This document shows positions 1 to 64,000 of a stretch of 64,000 bases of DNA, in pieces. Positions within the stretch are counted from its first letter, which is position 1. Each line of letters begins with the position of its first letter. The notes below the pieces were generated by a model. The model searched no databases and was not told the origin of the DNA. It saw nothing but the letters and a program-made list of their open reading frames with translations. Made by a program: the position numbers and the translations under genes. Source of the stretch: Humulus lupulus (lineage: Eukaryota; Streptophyta; Magnoliopsida; Rosales; Cannabaceae); contig NC_084794.1 in NCBI RefSeq assembly GCF_963169125.1, positions 72,451,665 through 72,515,664 of the forward strand. The letters are read 5' to 3'.

Positions 1-1168
1 ATTTTACTTATACAAACATCAATAAATTAATTGTGTAATTTGTTAGAAAATAATATGTTGCATCAATGCAAAATATATGAACTATCACAACTCTAGACAA
101 AATAGTACAAATAAAGCAAATATTGATTAAATAAGATTAAACTCTATGATTGAAAATTACAAATAAAATAAGAGAAGAAGTAGAAGAAAAAAAAGAGAAA
201 TACAACTCTAAACACCTGATTCAAATAAAGTAATAGTGTTGAAATAAAAGAAATAAATGATTACAACTCTAAACAAGAAATACAAGTAAATAGAAAAAGA
301 AGAATAAGATGAAAATCAATTGTAGAAAAAGAAATAACAAGAACAAGAAAGGAAAAACACTCTCACTCTCACTCACACCACCAAAGTGAAGTCCATTGGG
401 GATCACCTATCTTGAACACGGTTTACAACCTTTGCCTAAAAGCTTATTTCCCCTATCTCAAGCACCAAGGGATTTCTCACAAAATTGGAAATAGCTTTCC
501 GGAATAATCAAGCCTCTAGGAATTTTCTAGCAAAGTACTTTAGTGAATAGAAAATATTGTGTCTTACAAGTGAGTAATAGGCTCCTGTATAGAGTTTTGA
601 GACACTCTTTGAATTTTAAATTCCACCAACCCCCATGGTTGTTACCAATGATTAATTGGATGTTTATGGAATTAAAAAAGAGAATTGGGAGTCATTTGAG
701 TGGTTAGAGCCATTCAAGAAAATTATAAAAAACTGAAAATTGGTCGCCAGCTCTCCTCGCCGCGGCCACAGGCATTTCTGGCCGCGTCCGTGGCTCTCTC
801 TCAGTCAGGCCACGACCACCAATGCTTCTGGCCATGGCCCCTGGCCTTTTTCAACACAAAACTTTTGTGCATTTTTTTCCAAACGGTTTCAAACAACTCC
901 CAATTGATTTTGTAACCCCTAAACACATTATTGAGGTTAAAACCAAGTCTCCAACAACCATTTCACGTATGACTTTGATAAATTCAAATCAAAATTGTGT
1001 AACAACAAATCTACATAATAATGGGAAATATTTGGGAGTTACAAGTTTTTAACTCTCAAATATGTTACACTTTTGAATACTACACACTATCCAAATGTTG
1101 TAACTCTCATTTGTATGTTACAATATGTGACACCTTTTGTCACATTTATTTAATCTAAACATTATATT

Positions 1169-1774
1169 TGTTGACCCTAATTTTGGGCAACTGACACGGA
1201 GTCAAAATACGCTTGACGTGGATGAATGCGTTGAAAAGAACGTGATAGAAAAAATAATAAGAACACGATATTTTATAGTGGTTCGGCCCCAGAATCTGGT
1301 AATAACCTACGTCCACTTAGATTGTTATTGATGTAAGAGTCAAAAGAGTGATCAAAGAACTAGGGTTCAATGAGTTTTACTAACCTCTGAAGAACAATAC
1401 AATATGATTGATATGATTACTCTAAACTCTAGCGATTTAGAAGTCAGGAAAAGAGAAAAAAGGTCGGATCCCCTTCCCTGAGCCCTCTTCTTCTATTTAT
1501 AAGCTCAGGGAAGATTTACATTGATTTGTTACAGATATTATTTTCTAAATGATCGATACTCAGGAAATCATGGGAGAGAATTTCAGATTCCATCATAACT
1601 GCCTAAGATTTCCTTCGCGTGTTATGCGCATACGACCAGATCGGTCGTATGAAGAGATCGACCGCATAACTCCGAACATCTTCCTGGTCGATAGTCGAAC
1701 ACAGGTTTTTCCAGGTGTCAGCCACGTGCAATTAATTCCTGCCACGTCATTCACTTCTGATTTTTGGGATAACA
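1169..1774 (-). repeat. Tat-family LTR, 606 bp
   Basis: Read on the minus strand it begins TGTTATCCCAAAAATCAG and ends GGGTCAACA. The start is nearly the same as the LTR at 53849 and the solo LTR at 51637. It shares with those a TATAAATA box and a GGGGC(C/T)GAACCACTATAAA block. Confidence 0.85.
1494..1501 (-). promoter_or_regulatory. TATA box of Tat LTR
   Basis: TATAAATA on the minus strand, at the same place as TATAAATA in the LTRs at 24131-24138, 52533-52540 and 55196-55203. Conservation in four LTR copies supports it as the element's core promoter. Confidence 0.6.
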
Positions 1775-1788
1775 TTTGCCCCCCAAGG
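1775..1788 (-). other. Polypurine tract of Tat fragment
   Basis: Minus strand CCTTGGGGGGCAAA directly abuts the LTR start TGTTATCC, the expected plus-strand primer site. The core TTGGGGGGCA recurs at 24400-24413 and, internally, at 45986-46000 and 62323-62337. Confidence 0.75.
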
Positions 1789-2005
1789 TTTTTTAGTGCG
1801 ACTAGTAATAAAGAAACTTAAGGGAACAACCGTTCGTCTTCCCACGTCTGTCAGAATCCTCGTGCATTTTTTAAAACTGTGACATAATTATGTCTAATCA
1901 AGTCTTTTTGGTTTCCAAAAAGGCAATCTGACGGCTTGTCCACTTCCCCACGTTTTGAAAGTGGGAAGTGATGGTTACCGCCTTTTGGCTACCCCATTGA
2001 TCTTC

Positions 2006-2013
2006 TATAAGTA
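2006..2013 (+). promoter_or_regulatory. TATA box of Tat antisense gene (fragment copy)
   Basis: TATAAGTA lies between the polypurine tract and the 5' UTR, at the same relative place as TATAAATA at 24633-24640 in the second copy. Confidence 0.45.
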
Positions 2014-2611
2014 GCCTTTCTTCTTTTTCAAGAAACCTTTACCTGTCATTTTTGCCAAAATTTTCAAGAACTTGCACCAGTGTTCAGAGCTCCGAAAACC
2101 AGTTCGACGTCGTGCCGCAGGTCTTCCGCCTCAAGTTTTTATTTTCTTGCGAATCCCCTCTTCCTCTCAGGTAAGGATTCCATCCTTTAAGCTCTGTACT
2201 ACGCCATGCATGCTATTTTCTTGCTCTGATATGTCTGCGTTCTTGAATATGGTTTTTAGGGTTTTTGGTATAAATCGCCTAATATTCTGTAGAAGTGCAT
2301 CATCATGCCTTGTATGGGTTAGATCAGAACTTTGATAGATAGAGTTTCTGATTTGGGACATTAGGTTGTCGAAAGATTCAACCTTTAAGCTAGACGAAAA
2401 AACTGAAATTTTTTCCCGCCCTTTGGGAGTTGAAAAAAGGTTCTTTTCAGAAAACGTTTTTCTTTCCCTGCTCTTTTTTTTATTTACCCGCGTTGAAGTT
2501 AGCGTAGGATTAGGATGCTGCTGGCTATTTAGGCACAAGCAACGTTATCCGAGCTTCCCCACACTACTTCGCGGATTGTCTTATCTCCTCCATTGTCTGT
2601 TTGCAGTTCAT

Positions 2612-3035
2612 ATGCAAGACCCTTGGGGAGGAGAAAGACCTATTGAAGACGATCTCCTAGCCCAACTGCTCGAAGGCGAAGAGAATCCATCCACGTTAAT
2701 TCCAGAAATTCCATTCTCACGCTCTAACCCAAATCCTCCACCAGCTCCTACCCAGAAAATGGCCAAAACGAAAACCAAGGCCAGAAAAAGACGCAACCCT
2801 TCTTCAAGTCAGCCTCCTGTTGATGCCCCCTCGACCAGTGGTCGACGAGAATTTCCTCCTGAGACTGAAGTTCAGGCGCGTGCCCGTCCTCGTCATGACG
2901 AGCAGCCGGCTGTCGAGTGGCACGTGGTATCTCCGAGCACGGTGACCATTCGCATGGTCTCCAATTATTTAACTAAGTACAATCTGACGGGGGTGACCCT
3001 AGTCAGACCTTCCATCAACCAGCGACACAAAATAA
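2612..3035 (+). pseudogene. Tat antisense gene, N-terminal exon (truncated)
   Basis: The start is ATG in MQDPWGGERPIEDDLL, because the other copy (25252) begins with the same residues right after a splice acceptor. A probable 5' UTR intron runs from GT at 2171 to CAG at 2606 (436 bp; 441 bp in the other copy). The frame is open to 3035 and reaches the VTIRMVSNYL..LTGVTLVRP segment, which precedes the domain resembling Pfam Transposase_28 ('putative gypsy type transposon') in the longer copy. Everything downstream is lost. The role of this antisense gene in Tat elements is unknown. Confidence 0.7.
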
Positions 3036-3076
3036 CACTTATTTAATCAATCAACATTATATTTAAAAATAGAACA

Positions 3077-3478
3077 TATTCCCCACTTGATTAAATAATA
3101 ACTCTCTCTTATAGAGGTCATTGCATTGATGCATAAAGTAAAGTGTTCTTCAACTTGAACTTTACTATAAGGTAATTATCACAAATTTTTTTGAAAATTT
3201 GGTTGCACTAGGCATTGAACCATCTTTCCATGATAACAAATTGATGATAATACACACACATTTTCCATGTTCACTTGAGACCTCTATGTCTCGCTTTGCA
3301 TCGTTAATGGCCATGTGCACTTTCCATTCATGGACGTTCTTGAGAATACTCCCAATTCTCATGAGAGGCAGCACCACCCCTAGGTCCATATAGGTAGAAG
3401 TCTTACAATATTTTGCTACCACAAATACTTGTCTTCACAAGATAGAATTCTATTAAAAAAAAAACCTCTCGATTTTAA
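3077..3478 (-). other. 3' internal end of the copia element
   Basis: On the minus strand AAGTGGGGAATA abuts the LTR start at 3076 and is the likely polypurine tract. The rest is copia 3' sequence after RNase H with one open stretch (3165-3422) that resembles no catalytic domain. The upstream continuation is cut off by the insertion starting at 3479. Confidence 0.6.
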
Positions 3479-4051
3479 TGTAACGTCCTGTAAAATCTCT
3501 TAACATAATTTGTGGAAAAATACAACCGTAATCTAAAAATAAGGTAACTTAAAATCCATATAAAAAAAACTTTTCAAAACATGCAATAGTTCAGAAGTAT
3601 GTGCATACTTAAGAATGAATTACAGTGTCATAATTTTAAATCATTCAATGAGCCCAAAATAAACTATTAGTTATCATAGGGGTTCTAATCCCCAAAACAT
3701 AAATTCCCAAAAGGTCGGTCCACATGTACATCCTCGCAGATAAACTGCAGCGCTCACTGATCCACTTTGCCTTTGAGCTTACCTACAACACGGAACAACT
3801 AGGTAAGGGAAACACTTAGTAAGAACAACTTAACAAACATAACCTCATAAATAGAGCAAGAACTTAACTAACTGTAACTAGGCAGATAATCAACCAAGAA
3901 TATGATTTCAATGAAACTGAACCCTAACATATGATTTAAGAACGTGTGAACGTCTTGCCAAACTTATGGTCATGCCTCATAACCAAAATTTGTATCCTGA
4001 AAGTACACCTACATGCAGAAAATCCCAGTGCATACATACAGTCTTAACTGG

Positions 4052-4198
4052 TAACATACATACTTATTTAGTCATTCGTATCATAACATACATACTTACT
4101 TACTCATTTGTATCTTAACATACATACTTACTTACTCATTCATATCTTAACATACATACTTACTTACTCATTCGTATCTTAACATACATATTTACTTA
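4052..4198. repeat. 32-bp tandem repeat, about 4.6 units
   Basis: Units start at 4052, 4084, 4116, 4148 and 4180, each beginning TAACATACATACTTA. There are no spacers, so this is an ordinary minisatellite within the LTR. Confidence 0.85.
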
Positions 4199-4395
4199 GG
4201 GTTCCTGAGGAACCTTCAACATAGCTTAAAATATCTTAACACAACGTCGACGAGTGTAAACTAGTTACACCGGTTACCCAGACTCCTAGAAGAATTCGAC
4301 ATACTTTCTTAATCATAGAGATTTGATTCCGGAATAAACTTACTTACGTGTCACAGAGTTTAACCGGACTCTTATGTCACGGGTGTTAAGCCGGA

Positions 4396-6919
4396 TGTAA
4401 CGTCCCAAAATTACCTAATAAGGCTTAGGGCCTTGATTAGGAGGCCGGGATGGCAATATATGGAGTTATATGTTTATTTGATATATTTGATTGTGATTGT
4501 GATTGTGTGAGTTATATGATAATATAACTAGTTGTGCATGTTTAGGGGTATTAAATATGCATGTGAGCCTGTTTCTTATTAGAAGGGAAATTTTGATAAT
4601 TTGGCCCGTTATGGGCATAAATGTATATATATGTGATATATGTGTAAGATCACATTATTATGTGAGTTTATTTGATTTACTCGACACAAGACGATCCTAG
4701 GGAGCAAGTTAGCGGGAAAGTCACAACGGGACCCAATACCCAACTCGAGGCGAGTCAAGGGGTATTTTGGGTATTTGGTATTTAATTGTGTTATTGGGTA
4801 ATGAGAATAAATAATTGGGGATATATTTGAAGTTAGAGAGTTTTGGAGGGAATATTCGGGAATTTGACCATTTTGCCATCGGGGACGTTTTTGGTACCCC
4901 GAGCGTCGGGATTAGCTAAGTCACTTAAGCCTTAAGGAAAACAAAAAGAGAAACACACAAACACTTCTAGCAGCTCACCAACTGACTCTTTCTCTCTTCC
5001 TCTCTCTCTGATTTTTCTCTCAACTCTTCTAAGGGAATATATTGTGAATTAAGGGGAAATTTGTTGGCTGAAGCTTGAGAGATTGAAAGCTTAAGCTTGG
5101 GAGTAGATTAGCTACAACTGGGGAGACTTAGATCACAGTTGAGGTAAGCTTTGGACCTTGATTTCCATTGGTTTTTATGCTTAGTTTGGCCGTTCTTGAA
5201 GAGTTCTTGAGATTTATAGCTCAAGAGTTTATTTGGTAATTGATGAGTTTTGCAACTATGTTTTAGTTGGGTTTTGCTGGGAAGATGTTAGAACTGTTGT
5301 GATGATTGAATTATGGTTTTGGGGTGAAATTGGGATAGTTTGGGTTGGATTTGGCTGCTAGAAAATGAGGAAAATCTAGGTTCGTAGGGCCAAGTCACGA
5401 CTCTGTTCTTGAGGGGCCGCGACTCAGCTAAACTCAGGGCCCTAGGAGGCCTCTGTCTGGGAGGTGCGACACAACCCTCTTGGGCAGGTCGCGGCCTGCA
5501 TCCCTTTGGCAGAGGGAGAGGGCCTCAGATTAGAGGGGCACGTCGCAACCCTCAAGGCCAGGTCGCGGCCCGCCTGGGCAGTTTTTTCCTTAGGAGGTTT
5601 TTAATGACGGGAACCTTTTCCCTAGGGCTCGGGATCAATTCTACTACCCGGTTTAGTGGAATTCGAGGCCTCGGAGGCTAGGACTCAGTCCGGAAGCCTT
5701 TATTTGCTCGTTATTAATGTGACTAGGTTATCGTTAGGGGCTCGGAACCGGGATCATGCTCAAGGGTCATCCTTATTTTACGCTATACTCGGACCTAAGC
5801 TAAGAAAACTGCACCCAATATGTGTTATATGTGATCAGGGCTTGGCCCGACTGTTATCAATAATTATGATTAGGGCTTGGGCCCCTGAGAACATTTATTT
5901 TTAAGTTATTATTTCAGATGTTGAATGATCCTGCTTGAATATTTTATACCTGCTTAAGTGTTTCATGTCTGTTGCATGGATTTCATGGTTAGGGCCCGAG
6001 GCCCCGTTAAATAGATATGATTAGTATTATGAGTACGGTTTCTCGATGGTGTTATGTGATTAACATGAATGCGTGCTTGTCTTGTTGGGATATGCCTATT
6101 CATATTTTTTTATGTATTAAAGATTGAATACCTGGATCAGGGCTTGACTTATTAGTCAAGGACGGCAAAAGCGCGTTGTGCACTGGTCGAAAGGCTTAGG
6201 CCTAAATCAGCAATGTACTATTACGTTGGTCGACCCTATGGTCGTTGGAAAACCAAAGGTATTGGGCTAGCTCTATGGCTAGTTACTCAGAGCTAAGGGC
6301 GAGGGCCCTAGGTGACTCTATGGTCACATAGCCAGGGCATACGCCCCAGGGTTGGCTCTATGGTTAACTGTTCAGGGCAACGACCCCAAATTGGTCCAAT
6401 AACCATTTTTTTGTAACTGAATGACTATATGTGTAGGTTATTACTGCTGGACATGCTAGATAAGTATTTGGGAATCTGTATTGTTCTGTTTATGCACATG
6501 TATAATTTTCTTGTTGAGCCTTGGCTCACGGGTGCTTTGTGGTGCAGGTAAGGGGAAGTGAAAGCTTGACCAGCCATGAGTTGGAGAGCTTTGATGGCAG
6601 CGCGTACATATGCATTTGCTCGACCACCACGGCCGATCATATCTCAGAGGAACTAGGGCTGTAGCCCTGTTTTTTCCGCTTAGGTCGGCTGGATGTAATT
6701 TTTGGTATACATACACCTCTTTAAGAATTTGGTTGTAATATTTTGGGATCCCATGAATGTATGAAACTTTTTAAATCAAATTCAACGCTTCCTTTGATCA
6801 AAAATTTTAACCCTTGACATTAACCATAGTTACACGTTTTAAGCCAATTGACTTGATTAGCAAGTCTGACACAATTTAAAGTACACAATGTAACGGTCTT
6901 GGATTAGGAGGATGTTACA
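4396..6919 (+). mobile_element. Solo LTR, Tekay-like family, copy A
   Basis: 2524 bp, TGTAACGTCCC ... GATGTTACA, flanked by the perfect 5-bp duplication CCGGA (4391-4395 and 6920-6924). No internal coding region, primer site or second LTR is present, so it is a solo LTR left by recombination. Related copies are at 7105, 43733, 49887 and, more distantly, 26368. Near the 3' end it shares a conserved block (6508-6555) and GGGATCCCAT with copies in this window. A GC-rich palindromic word island is at 5393-5572. Confidence 0.9.
5393..5572. repeat. Palindromic word island in copy A
   Basis: Six variants of GGTCGCGGCC / GGCCGCGAC lie at about 5393, 5413, 5464, 5486, 5541 and 5560 in otherwise AT-rich LTR sequence. 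Confidence 0.7.
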
Positions 6920-7104
6920 CCGGACTTCTTACATGTTGCGGTGACCAACCGACCTTAGTCACACAAAAATCGGTGGTGAACTGGTTTTTCACATAGTTCC
7001 CCAGTGGCTAGCCAGAGTTCATAGTTGTCACGGTAGCTAGCCAAAATCGGAATCAACTAACTTATGTATCCCGGAGTTTAATCGGACTCTTATGTCATGG
7101 GTGT

Positions 7105-9553
7105 TGTAACGCCCTGGTTACTCCAAGACCGTTACTGTGAGCTTTGAACCGTGCTTAACTCGCTAATTGAGTCATTTGATTATAAACGTGCATCTAGATG
7201 TTATTAATAGGCTAAAGTGAAAAACTCGATTACAAGGAAATGATATATTTTATTTAAAACATAAAACTATACATGGGCCCATAAAAGCGTTTACAAGTTA
7301 TTTATAATTCAAAATGGTCATTACAGTGTAAAAATTACAACCCACCGACCTAAGCAGCAAAAATAGGGTTAACCCCTAGTTCCTCTGAGAAACACCTTGG
7401 CCGTGGTGGTCAAGCGGCCGCATAAGTACACATCGCCGCCTAAGCTCTCCACTCAAGACTGGGTGAGCTTTTCTTTCCTTTACTTGCTCCACATAGCACC
7501 TGTGAGCCAAGGCTCAGCAAGAAAACTCATTACTGCATGTATATAATATCAAATGATGATCATGATAATCATACAGAGCTTATAGCCCTAACAGATGAGT
7601 GAATATCACATCAAGATTCTAATAATCATGTTGGGGCTTGTAGCCCTAATAAGATAATATCGAGACTCTGATAATCATGCTGGGGCGTGTAGCCCTAATC
7701 AGATGAGTGACTTAGGAGTAAGTTGCTCGTTTAAATCAGATGAGTGATTGATGAGTAAGTCACTAGTTTGGGATCCGCACCTTTAGCCATGTAACGATGC
7801 AGTCACCTGGGCCTTCTAGCCCTGGCTCTAAGTAACTAGCCATTAGACTAGACAAGCGCTTTTGTTTTTCATCAAACTTAAGGTCGGTCAAGCATTTCAT
7901 GCTCAGAACGATAATGCTTATGTCAATTAGATCTAATCTTTTCGGCTTGCGTTAAACACGCTAATCTCGTTCTTGACTCATAAGTCAATACCATACGACT
8001 AGTGCTCAGTACTACTGCCGAACTTGACTAATGAGTCACAACTTCACAGTTAATACTGACACCATTGCCGATTCTGACTAATGAGTCAGTGCCATTCATA
8101 AGTAACCAAGTTTTGCTAAGAATTTGACATGCAATCAATGTCCACATATACATCACTCAACATGCCTCATTAATAACCATGCATGTCACATATGGGGTGC
8201 AGTTTTCTTACCTCTGGTTTGAGCGAGAATTAATACAAGAACGACCCTTGAGAATGATCGATTCCTTAGCGGTCACCTAGTCATAACCAAATATAACCTC
8301 CATCAATGAAAATGAGCAATGAAAGGTTCATTACCTAAACCTCACTCTTGGGACCTCAAATCGTACCCAAACAGTGAGTAGAGTCGATCCCGAGCCTTAG
8401 GAATTGAAACCCCGAGCCAAAAACCCTCAAAAGTGCCTAAAATAGAAATCTGGAAAAGCAGGGTAGCGTTGTAGCACTGCCCCCCTAGTGCCATAGTTCT
8501 ACAAGCAGGGGAGTTTTTCCCTGGCTAGCGCTATAGCGCCCTATTTTGGGCGATGTAGTGCTAGGACCAGGCAAAACTGCCCTGGTTTTTCCCTTCTTCG
8601 ATTTCACCACTTTCAACCTTCAAGAATTGATCCCAAACCTCATCCAAATTATCAAATGAACCCAAATAACCACTCTACAAGTCCTAGGCATCATAACCCA
8701 ATCAAACATAGCCAAAAACTCCCATCAATCCTTAACTATCCAACTCAAAATCTAAGCTGAAATCCAAATGAAAATAGAGTATAAAACCAAAGTTTTAATG
8801 GTTAAAAACTTATCTCAAGCTCAGTATAGAATCCTCTTCAATGTTAGAACACAACCCTAAGCCCTCAAGACTCACTTCCCAAGTTTGGTTCCTCAAATGG
8901 AGCTAAAAAATTCAAAGAGAAAAGATGGAGAAAATGCTGAACGAGAGAAGAAGAACTATGCTCTATTTTACTTACACTTCTACATCTTTCTTTGGTTTAA
9001 ATCTATCCTTAGGTGAAAAGACAATATTGCCCCTAACCTTAAATAAAGCCCTAAACAACCACCAAGGGAAAAACAATCTTTTCCCGCCTATCTCGTTAAT
9101 CTTAATTAACGCTCTCCAATGTTCGTTATTTTCAATATTCTCAAATACCAATAAGTCATATCCCATTACCCTTTAATTTTCGGTAATGTTCTAATCACCA
9201 AATTACCCTGAGACTCACCCTGAGCCCCGAAATCAACCCCGTTATGACCAAACCGCTAACTTGCATTAAAGATCGTCTCATGCCGAATGGCTCGAAAAAA
9301 ATCCACATTATAATGTGGCCTCATCAATAGTCACTAACATGCATGAAAATACACAATTATGCCCTCAATGGGAAAAATTACCAAAATGCCCCTGTCATGA
9401 AATGTGGACCCACATGCATGCATTTAACATCATATAATAATATAATTCACATAAACATGCACATAATCATTTAATGGCATAATAAATCAATTATGGCCCT
9501 CCCGGCCTACTAATTCGACCATTAAACCTCATTAGGGATTTTGGGGCATTACA
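7105..9553 (-). mobile_element. Solo LTR, Tekay-like family, copy B
   Basis: 2449 bp, opposite orientation to copy A, flanked by the perfect duplication GGTGT (7100-7104 and 9554-9558). Minus strand it starts TGTAATGCCCCAAAATCCC and ends GGGCGTTACA. There is no coding region. The conserved 3' block lies at about 7478-7526. The island at 8464-8565 carries a different palindromic word from copy A at the corresponding place. Confidence 0.9.
8464..8565. repeat. Palindromic word island in copy B
   Basis: Four degenerate copies of AGCGCTATAGCGCC: about 8464, 8486, 8525-8540 (best, CTAGCGCTATAGCGCC) and 8549-8563 (inverted). Confidence 0.7.
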
Positions 9554-11105
9554 GGTGTTAAGCCAGACTTCTTACATATTGCAATGGCCAACTGACCTTA
9601 GTCACATAGACATCGGTGGCAAACCAGCTTCTCACATAGTTCCTCGGTGGCTAGCCGGAGTTCATAGTTGTCACAGTAGCTAGCCGGACTCGGAATCAAC
9701 TTACTTATGTGTCCCAAAGTTTAACTGGACTCTTATGTCACGGGTGTTAAGGTGGACTTCTTACATATTGTGGTGTCCAACCGACCTTAGTCACGCAGAC
9801 ATAGGTGGCCAACTAGTTTCTCACATAGTTCCCAAGTGGCTAGTCGGAGTTCATAGTCGTCGCGGTAGCTAGCCAGACTGCTTACCTTAGTCATGTGTAT
9901 GTGAACCCTCTAGGACAACGGTCTTGAGTAAACCTTCTAAGACTAGTTCAAATTATTAGATTATAACTTAGTTATCTTAACTAGTCATTAACGTGTTGTA
10001 GCCAAACATATCATAAGTTGTCTTACCTTGATTCTTTAGCGCTTGCTTGTGGAAATCTTCTATCCAAAAGTGAGCCTTCACGCTTAGATAACTTTGTAGT
10101 GAAACCACACAGTGACTCAGATTAAACTATAGCATATTTTTATAGTTAATATTCCCGATAGCTACATACAATAAAGTTCTCTTAGAGACTCTATACATAC
10201 ATTTCTCTTATACACTTTATAGTGTATAAGACCAGATTCCACTTTAAATAAATTTACGGTTTCCTGGGAAAAATCGTCCGTACCGCAACATGCTCTCTGT
10301 ACTGTGCATTTTAATATTCTATCTCTAGGAGACTCTCTCAATCGTATTACGCTTATCTTGGTTACTTATAAAAGAAGTATTAAACGACTCTTAATCTTTG
10401 AAAACCACCAACTTTCTACTCAAGTACGGAGTTTACCGTTTTCCATTCTTTACCCAAAAATATCGCGTTTCGACCTTTTTCAATTTATTATCTGTTAACA
10501 ATAATACTTTTTGATTTATGGTTTTATAAAATCTAACTCCCTTTTTTACCATCTTTGAATCCATAACCTCAGATCTCTATTACATCATTTTCGAAAAGAA
10601 AGGGAAATTGGACCCCGAGTTTAGAAAATGGTAAAAATGAATTCTCAATAACCTTAAACTAATTTGGGATTTTTTAGATATCCAAAACTTTAGCTATTTT
10701 TTGAAAACAACTTCATTTCCAATTCTGAACTTAACTTTTTCACTATTCATTTTAACGTGATAAAAATCCCGCTTTTAAGCTCATATTCATTTTAGGTTCT
10801 CTATCCACAACCCATTAAAAATATCGTTCACGTATTATGCGTTCTAATGACAGGAACTAGGCGAAAGCTCACATCAAAAATTCAATTTAGGTTAGGAGAA
10901 CTAACCTCCCAAAACTCGTTTTCTGTTAAGGTTTGAAATTACTATTTTTCCCCGTTTTTAGGTAACTTAGAAAAATTAATACTCTTAAACCATGACATAT
11001 TTTAATCTAAAATTTTTCCAAGGCCTTAATACCTATCTTAAAAAATTTCTCACCAAGTTTCAAAAATTTTGGGAAGACAAAACTCATTAAACCATTTAAA
11101 GAAAT

Positions 11106-11506
11106 CTGGGCACTGCCTGCTGCCCAAGAGTTTTTCTCAGAACTTTTTAGGGTTCTTAGAAAAATTATTTATCTTACATCCTAGGCTATTTTTTTCTAAA
11201 ATTTTACCAGGATCTTTAATCATATCTAATTTAGTTTCTCTAAAAATTTCATAATTTTTAGGAAAGGGAACATATTAAAAAAATGTAAGACAATCTGGGA
11301 AGTATTTGCTGCCCAGAAATTTCGTTTTCAGATTATTAGGGCAAACTTTGAAAAACCATAACACTTTAAACATTTTTCATTTTCCTCTAAAAAATTTCTA
11401 TGATCCTTATAAATATTTAAACTAACAATTTACCAAATTTCATGGCTTTTGGCTTAGTAAAACGTATTCAATATTCAAAACAATCTGGGCAGTGCATGCT
11501 GCCCAG
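11106..11506. repeat. Palindromic words at 189-190 bp spacing in the chromovirus LTR
   Basis: Three words with arms CTGGGCAG / CTGCCCAG around a 6-bp centre lie at 11106-11128, 11295-11316 and 11485-11506. The third has perfect 8-bp arms. The intervening sequence is loosely similar, so this is a diverged tandem repeat. Confidence 0.65.
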
Positions 11507-13139
11507 AAATTTTCCAGACTGCATCAAGATGCAAAAAAGTTTATAACTTTGGTTTGAAAACACCTTTTTTAGATTTTCAAAAGCCTAAACTCAATTAATC
11601 ATCTAGAAGTATGTAAAAATACAAATTATTTCCAAAAATAGAGGTAGTAGGGTACGATATGACCCATTGTTATTCAGACCACGAAATTTTGGCAGCATGC
11701 ATTTCTACACATTCTAGCAAAAAAAAATACAGCTAGAAAAATCCTAGCCGCATGCATGCATGCAAATAAACAAATCAACCAATCTAACCATCAAGCATAA
11801 AATAAATTTAAAAAACCTAAAAAACAACCTATACAACCAGATCTAACATCAATAACAAAAAATAACTCAAAACCAACCAAGAATCTACCTTTGATGGTTC
11901 TAGCTTGGAGATAAGGTTACATTAGCCTTTCAAACTTCCTCCTTGTGTTCTATACACTCAAACCGATCCCCAAGGTTCCACATGCAGATTTTAAAAAAAA
12001 AATGTTAGGGTAGAAGATGGAGATGAGTGGAAAATTACTAAAACTCTAAAATCTTTACATTTGTTCTCACTAAAACATCAATAAGCTTCAAATCTTTGAG
12101 ATCCTCCTAGAACCACCATTCTTGAACCCTATAATACAAGAACCATGCCATGCATGGACCTTAGAATCACATGCATGCATAGTAAAACCCCTTAGGGTTT
12201 CGGGTTTGAAAGAAAAAAAGAAGGAAAGAATGTACTAGGTTCAAAACTTACACTTGCCTAGTGTGCTCTTGAGTTTTCTTCCTTCCTTCAATGGAGATAG
12301 AGAGCTCTTGCTCCTTGGAGAGAAAAATGGCAGGAAATGGAAAGGGAAGAGGGAGAGCTTCAGTTTTGGGGAGAAGATGAGAGAGCCATTTTTTTGTTTT
12401 CTTGAGGAAAAAAAGAAATTAAAAGAATAATGATTGGTGTGTAAGAAGAATGATTTGAGGGTTAACCAATGGGTGAGGTAGCTACCTACTCTTCCTAGGA
12501 TAGGTGTCATAGACACTTGAGTATACTAGGGCATAGCCTAGCTGCCCATCATACCCTCTCTCTTCCTTTGTAAATGACTAAAATGTCCTTGCCTCTTTTA
12601 ACTCACTTCTAATGCACTCAAGGGCCCTTTGGTAATTTCACTCTCCAAATTTAATCAAATTCTTACCCTATAATTTTTAAATATCTCCAAGCTAAAATAA
12701 AATAAATGTGACCAAAAATAAATTTGGTCACATAACACATAATTTTGGTAATATACTCAAATTGACCAAAATGCCAGTAGAGGCTCGGGCCAGAATTTCC
12801 ATTCTTAAACCTGGTATATTGGAATTAAATCCTCAATCAACTATTCTTAAACTTATTGGCTCGAATATAAAGTCCCAGTGCCATAAAAATTAATATTTTT
12901 ATGCCATAGTATTTCCTATTTAATTAATCCGAGAATTTTTTTACCCTATTAGGGTTTTTGACCCGGTCCATAACCAAAAGTCTCGGTTTCTAAAAAAAAC
13001 GCACTTACCACAGCATGGCTAGCATTCAAACATCACAACTTCTTGTAACAAAAAATGTTCCCCCGACACAATACATAATACAGGGAATTAAAATACCCTA
13101 ACTAGGGTTTATTCGGTGCTCTAAATGCGGGGCGTTACA

Positions 13140-13383
13140 ATACCTACAATTTATACAAGTTTCGTCCTCGAAACTTAGAACAATTGTGGGTATAACTCTC
13201 TCATCCAGTCTTTGGGTTCCCATGTTGCTTCTTCTACCCTGTGGTTACACCACTGCACCTTTACCAAAGGTATTGTTTTGTTCCTTAACACCTTGTCTTT
13301 CCAATCCAGAATCGCATCCGATTTTTTTCCTCATAGCTTAGCTGAGGATCTATGCTAAGTTCATCGTAACTTAGCACATGAGT
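13140..13383 (-). pseudogene. Chromovirus pol 3' end with chromodomain (fragment)
   Basis: The minus strand encodes HVLSYDELSIDPQLSYE, then ILDWKDKVLRNKTIPLVKV, then WCNHRVEEATWE, ending with a stop just before the LTR. This is the integrase-tail and chromodomain signature of Tekay-type chromoviruses, which read histone marks to guide integration. A frameshift separates the first two segments. The right edge, against copia RNase H, is placed where the copia ADPFTKPLTSE motif begins. Confidence 0.75.
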
Positions 13384-13911
13384 GGGGTCGTTCACTTGTT
13401 AGTGGCTTAGTGAAAGGATCCGCCAAGTTTTCACTTGTTCTCACATAGGATATTGAGATGATACCTCTTTGAACCAATTCTCTTACATATCCATGTCTTA
13501 GAATAATGTGTAGAGACTTCCCATTATACAATCTGTTGTATGCTCTAGCTAATGTTGCTTGGCTACCACAATGTATCAATATAGTGGATACATTCTCTTT
13601 GATTAGGGGTATCTCCATCGAAAGATCCCTTAACCATTCAGCCTCTTTGTCGGTAGCAGCTAGAGCTATGAACTATGCTTCTATAGTGGAATGAGATATA
13701 TATATGTTTGTTTCTTAGAACCACAAGAAATTGCACCCCCACCAAGTGTAAATACCCAACTAGTGGTGGACAAGTTTTCCCCAAGATTGGATATCCAACT
13801 TGCATCTGTATATCCTTCTAAGATTGAAGGAAATTTGGAGTAGTGAAGGCTTAGTCCTTTGGTTTTCTTAAGATAACCTAGGACTCTCCCTATAGCCTTC
13901 CAATGATCCAC
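13384..13911 (-). pseudogene. Copia RNase H remnant
   Basis: Two open stretches (13681-13911 and 13361-13618) encode HWKAIGRVLGYLKKTKGL, EGYTDASWI and, further on, NGKSLHIILRHGYVREL and ENLADPFTKPL. These are the standard C-terminal RNase H landmarks of copia polyproteins. The two parts are in different frames, so at least one frameshift separates them. The catalytic D in YTDAS is kept. Confidence 0.85.
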
Positions 13912-15202
13912 ACTTGGATACTTGTAAACCTACTAAGTTTACTTACCGCAAATGCTATATCATGTCTAGTACATTGGGCGGCGTACATAAGACTCCCTAT
14001 AGCACTTGCGTGCTCCAATTAGGCCACCGCTTTTCTTTCATTCTTCTCTAGTTTTACACTATGGTTGAATGGAGTATTGGCATCTTTAACCTTGAGATGG
14101 TTAAATTTGCTCAATAATTTCTCAATATAGTGGGCTTGCCCAAAAACAAAACCCCCACTATTTTTCTTCACTTTGATACCAAGTATGGTATATCAACTTC
14201 TCCAACATCTTTCATCTTGAAGGTTGATGATAGAAATCTCTTCGTTTCTTCTATCTTTTTCATGCTATCACTTAGAATAAGCATGTCATCCACATATAGG
14301 CAAACAATGATCACATATCCCTTACAAGTTTTGGAATATAAACACCTGTCTCCATTGTTATGCCTAAACCCATTATACATGATGGCTTGATCGAATTTCT
14401 CATGCCATTGTTTAAGAGCTTGTTTCAATCCATATAAGGATTTTACACGTCTACAAACTTTATGTTCATATCTTGGTAGGACAAATCCTTCAAAGTGTTT
14501 CATATAAACCTCCTCATTGAGGTCACCATTAAGGAATTATGTCTTGACATCTATTTGATGAACATACAAGTTGTGTATAGAAGCCAAAGCGAACAAAATT
14601 CTTATAGAATTTGTTCTTGCAACAGGCTCATAGGTATCAAAATAATCAATGCCCTCTTTTTGCCTAAACCCCTTAGCTGCTAATCTAGCTTTAAAGGTTT
14701 GGATAGTGCCATCAGTGTGGTATTTCCTCCTAAATATTCATTTACACCAAATTGGCTTAGACCCCGATGGGAGGTCTACCAATTCCCAAGTGTTGTTGGA
14801 AAGAATAGAATCCATCTCATCATTGATGGCTTCTTTCCAAAATACACTATCTCTAGGTTGCATGGTTTCTCTATAAGTCTTAGGATCATCATCAACGAGA
14901 AGTACAATAGGAATTTTCCTAATGAATTTTTCTCTATTTCCTTCTACCATGTAGAAAGAAATTCGTTGAGAATCTATCTCATCAAATTCTAGACTTTTCT
15001 CCTTTCGAGCCCTTTGAATTCTTCTAAGTTCAATGGATTGTTCTACATTCCTTTGAGAATTCTCCTCTTGAGGATCATTGTTGGATGTAGATGCTTGAGA
15101 ATTATTCTCATATAACAAATTCTTCTTTAGAGATGTTGAAGCATGAAAATTGTTCTCACATAACATGTTCTCAAATAATTCAACTTCTCTAGATTCAATC
15201 AT
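13912..15202 (-). pseudogene. Copia reverse transcriptase remnant
   Basis: At 14738-15202 the minus strand carries the linker and RT start (DSVFWKEAINDEMDSILSNN, TWELVDLP). At 14168-14503 it carries VKSLYGLKQAL, KQWHEKFDQ and the catalytic CLYVDDMLI motif. Frames are interrupted between these stretches (about 14504-14737) and again after 14168, so no full RT is encoded. Confidence 0.85.
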
Positions 15203-16068
15203 AACATTAGACTCGAAGTCTAATAGTCTATAAGTCTTACTATTGTTGGCATAATTAACAAAAGCACACTTTGTGGCTCTTGAACCTAACTTTGTTTTAT
15301 TAGCTTCGTTTTTCTTGCAGTATGCAAGACACCCTCACTCTTTGAAGTACCCTACGTTGAGTTTTCTTCCTTTCCATAACTCATGTGGAGATTTCTAATT
15401 TTTCTTCAACGGTATTCGATTAAGAATGTGACAAGCAGTCAATAACTTCCCCCCATAAGTTTAAGTTCAACTTAGAAAATGCCAACATAGAATCTATCAT
15501 CTCTAAATAAGTTCTATTTTTCCTCTCGGCAACACCATTGTATTGTGGTGTATATGGTGCGGTGCACTCATGAATTATGTCATTTTCTTAAAAAAAAATG
15601 CATTGATTTCATTAGAGAAGTACTCTTCTCCTCTATCACCTCTTAGCACCTTAATCTTTTTATTGAGTTGATTTTCAACTTCTAATTTATATACTTTAAA
15701 AGTATCAAAAGTCTCATCTTTATGCTTTTTTAAAAAAACACATAGGTATATCTACTAAAATCATCTATAAAAGTAAGAAAATACATTTTAACACCTCTAG
15801 TTAAAACACCAATTAATTCACAAAGATCACTATGGATTAAATCTAGTAAATTAGATGATATTTCTACACTAGGAAGTGGTTTCTTAATCATTTTTGCCTT
15901 AACACATGTTTCACTTTTTCCATAGTTTTTAATATTGCATGCAATCATACCACATTTTACCAATCCTTTCATGGTTGAAAAACCCATATGAGATAGTCTA
16001 AGATGCCACAAAAATAAAGAATCATACTTAACAATATAGGCGGAGTTAGCATTTTTTATTGAGAACAT
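15203..16068 (-). pseudogene. Copia integrase remnant
   Basis: At 15730-16068 the minus strand encodes the pre-integrase zinc region (WHLRLSHMGFSTMKGL and a partly lost C-x2-C, SETCVKAKM) and the first catalytic segment (DLIHSDLCEL, FIDDFSRYTYVFF). The rest of the core between 15203 and 15729 is recognisable in pieces but full of stops and a poly-A/T slip near 15590. Non-functional. Confidence 0.75.
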
Positions 16069-16444
16069 TGAAATTTACATCATTGGTGCACAACTTAACT
16101 AGGCCGGACTCAAAAATGGCCTTGATGTTGGGCTTGCCAAGAAAATCACCACTTACCAAGTTTCTACTCATTTCAGGAACGTAAAGCACATTCACTAATG
16201 TGACTTTCTTGTCGGGGGTGAAAAAGACTTCAATGGTACCGTTGCCAAGTACCTTGGATTTGCCCTCATTGCCCATTTGAATCTCATGGTTGCCCCTTGA
16301 CTCTTCAAAGGTCTTGAACAATGATTTGTCATAGGTGACATGGACAGTGGCACATGTGTCATACAACCATCCCTTCACATTGCCTTGGACCGCATTCACC
16401 TCACTAAGGGTAGCAACTATATTCTCCTCTTGAGATGCATTCAC
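16046..16444 (-). pseudogene. Copia aspartic protease region
   Basis: The 132-residue open stretch has WLYDTCATVHVT where retropepsins have D-T/S-G-A, so the catalytic glycine is replaced by cysteine. It is followed by the MSRNLVSGDFL segment typical of copia proteases. It overlaps the start of the pre-integrase stretch in another frame, which marks a frameshift near 16050. Confidence 0.75.
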
Positions 16445-17234
16445 CTTAGGTCCTTGTTAGTCTTTTCTATACCTACACTCTCTTGCTTAGTGACCATTTT
16501 TCCCACACAAAAATCGAGGGCCTTTCTTTCCCTTAAACTTGTTTGGGTTGGTTTTTTGACCCAAGGGTCTCTCATTACCCTTCTTGCCTTCCCTCCATAA
16601 GTTTGTCTCTACATATCGATTCCTCCTCGATTCGAATATTCTTTTGGATTTCCTCCAAAGAATAATCCTCATTTTTATGAAGGATTCTTTTCCTATAGTT
16701 CCTCCAAGTTGGTGGTAATTTTTCCACAATAGCACCAACTTGAAAGGCCTCAAGAAGCTCAATCTTTAACACTTTCAATTTGTTAACAATTATTTGTAGC
16801 TCATGTATTTTAGGAAGAATAGGTTTATCATCAAAAAAATTGAAATCAATATATTAAGAAATCAAAAACTTTTTGGCACCTTCCTCTTTCGCCTTGAACT
16901 TTGTCTCAAGTGCATCCTAAATCTCATTTGTCGACTTGGTCTCGGTGTAGAGGTAATAGAGCCTATCGGATATGGCATTGAGGATATGACCTCTACAAAG
17001 GAGATTGTCCTCCTCCTTCTTCCTTCTTTTCTTTACCACCTCGGGAATGTCCTTGTTGGATGACGTTGGGAGAGGTTCAAGTGTGGACTCTAGGATGTAG
17101 GCGATTTTGAGAGTGGTCAAGAGAAACCTCGGCTTGTCTTGCCACCTAGTGAAATTGGATCCATCAAACCTATCCAACCTTACTAGTTCTTGATTCATGA
17201 TTTTGATAGTCTCACCTTCCATTGAAATAAACAA
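16445..17234 (-). pseudogene. Copia gag remnant
   Basis: The N-terminal 105-residue stretch (ATG at 17234) reads LVRLDRFDGSNFTRWQDK, then LLCRGHILNAISDRLYYLY, matching the UBN2-type gag of copia elements. Later pieces (16487-16778) hold the basic region and a damaged zinc knuckle, RFLCGKNGH followed by a stop and ARECRYRKD. Several frameshifts and stops separate them. The leader to the LTR is only 17 bp, with no recognisable tRNA-Met primer site. Confidence 0.8.
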
Positions 17235-17251
17235 ATGGGTAAGCTTGTGAA

Positions 17252-18392
17252 TGTTAGAAAATAATATGTTGCCTCAATGGAAAATATGTGAACTATTACA
17301 ACTCTAGACAAAATAGTACAAATAAAACAAAGATTGATTAAATAAGATTACAACTCTATGACTGAAATTACAAATAAAATAAGAGAAGAAGTACAAGAAG
17401 AGAATAGAGAAATAAAACTCTAAACAACATATACAAATAAGGTAATAGTGTTGAAACAAAAGAAATAAAGGAATACAACTCTAAACAAGAAATACAAGTA
17501 AATAGAAAAAGAAGAATAAGATGAAAAGAAATTGTAGAAAAAGAAATAACAAGAATAAGAAAGGAAGAACACTTTCACTCACACCACCAAAATGAAGAGC
17601 ATTGATGATCACTTATCTTGAACAAGGTTTACAACCTTTGCCCCAAAACTTATTTCTTCTTATCTCAAGCACTAAGGGATTTATCATAAAATTGGAAATA
17701 ACTCTCTGGAATAATAAAGCCTCTAGGTGTTTTCTAACCAAGTGCTCTAGTAGATAGAAAATATTGTGTCTTACAAGTGAGCAATATACTCCTATTTATG
17801 GAGTTTTGAGACATCCTTTGATTTTCAAATTCCACCAACCCCATGATTGTTACCAATGATTAATTTAATGTTTATGGAATTAAAAAAGAGATTTGGGAGT
17901 TATTTGAGTTGTTAGAGTCGTTCAAGAAAATTGGAAAAAACTAAAAATTGGTAGCCAACTCTCCTGGCCATGGCCACAAGCATCTGGCCGCGGCCGTGGC
18001 TCTTTGTCAACCAGGCCGCAGCCACCAATGCCAATGACCGCAATCGCTGGCCTTTTTCAACACAAAACTTTTGTGTATTTTTTTCCAAATGGTTTCAAAC
18101 AACTCCCAATTGATTTTGTAACCCCCAAACACATTATTGGGGTTAAAACTAAGTCTCCAAAAATGATTTCACTTATGGCTTTGAGACATTCAAATCAAAA
18201 TTGCTTAACAACAAATCTACATAATAATGGGCAATATTTGAGAGTTACAAATTTGTAACTAAAATTCAAATATTACACATTTGAATACTACACAATATCT
18301 AAATGTTGTAACTCTCATTTGTATTTTACAACATGTGACACCCTTTGTCACATTTATTTAATCTTAATATTATATTATAAAATAATATAACA
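17252..18392 (-). repeat. 5' LTR of the copia element
   Basis: 1141 bp, beginning TGTTAGAAAATAATATG and ending AATATAACA, aligned with the left LTR. At about 17966-18055 it carries four variants of the GGCCGCGGCC-like word, differing in several positions from those in the left LTR. Confidence 0.8.
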
Positions 18393-19400
18393 TATTTTTT
18401 TATGTTATAATCACATATAATGATTATAAAAAATAGCTAATTTATTTTTATATTTAGATATTTATTTTTAATTCTAAAATTAAAATTTAAAAATGGAAAT
18501 TTATATATTGATGATCTATTAAGATTTTAATAAAAGGTGACTAAAATGTAATGTAACCATTGTAAACTCTTCATATATATATATATATGGGTAGATTACG
18601 TATATATATTACGAAAGATGTAATAAATCCAATTTTCCACTAGGCATACTATTAATTCATTAACTTTATAGCACTAGTTTGATCTCCCATAGAGAAAATT
18701 AAATGAAAAAAAAAATAAAGACAAGCAATTAATTAATTAATTATAGTACTTGAAGAACCATGAAGATTTTGGATCAATAACAATAATGCAAAATTCCAGG
18801 TAATAGATCTCCAGCTACAAAATAATACTAATGATGATATATACACATTAATTAATAACAAAAATTTAGCTAACTTATGTGAGAATATGTAATTTTTTAA
18901 AACTTATTTGTCAAAAAAAAAAAAAGCCATATAAATTATGGCTTTTTGAAAGTTAACTTTCTAAAATTTAAACATATAGCAAAGCTATATTTTTATATAT
19001 TAAGTTTTAAATTCTCATATTTTTAAAATTCTCCTTATTTGTGTTGAACAAAAAAAAAGCAAGTTATTATTATTATTATTGTTAATATATAAATATTTCC
19101 TTTATAAATCATTTAAAATCATAAAGGAATATTTAGTTATTAAAATAATAATAATAATATATAAAAAAAATGGGAATGAGTCAGTCAAAATAAAAGAGCA
19201 AATAAATGAGATATTTTCTCCATTTCCACCACTTTTACGTTGAGTAGAAAAAATTGATACGCAAGAGTGAAACAGAAAAAATTGAGAGAAGAAAAACGCT
19301 GCATATTCTAAAGTCTTCCTTCAAGCTTTACAAGGGTAAGTGAAGATTCATAAAATGGATCTATATCTTCTTCTTTTGACTCTTTTATTTTCAATCTATT
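18393..19400. other. AT-rich sequence with no recognised gene
   Basis: Low-complexity A/T runs, short (TA)n and (ATT)n tracts. It may be the 5' part of the Ogre-like LTR that ends at 21765, but I could not find a convincing LTR start. TGTTAT at 18402 and TGTTAA at 19080 are the only candidates noted. Confidence 0.4.
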
Positions 19401-19424
19401 GTGATTAAGAGTCATTCTAATCTC

Positions 19425-19706
19425 CTTTGATTCACTAGAATTCATAAAATGAGTTGATGTGATATATAATCAAAGGGGAAAGGAAAATACTAATATTTTT
19501 ATGTTGCCAATTTCATCATGGATTCTTATATTTATCTTTGATTCATTAGACTTCAGAAAATAAGTCAACATGTGATACATAATCAAAGAAGAAAAAATAT
19601 GAATTTTTCATGGAGTTATCCTGCCCGATTTATTGAAAATCTTTATGGTTTCCCTTTGGTTCACTAGACTTCAGAAAATAAGTCAATATGTGGTACATAA
19701 CCAAAG
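19425..19706. repeat. Triple hairpin repeat with compensatory changes
   Basis: Three units at 19425-19475, 19536-19588 and 19654-19706 (spacing 111 and 118 bp). Outer arms: CTTTGATT/AATCAAAG in units 1 and 2, CTTTGGTT/AACCAAAG in unit 3, so both sides of one pair changed together. An inner stem GACTT/AAGTC is seen in units 2 and 3. Confidence 0.8.
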
Positions 19707-21249
19707 GAAAGAATAAGAGATTTAAAGAAATTGTCATACCGCCAAAATTATCACTAAGTGTGGGTTCGAATGAAAAATAATAAGAGCAAGATATAAAATT
19801 TGGTTGAATAATTAAATATCTCCTAAAAGGAAAGCACTCTAAGCCAAAAAGATGTAAAACTAACTCAATCGATTGATCTATTCAACCAAATTCACACTTT
19901 GATAAAACAAAAATTGCCGGCGTGAACCTCTCTGCCAAAGTCTGATGTAAAATTAATGACTACGTATATATGCATATATATATATATCAACATTTATGAA
20001 GAAGAGGAAATCATGATTCATGTATATGCATATGCGTATGCCATGATAAAAAAAAATGTTGAATCATCGTGATAAAAGAAACAAAACAAAGAAGTCTGAC
20101 TCATTCGTGTCTAATTGCATGCCTCTGTTTCAAGAATGAACATGTATTATATATAATTAACTGTCAAATATATATATATATATCCGTATATAATGTCCAA
20201 TCATGGTATTAAGTTATATGTGATATAGGCCTATTCATGGCATTGCTCACGTGAGCAGCAAAAAGAGATGAGAGAATAGGTGGCTTACATTCAAGGTATA
20301 TGTAAAATTTTGAATCAAATCCCAAAGTCCCAAGAGAGTCCCACGTCTAGCTGATTGAGGAAAGAAAAAACTTGTGTACTGTAAAGAAGGGTCAAGAAGA
20401 AATCATTGTCATGTATTTACATGTAATTGACTTTCTTATCAGTAAATAAATTAAAAAATGGCATATGTATATTAACAGTAAGATGTAGATCTCAATATAT
20501 ATATATATATGTATTGATGTAACGAACAAAGAGTCTACTATAATTACTCACTCGATGGTGATAGTCGAGTATATGCATATGTGCATAAAAGAGAATTTAC
20601 TGGGCACAAAGCCTTTCGTGGGTAATATGGTTTACTCGGTAACTAATGAAGGCTAATTTATATATCTCTTAATTTATTTCTATACGTATAGAAATTCAAA
20701 GGGATATTATCTTAAGATGATTCATGATATTTCGATTCTTTAATTTAAATCTAAAGTGAGATTTAAATTATAAGATAGGGATATCTGATTTATCAAAATC
20801 GTATTCAAATACTGTTCTCACAATTCAATTCATAATTTAAATTTAAACTTGAATTTTGAGACATTATCCGAATGAGACAAGTAATTATTCTTTTAGGATA
20901 ATTAATTAAAATATCAGTCAAATAATCTCTTTATTTAAAAAAATAAAAATAAATAAATCAAGTGATTTCAAGACTAAATTTGTCACAAAGTGATAAAATT
21001 CCAAAGCCATACAAAATGGTATAAAATTCCAATGAGCTCATCAAAATCAATTCAAATGATGAAATATCATTCCAAAATTTCAAAGAGGTCATTAACCTCA
21101 CAAAATCTAAAAAATGGTAATTTTACCTCAAAATTAAAAGTGCATTAAAATTCAAAGTCATAATAAATGGTATCCCAAAAAGAGGTCATTCATCTCATAA
21201 CTTTCAAAGCATCACAAAGATGCTCTTGAACTACGTTTGACTTTTCCTA

Positions 21250-21530
21250 TAAAAGGATATGTAGGCAACTTAGTTGCTGAAGCTAAGTGCAGTCACAAAA
21301 TACCACAAAACGGTATAAGACACAAAATCTCAAAATTCCATAAAGGGTCATTCACTTCGGAATTTTTTCTAAATTTTTGAAATGGCAAGGAATTCCTGAA
21401 AATGGTTATATACCAGAATTCTTCTATTCAAATCCTAAATTAACTTATTCTGAACTACAAGTGGCTTGATCCTTCATAAAGAAGGTATGTAGGCAGCTCA
21501 GTTAACCAAAATTACTGAGTTCAACTGCAA
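21250..21530. repeat. Two TATGTAGGCA hairpin repeats near the LTR end
   Basis: Unit 1 stem CTTAG (21269-21273) / CTAAG (21283-21287). Unit 2 stem CTCAG (21497-21501) / CTGAG (21515-21519), again with a paired T-A to C-G change. Each follows TATGTAGGCA. Confidence 0.65.
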
Positions 21531-21772
21531 TTCCAAATTCACCCAAATTTTCCCCAAGCTTACCCCAAGTAATTAATATCATCGTAATTGGAATCAAAAG
21601 GTGTGTCCTTTAGACAAAAGGATTGTAATTAAGAGATTATTCTTATAATCTTGGATGGGTCAAACTTAAATTAATTAAAATCGTATGCTATAAATTTAGC
21701 ATAGGAGAAATTGTGTTTTGCATTTATTTATTTTTATATTCTAAATGTGAAATTTCTGTTTAACATAATTTT

Positions 21773-21790
21773 TGGCATGCCCAGTGGGAC
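21773..21790 (+). other. Putative primer binding site
   Basis: TGGCATGCCCAGTGGGAC starts with the TGG expected for pairing with a tRNA 3' CCA and lies 7 bp after the LTR end. I did not match it to a particular tRNA. Confidence 0.4.
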
Positions 21791-21876
21791 CCATTCTCTT
21801 TTTCATCTATAAATATGATGACTATTCTTGAACTTTAAAATTTTGGTGCTAATTTTGTTTACCGTTTTCAGGAAAA

Positions 21877-22995
21877 ATGGCACCACAAGTGACGGTTTAC
21901 TTCCACAAGTTACCAACGTCCTCTTCTAACCAAGGAGAGAAAAAGAATCGCTTCCTGGCGACATTCTCTATTGATCGAGTACCCATTTCATATAGTGTAC
22001 CCAAACCTGTAGAGGATGTGAAGAAAGCTACACCAGCTAGAAAGGCTGGAAAAAGAAAAGTTGTGAAGGATGTCTCTAAGACTCAGCAAGCCTTGAGAGG
22101 CAAAGCTGAGAAAGGCTTCAAAAAGAGGCAAACCCAGTCAATGAAGAGATCCATTTCAAAGGTTGGTAAGGCGGAAGAGAAGCCAACAACCAAAGGTTGT
22201 TCCATAACCACACAGAGGGAATGGGGCCAGGAGTGTATCATGATTGGTTCCATCCCGATTTTCTTGCCCACTGTCACTTCAGTGATGGTTATTTCTGCAA
22301 AGGAAACTGAAGCAAAACTGGTTTTTCGAACTCTAGGAGGCAGGAAGGTAACGAGAGGCAGGAAAAGAACAAGAGGCAAGAAGGCAACAACAATATCACC
22401 CTCGCTAAATCCTCTTGAAATATGGGAATTGGTAAGGGATGGGCTGATCAAGCCTACGATCATGATACATGACAAACACCAAGGCCAACATAGGGTATCC
22501 GTTGAAGACAGTGAACACCCATTATTACATCTATGACTAGATGAAGGGTGTACAATGTCTCCTACCCTCTCAAAGAAGGCTAGAAGTGACAATGTAAGGC
22601 CTCCCAAAGCAAACCCTAATCCATTCCTAAAAGAACATGGTGACTGGGTGTTATTTCAGGGATATCGACCAACAAGAGTCACTTCAAATATTGAGCCTAC
22701 ACCCTATACAGGACCCGTAACTCGATCGAGAGCCCGTGCCATGCGTTCAACTCCCGTTCAGGAATCTATGAACCCCCTTGCTCAGGAAGAAGGGAGTGGC
22801 ATATCTGAACATTCTCTAAAAGACACTCTTTGTGCCAAAAAAAGTAAGGAGGTGTCGGATGATCTCATTACAGAATTTGAAGCACTAACAATTGGCAATG
22901 ACAAAAATATGCCAGTGTTAGTAACTGGGGTAATCAGTAGTGAAGAGAAGGTCCTGGAACTCAAAGACTACTGCCCGAGAGGGATGAAGAAGTAG
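21877..22995 (+). pseudogene. Ogre/Tat-like 5' ORF region upstream of gag
   Basis: Two open stretches, 21877-22536 (219 aa) and 22555-22995 (146 aa), in different frames. The first starts MAPQVTVYFHKLPT and contains ATFSIDRVPISYSVPKP, then a long Lys/Arg-rich stretch. The second is basic, with a VTRSRARAMRSTP run and an acidic end. I recognise no catalytic domain. Position between the LTR and gag is that of the extra 5' ORF or gag N-terminus of Ogre-like elements, but that is inference. A frameshift near 22990 separates it from the next ORF. Confidence 0.5.
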
Positions 22996-23030
22996 CCCGA
23001 CTCTCAACACAATTAGCTCAGCAAGTTAAC

Positions 23031-23821
23031 ATGAGACAAAAGGAGAGTGATATCGGGAAAAATTCCTCATCTTCAGCACCGCCCATAAGCAATACACAAC
23101 CATCACCGTCTGGTGTGCAACCACAACTAGCCGGTGTGCAACCACAACAAGACTTAAAGGCTTTTATCATGGAGACTATTCAAGAATACCAAGCTGCGAC
23201 AAGCATGCCTATTCTGGGATATCATAAGCCATACCCGGCTTACTATGACCAAATTCTGTTTCCACCAAACTATGTCAGACAAAAGTTTGATGGAACTAAC
23301 GGTTCTCCTCACGAGCATTTGGCATATTTTACTTCTGCATGTGGTGAATCTGCCCAATCAGACGCACTGTTGATTAGACAATTTGTGCAGTCACTAAAAG
23401 AGGCAGTGTATACTCAACTGCCCCCAGCATCCATTAATACATGGGATGACATACAAAAATCCTTTCTGACACAGTTTGTGAGTTTAAAAAAGACAATAAG
23501 CATCCATGATCTGGTGGAAACGAAGCAACGAGCCAGTGAAAATTCCAATGAATTCATAACGAGATGGAGAAATCTTAATCTTCAATGTCCAGAAAGGTAA
23601 TCAGAACAAGCTACGGTTTCGATGTGTGCTAGAAACCTCAACCCTGAGGTGGCTACCTTCGTGGACACAGTAGAGCCCAAAACTTTCAATGAGCTTGTCT
23701 CGAAGGCATGCAATGTCGAAATACAAATTGCTCGACAGAAGGGTGGCAAACCCTGCCCAAGATTCGACAATAAGAAGCCATTGAAGAAAGGTGAATCAAT
23801 GGCCACTTTTGTCAATACTGG
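23031..23821 (+). pseudogene. Ogre/Tat-like gag, cut by the Tat insertion
   Basis: Encodes a Retrotrans_gag-type domain: KPYPAYYDQILFPPNY, VRQKFDGTNGSPHEHLAYF, FVQSLKEAVYTQLPP, DIQKSFLTQFVS, FITRWRNLNLQCPE. A TAA at 23598-23600 breaks the frame and gag resumes at 23622. The text stops after SMATFVNT exactly where the Tat LTR begins at 23822, so this gag was the insertion target. Probable target duplication ACTGG (23817-23821); the matching side is outside the window. Confidence 0.75.
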
Positions 23822-24399
23822 TGTTGACCCTCATTTTGGTCAACGACACGGAGTCAAGAAAACGACGAAGAAAAATAATACAGAGCTGGAGAAAACAATC
23901 TAATGGAAAATAAAGAACACAAAAAATTATAGTGGTTCGGCCCCAGTAATTGGTAATAACCTACGTCCACTTGATACTATTATTAGTATTGAGCTCCAAA
24001 GGTGTGATCAAAGAACTAGGGTTCCTGAGTTTCACAGACCTTAGAAGAAGAAAACAGTACAAATGATGGATAATAGTAATCTAATTCAGAAAAAGAGAAA
24101 AGGATCCCCTTCCTTGAGCTATTTCTTGTGTATTTATAGGCTCAAGAAGGATTACATGTATAGAATAATAATATCTTTCCTTAATAATCGGATCTTCAGG
24201 TCATAATGAAGAGATATTCTCAGATATCATTACAACTGTACAGATCTTTTCATAAATGAACAGAGTATACGACCAGTCTGGTCGTATATAAAACTTGATC
24301 TTCGCATGTAGAAATATTTCTGGTCGATAGGCGAGCAATATCTCTGCCACATGTAAAAAATTCTTCCCACGTCATCAACAACTGTTTTTTGGATAAACA
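23822..24399 (-). repeat. 3' LTR of the minus-strand Tat element, 578 bp
   Basis: Minus strand TGTTTATCCAAAAAACAG ... GTCAACA. It aligns with the LTR at 1169-1774 and is only about a third of the length of the LTR at 53849. At 24265-24330 there are two GACCAGTCTGGTC-like palindromes. Confidence 0.85.
24131..24138 (-). promoter_or_regulatory. TATA box of Tat LTR
   Basis: TATAAATA on the minus strand, in the same place as in the three other Tat LTRs here. Confidence 0.6.
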
Positions 24400-24413
24400 T
24401 TTGCCCCCCAAAT
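24400..24413 (-). other. Polypurine tract of the minus-strand Tat element
   Basis: ATTTGGGGGGCAAA on the minus strand, directly before the LTR start TGTTTATCC. Confidence 0.75.
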
Positions 24414-24632
24414 TTATTTATTGCGACCAGCAATAAGTAAACTTAGAAAACTAACTTTTCATATGCCCCATGAAATCTGTCAGAGCCTCTCGTGCACTCT
24501 CAAAAACTGTGACCCAATCACATCCAATCATGCCTTTTTAGTTTCCAAGTAACCTTTCTGATGGCTATTACACTCCCCCATGCCTTGAAAAAGGTAACTC
24601 ATGATTACCCCTTTTCAACACATCTCAACTTC

Positions 24633-24640
24633 TATAAATA
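24633..24640 (+). promoter_or_regulatory. TATA box of the Tat antisense gene
   Basis: TATAAATA lies 233 bp inside the 3' LTR boundary and about 165 bp upstream of the 5' UTR intron donor (24806). This suggests that the antisense gene has its own promoter between the polypurine tract and its start. Confidence 0.5.
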
Positions 24641-25251
24641 ATCCTTTCATTCACCTTTTAACCTTTTACTCACCATTTCCTGCCAAGACTCTCAAGAACT
24701 CCATCTCAGAGCTTAAAGCTTTGAAGGTCTTCCGTCGCTTTGCTAAGGGTTCTTTGTCTACACGCCCAAAGTCATTCCATTTTAGAACCTCCAACCTTCA
24801 TCCAGGTAAATTTCTTTAACTTTTAAACCCTTTGAGATGCCATGCATACTGCTTTTGAGTTCTGAAAATTTTTGTGTTCTTGGGTAGAAATTTGTGAGGA
24901 TATTGTATATACCGTTTGATGCTTGATAGGGTAGTGTAGTTTTGCTCTGTAGAAGTTAGGAATCAGTTTGATAGTCAGGATCATGGGTTTAGGGCATAAA
25001 ATCAAAGTAAAAATTTGATTTTTAGGCTAGCTGAAAAACAGGGTTTTTCCCGCCCCTTTGGAGTTGAAAAAGCTTTTTCCAGAAAAACTTTTTACTTTCA
25101 CTTTTTGATCCATTTTTCAAACTGTTCGCATAAAACTTAGTGTTTCGGTTAGAATGTTGTTGGTCGTAGACGCGAGCAACATTATTCCAACTTTTAACAT
25201 AAGCTCTCAGGCTGTGCGTCTTATCTCCTCCTTTATCTGTTTGCAGTTTAC

Positions 25252-26367
25252 ATGCAAGACCCGTGGGGAGGAGAAAGACCGATCGACGATGACCTGCTAG
25301 CTCAACTGCTCAAGGACGAAGAACAACCCTCATCATTGATACCCGAAATTCCATTTTCTCGTACTAATCCAAACACTTCCCCAGTCGTGACCCGAAATAT
25401 GGCTCACACCAAAACCAAAGCCCAGAAAAGGAAAACCTCCGAACCTTCTCATTAGCCTGCTGCTTCGGCTGATGCTCCCTTGACCAGTGGTCAAGATGAA
25501 AATGCTCCCGACCCTAACATCCAAAGGCATGCCCGCCCTCGACACGCCATTCAGTCGGATGTTGAGTGGTATGTAGTTTCTAAAAGCAGGGTGACGATCA
25601 GAATGATCGCCAATTATTTAAGGAAATATGGTCTCCTAGGGGTGACCTTAGTCAGACCCAAACCAGACCAAAGGGAAAATCTTCCTGGAGGCGCCTTCAG
25701 CGCCTGGTCAGGGTTTCATATCGAGGCAGGGGCTACCTTGCCTCTTCACTCATTTTTTCAGGGGGTGGCCAACTGTTTTGGAGTTGCCCCCTTTGAAATA
25801 ACCCCAAACGGATATAGGATGCTTGCTGCGCTTTATATCCTGTACAGCCAAAAGAAATGGCCTATGCCATCGCCTCATGAGGTCAACTACCTGTTCGACC
25901 TCAAATCCAACCCCAACCAAGAAGGCACGGGGTTTTTTCACTTCTGTCGTCAGGAAATCGGGCGCACCTTCCTGACTGACACCACCCACATCTCAAATGT
26001 GGGGAGGTACTATCATGAGTACTTCCTCACAACTGACATGATCACAGAAAACCTGGCTTTTGCACAAGGAGGTAAAACTTTCTCATCACAGGTTGTCCCT
26101 TCTTGAATTAGTGTTCCCCTCCATATTTTCTTAAATTGTTAATGTCTTCTAGGCCCATGGCTGCGACCAAACCCAACTCCGGACATGGAGTTGAGATCTA
26201 CGCTCCTCGCCAGCATGTCTGATGCAGAAAAGAGCATTAAGCATCTGGTTATAGAGGCTAACCTTAGATTGGTTGGCCTCTGGGCCCCTCAATCGGACAC
26301 GAGGGCGCCTTCAGAAGGGAGTGCCTTTGCCGAGGAGAAACCCGAGCAGCAACCTCCAGCGTCACCT
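25252..26367 (+). pseudogene. Tat antisense gene, exons 2-3 (5' part)
   Basis: After a 5' UTR intron (GT at 24806, CAG at 25246) the first coding exon starts ATG CAA GAC CC at 25252 and runs to 26071. An 81-bp intron (26072-26152) follows, then an exon to 26367 where a solo LTR is inserted. The product resembles Pfam Transposase_28, known from plant gypsy elements: WYVVSKSRVTIRMIANYLR, GVTLVRPKPDQ, GATLPLHSFFQGVANCFGV, NGYRMLAALYILYSQKKWP. One in-frame TAG at 25453-25455 sits where the 2612 copy has CAG, a single C-to-T change; otherwise the frame is open. Splice phases join correctly. Molecular function is unknown. Confidence 0.75.
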
Positions 26368-26805
26368 TGTAGAGTCCAAGAACTTTACTTAGCTAAGATA
26401 GATAATAGTATTATAGTATTAATAGTATTATCTTTGTAACTGTGGATTTTTGGTTCAGACTGGGAATTATTTGGACACTCATAGTAGTACTTATAGATTT
26501 TCTAAGTTTAACCTATAGTTTAAGAATATTGATGTTAACCTAAGGTTTGATTAATATGACTGATATTAAGGATAATATTTATTATAATATAAGGTTTAGA
26601 TAAGAACCAATAGGATTTTAAGCACATGTTATGTATGGGTGATTAAGGATTAAGTATTTTGAGGATTAAATTTAATAAGGGGTAAAGTTTGAATGCTATA
26701 AGGTCAGTCAACAGCTTTGAATACGTTAAGGACTTAGTCAAGGCTGTTTACCCCATTCAAATTTAGCTAAAATGTGTAATTTCGTGTTTAAATAATCAGC
26801 GTGTG

Positions 26806-26911
26806 CCGATATATCGCAGCACGTAGATACGGAAAACACGAGATGATGCACGACAGCCTCGGGCATACTGGCCCAGGCGATATATCGCCTACAGGGGGCG
26901 ATATATCGCCT
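26806..26911. repeat. Palindromic word island in copy F
   Basis: Three copies of GGCGATATATCGCC: about 26806 (one arm decayed), 26876-26889 and 26897-26910. GCGATATATCGC is a perfect 12-bp palindrome. Confidence 0.85.
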
Positions 26912-27647
26912 CCTTTAGTATATTTTGAAACATTTTGAAATCTTTTTCCATTCAGCCATTCAACCTCTTGATAAGTCCAGCATCTTTTTGAACGAGTCTT
27001 CAACCTCTGCTGAACGATTATTCAAATTATTTTCACCTAAAAAGCTATTATTTTTATTCAAGTAAAATTAAGATCCTTTCATTCCTAAACTCTATAAATA
27101 GGACCTAGTACCCAGCCATTATTCACCTTTTACTCTAAGTTCAGAGGCTGCAAGTGCTAGGAGAGTGTGAGAGTTAAACACTTGGGTGGGGAAATCATAA
27201 GCTTGATCATCATAAGCTTATCAAACACTTGGGGAAGTAAGGTTTCATAGTATTTCGGTTCGAGGTTTAGATTGGTCTACAAGTCTTCAAGGTATTTCTA
27301 TACCCTAGTTCATTGGTATTATGTTATTTTCTTTCTCATAGTCTTCTACTCAGTCTTCTAACCTTATTCTTATTTTGGTTAGGAAATCTAAGAACTTGCA
27401 CATAAGTTTTTTTTGGTAAGTATGTTTCTCCAAGGCTTAGTCCTTCCATTCCTTTCATTTCTTTTTTTCTTCTATAGACTCACCTTTTCTTAATGGTTAT
27501 TAGGAGTGTTCCAAAAGTCCCAACACTGTCCTCTTATCTCGGTAACTTTGGTAAGGAAAATAGGATAGAATCTATATGTTTTATGCTTATGTTATCTTAT
27601 GTTTTATGTTATAATAATATGTTATGAATATGTATGTCTGTAGGCTT

Positions 27648-27774
27648 GGGCATATGACCCATATGACTAACAAGACCCCAAATAGTTATGGGCATATGAC
27701 CTACTTAGCTAGTAGGACCCCACTAATCTCATGGGCATATGACTTGTTTAGTCTATGGGACCCCAAGTAATAAT
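27648..27774. repeat. 42-43-bp tandem repeat, three units
   Basis: Units start GGGCATATGAC at 27648, 27690 and 27733, each ending in GACCCCAA/GACCCCAC followed by AT-rich sequence. Confidence 0.8.
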
Positions 27775-27973
27775 GGCCATTATAGTATGTGTATGATAAA
27801 GTGTTATGTTAAGTTTTTTATGTTTCTTATGAAATTATGTAGATGAACTATGTGTTAGATTTTTCCTTGCTGGGCATTAGGCTCATTCCTTTTTGTTTAT
27901 ATGTGCAGGAAAATAGCTATAATGGCGGTAAGATTCGTGGATGCTTGGGGCATGTGTATCGGTGGTGAATGGA

Positions 27974-27990
27974 CACTACAAGAAAATTGA
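27974..27990 (+). repeat. CACTA left terminal inverted repeat
   Basis: CACTACAAGAAAATTGA, preceded by target duplication GGA. Confidence 0.95.
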
Positions 27991-28450
27991 TTTTTAGCTA
28001 CCAAGTTATTAGCTACCAAATATTATTGGTAGTAAAAAATATTATTTTGCTACCAAATTTTAGTAGTGAAATGTCTTAGTAGTAAATTCTAAACAAATAA
28101 GACCAAATATTTCTACTACCAAAAAATTTAGTAGTTAGTTTTCTCTTTTAGCAACCAATAATTTTTGGTAGCGAAATATTAATTTTTTTGCTACCAATTT
28201 AGCTACCATTTTTCTTTCGTAGCAAAATTATGTTTTTTAGCAACCAATTTTTAGCTACTATTTTTTTTTTGTTGCAAATTTGTTTTTTTAGCTACCAATT
28301 TTGTTATCATATTTATTTAGTAGCAAAATATTATTTTTTTAACTATACATTTAGCTTCCATTTGTCTTTAGTAGCAAAATAATTTGTTTCGCTACCACTT
28401 TATTTAGTTGGAAGCTATGTTCTTAGCACCAACTTTTAACTTCAATATTT
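27991..28450. repeat. CACTA left subterminal repeat region
   Basis: More than ten copies, in both orientations, of GCTACCAA, TTGGTAGC and close variants (TTTAGTAGC, AGCTACCA). In CACTA elements such repeats bind the TNPA-type protein; here that is inferred from position and arrangement. Confidence 0.8.
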
Positions 28451-29019
28451 AATAGCAAAATAATATTTTTTTGCAACTCATTTTTTATAGTAAAACATAC
28501 TTAATATTTTCTAAAGTTTTTTACACTAAATATTTGAATTGTAGCAAATAAAGTATAATTTGTATTATTGTCTCTTATAACTTCTCTCATATATATATAT
28601 ATATGTGTGTGTGTTATGAATTTGAGGAAAAAAAACTTGATTACGCATATTTAAGTTGATCAAGACAAATTTAATATACCAAGACAAATAAATGAGTTGG
28701 AAAGAGTAAGATTAGGCAAGTGTCACTATGAAAAGTTGGCAACTAAAGCCAAAAAAAAAAACCCCACATTTGAGTCTAACGCCATTGAAATTAAAAGGTT
28801 TGCGAAGAGTACAATTACAAACTTCTCAAATAGGAACCTTTAGCAATTGCCTCGTTAAAACCTCAACTGAGCAAAGCCCTAGGGAAAAAGCTCAGAAGAG
28901 GAAAAAGAGTACAACGCTTTACATAATAATAAAAATTATTAATATAAATAAAAAAAACTAGGTAATTACATTATAGCTCATTTGTTACTCTAAAAAAAGT
29001 TTGGTAAAATATTAAATCA
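28451..29019. other. CACTA 3' non-coding region
   Basis: AT-rich, with a (TA)n(GT)n tract at about 28587-28614. A stretch at 28730-28925, including CCTCGTTAAAACCTCAACTG and GGGAAAAAGCTC, looks like a piece of another repeat, which I could not name. No gene recognised. Confidence 0.5.
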
Positions 29020-30605
29020 GTTCTATGAATGTGTCGGCCCACTCCACTCGAATTTGATCAATTTCTTCTTTTGTGTAACTTTTCGTTCTATGGTTGCACT
29101 AGAAAAAAAACAATGATAATTATTAGTGAATTTAAATAATATATTGAATATAATGTATTTCAAATAAGGATATATATGTATATATCTTACATTAGTATTT
29201 AACCAATTGATAGGCCTCGAATCCATGCAGAAATCTCGCATGTATTTCATTATATAATATTCGCATTCGACATTCAATGGTTGTTTAGGACACTGCATAT
29301 TTATATAGACGTGTAAAAGCCCTTCAATTTTTAAAATAATTGTAAAATACAACTTAGAAACTTATTATATATTATGATGTATCTATATAGCTACTTACCT
29401 CTATGGATTTCCATATAATACCACCTTCTCTTGGAATCCTATTTTTTGAAGCATTGTAGTAGTCAAAAACCCTAAACAATAAATAAGTTATCATCAAAAC
29501 TACTAAATAAAATTTAATTTGATGGTTTTACAAAATTAATATATAATATTATTAACTTACATCGTAATAAAGTTTGTAACTTCATTGCGTGGAGGTTTTC
29601 TAATTGGATCGAGCCAGAAGCATGTATCATGCAATGGATCAGCTATTACTAGTACCCAATGATAGCTATTGATCACATAAATAGATTATTATTATATATA
29701 TGTATACATATATTTTATAGCAAAAATAGTCATTTAAATTAATCTTACCCTATATTAATAGGGAGCAAGGAAAGTTGCATTGTCTCTGATTCTACTAATC
29801 GGTCTGCTACTAATTCTACATTTTTTAGTATATTGGAACCCGCAGGAGAAGCCCAAGTTGGATCGAAAAAATGAAAATATTGTCCTCGATTTGACTTTTC
29901 CAGCATTTGATGTAAGATCCTAAATATTATAATGTTACCAATTAAAATAATGTTATCAAGAGCATGATGTAAAAGCTATAAGAAAATTTTCTTACCTAAT
30001 ATAAAAGGATATACAGGGAGCTTCAATTTCCACCATTGTGCCGAAATGAATTACATCTTCAGGGGCAATATACAAATCTTCATCATGGCCAAAAATTTTG
30101 CGCTCCATTTTAATACAAATGTTGTTTAAAGGATCACGGAATTGAACACTTAGCAATATAGCTTTTATGCTCTTGGGAATGTTCTTCGGCATATCAAACT
30201 TAATTGGAGACTTTTGCACATTCTTTGAACTTGTACCTTTTTTAGATGGCATGTGTGAAGATGAGTGTTCATATTTTTCCATATTGTTGACTACCTAAAA
30301 ACATTATTCATTAAACAATAATTACTTATAAGTAATAGGAAACAATAATTCAAAAAAATTGAACTAAATAATGTTTTTATTACCTCATAATCGGCAAAAA
30401 TGATTAAGTGTTTCGGCCATGGAACAAAACTTTCGACAGCATCTTTTACAAAGATTAAATCATCACAAACGCGGATAGGGAGATGAGCTTTTTCATTAAA
30501 AAATTCAAGTACATGTACTCGTACATTGTCTTTTGCCAATTTTCTTCCATGTACTTCTATGCCAGCTACAATTTGACCAATAGCAACCACATCACCATCT
30601 TCCAA
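29020..30605 (-). pseudogene. CACTA second gene, 3' exons: Ulp1-like cysteine protease domain
   Basis: Exons read right to left. At 30379-30605: LEDGDVVAIGQIVAGIEVHG, PIRVCDDLIFVKDAVESFV, PWPKHL, a region common before Ulp1 domains in plant transposon proteins. At 29996-30291: a basic linker then MERKIFGHDEDLYIAPEDVI. About 29760-29930: FFDPTWASP. About 29570-29670: YHWVLVIADP and FWLDPIRKPPR. About 29215-29310: QPLNVECEYYIMKYM. His, Asp, Gln and Cys of the C48 (Ulp1/SENP) active site can all be placed, though the usual glycine after the Cys is Glu. Family knowledge: Ulp1 enzymes cleave SUMO. Whether this copy is spliced intact was not fully checked. It follows the Transposase_24 part on the same strand and is probably one gene with it. 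Confidence 0.7.
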
Positions 30606-30658
30606 TTTTAATCTATACTTTTTGTCCTACAAAAAAAATATTCAAATAAATATAAAAA

Positions 30659-32408
30659 TTATAGTACTATTATTATTATTATATATTTAAAAATTAATAA
30701 AACCATTGATGGTGGTGTCGTCGATTGTTGTGTTGGATTTGAATCAATTTGTTGATTTGTCTCTTTATTTGAAGATGATTGCAATTCACGTTCTTCCAAG
30801 AGTTTTCTTTGTAATAATTCAAACCGCTTGTCCACTTTTTCTTGAATATATTTTTCAATAACGTCATCTTTATCACTGGTAAAATCTTTGATGATTTTTT
30901 CTAATTTCTCAAAGCGTCGATCTTCATGCTCTTTAGATTTAGATGATAACTCGGTTGATAACTTTTTTCCAAGGACAGGTCCAAAACCTCTTAACCATCC
31001 ATATTTATCTTCACCTAGAACCTGTCTATAAATAGCAGCTTCGTCCACCATTATTAATGTTCCATCTTCAAGTTGATTAAGTTGATCTTGTCGTAACTCA
31101 ATCATCTCTTTCTATAAAGATAAAAGAACTATGTTATATGTTTAGATAAAATGTAAATAGTCGATAAAATATTGGTAACTTATAGGAAATATGATACATA
31201 CATATTTTTGCTCTGCTTCTTTGTGGATCCATTTGTTATTTTTTGTCTGGTGGGTTTTTTTAAATGTTTCAATCTCTCCAGCTTGAATAGAACCTGGTTG
31301 TCTTTCATCTATATCCATTGTATGTTTTGATTTCTGTAATAATTATTGGAAAAAAATTAAAACTTAAGTATAGTAAATTAATATTGGCAACACTAAAAAA
31401 TATTTACCTCCTCGTGTAAGTATTAAGTAAATTATTTACTTCCACCTGCATGCATATAAGACACTTTTGATCTATTTTGTGAGCCTGCCATAGACTTTTT
31501 ATGCAAAAATAAATAAATTAACATTAATATTTTCTTAAAAAATAAAAATAAAATAAAATTTATATGAACTAGATAGACATTATGACACCTTCCACTCATC
31601 ATTAGAGAAACAATTGGTGCACATCCATTTCCAATCCGAATCTCTTATCACCAATTTTTTAGGTTGATGTTGTAGCGGATCTTTTCCTTCTTCGATCATT
31701 TTGTTAAAATGCTTGTGACATCGATTGCGATAATCCTTAAATCGCTCGGAGCAGTAATGATCACAAATTATTTCAAGATATGGATGTTTCCCAAAGTCCA
31801 AGTCGAATACATCCTGCAAAAATTAGGGAATCGATATAAAGAAAATTATCTATATAAAAAAAGTTATTAAGTGAATATATTAATATAAACATACCTGTAT
31901 ATGAGCATATACAACTTTCTTTTCCATAGGTGGAATTTTACTCCAACCACTGTATTGTAGCGGAGCATGATGTCGTACATTTACACCAACAGTGTTTGCG
32001 AACTTAGCAGCATCTGTGCCATAAACTCGAAGCTCCCCCACTTCATATGAAATTTTTAGCTTAGGTGCTCCATCCTTCAACCCACGACTTGTGCGATCTC
32101 CCTGGGTAGGCCCACGAGTTCTCTTTTTTGATTCTGTAGAAAAAAATTGTATAATATTAGTAAGAACTATATCACACTTTCATATAATTGTATTATATAT
32201 TTATATTGGTATAAGACAAACAATAATACTTTGTACCTTGTGAAGATTTTTGTGGTTTATCAGGTAATGATATTGTTGACGAACAATCAATAGAAGGTGT
32301 TAAAGGTTGTGGAGATTGTATTAATGATGGAGTATCAGTGGGTGTCTTTTTAGAGCCAAAGAGTCTTCTACTATTCATTGGTTGATCTAGAGACTTCATG
32401 CTTGACAT
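30659..32408 (-). pseudogene. CACTA second gene, 5' exons: Transposase_24 (Ptta/En/Spm) region
   Basis: Start ATG 32408 (MSSMKSLDQPMNSRRLFGSK). Exon ends by splice signals: 32408-32237, 32133-31895, 31814-31589, about 31494-31409, then exons near 31210-31340 and 31110-30700. Landmarks: VGVNVRHHAPLQYSGW, EIICDHYCSERFKDYRNRCH, NRSKVSYMHAGGSK, NKWIHKEAEQKY, VDEAAIYRQVLGEDKYGWLR, and a final coiled-coil-like Lys/Glu-rich stretch. These match the plant Transposase_24 family, the second protein of En/Spm elements, inferred to bind the transposon ends. The fourth exon has two TAA codons right after GGSK, so this copy is non-functional. Confidence 0.75.
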
Positions 32409-32498
32409 AATAAAAACCTGAAATAATAAATTATTATTTGCATATAATAAACAATATTAAATTCATATATTAAAAAAATACTTACACACCATTGATTT

Positions 32499-35400
32499 TT
32501 AATCACTTTCATCACTATCGGTTACATCTTCTGAATCACTAAGTAATGCTTCTTCATCAATATCCTCATTGTCTAATTCGTTTTGACATTCATTGTAATC
32601 AATATCATCGATTTCAATTTCGTCAATATCTTGCCGAATAAGAATATCATCAACATTGGTTGAATCAAATGTAATATCAATGTCGCTTGAGAATTCTTCT
32701 TGATATGCTTCACGATTAGTAGTAACGGGTCCAACATCATCATAATTACTATCTTGTGGCTTTGATGGTATTTCCCAAATATGACGATGGTTTACCTTTT
32801 GCACCACTTTCCAATTTTCACCTCTTTTTATGTCGTCTAAATAGAATACTGAATTAACTTGGTTTGCAAGGACAAATGGTTCATCTTCAAACCATTGTGA
32901 GGCAACATTTATACTAGTAATGTTATACTCAGTATAAATTCTATGGTCACTCTCATTGGTGTTATACCAAGAACATTTGAATAATATCACCCTATTAAAA
33001 TAGATATAATGTACTTCCCATATTTCATTGATGACACCATAAAAATCACAAAGGTTCCCATCATATTCTACCTCAACTCGAATTCCACAATTTTGAGTAA
33101 TGCGTCTTTCATCTCGAGTTTTTGTGTGATATCTAACTCCATTAACCATACAACCAGCATATGTGCAAATCGAAAAATTAGGTTGAATTGCAATGGCATA
33201 CAAATCATCTTGGGCTTTAGAATATGATATTTCATTCATTCTTTTAACCTGAGAATATAGTTTTCATAGTTAAAATGAGATAAAGAACCATATCCCATAT
33301 GAAAGAATTATAAATATATTAACGTACTTTATCTTCAAACCAAGATGGAAATTCTTGCTTTTGTGCTTGATCATTATCTGAAACGCCTTTGGATTGTAAA
33401 AACAATCTATGTTCTTTGATTTCAAAAAAAGTACTCTCAAATAAGAACTTTTATATGTAAAAGAAAACAAAAAATATTGGCCATACTTAAGATGATCAAC
33501 AGAAAACTTACTTTAAATATGGCTCCAACTCAGGACAATTATTCACAATGTACCATATTCCGTTGTTCTTCAGTTATTGAGATTGATGATTGTTTTCCAA
33601 ATGGTCTAGTTGGCATATTGAATATAGACAATGTTGATTGTCTTCTTACCCCAACCTCATCTGGATTTCGATCTGGATGATTGAAGCGGATTTCTATGCC
33701 ATGAAGATACATTGAACAAAAATTTAATGCCTCACTAATAATATATCCTTCAGCTATAGAACCTTCAGGGCAAGCTTTGTTCTTTACATACTTTTTCAAA
33801 TGACCTATTTCCCTATAAAAATATTATACAATTAATATACATTAGTACATAGTTTGTACTTAATAAAAATCAAAAAATTATTTTTCAAATATATTATTTC
33901 TTAAGGTAATATTAAATTATATTACCTTTCAATTGAATACATCCATCGCATTTGTACTGGACCTCCTAACTTAGCTTCCATTGGCAAGTGCACCGCTAGA
34001 TGAATCATTACATCAAAAAATGCAGGAGGGAAATTTTTTTCCATCTTACATAGTGTGAACACAATGCCCTCTTCCAAAGCATCTAAATCTTTCACATACA
34101 ATGTCCTTGCGCATAGTTTTTGAAAAAATAAGGACAATTCAGCAATCACAGACATCATTTTTTTTTTCAAATATGGTCTTACACTAATGGGTAACAACAT
34201 TTGTAATAAGATGTGACAATCATGACTTTTCAACCCAGTTATCTTCCCATCTTTCATATTAACATTGTGAGACAAGTTTGCAGCATATCCATCTGGAAAT
34301 TTGATAGATTGTAAGAACTCACAAATTTGCTTGCGTTCCTTCTTTGATAACGTATAACAAGCTGCTGGTTTCACCCACTTGTTTCCTTGCCTTTTCATTT
34401 GCAATTGTTTACGAATTTTCAAATCTTGTAAGTCCAATCGTGCATTGTCGGTATCCTTAGACTTCCCATCAATGATAAATATTGTTCCAACAACATTGTC
34501 GCATATATTTTTCTCAATATGCATCACATCCAAATTATGCCTTAGTTTTAATTTAGGCCAGTATTCTAATTCCCAAAATATACTTTTACGCCTCCAATTT
34601 GTTTTATTTTCATAGCCTGCTTTCTTCATTTGGTTTTTATAATCATTCATAATATCAACATATTTACCTGGCCTACATGTCCACAGATGGTCCAATTTAT
34701 CTGCAATTTCATCACCTATTAATTTTCTAGCGGCAGACCGTCTTTCAATTGTACCATCGTACTCCTTATCAGTGCGCCACTCATGTTCAGCACACAAATA
34801 TCGACGATGTCCCATGTAACAAATTTTACCCCTAATTCGAAATGAAGATGTGTCATCCTCGCAAATAGGACATGCCTTATACCCTCAAGTGCTATACCCA
34901 GACACAGTGCCATATGCAGAAAAATCATTAATTGTCCATAATATAGCAGCACGCATGATAAAGTATGTTTTGTCGACAACATCAAAAGTTTGTACCCCTT
35001 TCTCCCACAATTCTTTTAACTCTTCGATTAAAGGTTGTAAATAGACATCTATATCCTTACCGGGAGCACGACGCCCAGGAATTAGTAATGACATCATTAA
35101 GAATTCTCGTTTCATACATATCCATGGCGGCATGTTATATGGCATCAGTATTACTGGCCACATACTATACGAGTTTGATAAATCACCAAAAGGATTAAAC
35201 CCATCAGTTGCAAATCCTAACCTAATATTTCGAGGTTCTTTAGCAAAATCGGGGTATTGCTTATCAAAATCCTTCCAAACCGCTGCATCTGCCGGATGTC
35301 TAAGTACACCTTCAGTATCAACACGTTCTTCTTTGTGGCACCTCATATCTGATGATGTATGTCTTGACATAAAAAGTCGTTGCAAACGTGGAGTTATAGG

Positions 35401-36200
35401 AAAATAATGCATCTTTTTATGTGGTATTTTCTTGCCTTTGGTTCCTTTAAACTTATATCTTTCATGACCACAAATATGACAATTTTCAGCATCTTTATTG
35501 TCTTTCCAATATAAGGAACAATCATGCTCACATACATGAATTGCTTCATATCCTAAACCAAGATCATGTAATATTTTCTTAACATCATAATAAGTATTTG
35601 GGATTTTTATATCATCAGGAAATGCTTCCTTAAGAAAGTACTAGTCAACACTTTTATATGCATTAGCTTAACGATGAATGTTAAACTTGTGAACTTTTTA
35701 CATCCAGGGTACAACTCTTTTTCTACTTCAGCAAATAAGTTATGAAATTTTTGCCCCTTCTCTTTTCGGTGAGTTGAATCCCCAAAGTTTGCAAAACTAC
35801 TCTTTGTAGGGTCTTGTTGAGTTAAATCTTCAATCGCTGGGATCATATCATCATCACTAGTGTAATTATTGTCACTCTCTTCAGCATCATCGACATCATC
35901 AAGATCATCAACATCTTCAAGATCATCGAAATCATTAGCATCATCCTCACCATCACTTTCATCTACAATATTCTCCCCGTGATGTACCCATTTAACATAG
36001 TGGGTATAAAATAATTTTATGAAGATATGACGCTCAACTGTCTCCAAGTCATGAAAGTATAAATTCATACACATGACACATGGACATCGAATCTTATTCT
36101 CATCATTCAAGTGATCTCTTGATAATGTAATGAAGTTCTTCAATCCATTGATAAACTTGGTAGATAGTCTGTTCTTATTAGAAGTCCAACTCTTATCCAT
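32499..36200 (-). pseudogene. TNP2-type CACTA transposase (broken)
   Basis: Start ATG 36200 with the transposase-associated domain (MDKSWTSNKNRLS, RCPCVMCMN, VKWVHHGE) and an Asp/Glu-rich spacer. The TNP2 core follows at about 35640-33926: LGLGYEAIHVCEHDCSLYW, CHICGHERYKF, DGFNPFGDLSNSYSMWPV, RYLCAEHEWR, LKLRHNLDVMHIEKNICDNV. It leads into DUF4218 (NFPPAFFDVMIHLAVHLP, GGPVQMRWMYSIER, ACPEGSIAEGYI) and DUF4216 (32499-33239: YGVINEIWEVHY, ILFKCSWY), ending in an acidic tail. Defects: frameshift with small deletion near 35640, in-frame TGA at 34885-34887 within the ST-GYKACPIC motif, and a frameshift near 33575. This enzyme would cut and join the element ends. Confidence 0.9.
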
Positions 36201-37029
36201 AGCTTATCTACTACTTTTGAGATGTGTAGATGATGTATTGTACTATAAACAAACATCAAGTAATACTAAATTTATTTTGAATTATTATAATGAAAACATT
36301 AGTATATCATTGAAAGTATGACGCCAAATACCTATATACGTATATATATATTGTTACATATTTTGTATGACTTTGAGTCAATGTCCTTTAACTCATCGTT
36401 TTGGGTTTAATATTAAAAGCATTAATTATATAACATATACAGATATATAATATTCTTTTATCCAGTTTCATAAATTATCTAATCATATATTTCTATTTCT
36501 ATTTAAAATTTTATTCTTTTATTTGAGTTTTGTTTACACATAAATAATTTTTTACATATGTCTTTCATTTTTATTTTTTGTGTTAGCTTCATTTTTAGGA
36601 TTAGCTATTTAAATTGTTTTGTTTTTATAGCTCAGCTATAATTGATTCAACTACTTAAATTATAAATGATTAACTAAAGCATATACATGTATATATTAAT
36701 TAAAATAACATCATTTTAGATTTTAGATTTTGAATTTTTTTTGAGGTTGAAAACGATTGAAGAAAATTAATTAAAATTTGTTCACATTAAAGTTTAGACT
36801 TTTACAATATTTTTTAAAATTCAAACTCATAAGCCATACTATTTAGAAAAATATGTTTAAAACATAAAAAAATTTAAAATGTATTTAATTATTTATTTCA
36901 AAATCTCAATACACCATATATAATATATAAATTAAAATATAAATAAAAACTACCAGAATTTGAATTATTTTAAATATTAAACTAATAAAAAAAAATTAAA
37001 CAATTTATTACACACAAATTAATACTTTG

Positions 37030-37068
<39 letters not shown>

Positions 37069-39316
37069 TAGTTTATTATGTGATGATATTGCTTTTTTAA
37101 AAAATAAATATTTAAGCACTACAACTTAATATTATATATTCTATTAAATATTAATTATCTCAGATGATTTTTTCCCAACTTTTGGTTAATATTATTTTAT
37201 CATCATTTAAAAAATATATATGTTATTAAATTTTTTTCCTTCCAAAAAAACATACATTGTATGTGCATTACAAAAAGTGATTACATATATTTTAAAATGA
37301 AGTGTTCAGTGGCAGTGGTTGTTGGGTCCTACTTAACTATTAAGAAAAAATGATAATTGAAGTCTATCTATCTAATTAAAATAATAATAAAAATTTGGCT
37401 ATCTCTAAAATCGGGTTTATATATTATGCTCTTTTTTTTTGTTATTCTAAGCTTTTAATTAAAATAATAATATATATATAGATGATAGCTCAGCTAATCT
37501 CAAAAATGAAAATTGCTACACCCAAAACTTCATAATTCTTCATGAACTCTCTCTACCTGATATCAACTCAACCAAACACATTATTTATAGCTACAACAGT
37601 GCTTTGCTCTTTGTTGAGTGACTCCCCCAAATGGCAAGTCAAGATGGAGTGATATATAACATATCCCTTGGGTTACTCCTTGATGGCCATGAAACCTATT
37701 CTGATCTACTATGGGTATGAAAAAAATTGTCGATTCCTTACAGATGCTTGGCCTAAATTTATATATCAGGTGCTTCCTTGCTTTGGTTTGTATTTTTGTT
37801 CATATTTTGATGATTTAGGTCTTTAGGATTTAAATGAGAAACTAAATTTATTTTTCTTCTCTGATTTGGGAAATTAACTACTCTGAGTTTAATTTTTCCA
37901 AAACTCAATATGATTTTATTTTGGGGTTTTGATTAGATTTATTAGGGCTTTCTCTAATTGGGTGAAAAACTAAATTTATTTTTCTATTTATTTTAAGTTC
38001 TTAATCTAATTTGGAGATTTGTTTTATAACCTAAAAATTGTTAGAAAGAAAACCGAGTAACCTAATTTTGACTACCTATGTTTGGTTGTTTAGAAAGACG
38101 GGTGTAAACAAGTAATTTCAACTCTTAAGTGTTATTCTTAAAATTTCCATTGGTGAGACAAATATTAGAAAATAAATCTTGAATATATTTCTCAATGAGG
38201 AAAGCACACAATGAATATCTAATAACAATCATATATATATATATATATATCATATAAATAATGACAACACATACCTTTTTGTTCTTTAAGTACTTCAACC
38301 AAAGTTTGCTTACATTCAATCAAACTTATACTTCAAAAATGACTTGATGCACAACCTCACAAATATTAGTACATAGATCAGTCAACTTTCAATCACAGTA
38401 TAATTTTTGTATTCATAAATGAACTCATGTAGATATACATACCTTTTGAATAATGATAATGCTTTGTTTGACAATCTTTCTTCTTTTTTCTTTTAGTAAG
38501 TAGTTCAGATTGAAATATGTAAGCATGCTAATGAATTTGATTTATATATATAGATTTTTTAGGTCTTTTAGTTTAGGGTTTCATTTTTTCAAATATAAAT
38601 TTCTCAAAAATTAGTTACAATATTAATAAATTTTAATTTTGAAACATATTTTTTATTAAAAAATATTTGGAATTTCCATTGAAATCTTAATATATATATT
38701 TTTAAATAATATACTCTTATTCAAAATTCAAACGGTTTATATCTTTCATTTGATTTTTTATATTTTTTTAATTCATTTATGCATATGTTGTTATATGATA
38801 ACATGATATAGCTATATAATAGCACACTTAGTTGGTTAAAATAATAATTTAAAAATGAGATATTCAGTCAATTTAGGAATTAGTTGTAGCTATATAATAT
38901 CATTCATGATTAGTTAAATCTCGTTTATGTTATTTTGTTATTTATTTGGTAAATCTAATTCTAAATTTGAATTTCATATTTCATATTTGACTTCTCTGTA
39001 TTTTTTACACTGCAAAATTTTATGCAGGAAGATATATATATATATATAGTGTAGTGTTGTTTTATTATTTAAAAGTTTCAATCGGAAATAGTTTAACTTC
39101 TTCTCATAGCAATATTGATACGCTTATAAATATATATTTATATGATTAAGAGTGTCATTTAAAATGAGTGAATTGCATTGTTTAAGTACATCTGATGACT
39201 TTATTGCTAAGGATTTACAACTATATTAGACTTTTTTTTTTCAATTTTTCTTTTATTTTATAGACTTTCTATGAGTTTATCACATCTAGTATCATTCATA
39301 AAGTTTATGAATACAG
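36201..39316. other. CACTA internal AT-rich region, no recognised gene
   Basis: Presumably promoter and spacer of the transposase gene plus unassigned sequence. 37560-37790 is less AT-rich and could be another captured fragment, but I recognise no protein in it. Contains the (TTA)n tract at 37030-37070 and a (TA)n tract at about 38230-38250. Confidence 0.45.
37030..37070. repeat. (TTA)n microsatellite
   Basis: About 13 uninterrupted TTA units. Confidence 0.95.
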
Positions 39317-39590
39317 GTATGGGACTATATGAAACATGTTTCAAATTTGTGGTCAAACTCTGGAATGTCATTTGCATAATGTCTCAGAGCTTCCTATAGT
39401 AATTACAAGCTCTCACGATGGAATTTATGTGTATGGTATTCTGCCACTTATAAGTAAGTTAATAAATATATATATAGTCACATCTATTTTTGACTTTTGT
39501 GTATAATTCTTCACAGTCTCTCAATTTTGATTGATTTACAAGCTAGAAAACACTCTAAATTATGATTTTGGCAGAGTTTGCACATCAAAT
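39317..39590 (+). pseudogene. Captured coatomer beta' (COPI WD40) exons with intron
   Basis: From a splice-acceptor AG at 39315-39316 the text reads VWDY, then (shifted frame) QTLECHLHNVS, ELPIVITSSHDG and WYSATYK. A GT donor at 39454 and an 89-bp intron follow, then LENTLNYDFGRV. This matches by eye the coatomer beta' segment VWDYQTK, QTLEGHTHNVS, ELPIIITGSEDG, LENTLNYGLERVW, with the intron at the same spot. A few codons (AVCFHP in the family) are deleted. Because an intron is present, the capture was from genomic DNA. Non-functional. Confidence 0.8.
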
Positions 39591-40279
39591 GTATTGAATT
39601 AGTAAGATTACTTTTTTTTTTTTTTCTACTTTCCCACTCTAAGTGGGGATGGCAGTACATGCATGTGCTATCCCCACTAATATACATATATATGTATACA
39701 TATGTTAGGTTTTTATAATATTATGATAGTTTAGAGGGCCACAAACTGTTATATTTTTTTTAATATTAATAGGTTTCTGTAATACTTTTACCTTTTGCTT
39801 TGTTTCCTTTCCCTCATAATATATATTGGTGGTGCTAGTTGAAACAGTTTTGGAGCTCTGTGTGCTTATAATCAAGAGGTCAACACACCCTTTGTTAGAG
39901 AAAAGTGTTTGATGCTCTCTGTACATTCCAAACATAATCAAGTGTCTAAAAAGTAAGTCTTATGCATTTTCTCAATTCAATTTTGCATGTGTCTTTAAGT
40001 AAGAAGGTACATATGTAAATTGTTGTTGATTACAAATAATATTAAACATGTGTATATTTGTAAAGTTATCAAATGTGATAGATTCTTAGTTAATTAACTT
40101 CATTTGAGCATACTTCTAATAACTTTTTCACATAGTTTCAGAAACTAGATAATTCTTTTAAAGTTACAGACTCAACTCACCAGGTACATATGTAACATTG
40201 ATTGTCATTACAAAACCAAGTGAGTTTTTCAGAGTGATACAAATTCAAGAGAATCTTGTTTCTGTTTTCTTGTAGTTAA

Positions 40280-40545
40280 ATAAAGTGAGATTAGCAAAAT
40301 TTATAGCTAGCAAAAACTAGTCTGTAGCTGGATTTGACACGAATTATTCATTTGTGTTTACAATTATGAAACAATGGAGAAGATCATAGAGTTTGAAGCA
40401 AACAAAGACTTCATTAGACATGTGACTGTCCATCCGTATTTCCCATACTATCTCACCATTTGATGACAAGTTTATAAAATTTTGGGACTGGGAAAGGGTT
40501 GGATATGCACTCAAATTGTGGAACTTTTTAGCTGGAGGATGGCTA
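40280..40545 (+). pseudogene. Captured coatomer beta' fragment, more N-terminal part
   Basis: Reads VRLAKFIASKN, a stop, VAG, then VYNYETMEKIIEFEANKDFI, RHVTVHPYFPYYLT and, after a frameshift, DDKFIKFWDWE. The family reads VRSAKFVARKQWVVAG, VYNYNTMDKVKVFEAHTDYI, RCVAVHPTLPYVL, DDMLIKLWDWE. In the host gene this part comes before the exons found at 39317, so their order inside the transposon is inverted relative to the parent gene. Coatomer beta' is a COPI vesicle coat subunit; this copy is dead. Confidence 0.85.
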
Positions 40546-40960
40546 ATTACTTCCCAAATTGGTATGTGGCTACTTTATAAATGTTTTGCTCCATTTCATA
40601 GTTGCTAATAAGAGAGTTTGATTTGTGGAAATAAACACACAATCTATTTGTAATTAATGTCCATTCTTTTTAAAACTTATTTCTCATTAAATGCTTATTT
40701 TTTTAATTAGGGGCTGCCTAGTAAGAGCTTGTCATGTACCCTATATCATTCTATCAAAATTCTCACCAATTGTCAATCTATGTAAGTTTTCATAACCATT
40801 TATTTGTTTCTTCTTGTATTGTTATATGCACCTCGCTTGCATTCAAATTTTGTATTGTAGTGTCTATCTTATGATTAAAATAGATGACACATTCCTATAA
40901 ATTTATCCCAAATAACTTTATCATTTGGGTTGACTCTCATCAGTACTTTTTTTGCTTTAG

Positions 40961-41110
40961 CAATGTCATTTCAGGTTCAATTCCTGGTACTGCTGGAAAA
41001 CGAGAGAAGCTTCAGACACTTGACCTGTCCAACAATAACTCTCACTCCTGAATACCTGATTCAAAATCTTCAAGATCTAGCTCTACTACAAGACATTATA
41101 TTCGAATCTT
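40961..41110 (+). pseudogene. Captured LRR receptor-kinase fragment
   Basis: Following an AG at 40959-40960 the text reads NVISGSIPGTAGKREKLQTL, DLSNNN, a stop, then IPDSKS. The pattern NxISGxIP..G...KLQTLDLSNN..GxIP is the leucine-rich repeat of subfamily II (NIK/SERK-type) receptor kinases. The exon starts one base before an Asn codon, as in the 72-bp LRR exons of these genes. Too short to name the parent gene. Confidence 0.65.
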
Positions 41111-41429
41111 CAGTGAAGAAAGAAATAAGGAATCTGCATTTTCATGTTTTTTTCCCTATTAATATTAAATTAAATTTATGTAACAATATATATATCAATT
41201 ATGTATATTAAGCAGCAACATGCTATTTGGATCAATGTGTGTATATTTTTTTATTATAAATCTTAAATTTTTATTTAATTTAATAAATTTAATCATTTTA
41301 GTGCAGTTAAATTTCATGTTAAAGTAATTATAAAAAAAATCATGTTAAGTAATTTTAAAATTATTTATCAAATAACAAAATAAATAAATTTGATTACAAA
41401 AATTAAAATTTATTGCAACCAAATTATTT

Positions 41430-41730
41430 AGTAGCTAATTGCATTTTATGTCATTATTGTATAATTATTTTACACCATTTTGCTACCAAAATTGGTAGTA
41501 AAATAGGGTAATTGGACAAAAAAAAACTATTTGTTTTGCTACTAGATTAAGAAGTTTTGCTACAAAAAGATTGGTAGTAAAAATTAGACAAGGACTACCA
41601 AAAAATTTGGTAGCTAAATACTTTTAACAACGGGGATTCAACTACCAACTCGCTACCAAAAAATTTGGTAGCGAAAACTGTATTAGCTACCAAAAATATA
41701 TAATTTACTACCAAATTTCTAGAAGTTAAA
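41430..41730. repeat. CACTA right subterminal repeat region
   Basis: Clustered TTTGGTAGC / GCTACCAAA motifs matching those at the left end. Confidence 0.8.
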
Positions 41731-41732
41731 TG

Positions 41733-41749
41733 TCATTTTTTTTGTAGTG
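41733..41749 (-). repeat. CACTA right terminal inverted repeat
   Basis: Minus strand CACTACAAAAAAAATGA, followed on the plus strand by target duplication GGA. Confidence 0.95.
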
Positions 41750-42041
41750 GGAGTCAAGGAGTCGAGAGTTCGATTTTCGATGATGTAGTCTTGTTTTACC
41801 TTTTTTATGGTTTTACATGTATTTTTCCGCACTTTCTATGTAACTCCTTTTCACTTTAAATTATGTTTTGTTTTAAAGACAATGGGATCCCATATCCTAC
41901 TTATTTTATGAAAGTAACTCTTATTTCTACAAGTTTCTAATAAAGTTATGGTATTTTCGCAAATGTAAGTTTTATTAAGGATTTGTATGTATAGTTTCGT
42001 TAATGGTCCAAAAGTCTAGAGTAGTGGGTCATTACACACCT

Positions 42042-43554
42042 CCATGGAAGAGACCGACTGGGGTCATGATCAAGGAATCTGCTGGCACTCCTCTAGCAAA
42101 GAGGCCCTCGTCCCCCTTGGGGAAAGGAAAGAAGAAGGCCACCGAGCCTGTCGAACTTTCTGACGATTTATCGGATGACAATGGTACAGTTATTTCTCTT
42201 TTAGACAATTTGCCAATTCCCTATCATCTATTCGACGAGGACGAAAATTTTAAATATGCTCCACATTTAGGTCCAGACTTCTTCATGTCAAAGAATGAGT
42301 GTAAGACTAGTAGAGTCTGTAGGATAGCGACCAGTAATAATAGCTCGGGTATTTGACTTTGCAATCCTTTTTTGCTTCTTTTTCTGATATAATGTACTTG
42401 TTCATTAATGCTATCACACTGTTCAACTTTGTTCTTCTTTTTCAAACATGGAATCTATCAACGTGTTCGACCTCTACAGCACTCCAGAGGTTGCCGCAGC
42501 TCCCCCGAGCAAGAAGAAAACCAGCAAGAGACACCATGGGGAGAGAAGCAAAGTGCCTCAGGCGAAGAAGGCCCGGAACACAGACCCTTCGGAGGATAGG
42601 CCCTCTGCCACCACGACTCCACCTTCTCCCCGCGAGCAGCAGACTCCTTCTGCCCCGGCCGGATCGACTCCTCCTCCTGCGGTCCTGACCGACCAACCTC
42701 AGCAGGTTGATCCTGCCTCAACCGAGGGCGAGATGGTCGGTCGCACCTTTAAACTGATCAAGGAGAGGATCACCAAGATCGTGAAGCACGACCGCTGCCG
42801 AGAGGCAATGGATGCTACGGAGATGATGGGAGTTGACCCGATCCTGAATCGTGCCCTAAACGAGTTCACCGGTGTAAGTCATCTCTTTCTATGGAAATAG
42901 GTCTTCTTTAGTTTATTGTTTGTCTAAATTCTGTTCTGACTACAGGCCATGCTGACCCTCACTGCCGGGCGAATCCGCTTGGGTGCCTTTACCGAGCAGG
43001 CCAGAACTTCGGAGCAACAACACGAGGATGAACTTAAAGCTATTAAGGCCAAACATGCTGATCAGCTGGCAGCAGTGGTTGAGGAAAAGGCCCAACTGGC
43101 TAAGGAGTTGGAGGAGAAGCAGAGGTCTCTGGAGAAAGTTCGCGAGCAGAGGGACCAATTCAAGGAGTCCGGCCGCTTTAACTACAAAATGGCCAAACAG
43201 CTCGAGCTGGACTTGGCTGTGAGTAGGCAGGAGACCACAACTCTGGAGGGCCAGGTTGAGGAGTTGGAGAAGGCCAACGCCGACAACTTGGAAAGGTACA
43301 AGAATGCCACCCTGAGATGCTTCTATGATTTCTGGAAGCACAATCAGGGTGCCAACCTCGACTACCTTCTCGAGAATGCGAGAGATGCCGAGCTTGCTCG
43401 CTGTGCGGCTCATTTGGCTGAGGAAGAAAGATCAAGGGTCCCTACTTCCCCCGAAATCTCACTGGCTGCTAGGATGGACAGTGCAGACAACGAGGCTGCG
43501 GGTGTTGTCGATCAGTACCTTCCCCAAGATCCTCCACCTCCTCAAGCTCCTTAG
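42042..43554 (+). pseudogene. Tat antisense gene, 3' exons
   Basis: The reading frame continues in phase from 26367 (PWKRPTGVMIKES). Exons: 42042 to about 42301; about 42435-42873; and 42946-43554, the last two joined by a 72-bp intron with GTAAGT and TACAG. The last exon encodes a long coiled coil (EEKAQLAKELEEKQRSLEKV, VEELEKANADNLERY), then NATLRCFYDFWKHNQGANLD, a Cys/Ala-rich end and a proline tail. The plus-strand Tat element has the same exon pattern on its own minus strand. The 42302 intron acceptor is not clear. Confidence 0.7.
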
Positions 43555-43732
43555 TCTTTTCTCTTTATGTTTTTTTTTCTTTTTTAACTACACGACCTAT
43601 GGGCCGTGATGTAAAAACAATATAATTTTTTGGTTTGCTGCATGGGCAGCTTTACTTTTACTTGAACAATTACATCCAAGTAGTTACTGCTTGTGGTGTA
43701 AAAGGATTCGTTTTGATATTATAATATATTTG

Positions 43733-45809
43733 TGTAACGACCCGAATTTGCTAATAGGGCTTAGGGCCTTGATTAGTGTGCCTGGAGGGAAATAAATGAA
43801 TTATTATGTTAATATATGAATTAATGGGAATATATGATTATGATGCATGTTTAGTTGAGTTAAATGTGCATGTGGGCTCCGTCTGGATGTTAGGGGTATA
43901 TAGGTGATAAATGTGATATATATGTGATATATTTGTGCAGCGCGATCCGAGACAGTCCTGGGTATCGGGTTATGAAAATAAATATTTGGAGATATATTTG
44001 AGGATAGAATGTCTAGGAGGGAATATTGGAGAAATTTACCATTTTGCCCTCGGGGACATTTTGGTACCCTGAGCCTTGAGGTAACCATATAGACTTAAGT
44101 TGAATAAAACAAACCTTAGAATTATATAGAACACTCAGGAAACCGACTCACTCATTCTCTCTCAAGAAGTGGTTATCTTTTCTTTGGAGGCTTAAGGAGA
44201 AACTTGGAGAAATTAGCTAGAAGCTAGAGGAATTCAGCTAGGAAATCTTGGGAGATAGGAGCTTGAGGATTAAGGATCAAATTCAGAGACTAAACTCAAC
44301 AAAGGTAAGCTCTAACCATTGGAATTAAGCTTGAATTTCTGTTGTGTTTTTAGGATATACATGTGATTGGAACTTGATCTGTTTTTGGGTATTTTAGTTG
44401 AGTTTTGGAGCAGGTTTCAATGGGTTTTGATGTTGATATTGAGCTGGAATGTTTGTGTTGATTATCTGAGATTGTTAGCTAAGTTTTGGGTGAATTGGCT
44501 TGAGGAAAATGTATAAAGATGATGGAGATTTCTAGGTTGTAGGTGAGGGTCGCGGCCCTAGGATGGGCATGCCGCGACCCGTGTGCGCGCGCAGCCATGG
44601 GAGGCCGAGATGCTTGAGGCGCGCCGCGGTGCTTGGTGATGTGCGCCGCAGCCCGTGTGGGTTTCAGAGAGGTGCTAGCCTCTATTTCGAGGCTAGCCGC
44701 AGCGCTTGTGGGAAGGGCCGCGACTCTTAGTGCCAATTTGTGTTTTAAGGGTGTTTAGGTTTAGGAACTCAATGGTTAAGGCTCGGGATGGATTTTATCA
44801 CCCGGATTAATAGAATTCAAGGTCCCGAAGATTAGAGATATGGCTCAAAGTTATTTAATGGATTAGAACTTGATGGATGGATACTATTAATGTGTTGTGA
44901 CTAGGGCTTCGGCGAGGCTCGAGTTAGAGGACTGTGCTCGGGACATTGGTGCTCGGAGAGCTCGGGACTCAGGTAAGAAAACCCTTGTTCCCATAGAGCT
45001 GGTATGCAGGGCTGAGCCCAATGTGTTTGAATTGCAGGGCGTATCCCTTTGATTGTATTTGCTAGTATTCTGTACTTGTTTATTATGCTATGAGTGCAAT
45101 TATGTGAATGATCGGCAAGAGTCGGGAACGGTGTAGGCCGAGGTCGGCAGGGGCCGGAAACGGCAAAGGGCTGGGAACGGCGTTGGGCACGTTGAGTGCA
45201 AGGCCGAGTACAGTAAGGGGCCGGGAGCAGCATTGAGCACGTGGAGTACGAGTTGCCAGGGTGTGTCTCTAAAGGATACCTGGGTATCCTCACGGTGTGG
45301 ACCGCGAACCCAGGGCCTGGTAAGCGCTTGGGACGACTAGGTCGTATGTGTTTAGCCTATTGATGGCCAGTTTATGTACTTGGTGTATGTTTTGCATATG
45401 TTATCTGTTATGGGTTTTCTTGCTGGGCTTCGACTCATAGATGCTCTGTGGTGCAGGTAAGGGCAAGGAGAAAGCCAACCAACCATGAGTGTAGCAAGCA
45501 TGAAGCGGCGTGTACATGTTTGGCCAGCCTGGCTGCCACAGCCAGTGGATTTTGGGAGATGTTTGTAAATAAACCTAGATTTTGTCGTTTTGTCAACTTG
45601 GTTCAATTTATATGCTGTAAATGTTTCTAAACTGTATTTTGGGATCCAAGGTGTTAAAGTTTTATGATTTTCAATGAAATGGAATTATTTCTGGAGTTTT
45701 TCCTCTGTTTATGGCTTAATTACACTATATGACCTAATACCTCGATTAGTGAGTTGAATGCACATTTTAAACTCACTTAGTAACGGCTCTAAGGAGGTAG
45801 GGCGTTACA
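43733..45809 (+). mobile_element. Solo LTR, Tekay-like family, copy C
   Basis: 2077 bp, TGTAACGACCCGAATTTGC ... GGGCGTTACA, flanked by ATTTG (43728-43732) and ATTTT (45810-45814), a 4-of-5 target duplication. It lies between the end of the antisense gene and the end of pol of the host Tat element. The 3' block is at 45416-45463. A very GC-rich island at 44545-44730 carries six GCCGCGACC-type words. Confidence 0.88.
44547..44728. repeat. Palindromic word island in copy C
   Basis: GGTCGCGGCC (44548), GCCGCGACCC (44571), GCCGCGGTGC (44623), GCCGCAGCCC (44645), GCCGCAGCGC (44696), GCCGCGACTC (44717). About 180 bp of GC-rich DNA in an AT-rich LTR. Confidence 0.75.
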
Positions 45810-45985
45810 ATTTTCATATTATTATAACATATGTTTGCATGACCGAACTTAGCATAGCATTTTGGTTTGATTTAACAAAATAAATTTTTTTTGAAAAATA
45901 CTCTAAGTGCCCTAGCATGCTTTCACTTATTTTGCTCATGTGTTTACATACCTTTTAACGATATGCTTTGCTTACTTGTACCTTG

Positions 45986-46000
45986 TATGCCCCCCAAGTG
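45986..46000 (-). other. Internal polypurine-tract-like site, minus-strand Tat
   Basis: Minus strand CACTTGGGGGGCATA, 291 bp beyond the pol stop. It shares the core TTGGGGGGCA with the 3' polypurine tract and 13 bases with the site at 62323 in the other Tat element. Confidence 0.6.
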
Positions 46001-46290
46001 ATCGGGGAGCTTTAGGTCTCTGGTCACTTGCCTTGACTAGAACCTGCTCGAACATTACTGCTCGTAGCAATCTGATTAGCATTATAATACAGAAAAACAA
46101 CACACGTAATGAGCAAATACTTGTAATAAATACAATAGTTGGCAAGAAATGACTGGCTCAGCGCAGTTCCTTTTATTTCTCATAATAAATGGACTAAACA
46201 TGTCTTTACGAGTGATCAATAAGATCTTACATTTTTCCGAAACTTGTAAAAAGTAAAATTTATACAAGCCAATCCTTTAAGAAGAATTGT

Positions 46291-49200
46291 TCATTGGTGA
46301 TACTTGCGTAGGTGTTCTCCATTACAATAGCGAGGAATGAGATCTCCATTTAAGCGTGCAAGTTTATAAGTGCCTGGGTGAAGGACTTCATCAATTTGGT
46401 AAGGCCCTTCCCAATTTGGCCCGAGTACTCCAGTAGCTTGGTCGCGGGTGTTAAGGAAAACTCTTCGGAGTACAAGATCTCCAACATTGAATTTTCTTTC
46501 TCGCACTTTAGAGTTGAAATACTGGGCGACCTTCTGCTGGTATGTAGCTACTCGGAGCTGGGCTTGTTCACGTCTTTCATCAATCAAGTCCAAGGATTCC
46601 ATCAGTAGCTAGCTGTTAAAGTCCTGATCGTATGCTAATCTGCGGTGCGAGGGTGGATCCAACTCAACAGACAACATGGCATCATACCCGTATGCTAAGG
46701 AAAACGGGGTATGACCTGTTGCTGTTCTGTGGGAAGTTCTGTACGACCAAAGGACTTCGGGCAACTGTTCTGGCCATGCTCCCTTAGCTTCTTCGAGTCA
46801 TTTCTTTAGGGCATCCTTCAACGTTTTGTTAACTGCTTCGACTTTCCCATTCGCCTGGGGATGAGCGACTGAAGAAAAGCTTTTGATAATATCATGACGT
46901 TTGTAGAAGTCCGTGAATAGATCACTGTCAAACTGAGTGTCGTTATCTGAGACTATCTTCTTTGGTAATCCATAGTGACAGATGATGTTTTTGACTACGA
47001 AACCAAGCACTTCTTGGTCGTTATGGTTGCGAGTGGCTCAGCTTCGGCCCATTTGGTGAAGTAGTCGACGACAACCATTGCATACTTTACACCACCTTTT
47101 CCTGTAGGCAAAGATCCGATTAGATCAATTCCCCAAACTGCGAAGGGCCATGGACTCTGCATCTGTTTTAATTCGTTGGGAGCTGCTCATGGGATTTTAG
47201 AGAATCTCTGACACTTGTCACATTTTTGCACGAACTCCATTGAGTCTTCATTCATGGTTGGCCATAAATATCCCTGCCTTAGGATCTTTTTTTACAGGCT
47301 TTGCCCCCCAGCGTGGTCCCCGCAAAAACCTCCGTGCACCTCTTTTGATTAACCCTTTGGATTTCTCCTTTGTAACACATCTGAGAAGTGGCAGTGAGTA
47401 TCCCCTTCGGTACAGGATTCCATCGACCAGGATATACCTAGCAGCTTGCCGCTGAAGGGTCCTAGCTTTGTTTCTGTCCGCTGGTAGCACGCCACTTGAC
47501 AGATACTCTGCATATGGTGTCATCCATGTATCCGCCATCTGGATGACCAAAGTGGTTTCTGCTGCTTGGATGCTTGTTTTTGATAGTCGCTCGACTGGCA
47601 CTATGTTAAGAGTATCAGCATATTTTGCACTTGCCAACTTTGCCAAAGCGTCCGCGTTGGAATTCTTATCGCGAGGTACTTGCTGGAGACTATATCTGTC
47701 GAACTGGGCTAATAGATCATTTGCTTTGTTCAGATAGGCGACCATCTTAAAACCTTGCGCCTGATACTCTCCCAAGACTTGGTTCACCACCAGCTGAGAA
47801 TCACTATAGACGTCAAGCGCTTTTATGTTCATATCCTTGGCTAATCACAGTCCAGTGAGTAATGCTTCATATTCAACCTCATTGTTAGAAGCAGTGAAGT
47901 CAAATCTAATTGCACAGTGAAATTGATTCCCTTCTAGCGTTATCAATATCACTTCTGCTCCTGCGTGGGATTCATTAGATGAACTGTCTGTGAACAATTT
48001 CCACGAGGGTGCCTGGATTTAACATTCAGGCTCGTTGGGCTCCTCAATCTGCTCGCCACCTGCGGGCTCTGTGAATTCGACGATGAAGTCAGCTAAGGCT
48101 TGTCCTTTTATCGCTGCTCACGGCAAGTAAGATATATCGAATTGCTCGAGTTCGACTGCCCACTTTAGTAATCTTCCAGCAGCCTCTGGCTTTTGCAGAA
48201 CTTGCCGAAGAGGCTGGTCGGTCAATATCATAATCGGATGAGCTTAGAAGTAAGGCCGCAGCTTCCTAGAGGCCAAAACTAAGCAGTAGGCTAACCTTTC
48301 GATGGGGGGATACCTCAATTCTTCTTCGATCAGCCTTTTGCTTATGTAATAGACAGCCTTCTGCACACCTTCTTCTTCTCTTACAAGAACAGCACTAGCA
48401 GCGTAATCTGTGATTGCCAGGTAGACGAACAAAGTCTCTTTATCGACCGGCTTTGACAGGATGGATGGCTGCACCATATGTGCTTAAGTGCTTGAAAGGC
48501 CTGTTCGCACTCATCTATCCATTCAAATTTCTTATTTCCTCTTAGTAGATTGAAAAATGGGACGCACTTGTCTATTGATTTTGAAATAAATTTACTTAGA
48601 GCAGCAATCCTCCCGGTCAGGCTTTGGACATCCTTAATCTTCACTGGCGACTTCATCTCGATCAGGGTTTTATTTTCTCGGGATTAGCTTCAATTCCTCT
48701 TGAGTTAACTATAAATCCCAAGAACTTCCCTGATCCTACTCCAAGGGAGCATTTAAGGGGATTTAGCTTCATCCTATATTTATTCAGGACATTGAAGCAT
48801 TCCTGCAAATCCTTTACATGCCCTTCTACTTTCTTCGACTTAACCAGCATGTCGTCGACGTAAACCTCCATGTTTGCACCGATTAGCTCCTTAAACATGT
48901 GGTTGACAAGTCTCTGGTAAGTCGCACAAGCGTTTTTTAAACCAAAGGGCATCACTTTGTAACAGTAGAGCCCTGTATCAGTTCGAAAGCTAGTGTGATC
49001 CTCATCAGGGGGGTGCATACTGATTTGATTATACCCAGAGTATGCACCCATGAATGAGAGGATCTCGTGTCCTGCAGTGGCATCGACTAGCTAGTCGATC
49101 CTCGGGAGTGGGAAACAGTCTTTGAGGTAGGCTTTATTTAGGTCTGTAAAATCCACGCACGTACGCCACTTGCCATTCGGCTTGGGCACGAGTACGGGAT

Positions 49201-49597
49201 TGGAGATCCACGATGGAGAAAATTCCACCCTGATGAACCCATTCTCCTTCAGCTTCTCGACTTCCTCTTTCAAAGCCTTTGATCTATCTTTGTCAAGCAG
49301 CCTTCTTTTTTGTTGCACAAGTGGAAATCTTTTGTCAATGTTCAGGACATGGCTGAAGATTGCAGGATCTATCCCGACCATGTCTTTATACGACCAGGCA
49401 AAGACATCCTGGTTCCTCCTTAAGAACTCCACCAGTGCTTGTTTTGTTGTTGTCTCTAAGTTTTTACCGACTTTCACAACTCTGGTCAGATTTTCCTCAT
49501 CGAGTTGGACCTCTTCAAGGTCCTCGATGGGTCCCACTTCTTCTAAAAAATCCCCAAAGCGAGGATCTAAGTCTCTATCCTCACTTGGGGCAACGCC
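46291..49597 (-). pseudogene. Tat pol polyprotein remnant (RT, RNase H, integrase)
   Basis: Decayed counterpart of the intact pol at 58552-61848. Recognisable parts: RT 49091-49537 (LVQQKRRLLDKDR, VLVPKPNGKWRTCVDFTDLN) and 48662-49051 with intact YVDD; RNase H linker 48244-48656; second RNase H 47600-47832; H2C2 and integrase core 46798-47250 (IVSDNDTQFDSDLF, AHPQANGKVEAVNK); C-terminal 46291-46602 (GVLGPNWEGPYQID). Stops include TAG 49091-49093 after PRID, TGA near 46799 where the intact copy has an Arg codon, and TAG near 46613, plus several frameshifts. Confidence 0.88.
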
Positions 49598-49600
49598 CTA
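49552..49600 (-). promoter_or_regulatory. Putative readthrough module at the gag-pol junction (decayed copy)
   Basis: In-frame TAG (49600-49598), spacer GGCGTTG, then arm CCCCAAGTGAGG (49590-49579), 14-nt loop, arm CCTCGCTTTGGG (49564-49553). Eleven of twelve pairs form, one of them G-U. Upstream and downstream frames are in phase. Same layout as 58549-58596. Confidence 0.6.
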
Positions 49601-49886
49601 TTTGGTGAGATTATCACCTGAGCGGGCTTGAACATCAGTTGCCATTTGCAACTCCTTCCCGGTGGCATCTCTCAATACACCTTTCTTTGCCTTGGTGATC
49701 GAGGCATTGTAGCACTGCCTCACTTCCTTTTGGTTTCCCAACACACATCCTATCCCTGCGTCCATTGGGAATTTCATGGTGAGGTGCCATATAGAAGTGA
49801 CGGCTCGAAGGTCGACTAGAATTGGTCTCCCTATCACAGCATTGAACGCTGAAGGACAATCAACTACTATAAAAGTAGTGAGTAAT
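49601..49886 (-). pseudogene. Tat gag-protease remnant, C-terminal part
   Basis: Minus-strand [20 protein letters not shown] and [13 protein letters not shown] match IGRPLLTNLHAVVSIWHLS and CYNASIAKAKKGA in the intact copy, at the end of the protease region. It runs to the TAG at 49600. Upstream it is cut by the solo LTR at 49887 and continues at 53527. Confidence 0.85.
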
Positions 49887-51989
49887 TGTAACGCCCTGGT
49901 TACCCCAGAACAGTTACGGTGAATGGTGGACCGGAAATTTGACTCGCTACCTGAGTCCTTTGGTCAAAAACGTGTTCTAAGTGTAATTAACAGGTTAAGG
50001 TATAAAACTAATAAAAAGGAAATGAATATTTTCATTACAAACTGTTCTGCAGAGCTAATCAAAACATTTACAAGTTGTTCTCAGTACAAGATGGTCGTTA
50101 CTGTTTTAAATTTACAATCCTGCCGTCCTAAGCGACAAAAATAGGGTAAACCCCCTAGTTCCTCTGAGAACTCCTTGGCTGTGGTGGTCAAGCGGCCGAA
50201 TATGTACACATCACCACTTAAGCTCTCCACTCAAGGCTAAGTGAGCTTTTCTTTTCCTTTACCTGCACCACATAGCACCCATGAGCCAAAGCCCAGCAAG
50301 AAAACATAACATTATACGTAAACATCATCAAATGACTATCATTATAATCACACTGAGCACAAGCTTTCAAACAAATGAGTGAATATCACTTGAAGTCCTG
50401 ATAAACCATACTGAGTGACTGACAAGCATGTCACTATTTCAAATGGAAGAGTGGCTGCTAGGTAAGCCACTAGCCTTCAACAGGTTCTGGTAAACCATAC
50501 TGAGTGACTGACAAGCAAGTCACTATTTCAAGTGGGAGAGTGGCTGCTAGGTAAGCCACTAGCCTCCAAGCGCTTATTTCATTTATTGACCTTGAGGTCG
50601 GTTGGCATTAATTCTCTTTGAGTCATTCAATGCAGATAGTCGATTAGATCTAATCTTTGATGGCTTGCATTAACACGCTAAGGCCGTTCTGACTAATGAG
50701 TCAGCACAACGTGACCAGTGCCCAGTACCACTGCCGAACCTGACTAATAAGTCACAGCTTCATAGTTGATACTAGCACCTTTGCCAAATCTGACTAATGA
50801 GTCAGTACCATGCACAAGTGAGCAACATATGCTAAGCATTCTATATTCAATCCATGTCCATATTTATACAACCAACATGCCTCATGAATATCCATGCATG
50901 TCATACTTGGGGGCAGTTTTCTTACCTCTGGTTCGAGCTAGACTGAATAAAAGAACGACCCCTAAGAACGATCAACCTTTTGGTCTTTTAGCGGTTACCT
51001 AGTCATAACCAATTATGGGATTCCATCAATAAAATGAATAATAAAAGGTTCCCAAACCAAAACCTATCCTCTGGGACCTCAAACACTACTCAACCGGGTA
51101 GTAGGTTCAACCCGAGGCCTTAGGCTTGAATCCCCATGCTAAAAACACTATTCTGGCCAAAAAAGCCCTGATGGGTTGCGGCTCACCCTCCTGACAGAGG
51201 GGTTTCCACCTCTGAAGCCAACTTAGGCCGCGGCACACCCTAGCCAGGCCGCGGCTCATTACGCATTTTAGCCTAAAACCAGCAACGCACCAGCAAACCT
51301 CCCTTGCGTTTTCCCTTGGAACCAGCCCTTCAAACTAACCCAAAACACCAACCTAACACCCAATTTAACCCCTAAACTTTATCTACAACTCACTCTCATC
51401 ATAACCCAAGTAAAGCATCAACCTAACCCCTTTTAATTCCAACTATCCACCAAGTGATTACAAGCTGAAAACTCAAAGCTAAAACAGAGTATAACTAGAA
51501 ATCAATGGCTAAAACTCATCTCAAACTCGTGATTGAACCTCCTTCAATGGTTGAACCAAGTCAACGAACTCAGCCCCTTGATTTCCTAGCTTAATACCCT
51601 ACTTTGAGCTCAAAAACACCAAAGGAAAGATGAAGGTGTTATCCCCAAAAATTGGAGATCAATGACATGGAAATAAAGGTGACAAGTGGCAAGTGCGTGG
51701 TCAATAAAAGACATATTAATAGTCAATAAATACATTGACTCCTCAGAGTTGTGATAAAGTGACCCGGTAGACTGACGAAGAATTTGGACTGCTTGAGAAG
51801 CCCCAAGAAGTCCGGTCAGACCTTAGTCCGAGGGGTCTAAGAGATGGGGTCGAACCTTGGTCCGAGGAGAAGCCAAGGAGCATGTGTTCGGACCTTGGTC
51901 CGAGGAGGAGAGCCCCAAGAGGTTCGGTAAAACCACCTTGGTCCGAGGAGAACCCAAGGAGGGTATGTTCGGACCTTAGTCCGAGGAGA

Positions 51990-52165
51990 GTTAAGGAGAG
52001 TGCATCCTAGGAGAGCTAAGGAGAGTGCATCCTAGGAGATCCCAAGGGTGTGGTCCAAGGAAAGCTAAGGAGAGTGCATCCTAGGAGAGCTAAGGAGAGT
52101 GCATCCTAGGAGATCCCAAGGGTGTGGTCCGAGGAGACCCCAAGGGTGTGGTTCGAGGAGAGCCC
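51990..52165. repeat. About 25-bp tandem repeats in the nested Tat LTR
   Basis: Alternating units AAGGAGAGTGCATCCTAGG (four copies) and CCCAAGGGTGTGGTCCGAGG-like (three copies). Confidence 0.75.
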
Positions 52166-52532
52166 AAGAATTTGGTCTTTATGCATATGTCCAACCAGTG
52201 CATGGTTGTCCAAATAAAGAAATGGCATGCTAGAGGAGAGTGTCATGTTAGAGGAGAGAAGTGCATGTCCAGCACTTGTGTGTCCTACCAGCAAGTGTAT
52301 GTCCGACCAGCATGTGTATGATCGACCAGAGTGGAGGTGAGGTGGATCAACTAGCTAGAGGAGGACTAAGTCAAGATTCCCAGAAACGGGTTCAACAAGA
52401 TACGCGGGAATCTCTCATTCTTCCCACAAATGGGGGGTTTTGTTACATTTTGAATGTTTTTTGTAATTTAAATGTAATAAATATAATAAAATATCCTGAT
52501 TCTAGGGGATACCATATGTATGACCCTAAGCC

Positions 52533-52540
52533 TATAAATA
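52533..52540 (+). promoter_or_regulatory. TATA box of the nested Tat LTR
   Basis: TATAAATA in CCTATAAATAGAGGG, conserved with the other Tat LTRs. Confidence 0.6.
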
Positions 52541-53526
52541 GAGGGCTTATGGGATTAGAGGGGGGCTTCTGCTTCTTCTTTCTAGACTTTTGGGGAAATT
52601 TGGGTCTGAGTATTCTAGAGAGAGAAAGTGCTGGTATTTGGAAGGATTCTTGTATTTTTGCAATCTGTACTGAAGAAACTCAGTTGGCTCAGTCCATCTG
52701 ATCTTGAGTACATATCTATAATCACAACTCTAAGTGGATTAGGCTATTACCGACTGATCGGGGCTGAACCACTATAAAAATCTTGTGTGTTATTTACTTT
52801 TCTTGATAAAACTGTCGGTGTCGTTTAAATTCTCTTGAAGGTTTATCGTTTTTGACGTTCTCACGTCGTTGGCCAAAAACTTGGTCAACAGAAGGGAATT
52901 GATGTACGGGAAGAAGAAAGAGAAACCCTGTTTTTCTCTGTTCTTTCTACAGCCATCCAAAGCCATATAAATCCAAACTCAAATGACTAAAATACCCCTA
53001 GGTCTTTTAAGGCTTCTAAAACCATTTCAAGGGTAAAATTGGTACTTTCAACTTATCCCGTTAATCATAATTAACGCTTCCCAATTCCCGCTAATCTCAA
53101 TATTCTCAAACACCAATAATTCACATCCCGTTACCCTTTAACGCCCGGTAACATTCTAATCATTAAAACACCCCGACACTCACCCCGAGCCCCAAGCTTA
53201 AGCCTGTTATGACCAAACCAATATTTAACATACCATGATCGTCTCATGCCGAATGGCTCGAACAAACCCACATTATAATGTGGTCTCAAAATATATCACC
53301 AACATGCGTACAAATAAACAATTTACCCTCAACGGGCCAAATTACCATCACACCCCTGTAGTTAAAAAAAATATGGACTCACATGCATGCATTTCACATC
53401 ATATTATAATATAATCAACATATACATGCATTTTATCAATTAATAACATAATTAAGCAAGTATGGCCCTCCCGGCCTATTATTCACACCGTTAAACACAT
53501 CGGAGAATTCGGGGCATTACAGTAAT

Positions 53527-53848
53527 GTCCTGTTAGCAGGCGCAGTGCGTGCTGTGACTGGGAGTCTAATTGACCCTACTGGGGCGAACCCTTCTCAGGA
53601 AAAACCATAAATGATTTGGTTGCATGGCTCTAGGTCCTTTACATACAATTTCATCCTTTCTAGCGAAGACTTATATTGGATGTTGACCAAACTTCTTGTA
53701 TCGACCAACACCCTTTTCACCATCATATTCACGATTTGCACATCCACGACTAGCAGATCGAAGTGTGGGAATCGCACATGCTGGGTGTCGTCGTCAGAGA
53801 AGGTGATCAGTTCCTCCTCTATTCAAGCCTTTTTTGGTGCATGATCCT
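53527..53848 (-). pseudogene. Tat gag-protease remnant, catalytic part
   Basis: Minus strand VDVQIVNMMVKRVLVDTRS then LVNIQYKSSLERMKL correspond to VTVQIANMKVKRCLVDTGS then SVNIIYKSSFEKMKL in the intact copy. The catalytic D-T-G is D-T-R here. A TGA follows IIYGFS. The frame is cut at 53848 by the plus-strand Tat insertion. Confidence 0.88.
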
Positions 53849-54289
53849 TGTTATCCCAAAAATTTGAAAAGAATGACGTGGCGGTGAAATGGACACGTGG
53901 CATGAGTTAGTAGGGTGATCTGGCTTAGTAATGGCCTAATACCTTAGTTAAGGAATGGGACAGAGGGTCAAGCCAAATACGCCCAATCGAAGAGAGTATT
54001 TAGACTGGGGGTTGCTTGGCTCAGACCTCAGTTTAAAGACCCATATAATTAGATTGGTGCCAAGACCAAGAAAGTGAAGGGGAGGTATGAATTTTGGTTC
54101 AAGATATAAAAGCAGTAGGTCCGATCGGACCTAAGCTTAGGAGACCTCTTGTTAAGCTTGGTTCGAATAAGTTCAAAAAGAATAAGGCTCAAGTTTTACT
54201 CAAGGGAAAGCCACATAGTGGCGGATCGGGTATGATGTGAAAGAGGTGAACTTGGGCTTGAATGAAGTGAGGAGTAGAAATGGTGGTGT

Positions 54290-54910
54290 TCGATCGGACA
54301 TGATGCGTGTGGATACTTTGGACCATTTTGGTCCAAAGGGATGACTATGACCGATCGAACATACACATAGGAGGTACCTTGGACCATTCAGGTCCAAGGA
54401 GAAGTAGATGGTGGCTCGGACCACCTTGGTCCGAGGAGAAAAGCCTAATGCCCGATTGAGCATTTGGTTGAGCGAAGAGGTTCGAACCTTGTTGGCCCAA
54501 GGAGAAGGATGTGTGCCTGATCGGACGTGGTACTTGTGAGTACCTTGGACCATTTTGATCCAAGGAGAGGTGGTGGCTCAGACCACCTAGGTCCGAAGAG
54601 AGAGGACCAAGGTCCGATCGAACCTTGGTTAAGCAAAGGAAGCTTGGACCATTTAGGTCCAAGGGGCATTATGCCCGATCGCACAAGACCTCCCCCGATC
54701 GCACATGACCTCCCCCGATCGCGCAAGACGCCTGCAGGAGCGCTTGGACCATGTTGGTCCGAGGATATGCTAGGAAGAAGATGGCTCGGACCATCTTGGT
54801 CCGAGGAGCAAAGTGTAAGGTCATATTGGACCTTGATTGAAGGAGTCAAATAAGGTGGTTTGAACCACCTTAAGCCAAAGAAGACAACCATTGTGTCCGA
54901 TCGGACACAA
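54290..54910. repeat. Array of GGACC-N5/6-GGTCC hairpins and CCGATCGG words
   Basis: At least eight hairpin words (about 54319, 54380, 54417, 54546, 54580, 54646, 54745, 54788) of the type TTGGACCATTTTGGTCCAA. Eight CCGATCGG-type words (54290, 54351, 54518, 54615, 54675, 54695, 54715, 54897) are interspersed. Three 20-bp units ACCTCCCCCGATCGCACA-like are in tandem at 54668-54727. Confidence 0.85.
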
Positions 54911-55195
54911 TGGAGGAGTATACCTCGAGTGTAGTTATCCTTTGGTCCAAGGATAGCCATGCGTATGCCACCTTTGACCTACGTAAAGCTTGAAGAATAG
55001 TCAACATGCATGAGAAGCTACGTCAAACTGCCCGAAACTACTTCAGTGAGAATTGGTCCAAGCATCCGGGAATCACTCAATCCTCACTCGAAATTAGGGA
55101 TCAGTTATATTTTGAATGTTTATTTTGTAATATAAATATTAGGTAAATAATAGAATATCCCTATCAAAAGGGGATATCAGTTGAGAACCCAGGTC

Positions 55196-55203
55196 TATAA
55201 ATA
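55196..55203 (+). promoter_or_regulatory. TATA box of the plus-strand Tat LTR
   Basis: TATAAATA in GTCTATAAATAGGGA, 350 bp before the LTR end. Confidence 0.65.
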
Positions 55204-55548
55204 GGGACTTGGGAGGATCGTAAAAGGACTTTTGGTAAAATTGAGAGTGAATCTGTATTCTAGAGAGAGAAAGTGTGTTTTTCTTGAGAAAAACCCATTT
55301 TTGTGTTCTGGAATATCTCACACTGAAGAAACTCAGTTGACACGGTTCATCTGATCTTGAGTGCGGATACAGTAATAAAATCTCTAAGTGGATTAGGCTA
55401 TTACCGATCATCGGGGCTGAACCACTATAAAAACCTCGTGTTATTTACTTTCGTTCATAAAAAAACTGTCTGTTGTCGTTTATAATTCTCTTGAAGGTTG
55501 TCGTAGTTGACATTCTCACGTCGTTGGCTAAATTCATAGTCAACATTT

Positions 55549-55566
55549 TGGTGCTTTCATTGAGAG
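55549..55566 (+). other. Putative primer binding site
   Basis: TGGTGCTTTCATTGAGAG, 3 bp after the LTR, starting with TGG. The matching tRNA was not identified. Confidence 0.4.
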
Positions 55567-55599
55567 CCTGAAGAGAAAACAGACAGTCCCTAAAGCGAT

Positions 55600-58551
55600 A
55601 TGGCGCCTAAGAACACCACCGCGGCCTCCAAGAGGGCAAGCACCTCCAGGGAGCATGCTAGATCGGAGAATCCCAACGTTCAAGATCGTGAGAATGAGCC
55701 TAGGGTCGTGCTTGAGGATGTAGCTCCTGAAGTTGAGGAGCTCCAGGAGACCATGAGTGCGTTCCAGGATGAGTTGGCCCAGTTCAATGCTAGGCAGGAG
55801 GCCTTTGCTGAGGAAATGGCCAAGCAGAGACAAGAGATGGACGCTAGGAGCGAGGAGATCCGTCGACAGCAGGAGGAGGCCGACAGGCGACATCGCGAAG
55901 CTGCTCTTGCTTTGGAGGCAGCTGCGCAGTTGACCCGAGCCAATGCTCAAGCTGCGCCTCGGGTGATACCCACTCAAGAAGCAAGGACCACAGAGGCTGG
56001 TCATAAGAAAGCTGATAGACCAGCAAGAGGTGGTAATAACCCGCCTGGTCATGAGGAGGAGGGAGTACGATCACGCACTGCCTCTACCCAAAGGGGGAAT
56101 TCTAAAACCCCCTCAAGGAGCCACAGATCAGAGACTTCCAGGTCAGGAAGTCATAATTCTGGCAGTAAGAAAACACCTTCTGAGCAGGGGCACAACAAAG
56201 CCCCTCGTGGCAAGGAAACTTCACACTTCAAAGATGGACATGGGCGTGATGAAGGTGACAGTTACCACACCAACCAGTTGAAGGAGAAGAATAATAACTG
56301 ACAAGGAGGAGATGATCAACCAGCTCAAACGGGGAAGCCACCACGGCATCCCAACCAGCGTAATGGCAAGGAGCACGCTCCACCTAGTAGGCCCTCCGAA
56401 AAGACTCGGAGTACGGTGTTCGACCGGTTGGGAAAGAACACTGCTCAGAAGGACCTAAGGGACATCATTGATGACAGAAGGAGGCCCGCTCCAGTCGAAG
56501 GGCAGGAGCCAATCCGTCCTACTAGTCGAGTAGAAATACTTGACGTGGATACGCCAGATAGGGGTGCCCGACCAAGCGGTCCCGAAGGTGCATCCCCAGC
56601 AGTGGCCCCAGCCATCCAAGCCCAGCTTGATGCTTTGATGGCGGCAGTACAAGGTTTATCCAAACAACCAGTTATTGATCCGGTAGACCACAGAAGTGGT
56701 AGCCCTTTTTGTGCTAGAATAAGAGCAGCCCAACCACCAAGGAAATACAAGGCGCCGGTATTGCCAGTTTATACAGAAAAGGCAGACCCGGTGAGACACG
56801 TTGGAAAGTTCGAAGATCAGATGGAGCTGCTTGGGGTGAGTGACGATTACCGTTGTAGAGTCTTCCCCACCACCTTGTCAGACACTGCCCAAGAGTGGTA
56901 CTGGAAGTTCAAACCCGACTCCATCACCTCTTGGGAGAGCCTTAGGAAGGAGTTCTGCAGGCAGTTCAGCACTGCCCGAACCCCTCCAGTTTATGCCAAC
57001 CACTTGGTGGATATTAGGCAAGGAAAAGATGAATCTCTCAAGAACTACATACAGAGGTTTATGAGAGAAGCCAATCGGGCTACCGCTGTTGGAGATGAAG
57101 GGAAGATGGTTGCAACCTCCTCGGGTATTATTTATCGAAGTCCATTGTGGGACAGCATTCACCGCCATCCAATTTCAACTTTACAACAGTTCTTGGACCG
57201 TGCAGATAAGTACATGAAGTTGGACGATGCCATTGAGAAAGGAGAGAACGGGTTGAACAACCCAAGTGGATCGGGGGATACTCCAAAGGATAGTGGAAAT
57301 GATCAAGGCGGTAGTAAGAAACGTGGGAATAACGGGTCTGACCGCCGCAGTGAGAAGAAAGCTAAGTCTGGGTCGAATGACAAACCTACGAAGTATGAAC
57401 CTCGATTCACCAACTACACTACTCTTTCGGCAACCCGAGCGGAGATCTATCTAGCCAGCCATCAGGAGGTCCCTTACCGAAGACCCCCTCCGATCAAGAA
57501 GGAAATGAATAAGAGGGATAAGAACAAGTTCTGTCGATTCCATGGAGACTATGGTCATGACACGAACGAGTGTAACCACCTTAAGGATGAGATAGAGTTT
57601 CTCCTCCGTTCGGGGAAACTAAAAAAATATAAGGCAGAGAAGACCCAAGGAGAGGGAAGCAACAATAATCCTGGGTTCAAGCGACAACGGTCCCCACCTT
57701 TGCAACCTGAACCTGTGGACTTCACACTAGATACAATATGTGGAGGACCACATCTTGCGGGTGATAGCAGCAAGGCGAGGGAAAGATATGCTCGCACCCT
57801 TCGTCATGAGTTGGAGGCAGCGTCCACATCCGAGGTTATGACGGTGGAGGAGAGACCATCAAAGAACCCAAGGTATGAAAGTGAGTCCCTCACCTTCACT
57901 GAGGAGGATGCCAAACACGTGAGGTACCCTCACAATGACCCTCTTGTAGTAACAGTTCAAATAGCTAACATGAAGGTGAAAAGATGTCTGGTTGATACGG
58001 GAAGTTCCGTAAACATTATTTATAAGTCCTCTTTTGAAAAAATGAAGCTATCCATCAATGACTTGAAGCCATGCTCTCACGTCATTTACGGGTTTACTGG
58101 AGAGGGACTATCACCAGCTGGAACAATAAAGTTACCAGTCACCACGGGGGAAGCTCCAAAGCATGAAACCGTGATGACTGATTTTTTGATTGTTGACTAC
58201 CCGTCTTCCTACAATGTGGTTATTGGTCGACCACTACTCACCAACTTGCATGCGGTAGTTTCAATTTGGCACCTCTCTATGAAGTTCCCGACCAGCGCTG
58301 GCGTAGGCTGCGTCCAAGGAGACCAAAGGGAAGCTAGAGAGTGTTATAATGCCTCCATAGCTAAGGCAAAGAAAGGTGCCAAGGAAAACAACATGATTGT
58401 GTGTGTTGAAGGAGGGGAAGTGGATGAGATGGACGTAGACCAGAGTCTTGTCGTAGTAAACGATGAAGAGGTGTTGAAGGAGTGTGACCAGGAGAGCACT
58501 CCCAGTTTGAAAAAGCAGAAGACCCCATCAGGTGATGAAGTCACCAAATAG
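55600..58551 (+). CDS. Tat gag-protease ORF, one premature stop
   Basis: ATG 55600 to TAG 58549-58551, 983 codons before the stop, with a single in-frame TGA at 56299-56301. Residues 1-230: acidic coiled coil (EELQETMSAFQDELAQFNAR, EMAKQRQEM) and a Ser/Arg/Lys-rich spacer. About 380-500: Retrotrans_gag-type domain (RKYKAPVLPVY, LSDTAQEWYWKFKPDSITSW, FCRQFSTAR). About 644-658: one CCHC-like knuckle (FCRFHGDYGHDTNEC). About 785-905: retropepsin with LVDTGSS (Asp about 799) and VVIGRPLL. Gag packages RNA and the protease matures the polyprotein. Apart from the TGA it looks usable. The terminal TAG is discussed at 58549. Confidence 0.9.
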
Positions 58552-58596
58552 GGCGTTGCCCAAAGCGAGGGAAGAGATATTGATCCTCGCTTTGGG
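58549..58596 (+). promoter_or_regulatory. Putative stop-codon readthrough module at gag-pol junction
   Basis: ACC AAA TAG G, then spacer GGCGTTG (58552-58558), then a perfect 12-bp hairpin: CCCAAAGCGAGG (58559-58570), 14-nt loop, CCTCGCTTTGGG (58585-58596). The frames on both sides of the TAG are the same, and pol has no in-frame ATG before 58612 (where the first candidate start is GTG). Stop, spacer, loop length and hairpin recur in the older copy at 49552-49600. Retroviruses of the murine leukaemia type use a UAG followed by a spacer and RNA structure in this way; here it is inference. Confidence 0.6.
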
Positions 58597-61500
58597 GATT
58601 ATGAGAGTAATGTGGGACCGTCCGAGGAGTTAGAGGAGGTCCCTATAGATGAGAATGACCCGACAAGAGGGGTCAAGATTGGGAAGAAGTTGAAAGCTGA
58701 GGTGAGAGCACGGCTGATAGAGTTCTTGCAAAGGAATCAGGATGTCTTCGCCTGGTCTCACAAGGATATGGTGGGTATCTCACCAACTGTGATCAGCCAC
58801 GTGCTCAACGTGGATGAAAGGTATCCAGCGGTACAGCAGAAGAGGAGGTTACTTGACAAGGAGCGAGCAAAGGCTCTTAAGGAGGAAGTAGAGCGGTTGA
58901 AGGAGAACGGGTTTATTAGAGAGGCATACTACCCAGCTTGGGTTTCAAACCCAGTCTTGGTGCCTAAACCCAATGGAAAGTGGAGGACTTGTGTAGATTT
59001 TACTGATCTAAACAAAGCATGCCCGAAGGATTGTTTCCCTTTACCAAGAATAGACCACTTGGTGGATGCAACCTCTGGTCACGAGACCTTGTCCTTCATG
59101 GACGCATATTCGGGATACAACCAAATCAACATGCATCCTCCTGATGAAGAACATACCAGCTTCCGAACGGATATAGGGCTCTATTGCTATAGAGTGATGC
59201 CCTTCGGGTTAAAGAATGCAGGAGCTACTTTCCAGCGCTTGGTGAATGGCATGTTTCGTGACTTAATCGGCAAAAGCATGGAGGTATATGTAGATGATAT
59301 GCTGGTGAAGTCGAAGGAAGCTGAGGGGCACGTGGGAGACTTAGAGGAGTGCTTTGCAATCTTGAGGAAGTATAACATGAAATTAAACCCCCTCAAATGT
59401 TCGTTTGGAGTGGGTTCTGGGAAATTCCTTGGGTTTATTGTCAACTCCCGAGGAATAGAAGCAAACCCTGAAAAGATCAAGGCTCTCATGGAGATGAAGT
59501 CTCCCACAAGAATAAAGGATGTGCAAAGCTTGACTGGGCGGATTGCGGCTCTAAGCAGGTTCGTCTCAAAATCAACGGACAAGTGTGTCCCGTTTTTTAA
59601 CCTGCTTAAAGGAGGCAAAAAATTCGAGTGGACCGCAGAGTGTGAACAAGCTCTCCAGGCGATAAAGGAACATTTGGCTCAACCTCCTGTTCTTTCTAAG
59701 CCAGTTGATGAAGAGGACCTACTTATATATCTAGCAGTCACGGAGCACGCTGTTAGTGCTGCTTTAGTACGTGAGGAGGATAAGGTACAGCACCCAGTGT
59801 ATTACGTTAGCAAGCGTTTGATAGGAGCGGAGTCCCGATACCCCATGATTGAGAAGTTGGCTTACTGCTTGGTACTTGCATCACGAAAGTTGAGGCCATA
59901 TTTCCAAGCACACCCCATCAAGGTCCTCACTGACCAGCCTCTTCGCCAAGTTTTGCAAAAACCGGAGTCGTCTGGTCAGCTACTTAAATGGGCGGTCGAG
60001 CTAGGCCAGTTTGAAATCAAGTACCAACCAAGGACTGCTATTAAGGGTCAAGCCTTGGCAGACTTCATCGCTAAGTGTACCGGAATCGTTGAGGTCCCTA
60101 ACCAACAGGAGAGTGCTACTGGGTTAAAAGAAGAAGTTCCTGCTTGGCAACTTTTCGTTGATGGATCGTCGAACGAGCATCATTCAGGAGCTGGGATTAT
60201 ACTAGTCACACCAGAGAAGCACCGAATTCATTGTGCACTGAGGTTCGGGTTCAATGCTTCTAATAACGAAGCGGAGTATGAGGCCCTCTTAGCAGGCTTG
60301 CGACTGGCTAGAGATGTACGTGCCCAGTCGGTGGAAATAAACAATGATTCCCAATTGGTGGTTTATCAAGTTTTAGGTGAGTACCAAGCGAGGGGCCTAC
60401 GCATGGTGGCATACTTAAACAAAACTAAAGATTTACTAGCCCAGTTCGAGGAGTATACCATCAAGCTAGTACCAAGGGAGCAGAATTCCAATGCTGATGC
60501 TCTGGCAAAGCTTGCAAGTGCGAAAGATGCCGAAACACTGAATATAGTTCCAGTAGAGTATTTGGCAGAGCCAAGCATTGATAGAGAAGAGGCCATGCTG
60601 ATTACGATAGTCGACACCTGGATGACTCCCATCATTGCTTACCTTGAACATGGGACACTCCCAGATGGTCGTAATGAAGCAAGGAAAGTTATGAGGCAAG
60701 CTGCTAGGTACACCATGGTGGATGGAGTGTTATATAGGAGAGGATACTCCTTACCTCTCCTCAGGTGCATAACCCCCGACCAGTCAAAGAGCTTATTAGC
60801 TGAAGTGCATGAGGGGTTTTGTGGAGATCATGCTGGGGGGCAGAGTCTATCTAAAAAGATCTTGAGGCAAGGATTTTTCTGGCCTACTATGAACGAAGAC
60901 TCTATGGAATATGTGAAAAGGTGTGACAAATGCCAAAGATTTTCTAAGGTACCCAGAGCACCCCCAAATCTTTTGAAGCAAATGCAAAGTCCGTGGCCTT
61001 TTGCAGTATGGGGCATTGATTTGATCGGGAAGTTACCCAAAGGAAAGGGAGGAGTGCAATTCGCTGTGGTCGCGGTAGATTATTTTACTAAATGGACTGA
61101 GGCCGAACCATTAGCCACGATTACATCGAAGAAAGTGTTGGACTTTGTTGTTAAAAATATAATATGTCGCTATGGTCTACCTAAAAAGATAGTGTCTGAC
61201 AATGGCACCCAGTTTGACAGCGACATATTTACCGATTTTTGCACTCGGCATGGCATCACCAAAAGTTTCTCCTCGGGTGCCCATCCTCAGGCCAATGGGC
61301 AGGTTGAAGCAGTGAACAAAACATTGAAGGACACTTTGAAGAAGCGCCTAGAACAAGCTAAGGGTGCTTGGGCAGATGAGTTACCAGAGGTCCTTTGGTC
61401 GTATAGGACTACCGCTCGGACGGCAACTGGCCATACCCCATTCTCTTTAGCATATGGGTATGAAGCCATGTTACCTGTGGAGATAGATCCACCCTCTCAT

Positions 61501-61848
61501 AGAAGGATCGTTTACAACCAAGAGGAGAACCATCAGTTGTTGGCAGAATCATTGGACTTCCTCGAAGAGAGAAGAGAGGAGGCAAGCCTCAGAGTAGCAG
61601 CTCATCAGCAAAAAGTGGCACGCTACTTCAATTCCAAAGTGCGAGATCGAAAGTTCCAGGTCGGAGATTTAGTCCTAAGGAAGGTGTTTGTTAGAGACCC
61701 AGCAGCTGGTGTGCTAGGACCGAACTGGGAAGGACCATATCAAATTGAACAAATCTTACCGCCCGGCACTTACAAGCTTGCTCGATTGAATGGGGAGCTG
61801 ATCAGAAACTACTGGAATGGCAAGCACTTGAGAAAATATTATCAATAA
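58552..61848 (+). CDS. Tat pol polyprotein: RT, RNase H, second RNase H, integrase (intact)
   Basis: 1098 codons in the gag frame; residue numbers here count from 58612. RT: PKPNGKWRTCVDFTDLN, FPLPRIDHLVD, MPFGLKNAGATFQRLVN, YVDD 226-229. RT-linked RNase H: LLIYLAVTEHAVSAALVRE. Second, archaeal-like RNase H: FVDGSS (Asp 517), NNEAEYEAL (Glu 555), NNDSQLV (Asp 579), NSNADALAK (Asp 629). Integrase: H733, H740, C771, C774 zinc site; catalytic Asp 803, Asp 863 and Glu 899, giving the DD35E spacing. C-terminal GPNWEGPYQIE. No stop or frameshift. It copies the RNA genome to DNA and integrates it. A dual RNase H is a known Tat-lineage trait. Confidence 0.95.
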   Translation, partial: GVAQSEGRDIDPRFGDYESNVGPSEELEEVPIDENDPTRGVKIGKKLKAEVRARLIEFLQRNQDVFAWSHKDMVGISPTVISHVLNVDERYPAVQQKRRLLDKERAKALKEEVERLKENGFIREAYYPAWVSNPVLVPKPNGKWRTCVDFTDLNKACPKDCFPLPRIDHLVDATSGHETLSFMDAYSGYNQINMHPPDEEHTSFRTDIGLYCYRVMPFGLKNAGATFQRLVNGMFRDLIGKSMEVYVDDMLVKSKEAEGHVGDLEECFAILRKYNMKLNPLKCSFGVGSGKFLGFIVNSRGIEANPEKIKALMEMKSPTRIKDVQSLTGRIAALSRFVSKSTDKCVPFFNLLKGGKKFEWTAECEQALQAIKEHLAQPPVLSKPVDEEDLLIYLAVTEHAVSAALVREEDKVQHPVYYVSKRLIGAESRYPMIEKLAYCLVLASRKLRPYFQAHPIKVLTDQPLRQVLQKPESSGQLLKWAVELGQFEIKYQPRTAIKGQALADFIAKCTGIVEVPNQQESATGLKEEVPAWQLFVDGSSNEHHSGAGIILVTPEKHRIHCALRFGFNASNNEAEYEALLAGLRLARDVRAQSVEINNDSQLVVYQVLGEYQARGLRMVAYLNKTKDLLAQFEEYTIKLVPREQNSNADALAKLASAKDAETLNIVPVEYLAEPSIDREEAMLITIVDTWMTPIIAYLEHGTLPDGRNEARKVMRQAARYTMVDGVLYRRGYSLPLLRCITPDQSKSLLAEVHEGFCGDHAGGQSLSKKILRQGFFWPTMNEDSMEYVKRCDKCQRFSKVPRAPPNLLKQMQSPWPFAVWGIDLIGKLPKGKGGVQFAVVAVDYFTKWTEAEPLATITSKKVLDFVVKNIICRYGLPKKIVSDNGTQFDSDIFTDFCTRHGITKSFSSGAHPQANGQVEAVNKTLKDTLKKRLEQAKGAWADELPEVLWSYRTTARTATGHTPFSLAYGYEAMLPVEIDPPSHRRIVYNQEENHQLLAESLDFLEERREEASLRVAAHQQKVARYFNSKVRDRKFQVGDLVLRKVFVRDPAAGVLGPNWEGPYQIEQILPPGTYKLARLNGELIRNYWNGKHLRKYYQ

Positions 61849-62767
61849 ATACTACTTGCAGAGTAGTAGCTTTGTATCAAGTGCTTAACTTGTTATTTAA
61901 GTTTTTTGTTTGTGAACTGGTTATTTGCTACCCAGTTGCATTATTTTGAACAATGTTATTTTGTTTGGAACTCGTTGTTAGACACGTTTTGTCATTTATT
62001 ATTACGAGTAATAAAAGAGGCCACACGCATTGTGGTCGTACCTTGCTACAAACTTTGCATATGTGTTGATTATTTTTGCTGGGCAGTGTTCAACTGTCAT
62101 AATGATTTAAACAAAATAGGTCTTTTAAAAACTAAGTGTAAATATATACTGGACAGTGTTCAACTGGTCGGTATCATAATATGGAGGACCAACGTTTAGA
62201 TAATATTTATGTAGTGGTCAACTACTGATATATTTTCGTATATTTCATGTGTTTCATGAGTAGTAACTACTCGAACAAATCCGATCAAGTAGTAAGTGAT
62301 CAAGGATTTATCCACCCTCAATCACTTGGGGGGCACATAGGGTATACTGGTATGTATTTCAACACAGGCAATAAGAGCACGAGCAAATATGTTTGTTTTT
62401 GAGCTGACTTGTAAGTTTAGAAGTCTAAAATAGCCGTTAAGCTAACTTGTTTTACAAAGCTTAAGTAACTTAGAATTTTTCAAATTCTAAGTTAAAAACT
62501 GATATTCGTGCAACAAGACATTTACGCTCATAAAAAGTTAGAGCAATAAGATCATGAGGAAGTATATTTGGTGTGAACTTATGGAATGGTAAAAATTTCT
62601 AAGTTAAAAAACTAAATTCTCATGTGAAATTAAAGGTTGCACAATAAAAACTTAAAAGTTTGAAATTGTCAGCAAGGAAAGAGTAAAGTGCTAAATGTCA
62701 AAATAGCTCACTAGTTCGAGCAACAAAATACAAAGTAAAGTAGACTGTGATGAACTATGAGAGGGAG
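61849..62767. other. Intergenic region between pol and the antisense gene
   Basis: AT-rich; both genes end here tail to tail. GCAGTGTTCAACTGTC (62084) and ACAGTGTTCAACTGGTC (62152) form a direct repeat. Holds the purine tract at 62323-62337. No coding sequence recognised. Confidence 0.6.
62323..62337 (+). other. Internal polypurine-tract-like site, plus-strand Tat
   Basis: CACTTGGGGGGCACA, 475 bp after the pol stop, sharing TTGGGGGGCA with the family's 3' polypurine tract (24400-24413, 1775-1788) and 13 bases with 45986-46000. Confidence 0.6.
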
Positions 62768-64000
62768 TCACAGGCAAGCTCCTCTAGAGGGTTGATCGAC
62801 TCCCTCCTCTGCATCAGCTGCTCCTCTTGCTCGAAATGATATAGCAGAGCAGGTTGGGGTGAGTGCAGGAGGGTTGGCAGCTTCTTCAGCGGCTCTTGCT
62901 TCACATCTGGCAAGATCCTCTGCTTGGGCCTCCTTGGGGAAACAATCAAGATTAAGAGGCTTGTTCAGCTTCCAAACCTTATAGAAGCAGTCAAAACTGG
63001 CCTCCTCAAAGCGAATCAAGTCAAGCTCTTTTTCTTGCTTCAGCTCTTCGTTCTCGCTAATCAACCTCTCATTGTCTCGAACTAACTCTTTAATATCAAG
63101 AGATTTCTTCTCCAATTGAGTTGTCAAGGAAGCATTGTTTTGAGCCTGTTTTTTGAGAGACTCGTCCCGTTCAGCTATAGTTCTCTCTGCTTGCTCCAGC
63201 TTGGACCTGGCCTCCACCAGTTGATCGTCCTGCACCTTGATCAACTCCTTGTAATCTACGGCTCGAAGCTGAGCATGACCAATGGTGACAAGTGACTGCA
63301 TGGAAGACAAAAAGTTAATACAAGTAAAAATACTAATAACAAAGTATCTCGAGGAAAAATGCTTACCTTCATCAATTGAGCGAGTCCTCTCTTCAAGACA
63401 ACTTCGACACTAAGTCGAGGGTAGGAGTCTAGGCTTTGAAGCGTCGATGCATCACGGCCAATATCCTCAAGAAGCCCCTTGCCCAGGTCACTAACAGCAC
63501 GAAAAAGCTCACTCGAACTACCCTGGTGAGTAGGAGTTAGGCTCGCAGAAGGAGGAAGGGAAGAGGGGGTCAATGGCGGAAGTGTAGTTGGTCCCCCAGG
63601 TTGCCTCCCTTGACTTGGCGATACTACCTTCTGAATCCTCTGTGGAGGCATAGAGCCACTTCCATCACCAGTTTTCCTCTTTGAAGCAACGCAATCTCTG
63701 AACATGTCTGAATCTGCCAAGGATGAAAAAACAAGATTGTTAGAGAAATAAACATAATGAAACGTATGCAAGTGTATGCTACAATTGTGATACTCTCTAA
63801 TTACCAATTATCAAAAATATTCCTATTTTCACTAAGCATGTGTTACCTGCGTTGAAGATCTGATCAAGGAACTCATCCTCGTCGTCCGAGGATGAGCTAA
63901 GTTCCCCTTCAACCTGGATAGCTTTTCCTTTCCCAGGTTGAGCGGGAATAGTAGATCTACGCTGAGGATCAGGCTCTCTAATGACTAGGTCGCCAGATCT
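62768..64000 (-). CDS. Tat antisense gene, 3' exons (partial, intact reading frame)
   Basis: Three exons on the minus strand: 64000 (window edge) to 63847, 63713-63367 and 63295-62768. The introns have CAG|GTAACA..TTGGCAG and AAG|GTAAGC..ATGCAG borders, and the phases join without a stop. The product has an acidic SSSSDDEDE run, a Ser/Pro-rich spacer, a coiled coil (EARSKLEQAERTIAERDESL, NERLISENEELKQEKELDL), FDCFYKVWKLNKPLNLDCF and an Ala/Cys-rich tail. It matches the plus-strand gene at 42042-43554, whose 5' part carries a Transposase_28-like domain. Function unknown; antisense genes downstream of pol are known for Tat elements. Confidence 0.8.

Follow-up and report, generated by a model that had tools for sequence, protein, structure and literature searches.

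A candidate UAG readthrough signal between gag-protease and pol in a Tat-type retrotransposon lineage of hop (Humulus lupulus)

In the 64,000-nucleotide stretch of Humulus lupulus DNA analysed here (hereafter the window; contig NC_084794.1, positions 72,451,665 to 72,515,664), the gag-protease and pol ORFs of a Ty3/gypsy LTR retrotransposon meet at an in-frame UAG. This junction is probably a programmed, type-III-like readthrough signal that sets the ratio of Gag-protease (Gag-Pro) to Pol. The assignment is supported by the position and conservation of the stop, by the letters that surround it, by a hairpin predicted in both of the lineages compared, and by constraint on the pol protein. From these features of the sequence we infer that readthrough occurs, at what rate it may do so, and that the hairpin would drive it. 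Little is known of how LTR retrotransposons of plants achieve an excess of Gag over Pol. A 2025 review lists two main strategies, ribosomal frameshifting and the use of two transcripts (PMC12786077), and in a survey of recently active Retand elements 37 clusters (59%) carry gag and pol as a single ORF and the rest as two (PMC11963269). Because the signal is short and conserved and the family has many copies, the Gag/Pol question can be addressed with a small reporter and with RNA or ribosome-profiling data that already exist.

The window holds a copy of the element on the forward strand, called copy A, and an older copy, called copy B, on the reverse strand. The coding part of copy A spans 55600-61848 (+). 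Its gag-protease and pol share one frame, and a frameshift between them was rejected for that reason. The features of copy A are listed here with the evidence for each.

55600..58548 (+): gag-protease ORF, interrupted by a TGA at 56299-56301; gag domain by Pfam
58549..58551 (+): UAG stop between gag-protease and pol; from sequence, a stop in 30/30 copies and TAG in copy B
58552..58558 (+): spacer GGCGTTG, 7 nt; from sequence, identical in copy B
58559..58596 (+): perfect 12-bp hairpin with a 14-nt loop, beginning 7 nt past the UAG; from sequence and folding
58559-58570 (+): 5' arm of the hairpin, CCCAAAGCGAGG; from sequence
58571-58584 (+): loop of the hairpin, 14 nt; from sequence
58585-58596 (+): 3' arm of the hairpin, CCTCGCTTTGGG; from sequence
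58614..58643 (+): second stem, GGGACC (58614-58619) / GGTCCC (58638-58643); from sequence and folding
58552..61848 (+): pol ORF with RT, RNase H, a second RNase H-like domain and integrase; from domains and translation

An initial annotation of this DNA had given the TAG, the spacer, both hairpin arms and the 14-nt loop at exactly these coordinates. It had also proposed the second stem, which exists, with its 3' arm placed correctly and its 5' arm one base off; five pairs of this stem are predicted with copy B too. Its description of the two ORFs as separated by a single TAG holds only from 56302 onward, because the gag of copy A contains the in-frame TGA. The protease region of copy A was identified from a VDTGSS motif, which we take to be that of a protease; Pfam at E 0.001 gave no protease match. 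Smaller potential structures were also seen near the stop. A candidate mini-hairpin, GGTGA/TCACC (5 bp), lies at 58531-58545 (+), 3 nt upstream of the stop, and is proposed from sequence only; its counterpart in copy B at 49604-49618 (-) has identical arms, with the differences confined to the loop. A possible small hairpin at 58552-58561 would pair GGGC, using the G of the UAG, with GCCC on either side of GUU. Its letters are identical in copies A and B, and it might compete with the main stem.

By its domain order, copy A is a Tat-type Ty3/gypsy LTR retrotransposon, arranged as in Ogre and Retand. RNase H (residues 388-487 of pol), RVT_3 (536-655) and integrase (743-911) follow one another in the Pfam assignments, and a second, archaeal-type RNase H between RNase H and integrase is described for Ogre/Retand-type Tat elements (PMC6317226), the arrangement found in copy A. 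The non-coding intron that separates the gag-pro and RT ORFs of Ogre is not present in this form, as the ORFs abut at one TAG. Retand is described as carrying an antisense ORF with TRP28 (PF04195) between pol and the 3' LTR, in a region of 2.9-6.6 kb (PMC11963269). No match to TRP28 was found at E values up to 5 in the four antisense ORFs examined after pol, in a window that stops 2.15 kb past copy A pol as against the 2.9-6.6 kb of that region. Antisense ORFs at 62771-63807 (-) lie after pol, as in Retand, and one of them weakly resembles coiled-coil families, below the Pfam cut-off. Elsewhere in the window, 32499-35640 (-) contains pieces of a DNA transposon (Transposase_21 (tnp2), DUF4218 and DUF4216) that is presumably CACTA-like.

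The junction was then compared among copies across the 2.48 Gb genome, where a first look gave 3298 junction candidates, 40 of which were scored and 30 returned as loci, the window copy included. These 30 are the closest copies, nearly identical, and not a random sample; copy B adds few changes to them. A stop stands at the junction in 30 of 30 copies (29 TAG and one TAA), and a private nonsense mutation was rejected on this ground. When 56749-60400 (3652 bases) was mapped onto the other 29, over up to 3.65 kb, the junction stop was the sole in-frame stop seen, with no frameshift gap, in 17 of them, two of which were partly covered (3610 and 2468 bases). Differences from the window copy amount to 0.9% at first, 1.5% at second and 3.8% at third codon positions. 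The gag TGA at 56299-56301 is private to the window copy, with a sense codon in 14 of 14 others, all drawn from the 17 and including one with a frameshift gap and one with other stops at the start of gag. Pairing in the 12-bp stem is intact across the 30 copies save for a mismatch in one copy and a wobble in one, and an extra possible pair, 58571-58584, is A-U in 17 copies and G-U in 13. Variation at the junction is not depleted within the 30 young copies (five variable sites against a mean of 6.6; 1324 of 3593 windows have no more than this), a result that tells against the readthrough reading. One of the three outcomes that the initial annotation had named as telling against readthrough, a sense codon in most intact members, is excluded by the stop in all 30 copies, by the 17 of 29 without another stop and by the TAG of copy B.

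Copy B extends the comparison to an older lineage, and its relevant features are as follows.

49553..49600 (-): copy B module, consisting of TAG (49600-49598), spacer and hairpin; from sequence and alignment
46294..49597 (-): copy B pol, decayed, with nine in-frame stops in the aligned pieces and frame changes between pieces

The two copies are 68.2% identical over 3499 ungapped columns. The TAG of copy B is exactly in register, and its spacer and hairpin 3' arm are identical to those of copy A. Two of the 12 positions of the 5' arm are changed; one of these stays paired as G-U, and the other gives a mismatch, or a bulge in an alternative register. The longest run of identity between the copies (58541-58561, 21 nt) is the block around the TAG and the second longest (58582-58600, 19 nt) is that of the hairpin 3' arm. 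When whole codons were shuffled, runs of both lengths arose in 3.8% of 20000 trials, a figure that asks for the run lengths only and not for both runs to sit at the junction. Codons for the same residue are letter-identical in 307 of 807 cases overall, in 10 of 12 inside the stop, spacer and hairpin module (P 0.0018, stop excluded), and in 16 of 18 in 58522-58600, a stretch picked after viewing the alignment. The excess of codon identity extends upstream to a 16-nt block at 58363-58378, past the protease region, that is identical in A and B. The protease of copy B is split by about 3.6 kb (49886-53519) resembling a nested, possibly related insertion, inside which 52405-52890 is 73% like 55067-55545 of copy A, with tandem copies at 51954-52151. 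Independent stops at the same codon of A and B were rejected: as the aligned part of copy B pol, about 1100 codons, has nine in-frame stops, the chance of coincidence at one given codon is below 1%, and the conserved letters would be left unexplained. That the stop is kept both across a large family and in an older sister lineage lends support to the reading of the initial annotation, in which readthrough would set the Gag:Pol ratio.

The predicted hairpin was assessed against several kinds of shuffled sequence. In copy A the 102 nt from the stop (58549-58650) fold at -39.9 kcal/mol (z -4.22), and none of 200 dinucleotide shuffles was as good; the junction fold of copy B has a z of -3.23, with one of 200 shuffles as good. 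With the protein kept and the codons redrawn, an equal fold was reached for copy A in 6 of 1000 sequences over 57 nt and in 1 of 1000 over 99 nt. The corresponding synonymous shuffles of copy B gave 22 and 44 of 1000. The three lowest-energy windows among the 1079 in-frame 57-nt windows of copy A pol start at 58558, 58552 and 58555, and the junction window of copy B ranks 7 of 1083. The hairpin is distinctive by its position, since perfect 12-bp inverted repeats (loop 3-20) occur elsewhere in the window, where eight overlapping matches fall at four places including the junction; 40 simulated windows contained 11 such matches.

Selection on pol bears on how the protein is reached. Over 1080 codons of pol, copies A and B show a pS of 0.90, silent sites being saturated, and a pN of 0.15; as the stop is present in both lineages, pol has therefore been selected as protein while the stop was kept. 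The first in-frame AUG of pol is at residue 73 in both copies. Codons 1-72 have a dN/dS of 0.15 between A and B, and the first 33 alone a dN/dS of 0.47, the silent sites there being conserved themselves. Because no AUG precedes residue 73 and these codons are nonetheless constrained, ribosomes most likely enter pol from upstream, via readthrough or after splicing.

An Ogre-like alternative, in which part of the transcripts lose the stop by splicing and the conserved sequence is partly a splice signal, appears unlikely. Both copies share a donor-like CAG/GTGAT at 58532, the stop could be removed with the frame intact by any of 43 conserved GT-AG pairs (60 nt or longer), and Ogre has a spliced intron at the same place (PMC6317226). 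The best of these candidate introns, however, are not U-rich and their pyrimidine tracts are weak. The leading one (58532-58669, 138 nt in both copies) has a tract value of 0.45, is 20% U and 50% AT, like the exon, and would delete residues that most relatives encode. Further, the ORFs adjoin at one stop in the hop element, whereas those of Ogre are described as lying 274 bp apart on average (PMC6317226), and in both copies the linker from protease to stop remains an open, in-frame sequence although its length differs by 93 nt. A separate origin of pol, from a promoter near the junction and inside the element or by internal initiation, is very unlikely. Although a junction promoter is reported to serve Tca2, an element with an in-frame stop (PMC2194720), a promoter has no need of an in-register stop or a kept spacer, and the 72 codons before the first AUG are under the constraint given above in both copies. 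Finally, it is very unlikely that the junction has no function, being an inherited dead stop in trans-mobilised elements beside a chance hairpin. In favour of this, non-autonomous Retand clusters exist (PMC11963269) and perfect 12-bp inverted repeats are found at three further places in the window; against it, pol stayed under purifying selection as silent sites saturated with the stop present in both lineages, the letters around the stop are conserved, and 0 of 30 copies has a sense codon.

Under programmed readthrough, most ribosomes would terminate at the UAG and yield Gag-protease, and a minority would insert an amino acid there and continue into pol, a step that the context AAA-UAG-GGC-GUUG and the hairpin located 7 nt downstream would promote. 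The product would be a Gag-Pro-Pol fusion that the protease could cleave, and Gag-Pro would be left in excess over RT and integrase. Type III readthrough signals are described as having a G or a purine-rich octanucleotide after the UAG, together with a 3' structure (PMC3542737). In the junction sequence, UAG-GGCGUUGC, the 3' G is present and the octanucleotide is not purine-rich; the predicted 3' hairpin beats shuffles in copies A and B.

A protein search with the start of pol found 6502 relatives among 7932 scored. Among the best 120 of these 6502, gag and RT domains occur in one protein in 38, and the residues following the stop of copy A were seen by eye in none. Contigs of 6.9-21.8 kb (ena or jgi) are the source of five of the 38; others are gene models from plants, in which a spurious intron may conceal a stop. 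Copies A and B group on their own (100/100) in a tree of 43 rows. Since A and B group apart and the post-stop residues appear in none of the best 120 relatives, the stop looks specific to the A/B lineage as judged on protein relatives. A protein search with the end of gag-pro gave 12 matches, none terminating at the junction motif, and another using the pol start gave no matches. Viral contigs gave no match to the pol start, 21 pattern matches with no relative among them when searched with a profile, and four stretches of unrelated context when searched with the junction pattern; genome contigs gave 0 matches to the junction pattern and six pattern matches, with no relative, when searched with pol. 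It is evenly balanced, in our judgement, whether this Tat lineage has its own compact readthrough module that sets Gag-Pro:Pol and has persisted as the family amplified greatly, in contrast to the continuous ORF of related Tat elements. Such a module may comprise a possible upstream mini-hairpin, AAA-UAG-GGCGUUG, the 12-bp hairpin and the second stem.

Candidate readthrough in a Tat element has already been cited. Candidates among rice gypsy-type elements are mentioned with the RIRE2 paper (Ohtsubo 1999) as reference (PMC2754532), and RIRE2 is classed as Tat/Retand (PMC6317226), so that by citation and classification the rice element shares with the hop junction both candidacy for readthrough and membership of the Tat clade. 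The initial annotation had known of no description of readthrough for Tat elements, among which RIRE2 is such a candidate. No hairpin-driven gag-pol readthrough signal in Tat elements was found in the open-licence PMC literature, by title and start of abstract, and the present junction is a strong candidate for one. Ogre, also of the Tat clade, carries gag-pro and RT-RH-INT on separate ORFs; it differs in the inter-ORF intron, averaging 274 bp and spliced in part of the transcripts (PMC6317226).

Among other LTR elements, SIRE1 is likewise from plants and is described as using stop suppression, but it belongs to Ty1/copia and its stop lies between pol and an env-like gene (PMC2829016). Sireviruses are reported to conserve an 11-bp stem where gag meets pol, and one subset conserves a UAG as well; they differ in being Ty1/copia, with pol in another frame (PMC5009743). 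Tca2 of Candida albicans resembles the hop junction in its in-frame stop, 8-nt spacer and predicted downstream structure or pseudoknot, and differs in that the stop is UGA, the element is Ty1/copia by a cited title, and a junction promoter was found (PMC2194720). Despite its stop, spacer and predicted pseudoknot, Tca2 gave no readthrough in a yeast test, according to the same source (PMC2194720), so a stop with a spacer and a predicted structure need not mean readthrough.

Closer parallels in the signal itself are found among viruses. The type III signals of Tombusviridae and of luteo/poleroviruses likewise operate in plant hosts with a 3' structure (PMC3542737). Their contexts are given as UAG-GGR in Tombusviridae and AAA-UAG-GUA in luteo/poleroviruses (PMC3542737), compared with AAA-UAG-GGC at the hop junction; these are RNA viruses, whereas the junction described here belongs to a retroelement and has a predicted local hairpin. 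Signals of the Tombusviridae type involve long-range pairing of the hairpin with a distal element, and the 3' end of the hop element falls beyond the window. Epsilonretroviruses, which are animal retroviruses, are described as having UAG-R and an extended stem-loop instead of a pseudoknot (PMC3542737). The analogy with gammaretroviruses drawn in the initial annotation holds in outline, as MLV and its relatives combine an in-frame UAG, a 3' G, a spacer of about 8 nt and then an RNA structure (PMC3542737, PMC2194720). It departs in the structure, a compact pseudoknot in MLV and here a simple hairpin predicted by folding tools that do not predict pseudoknots, and in the position of the stop, which in the hop element sits after the protease region. 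If the lineage does use such a module, a stop placed after protease would mean that protease is made at the level of Gag, unlike in gammaretroviruses.
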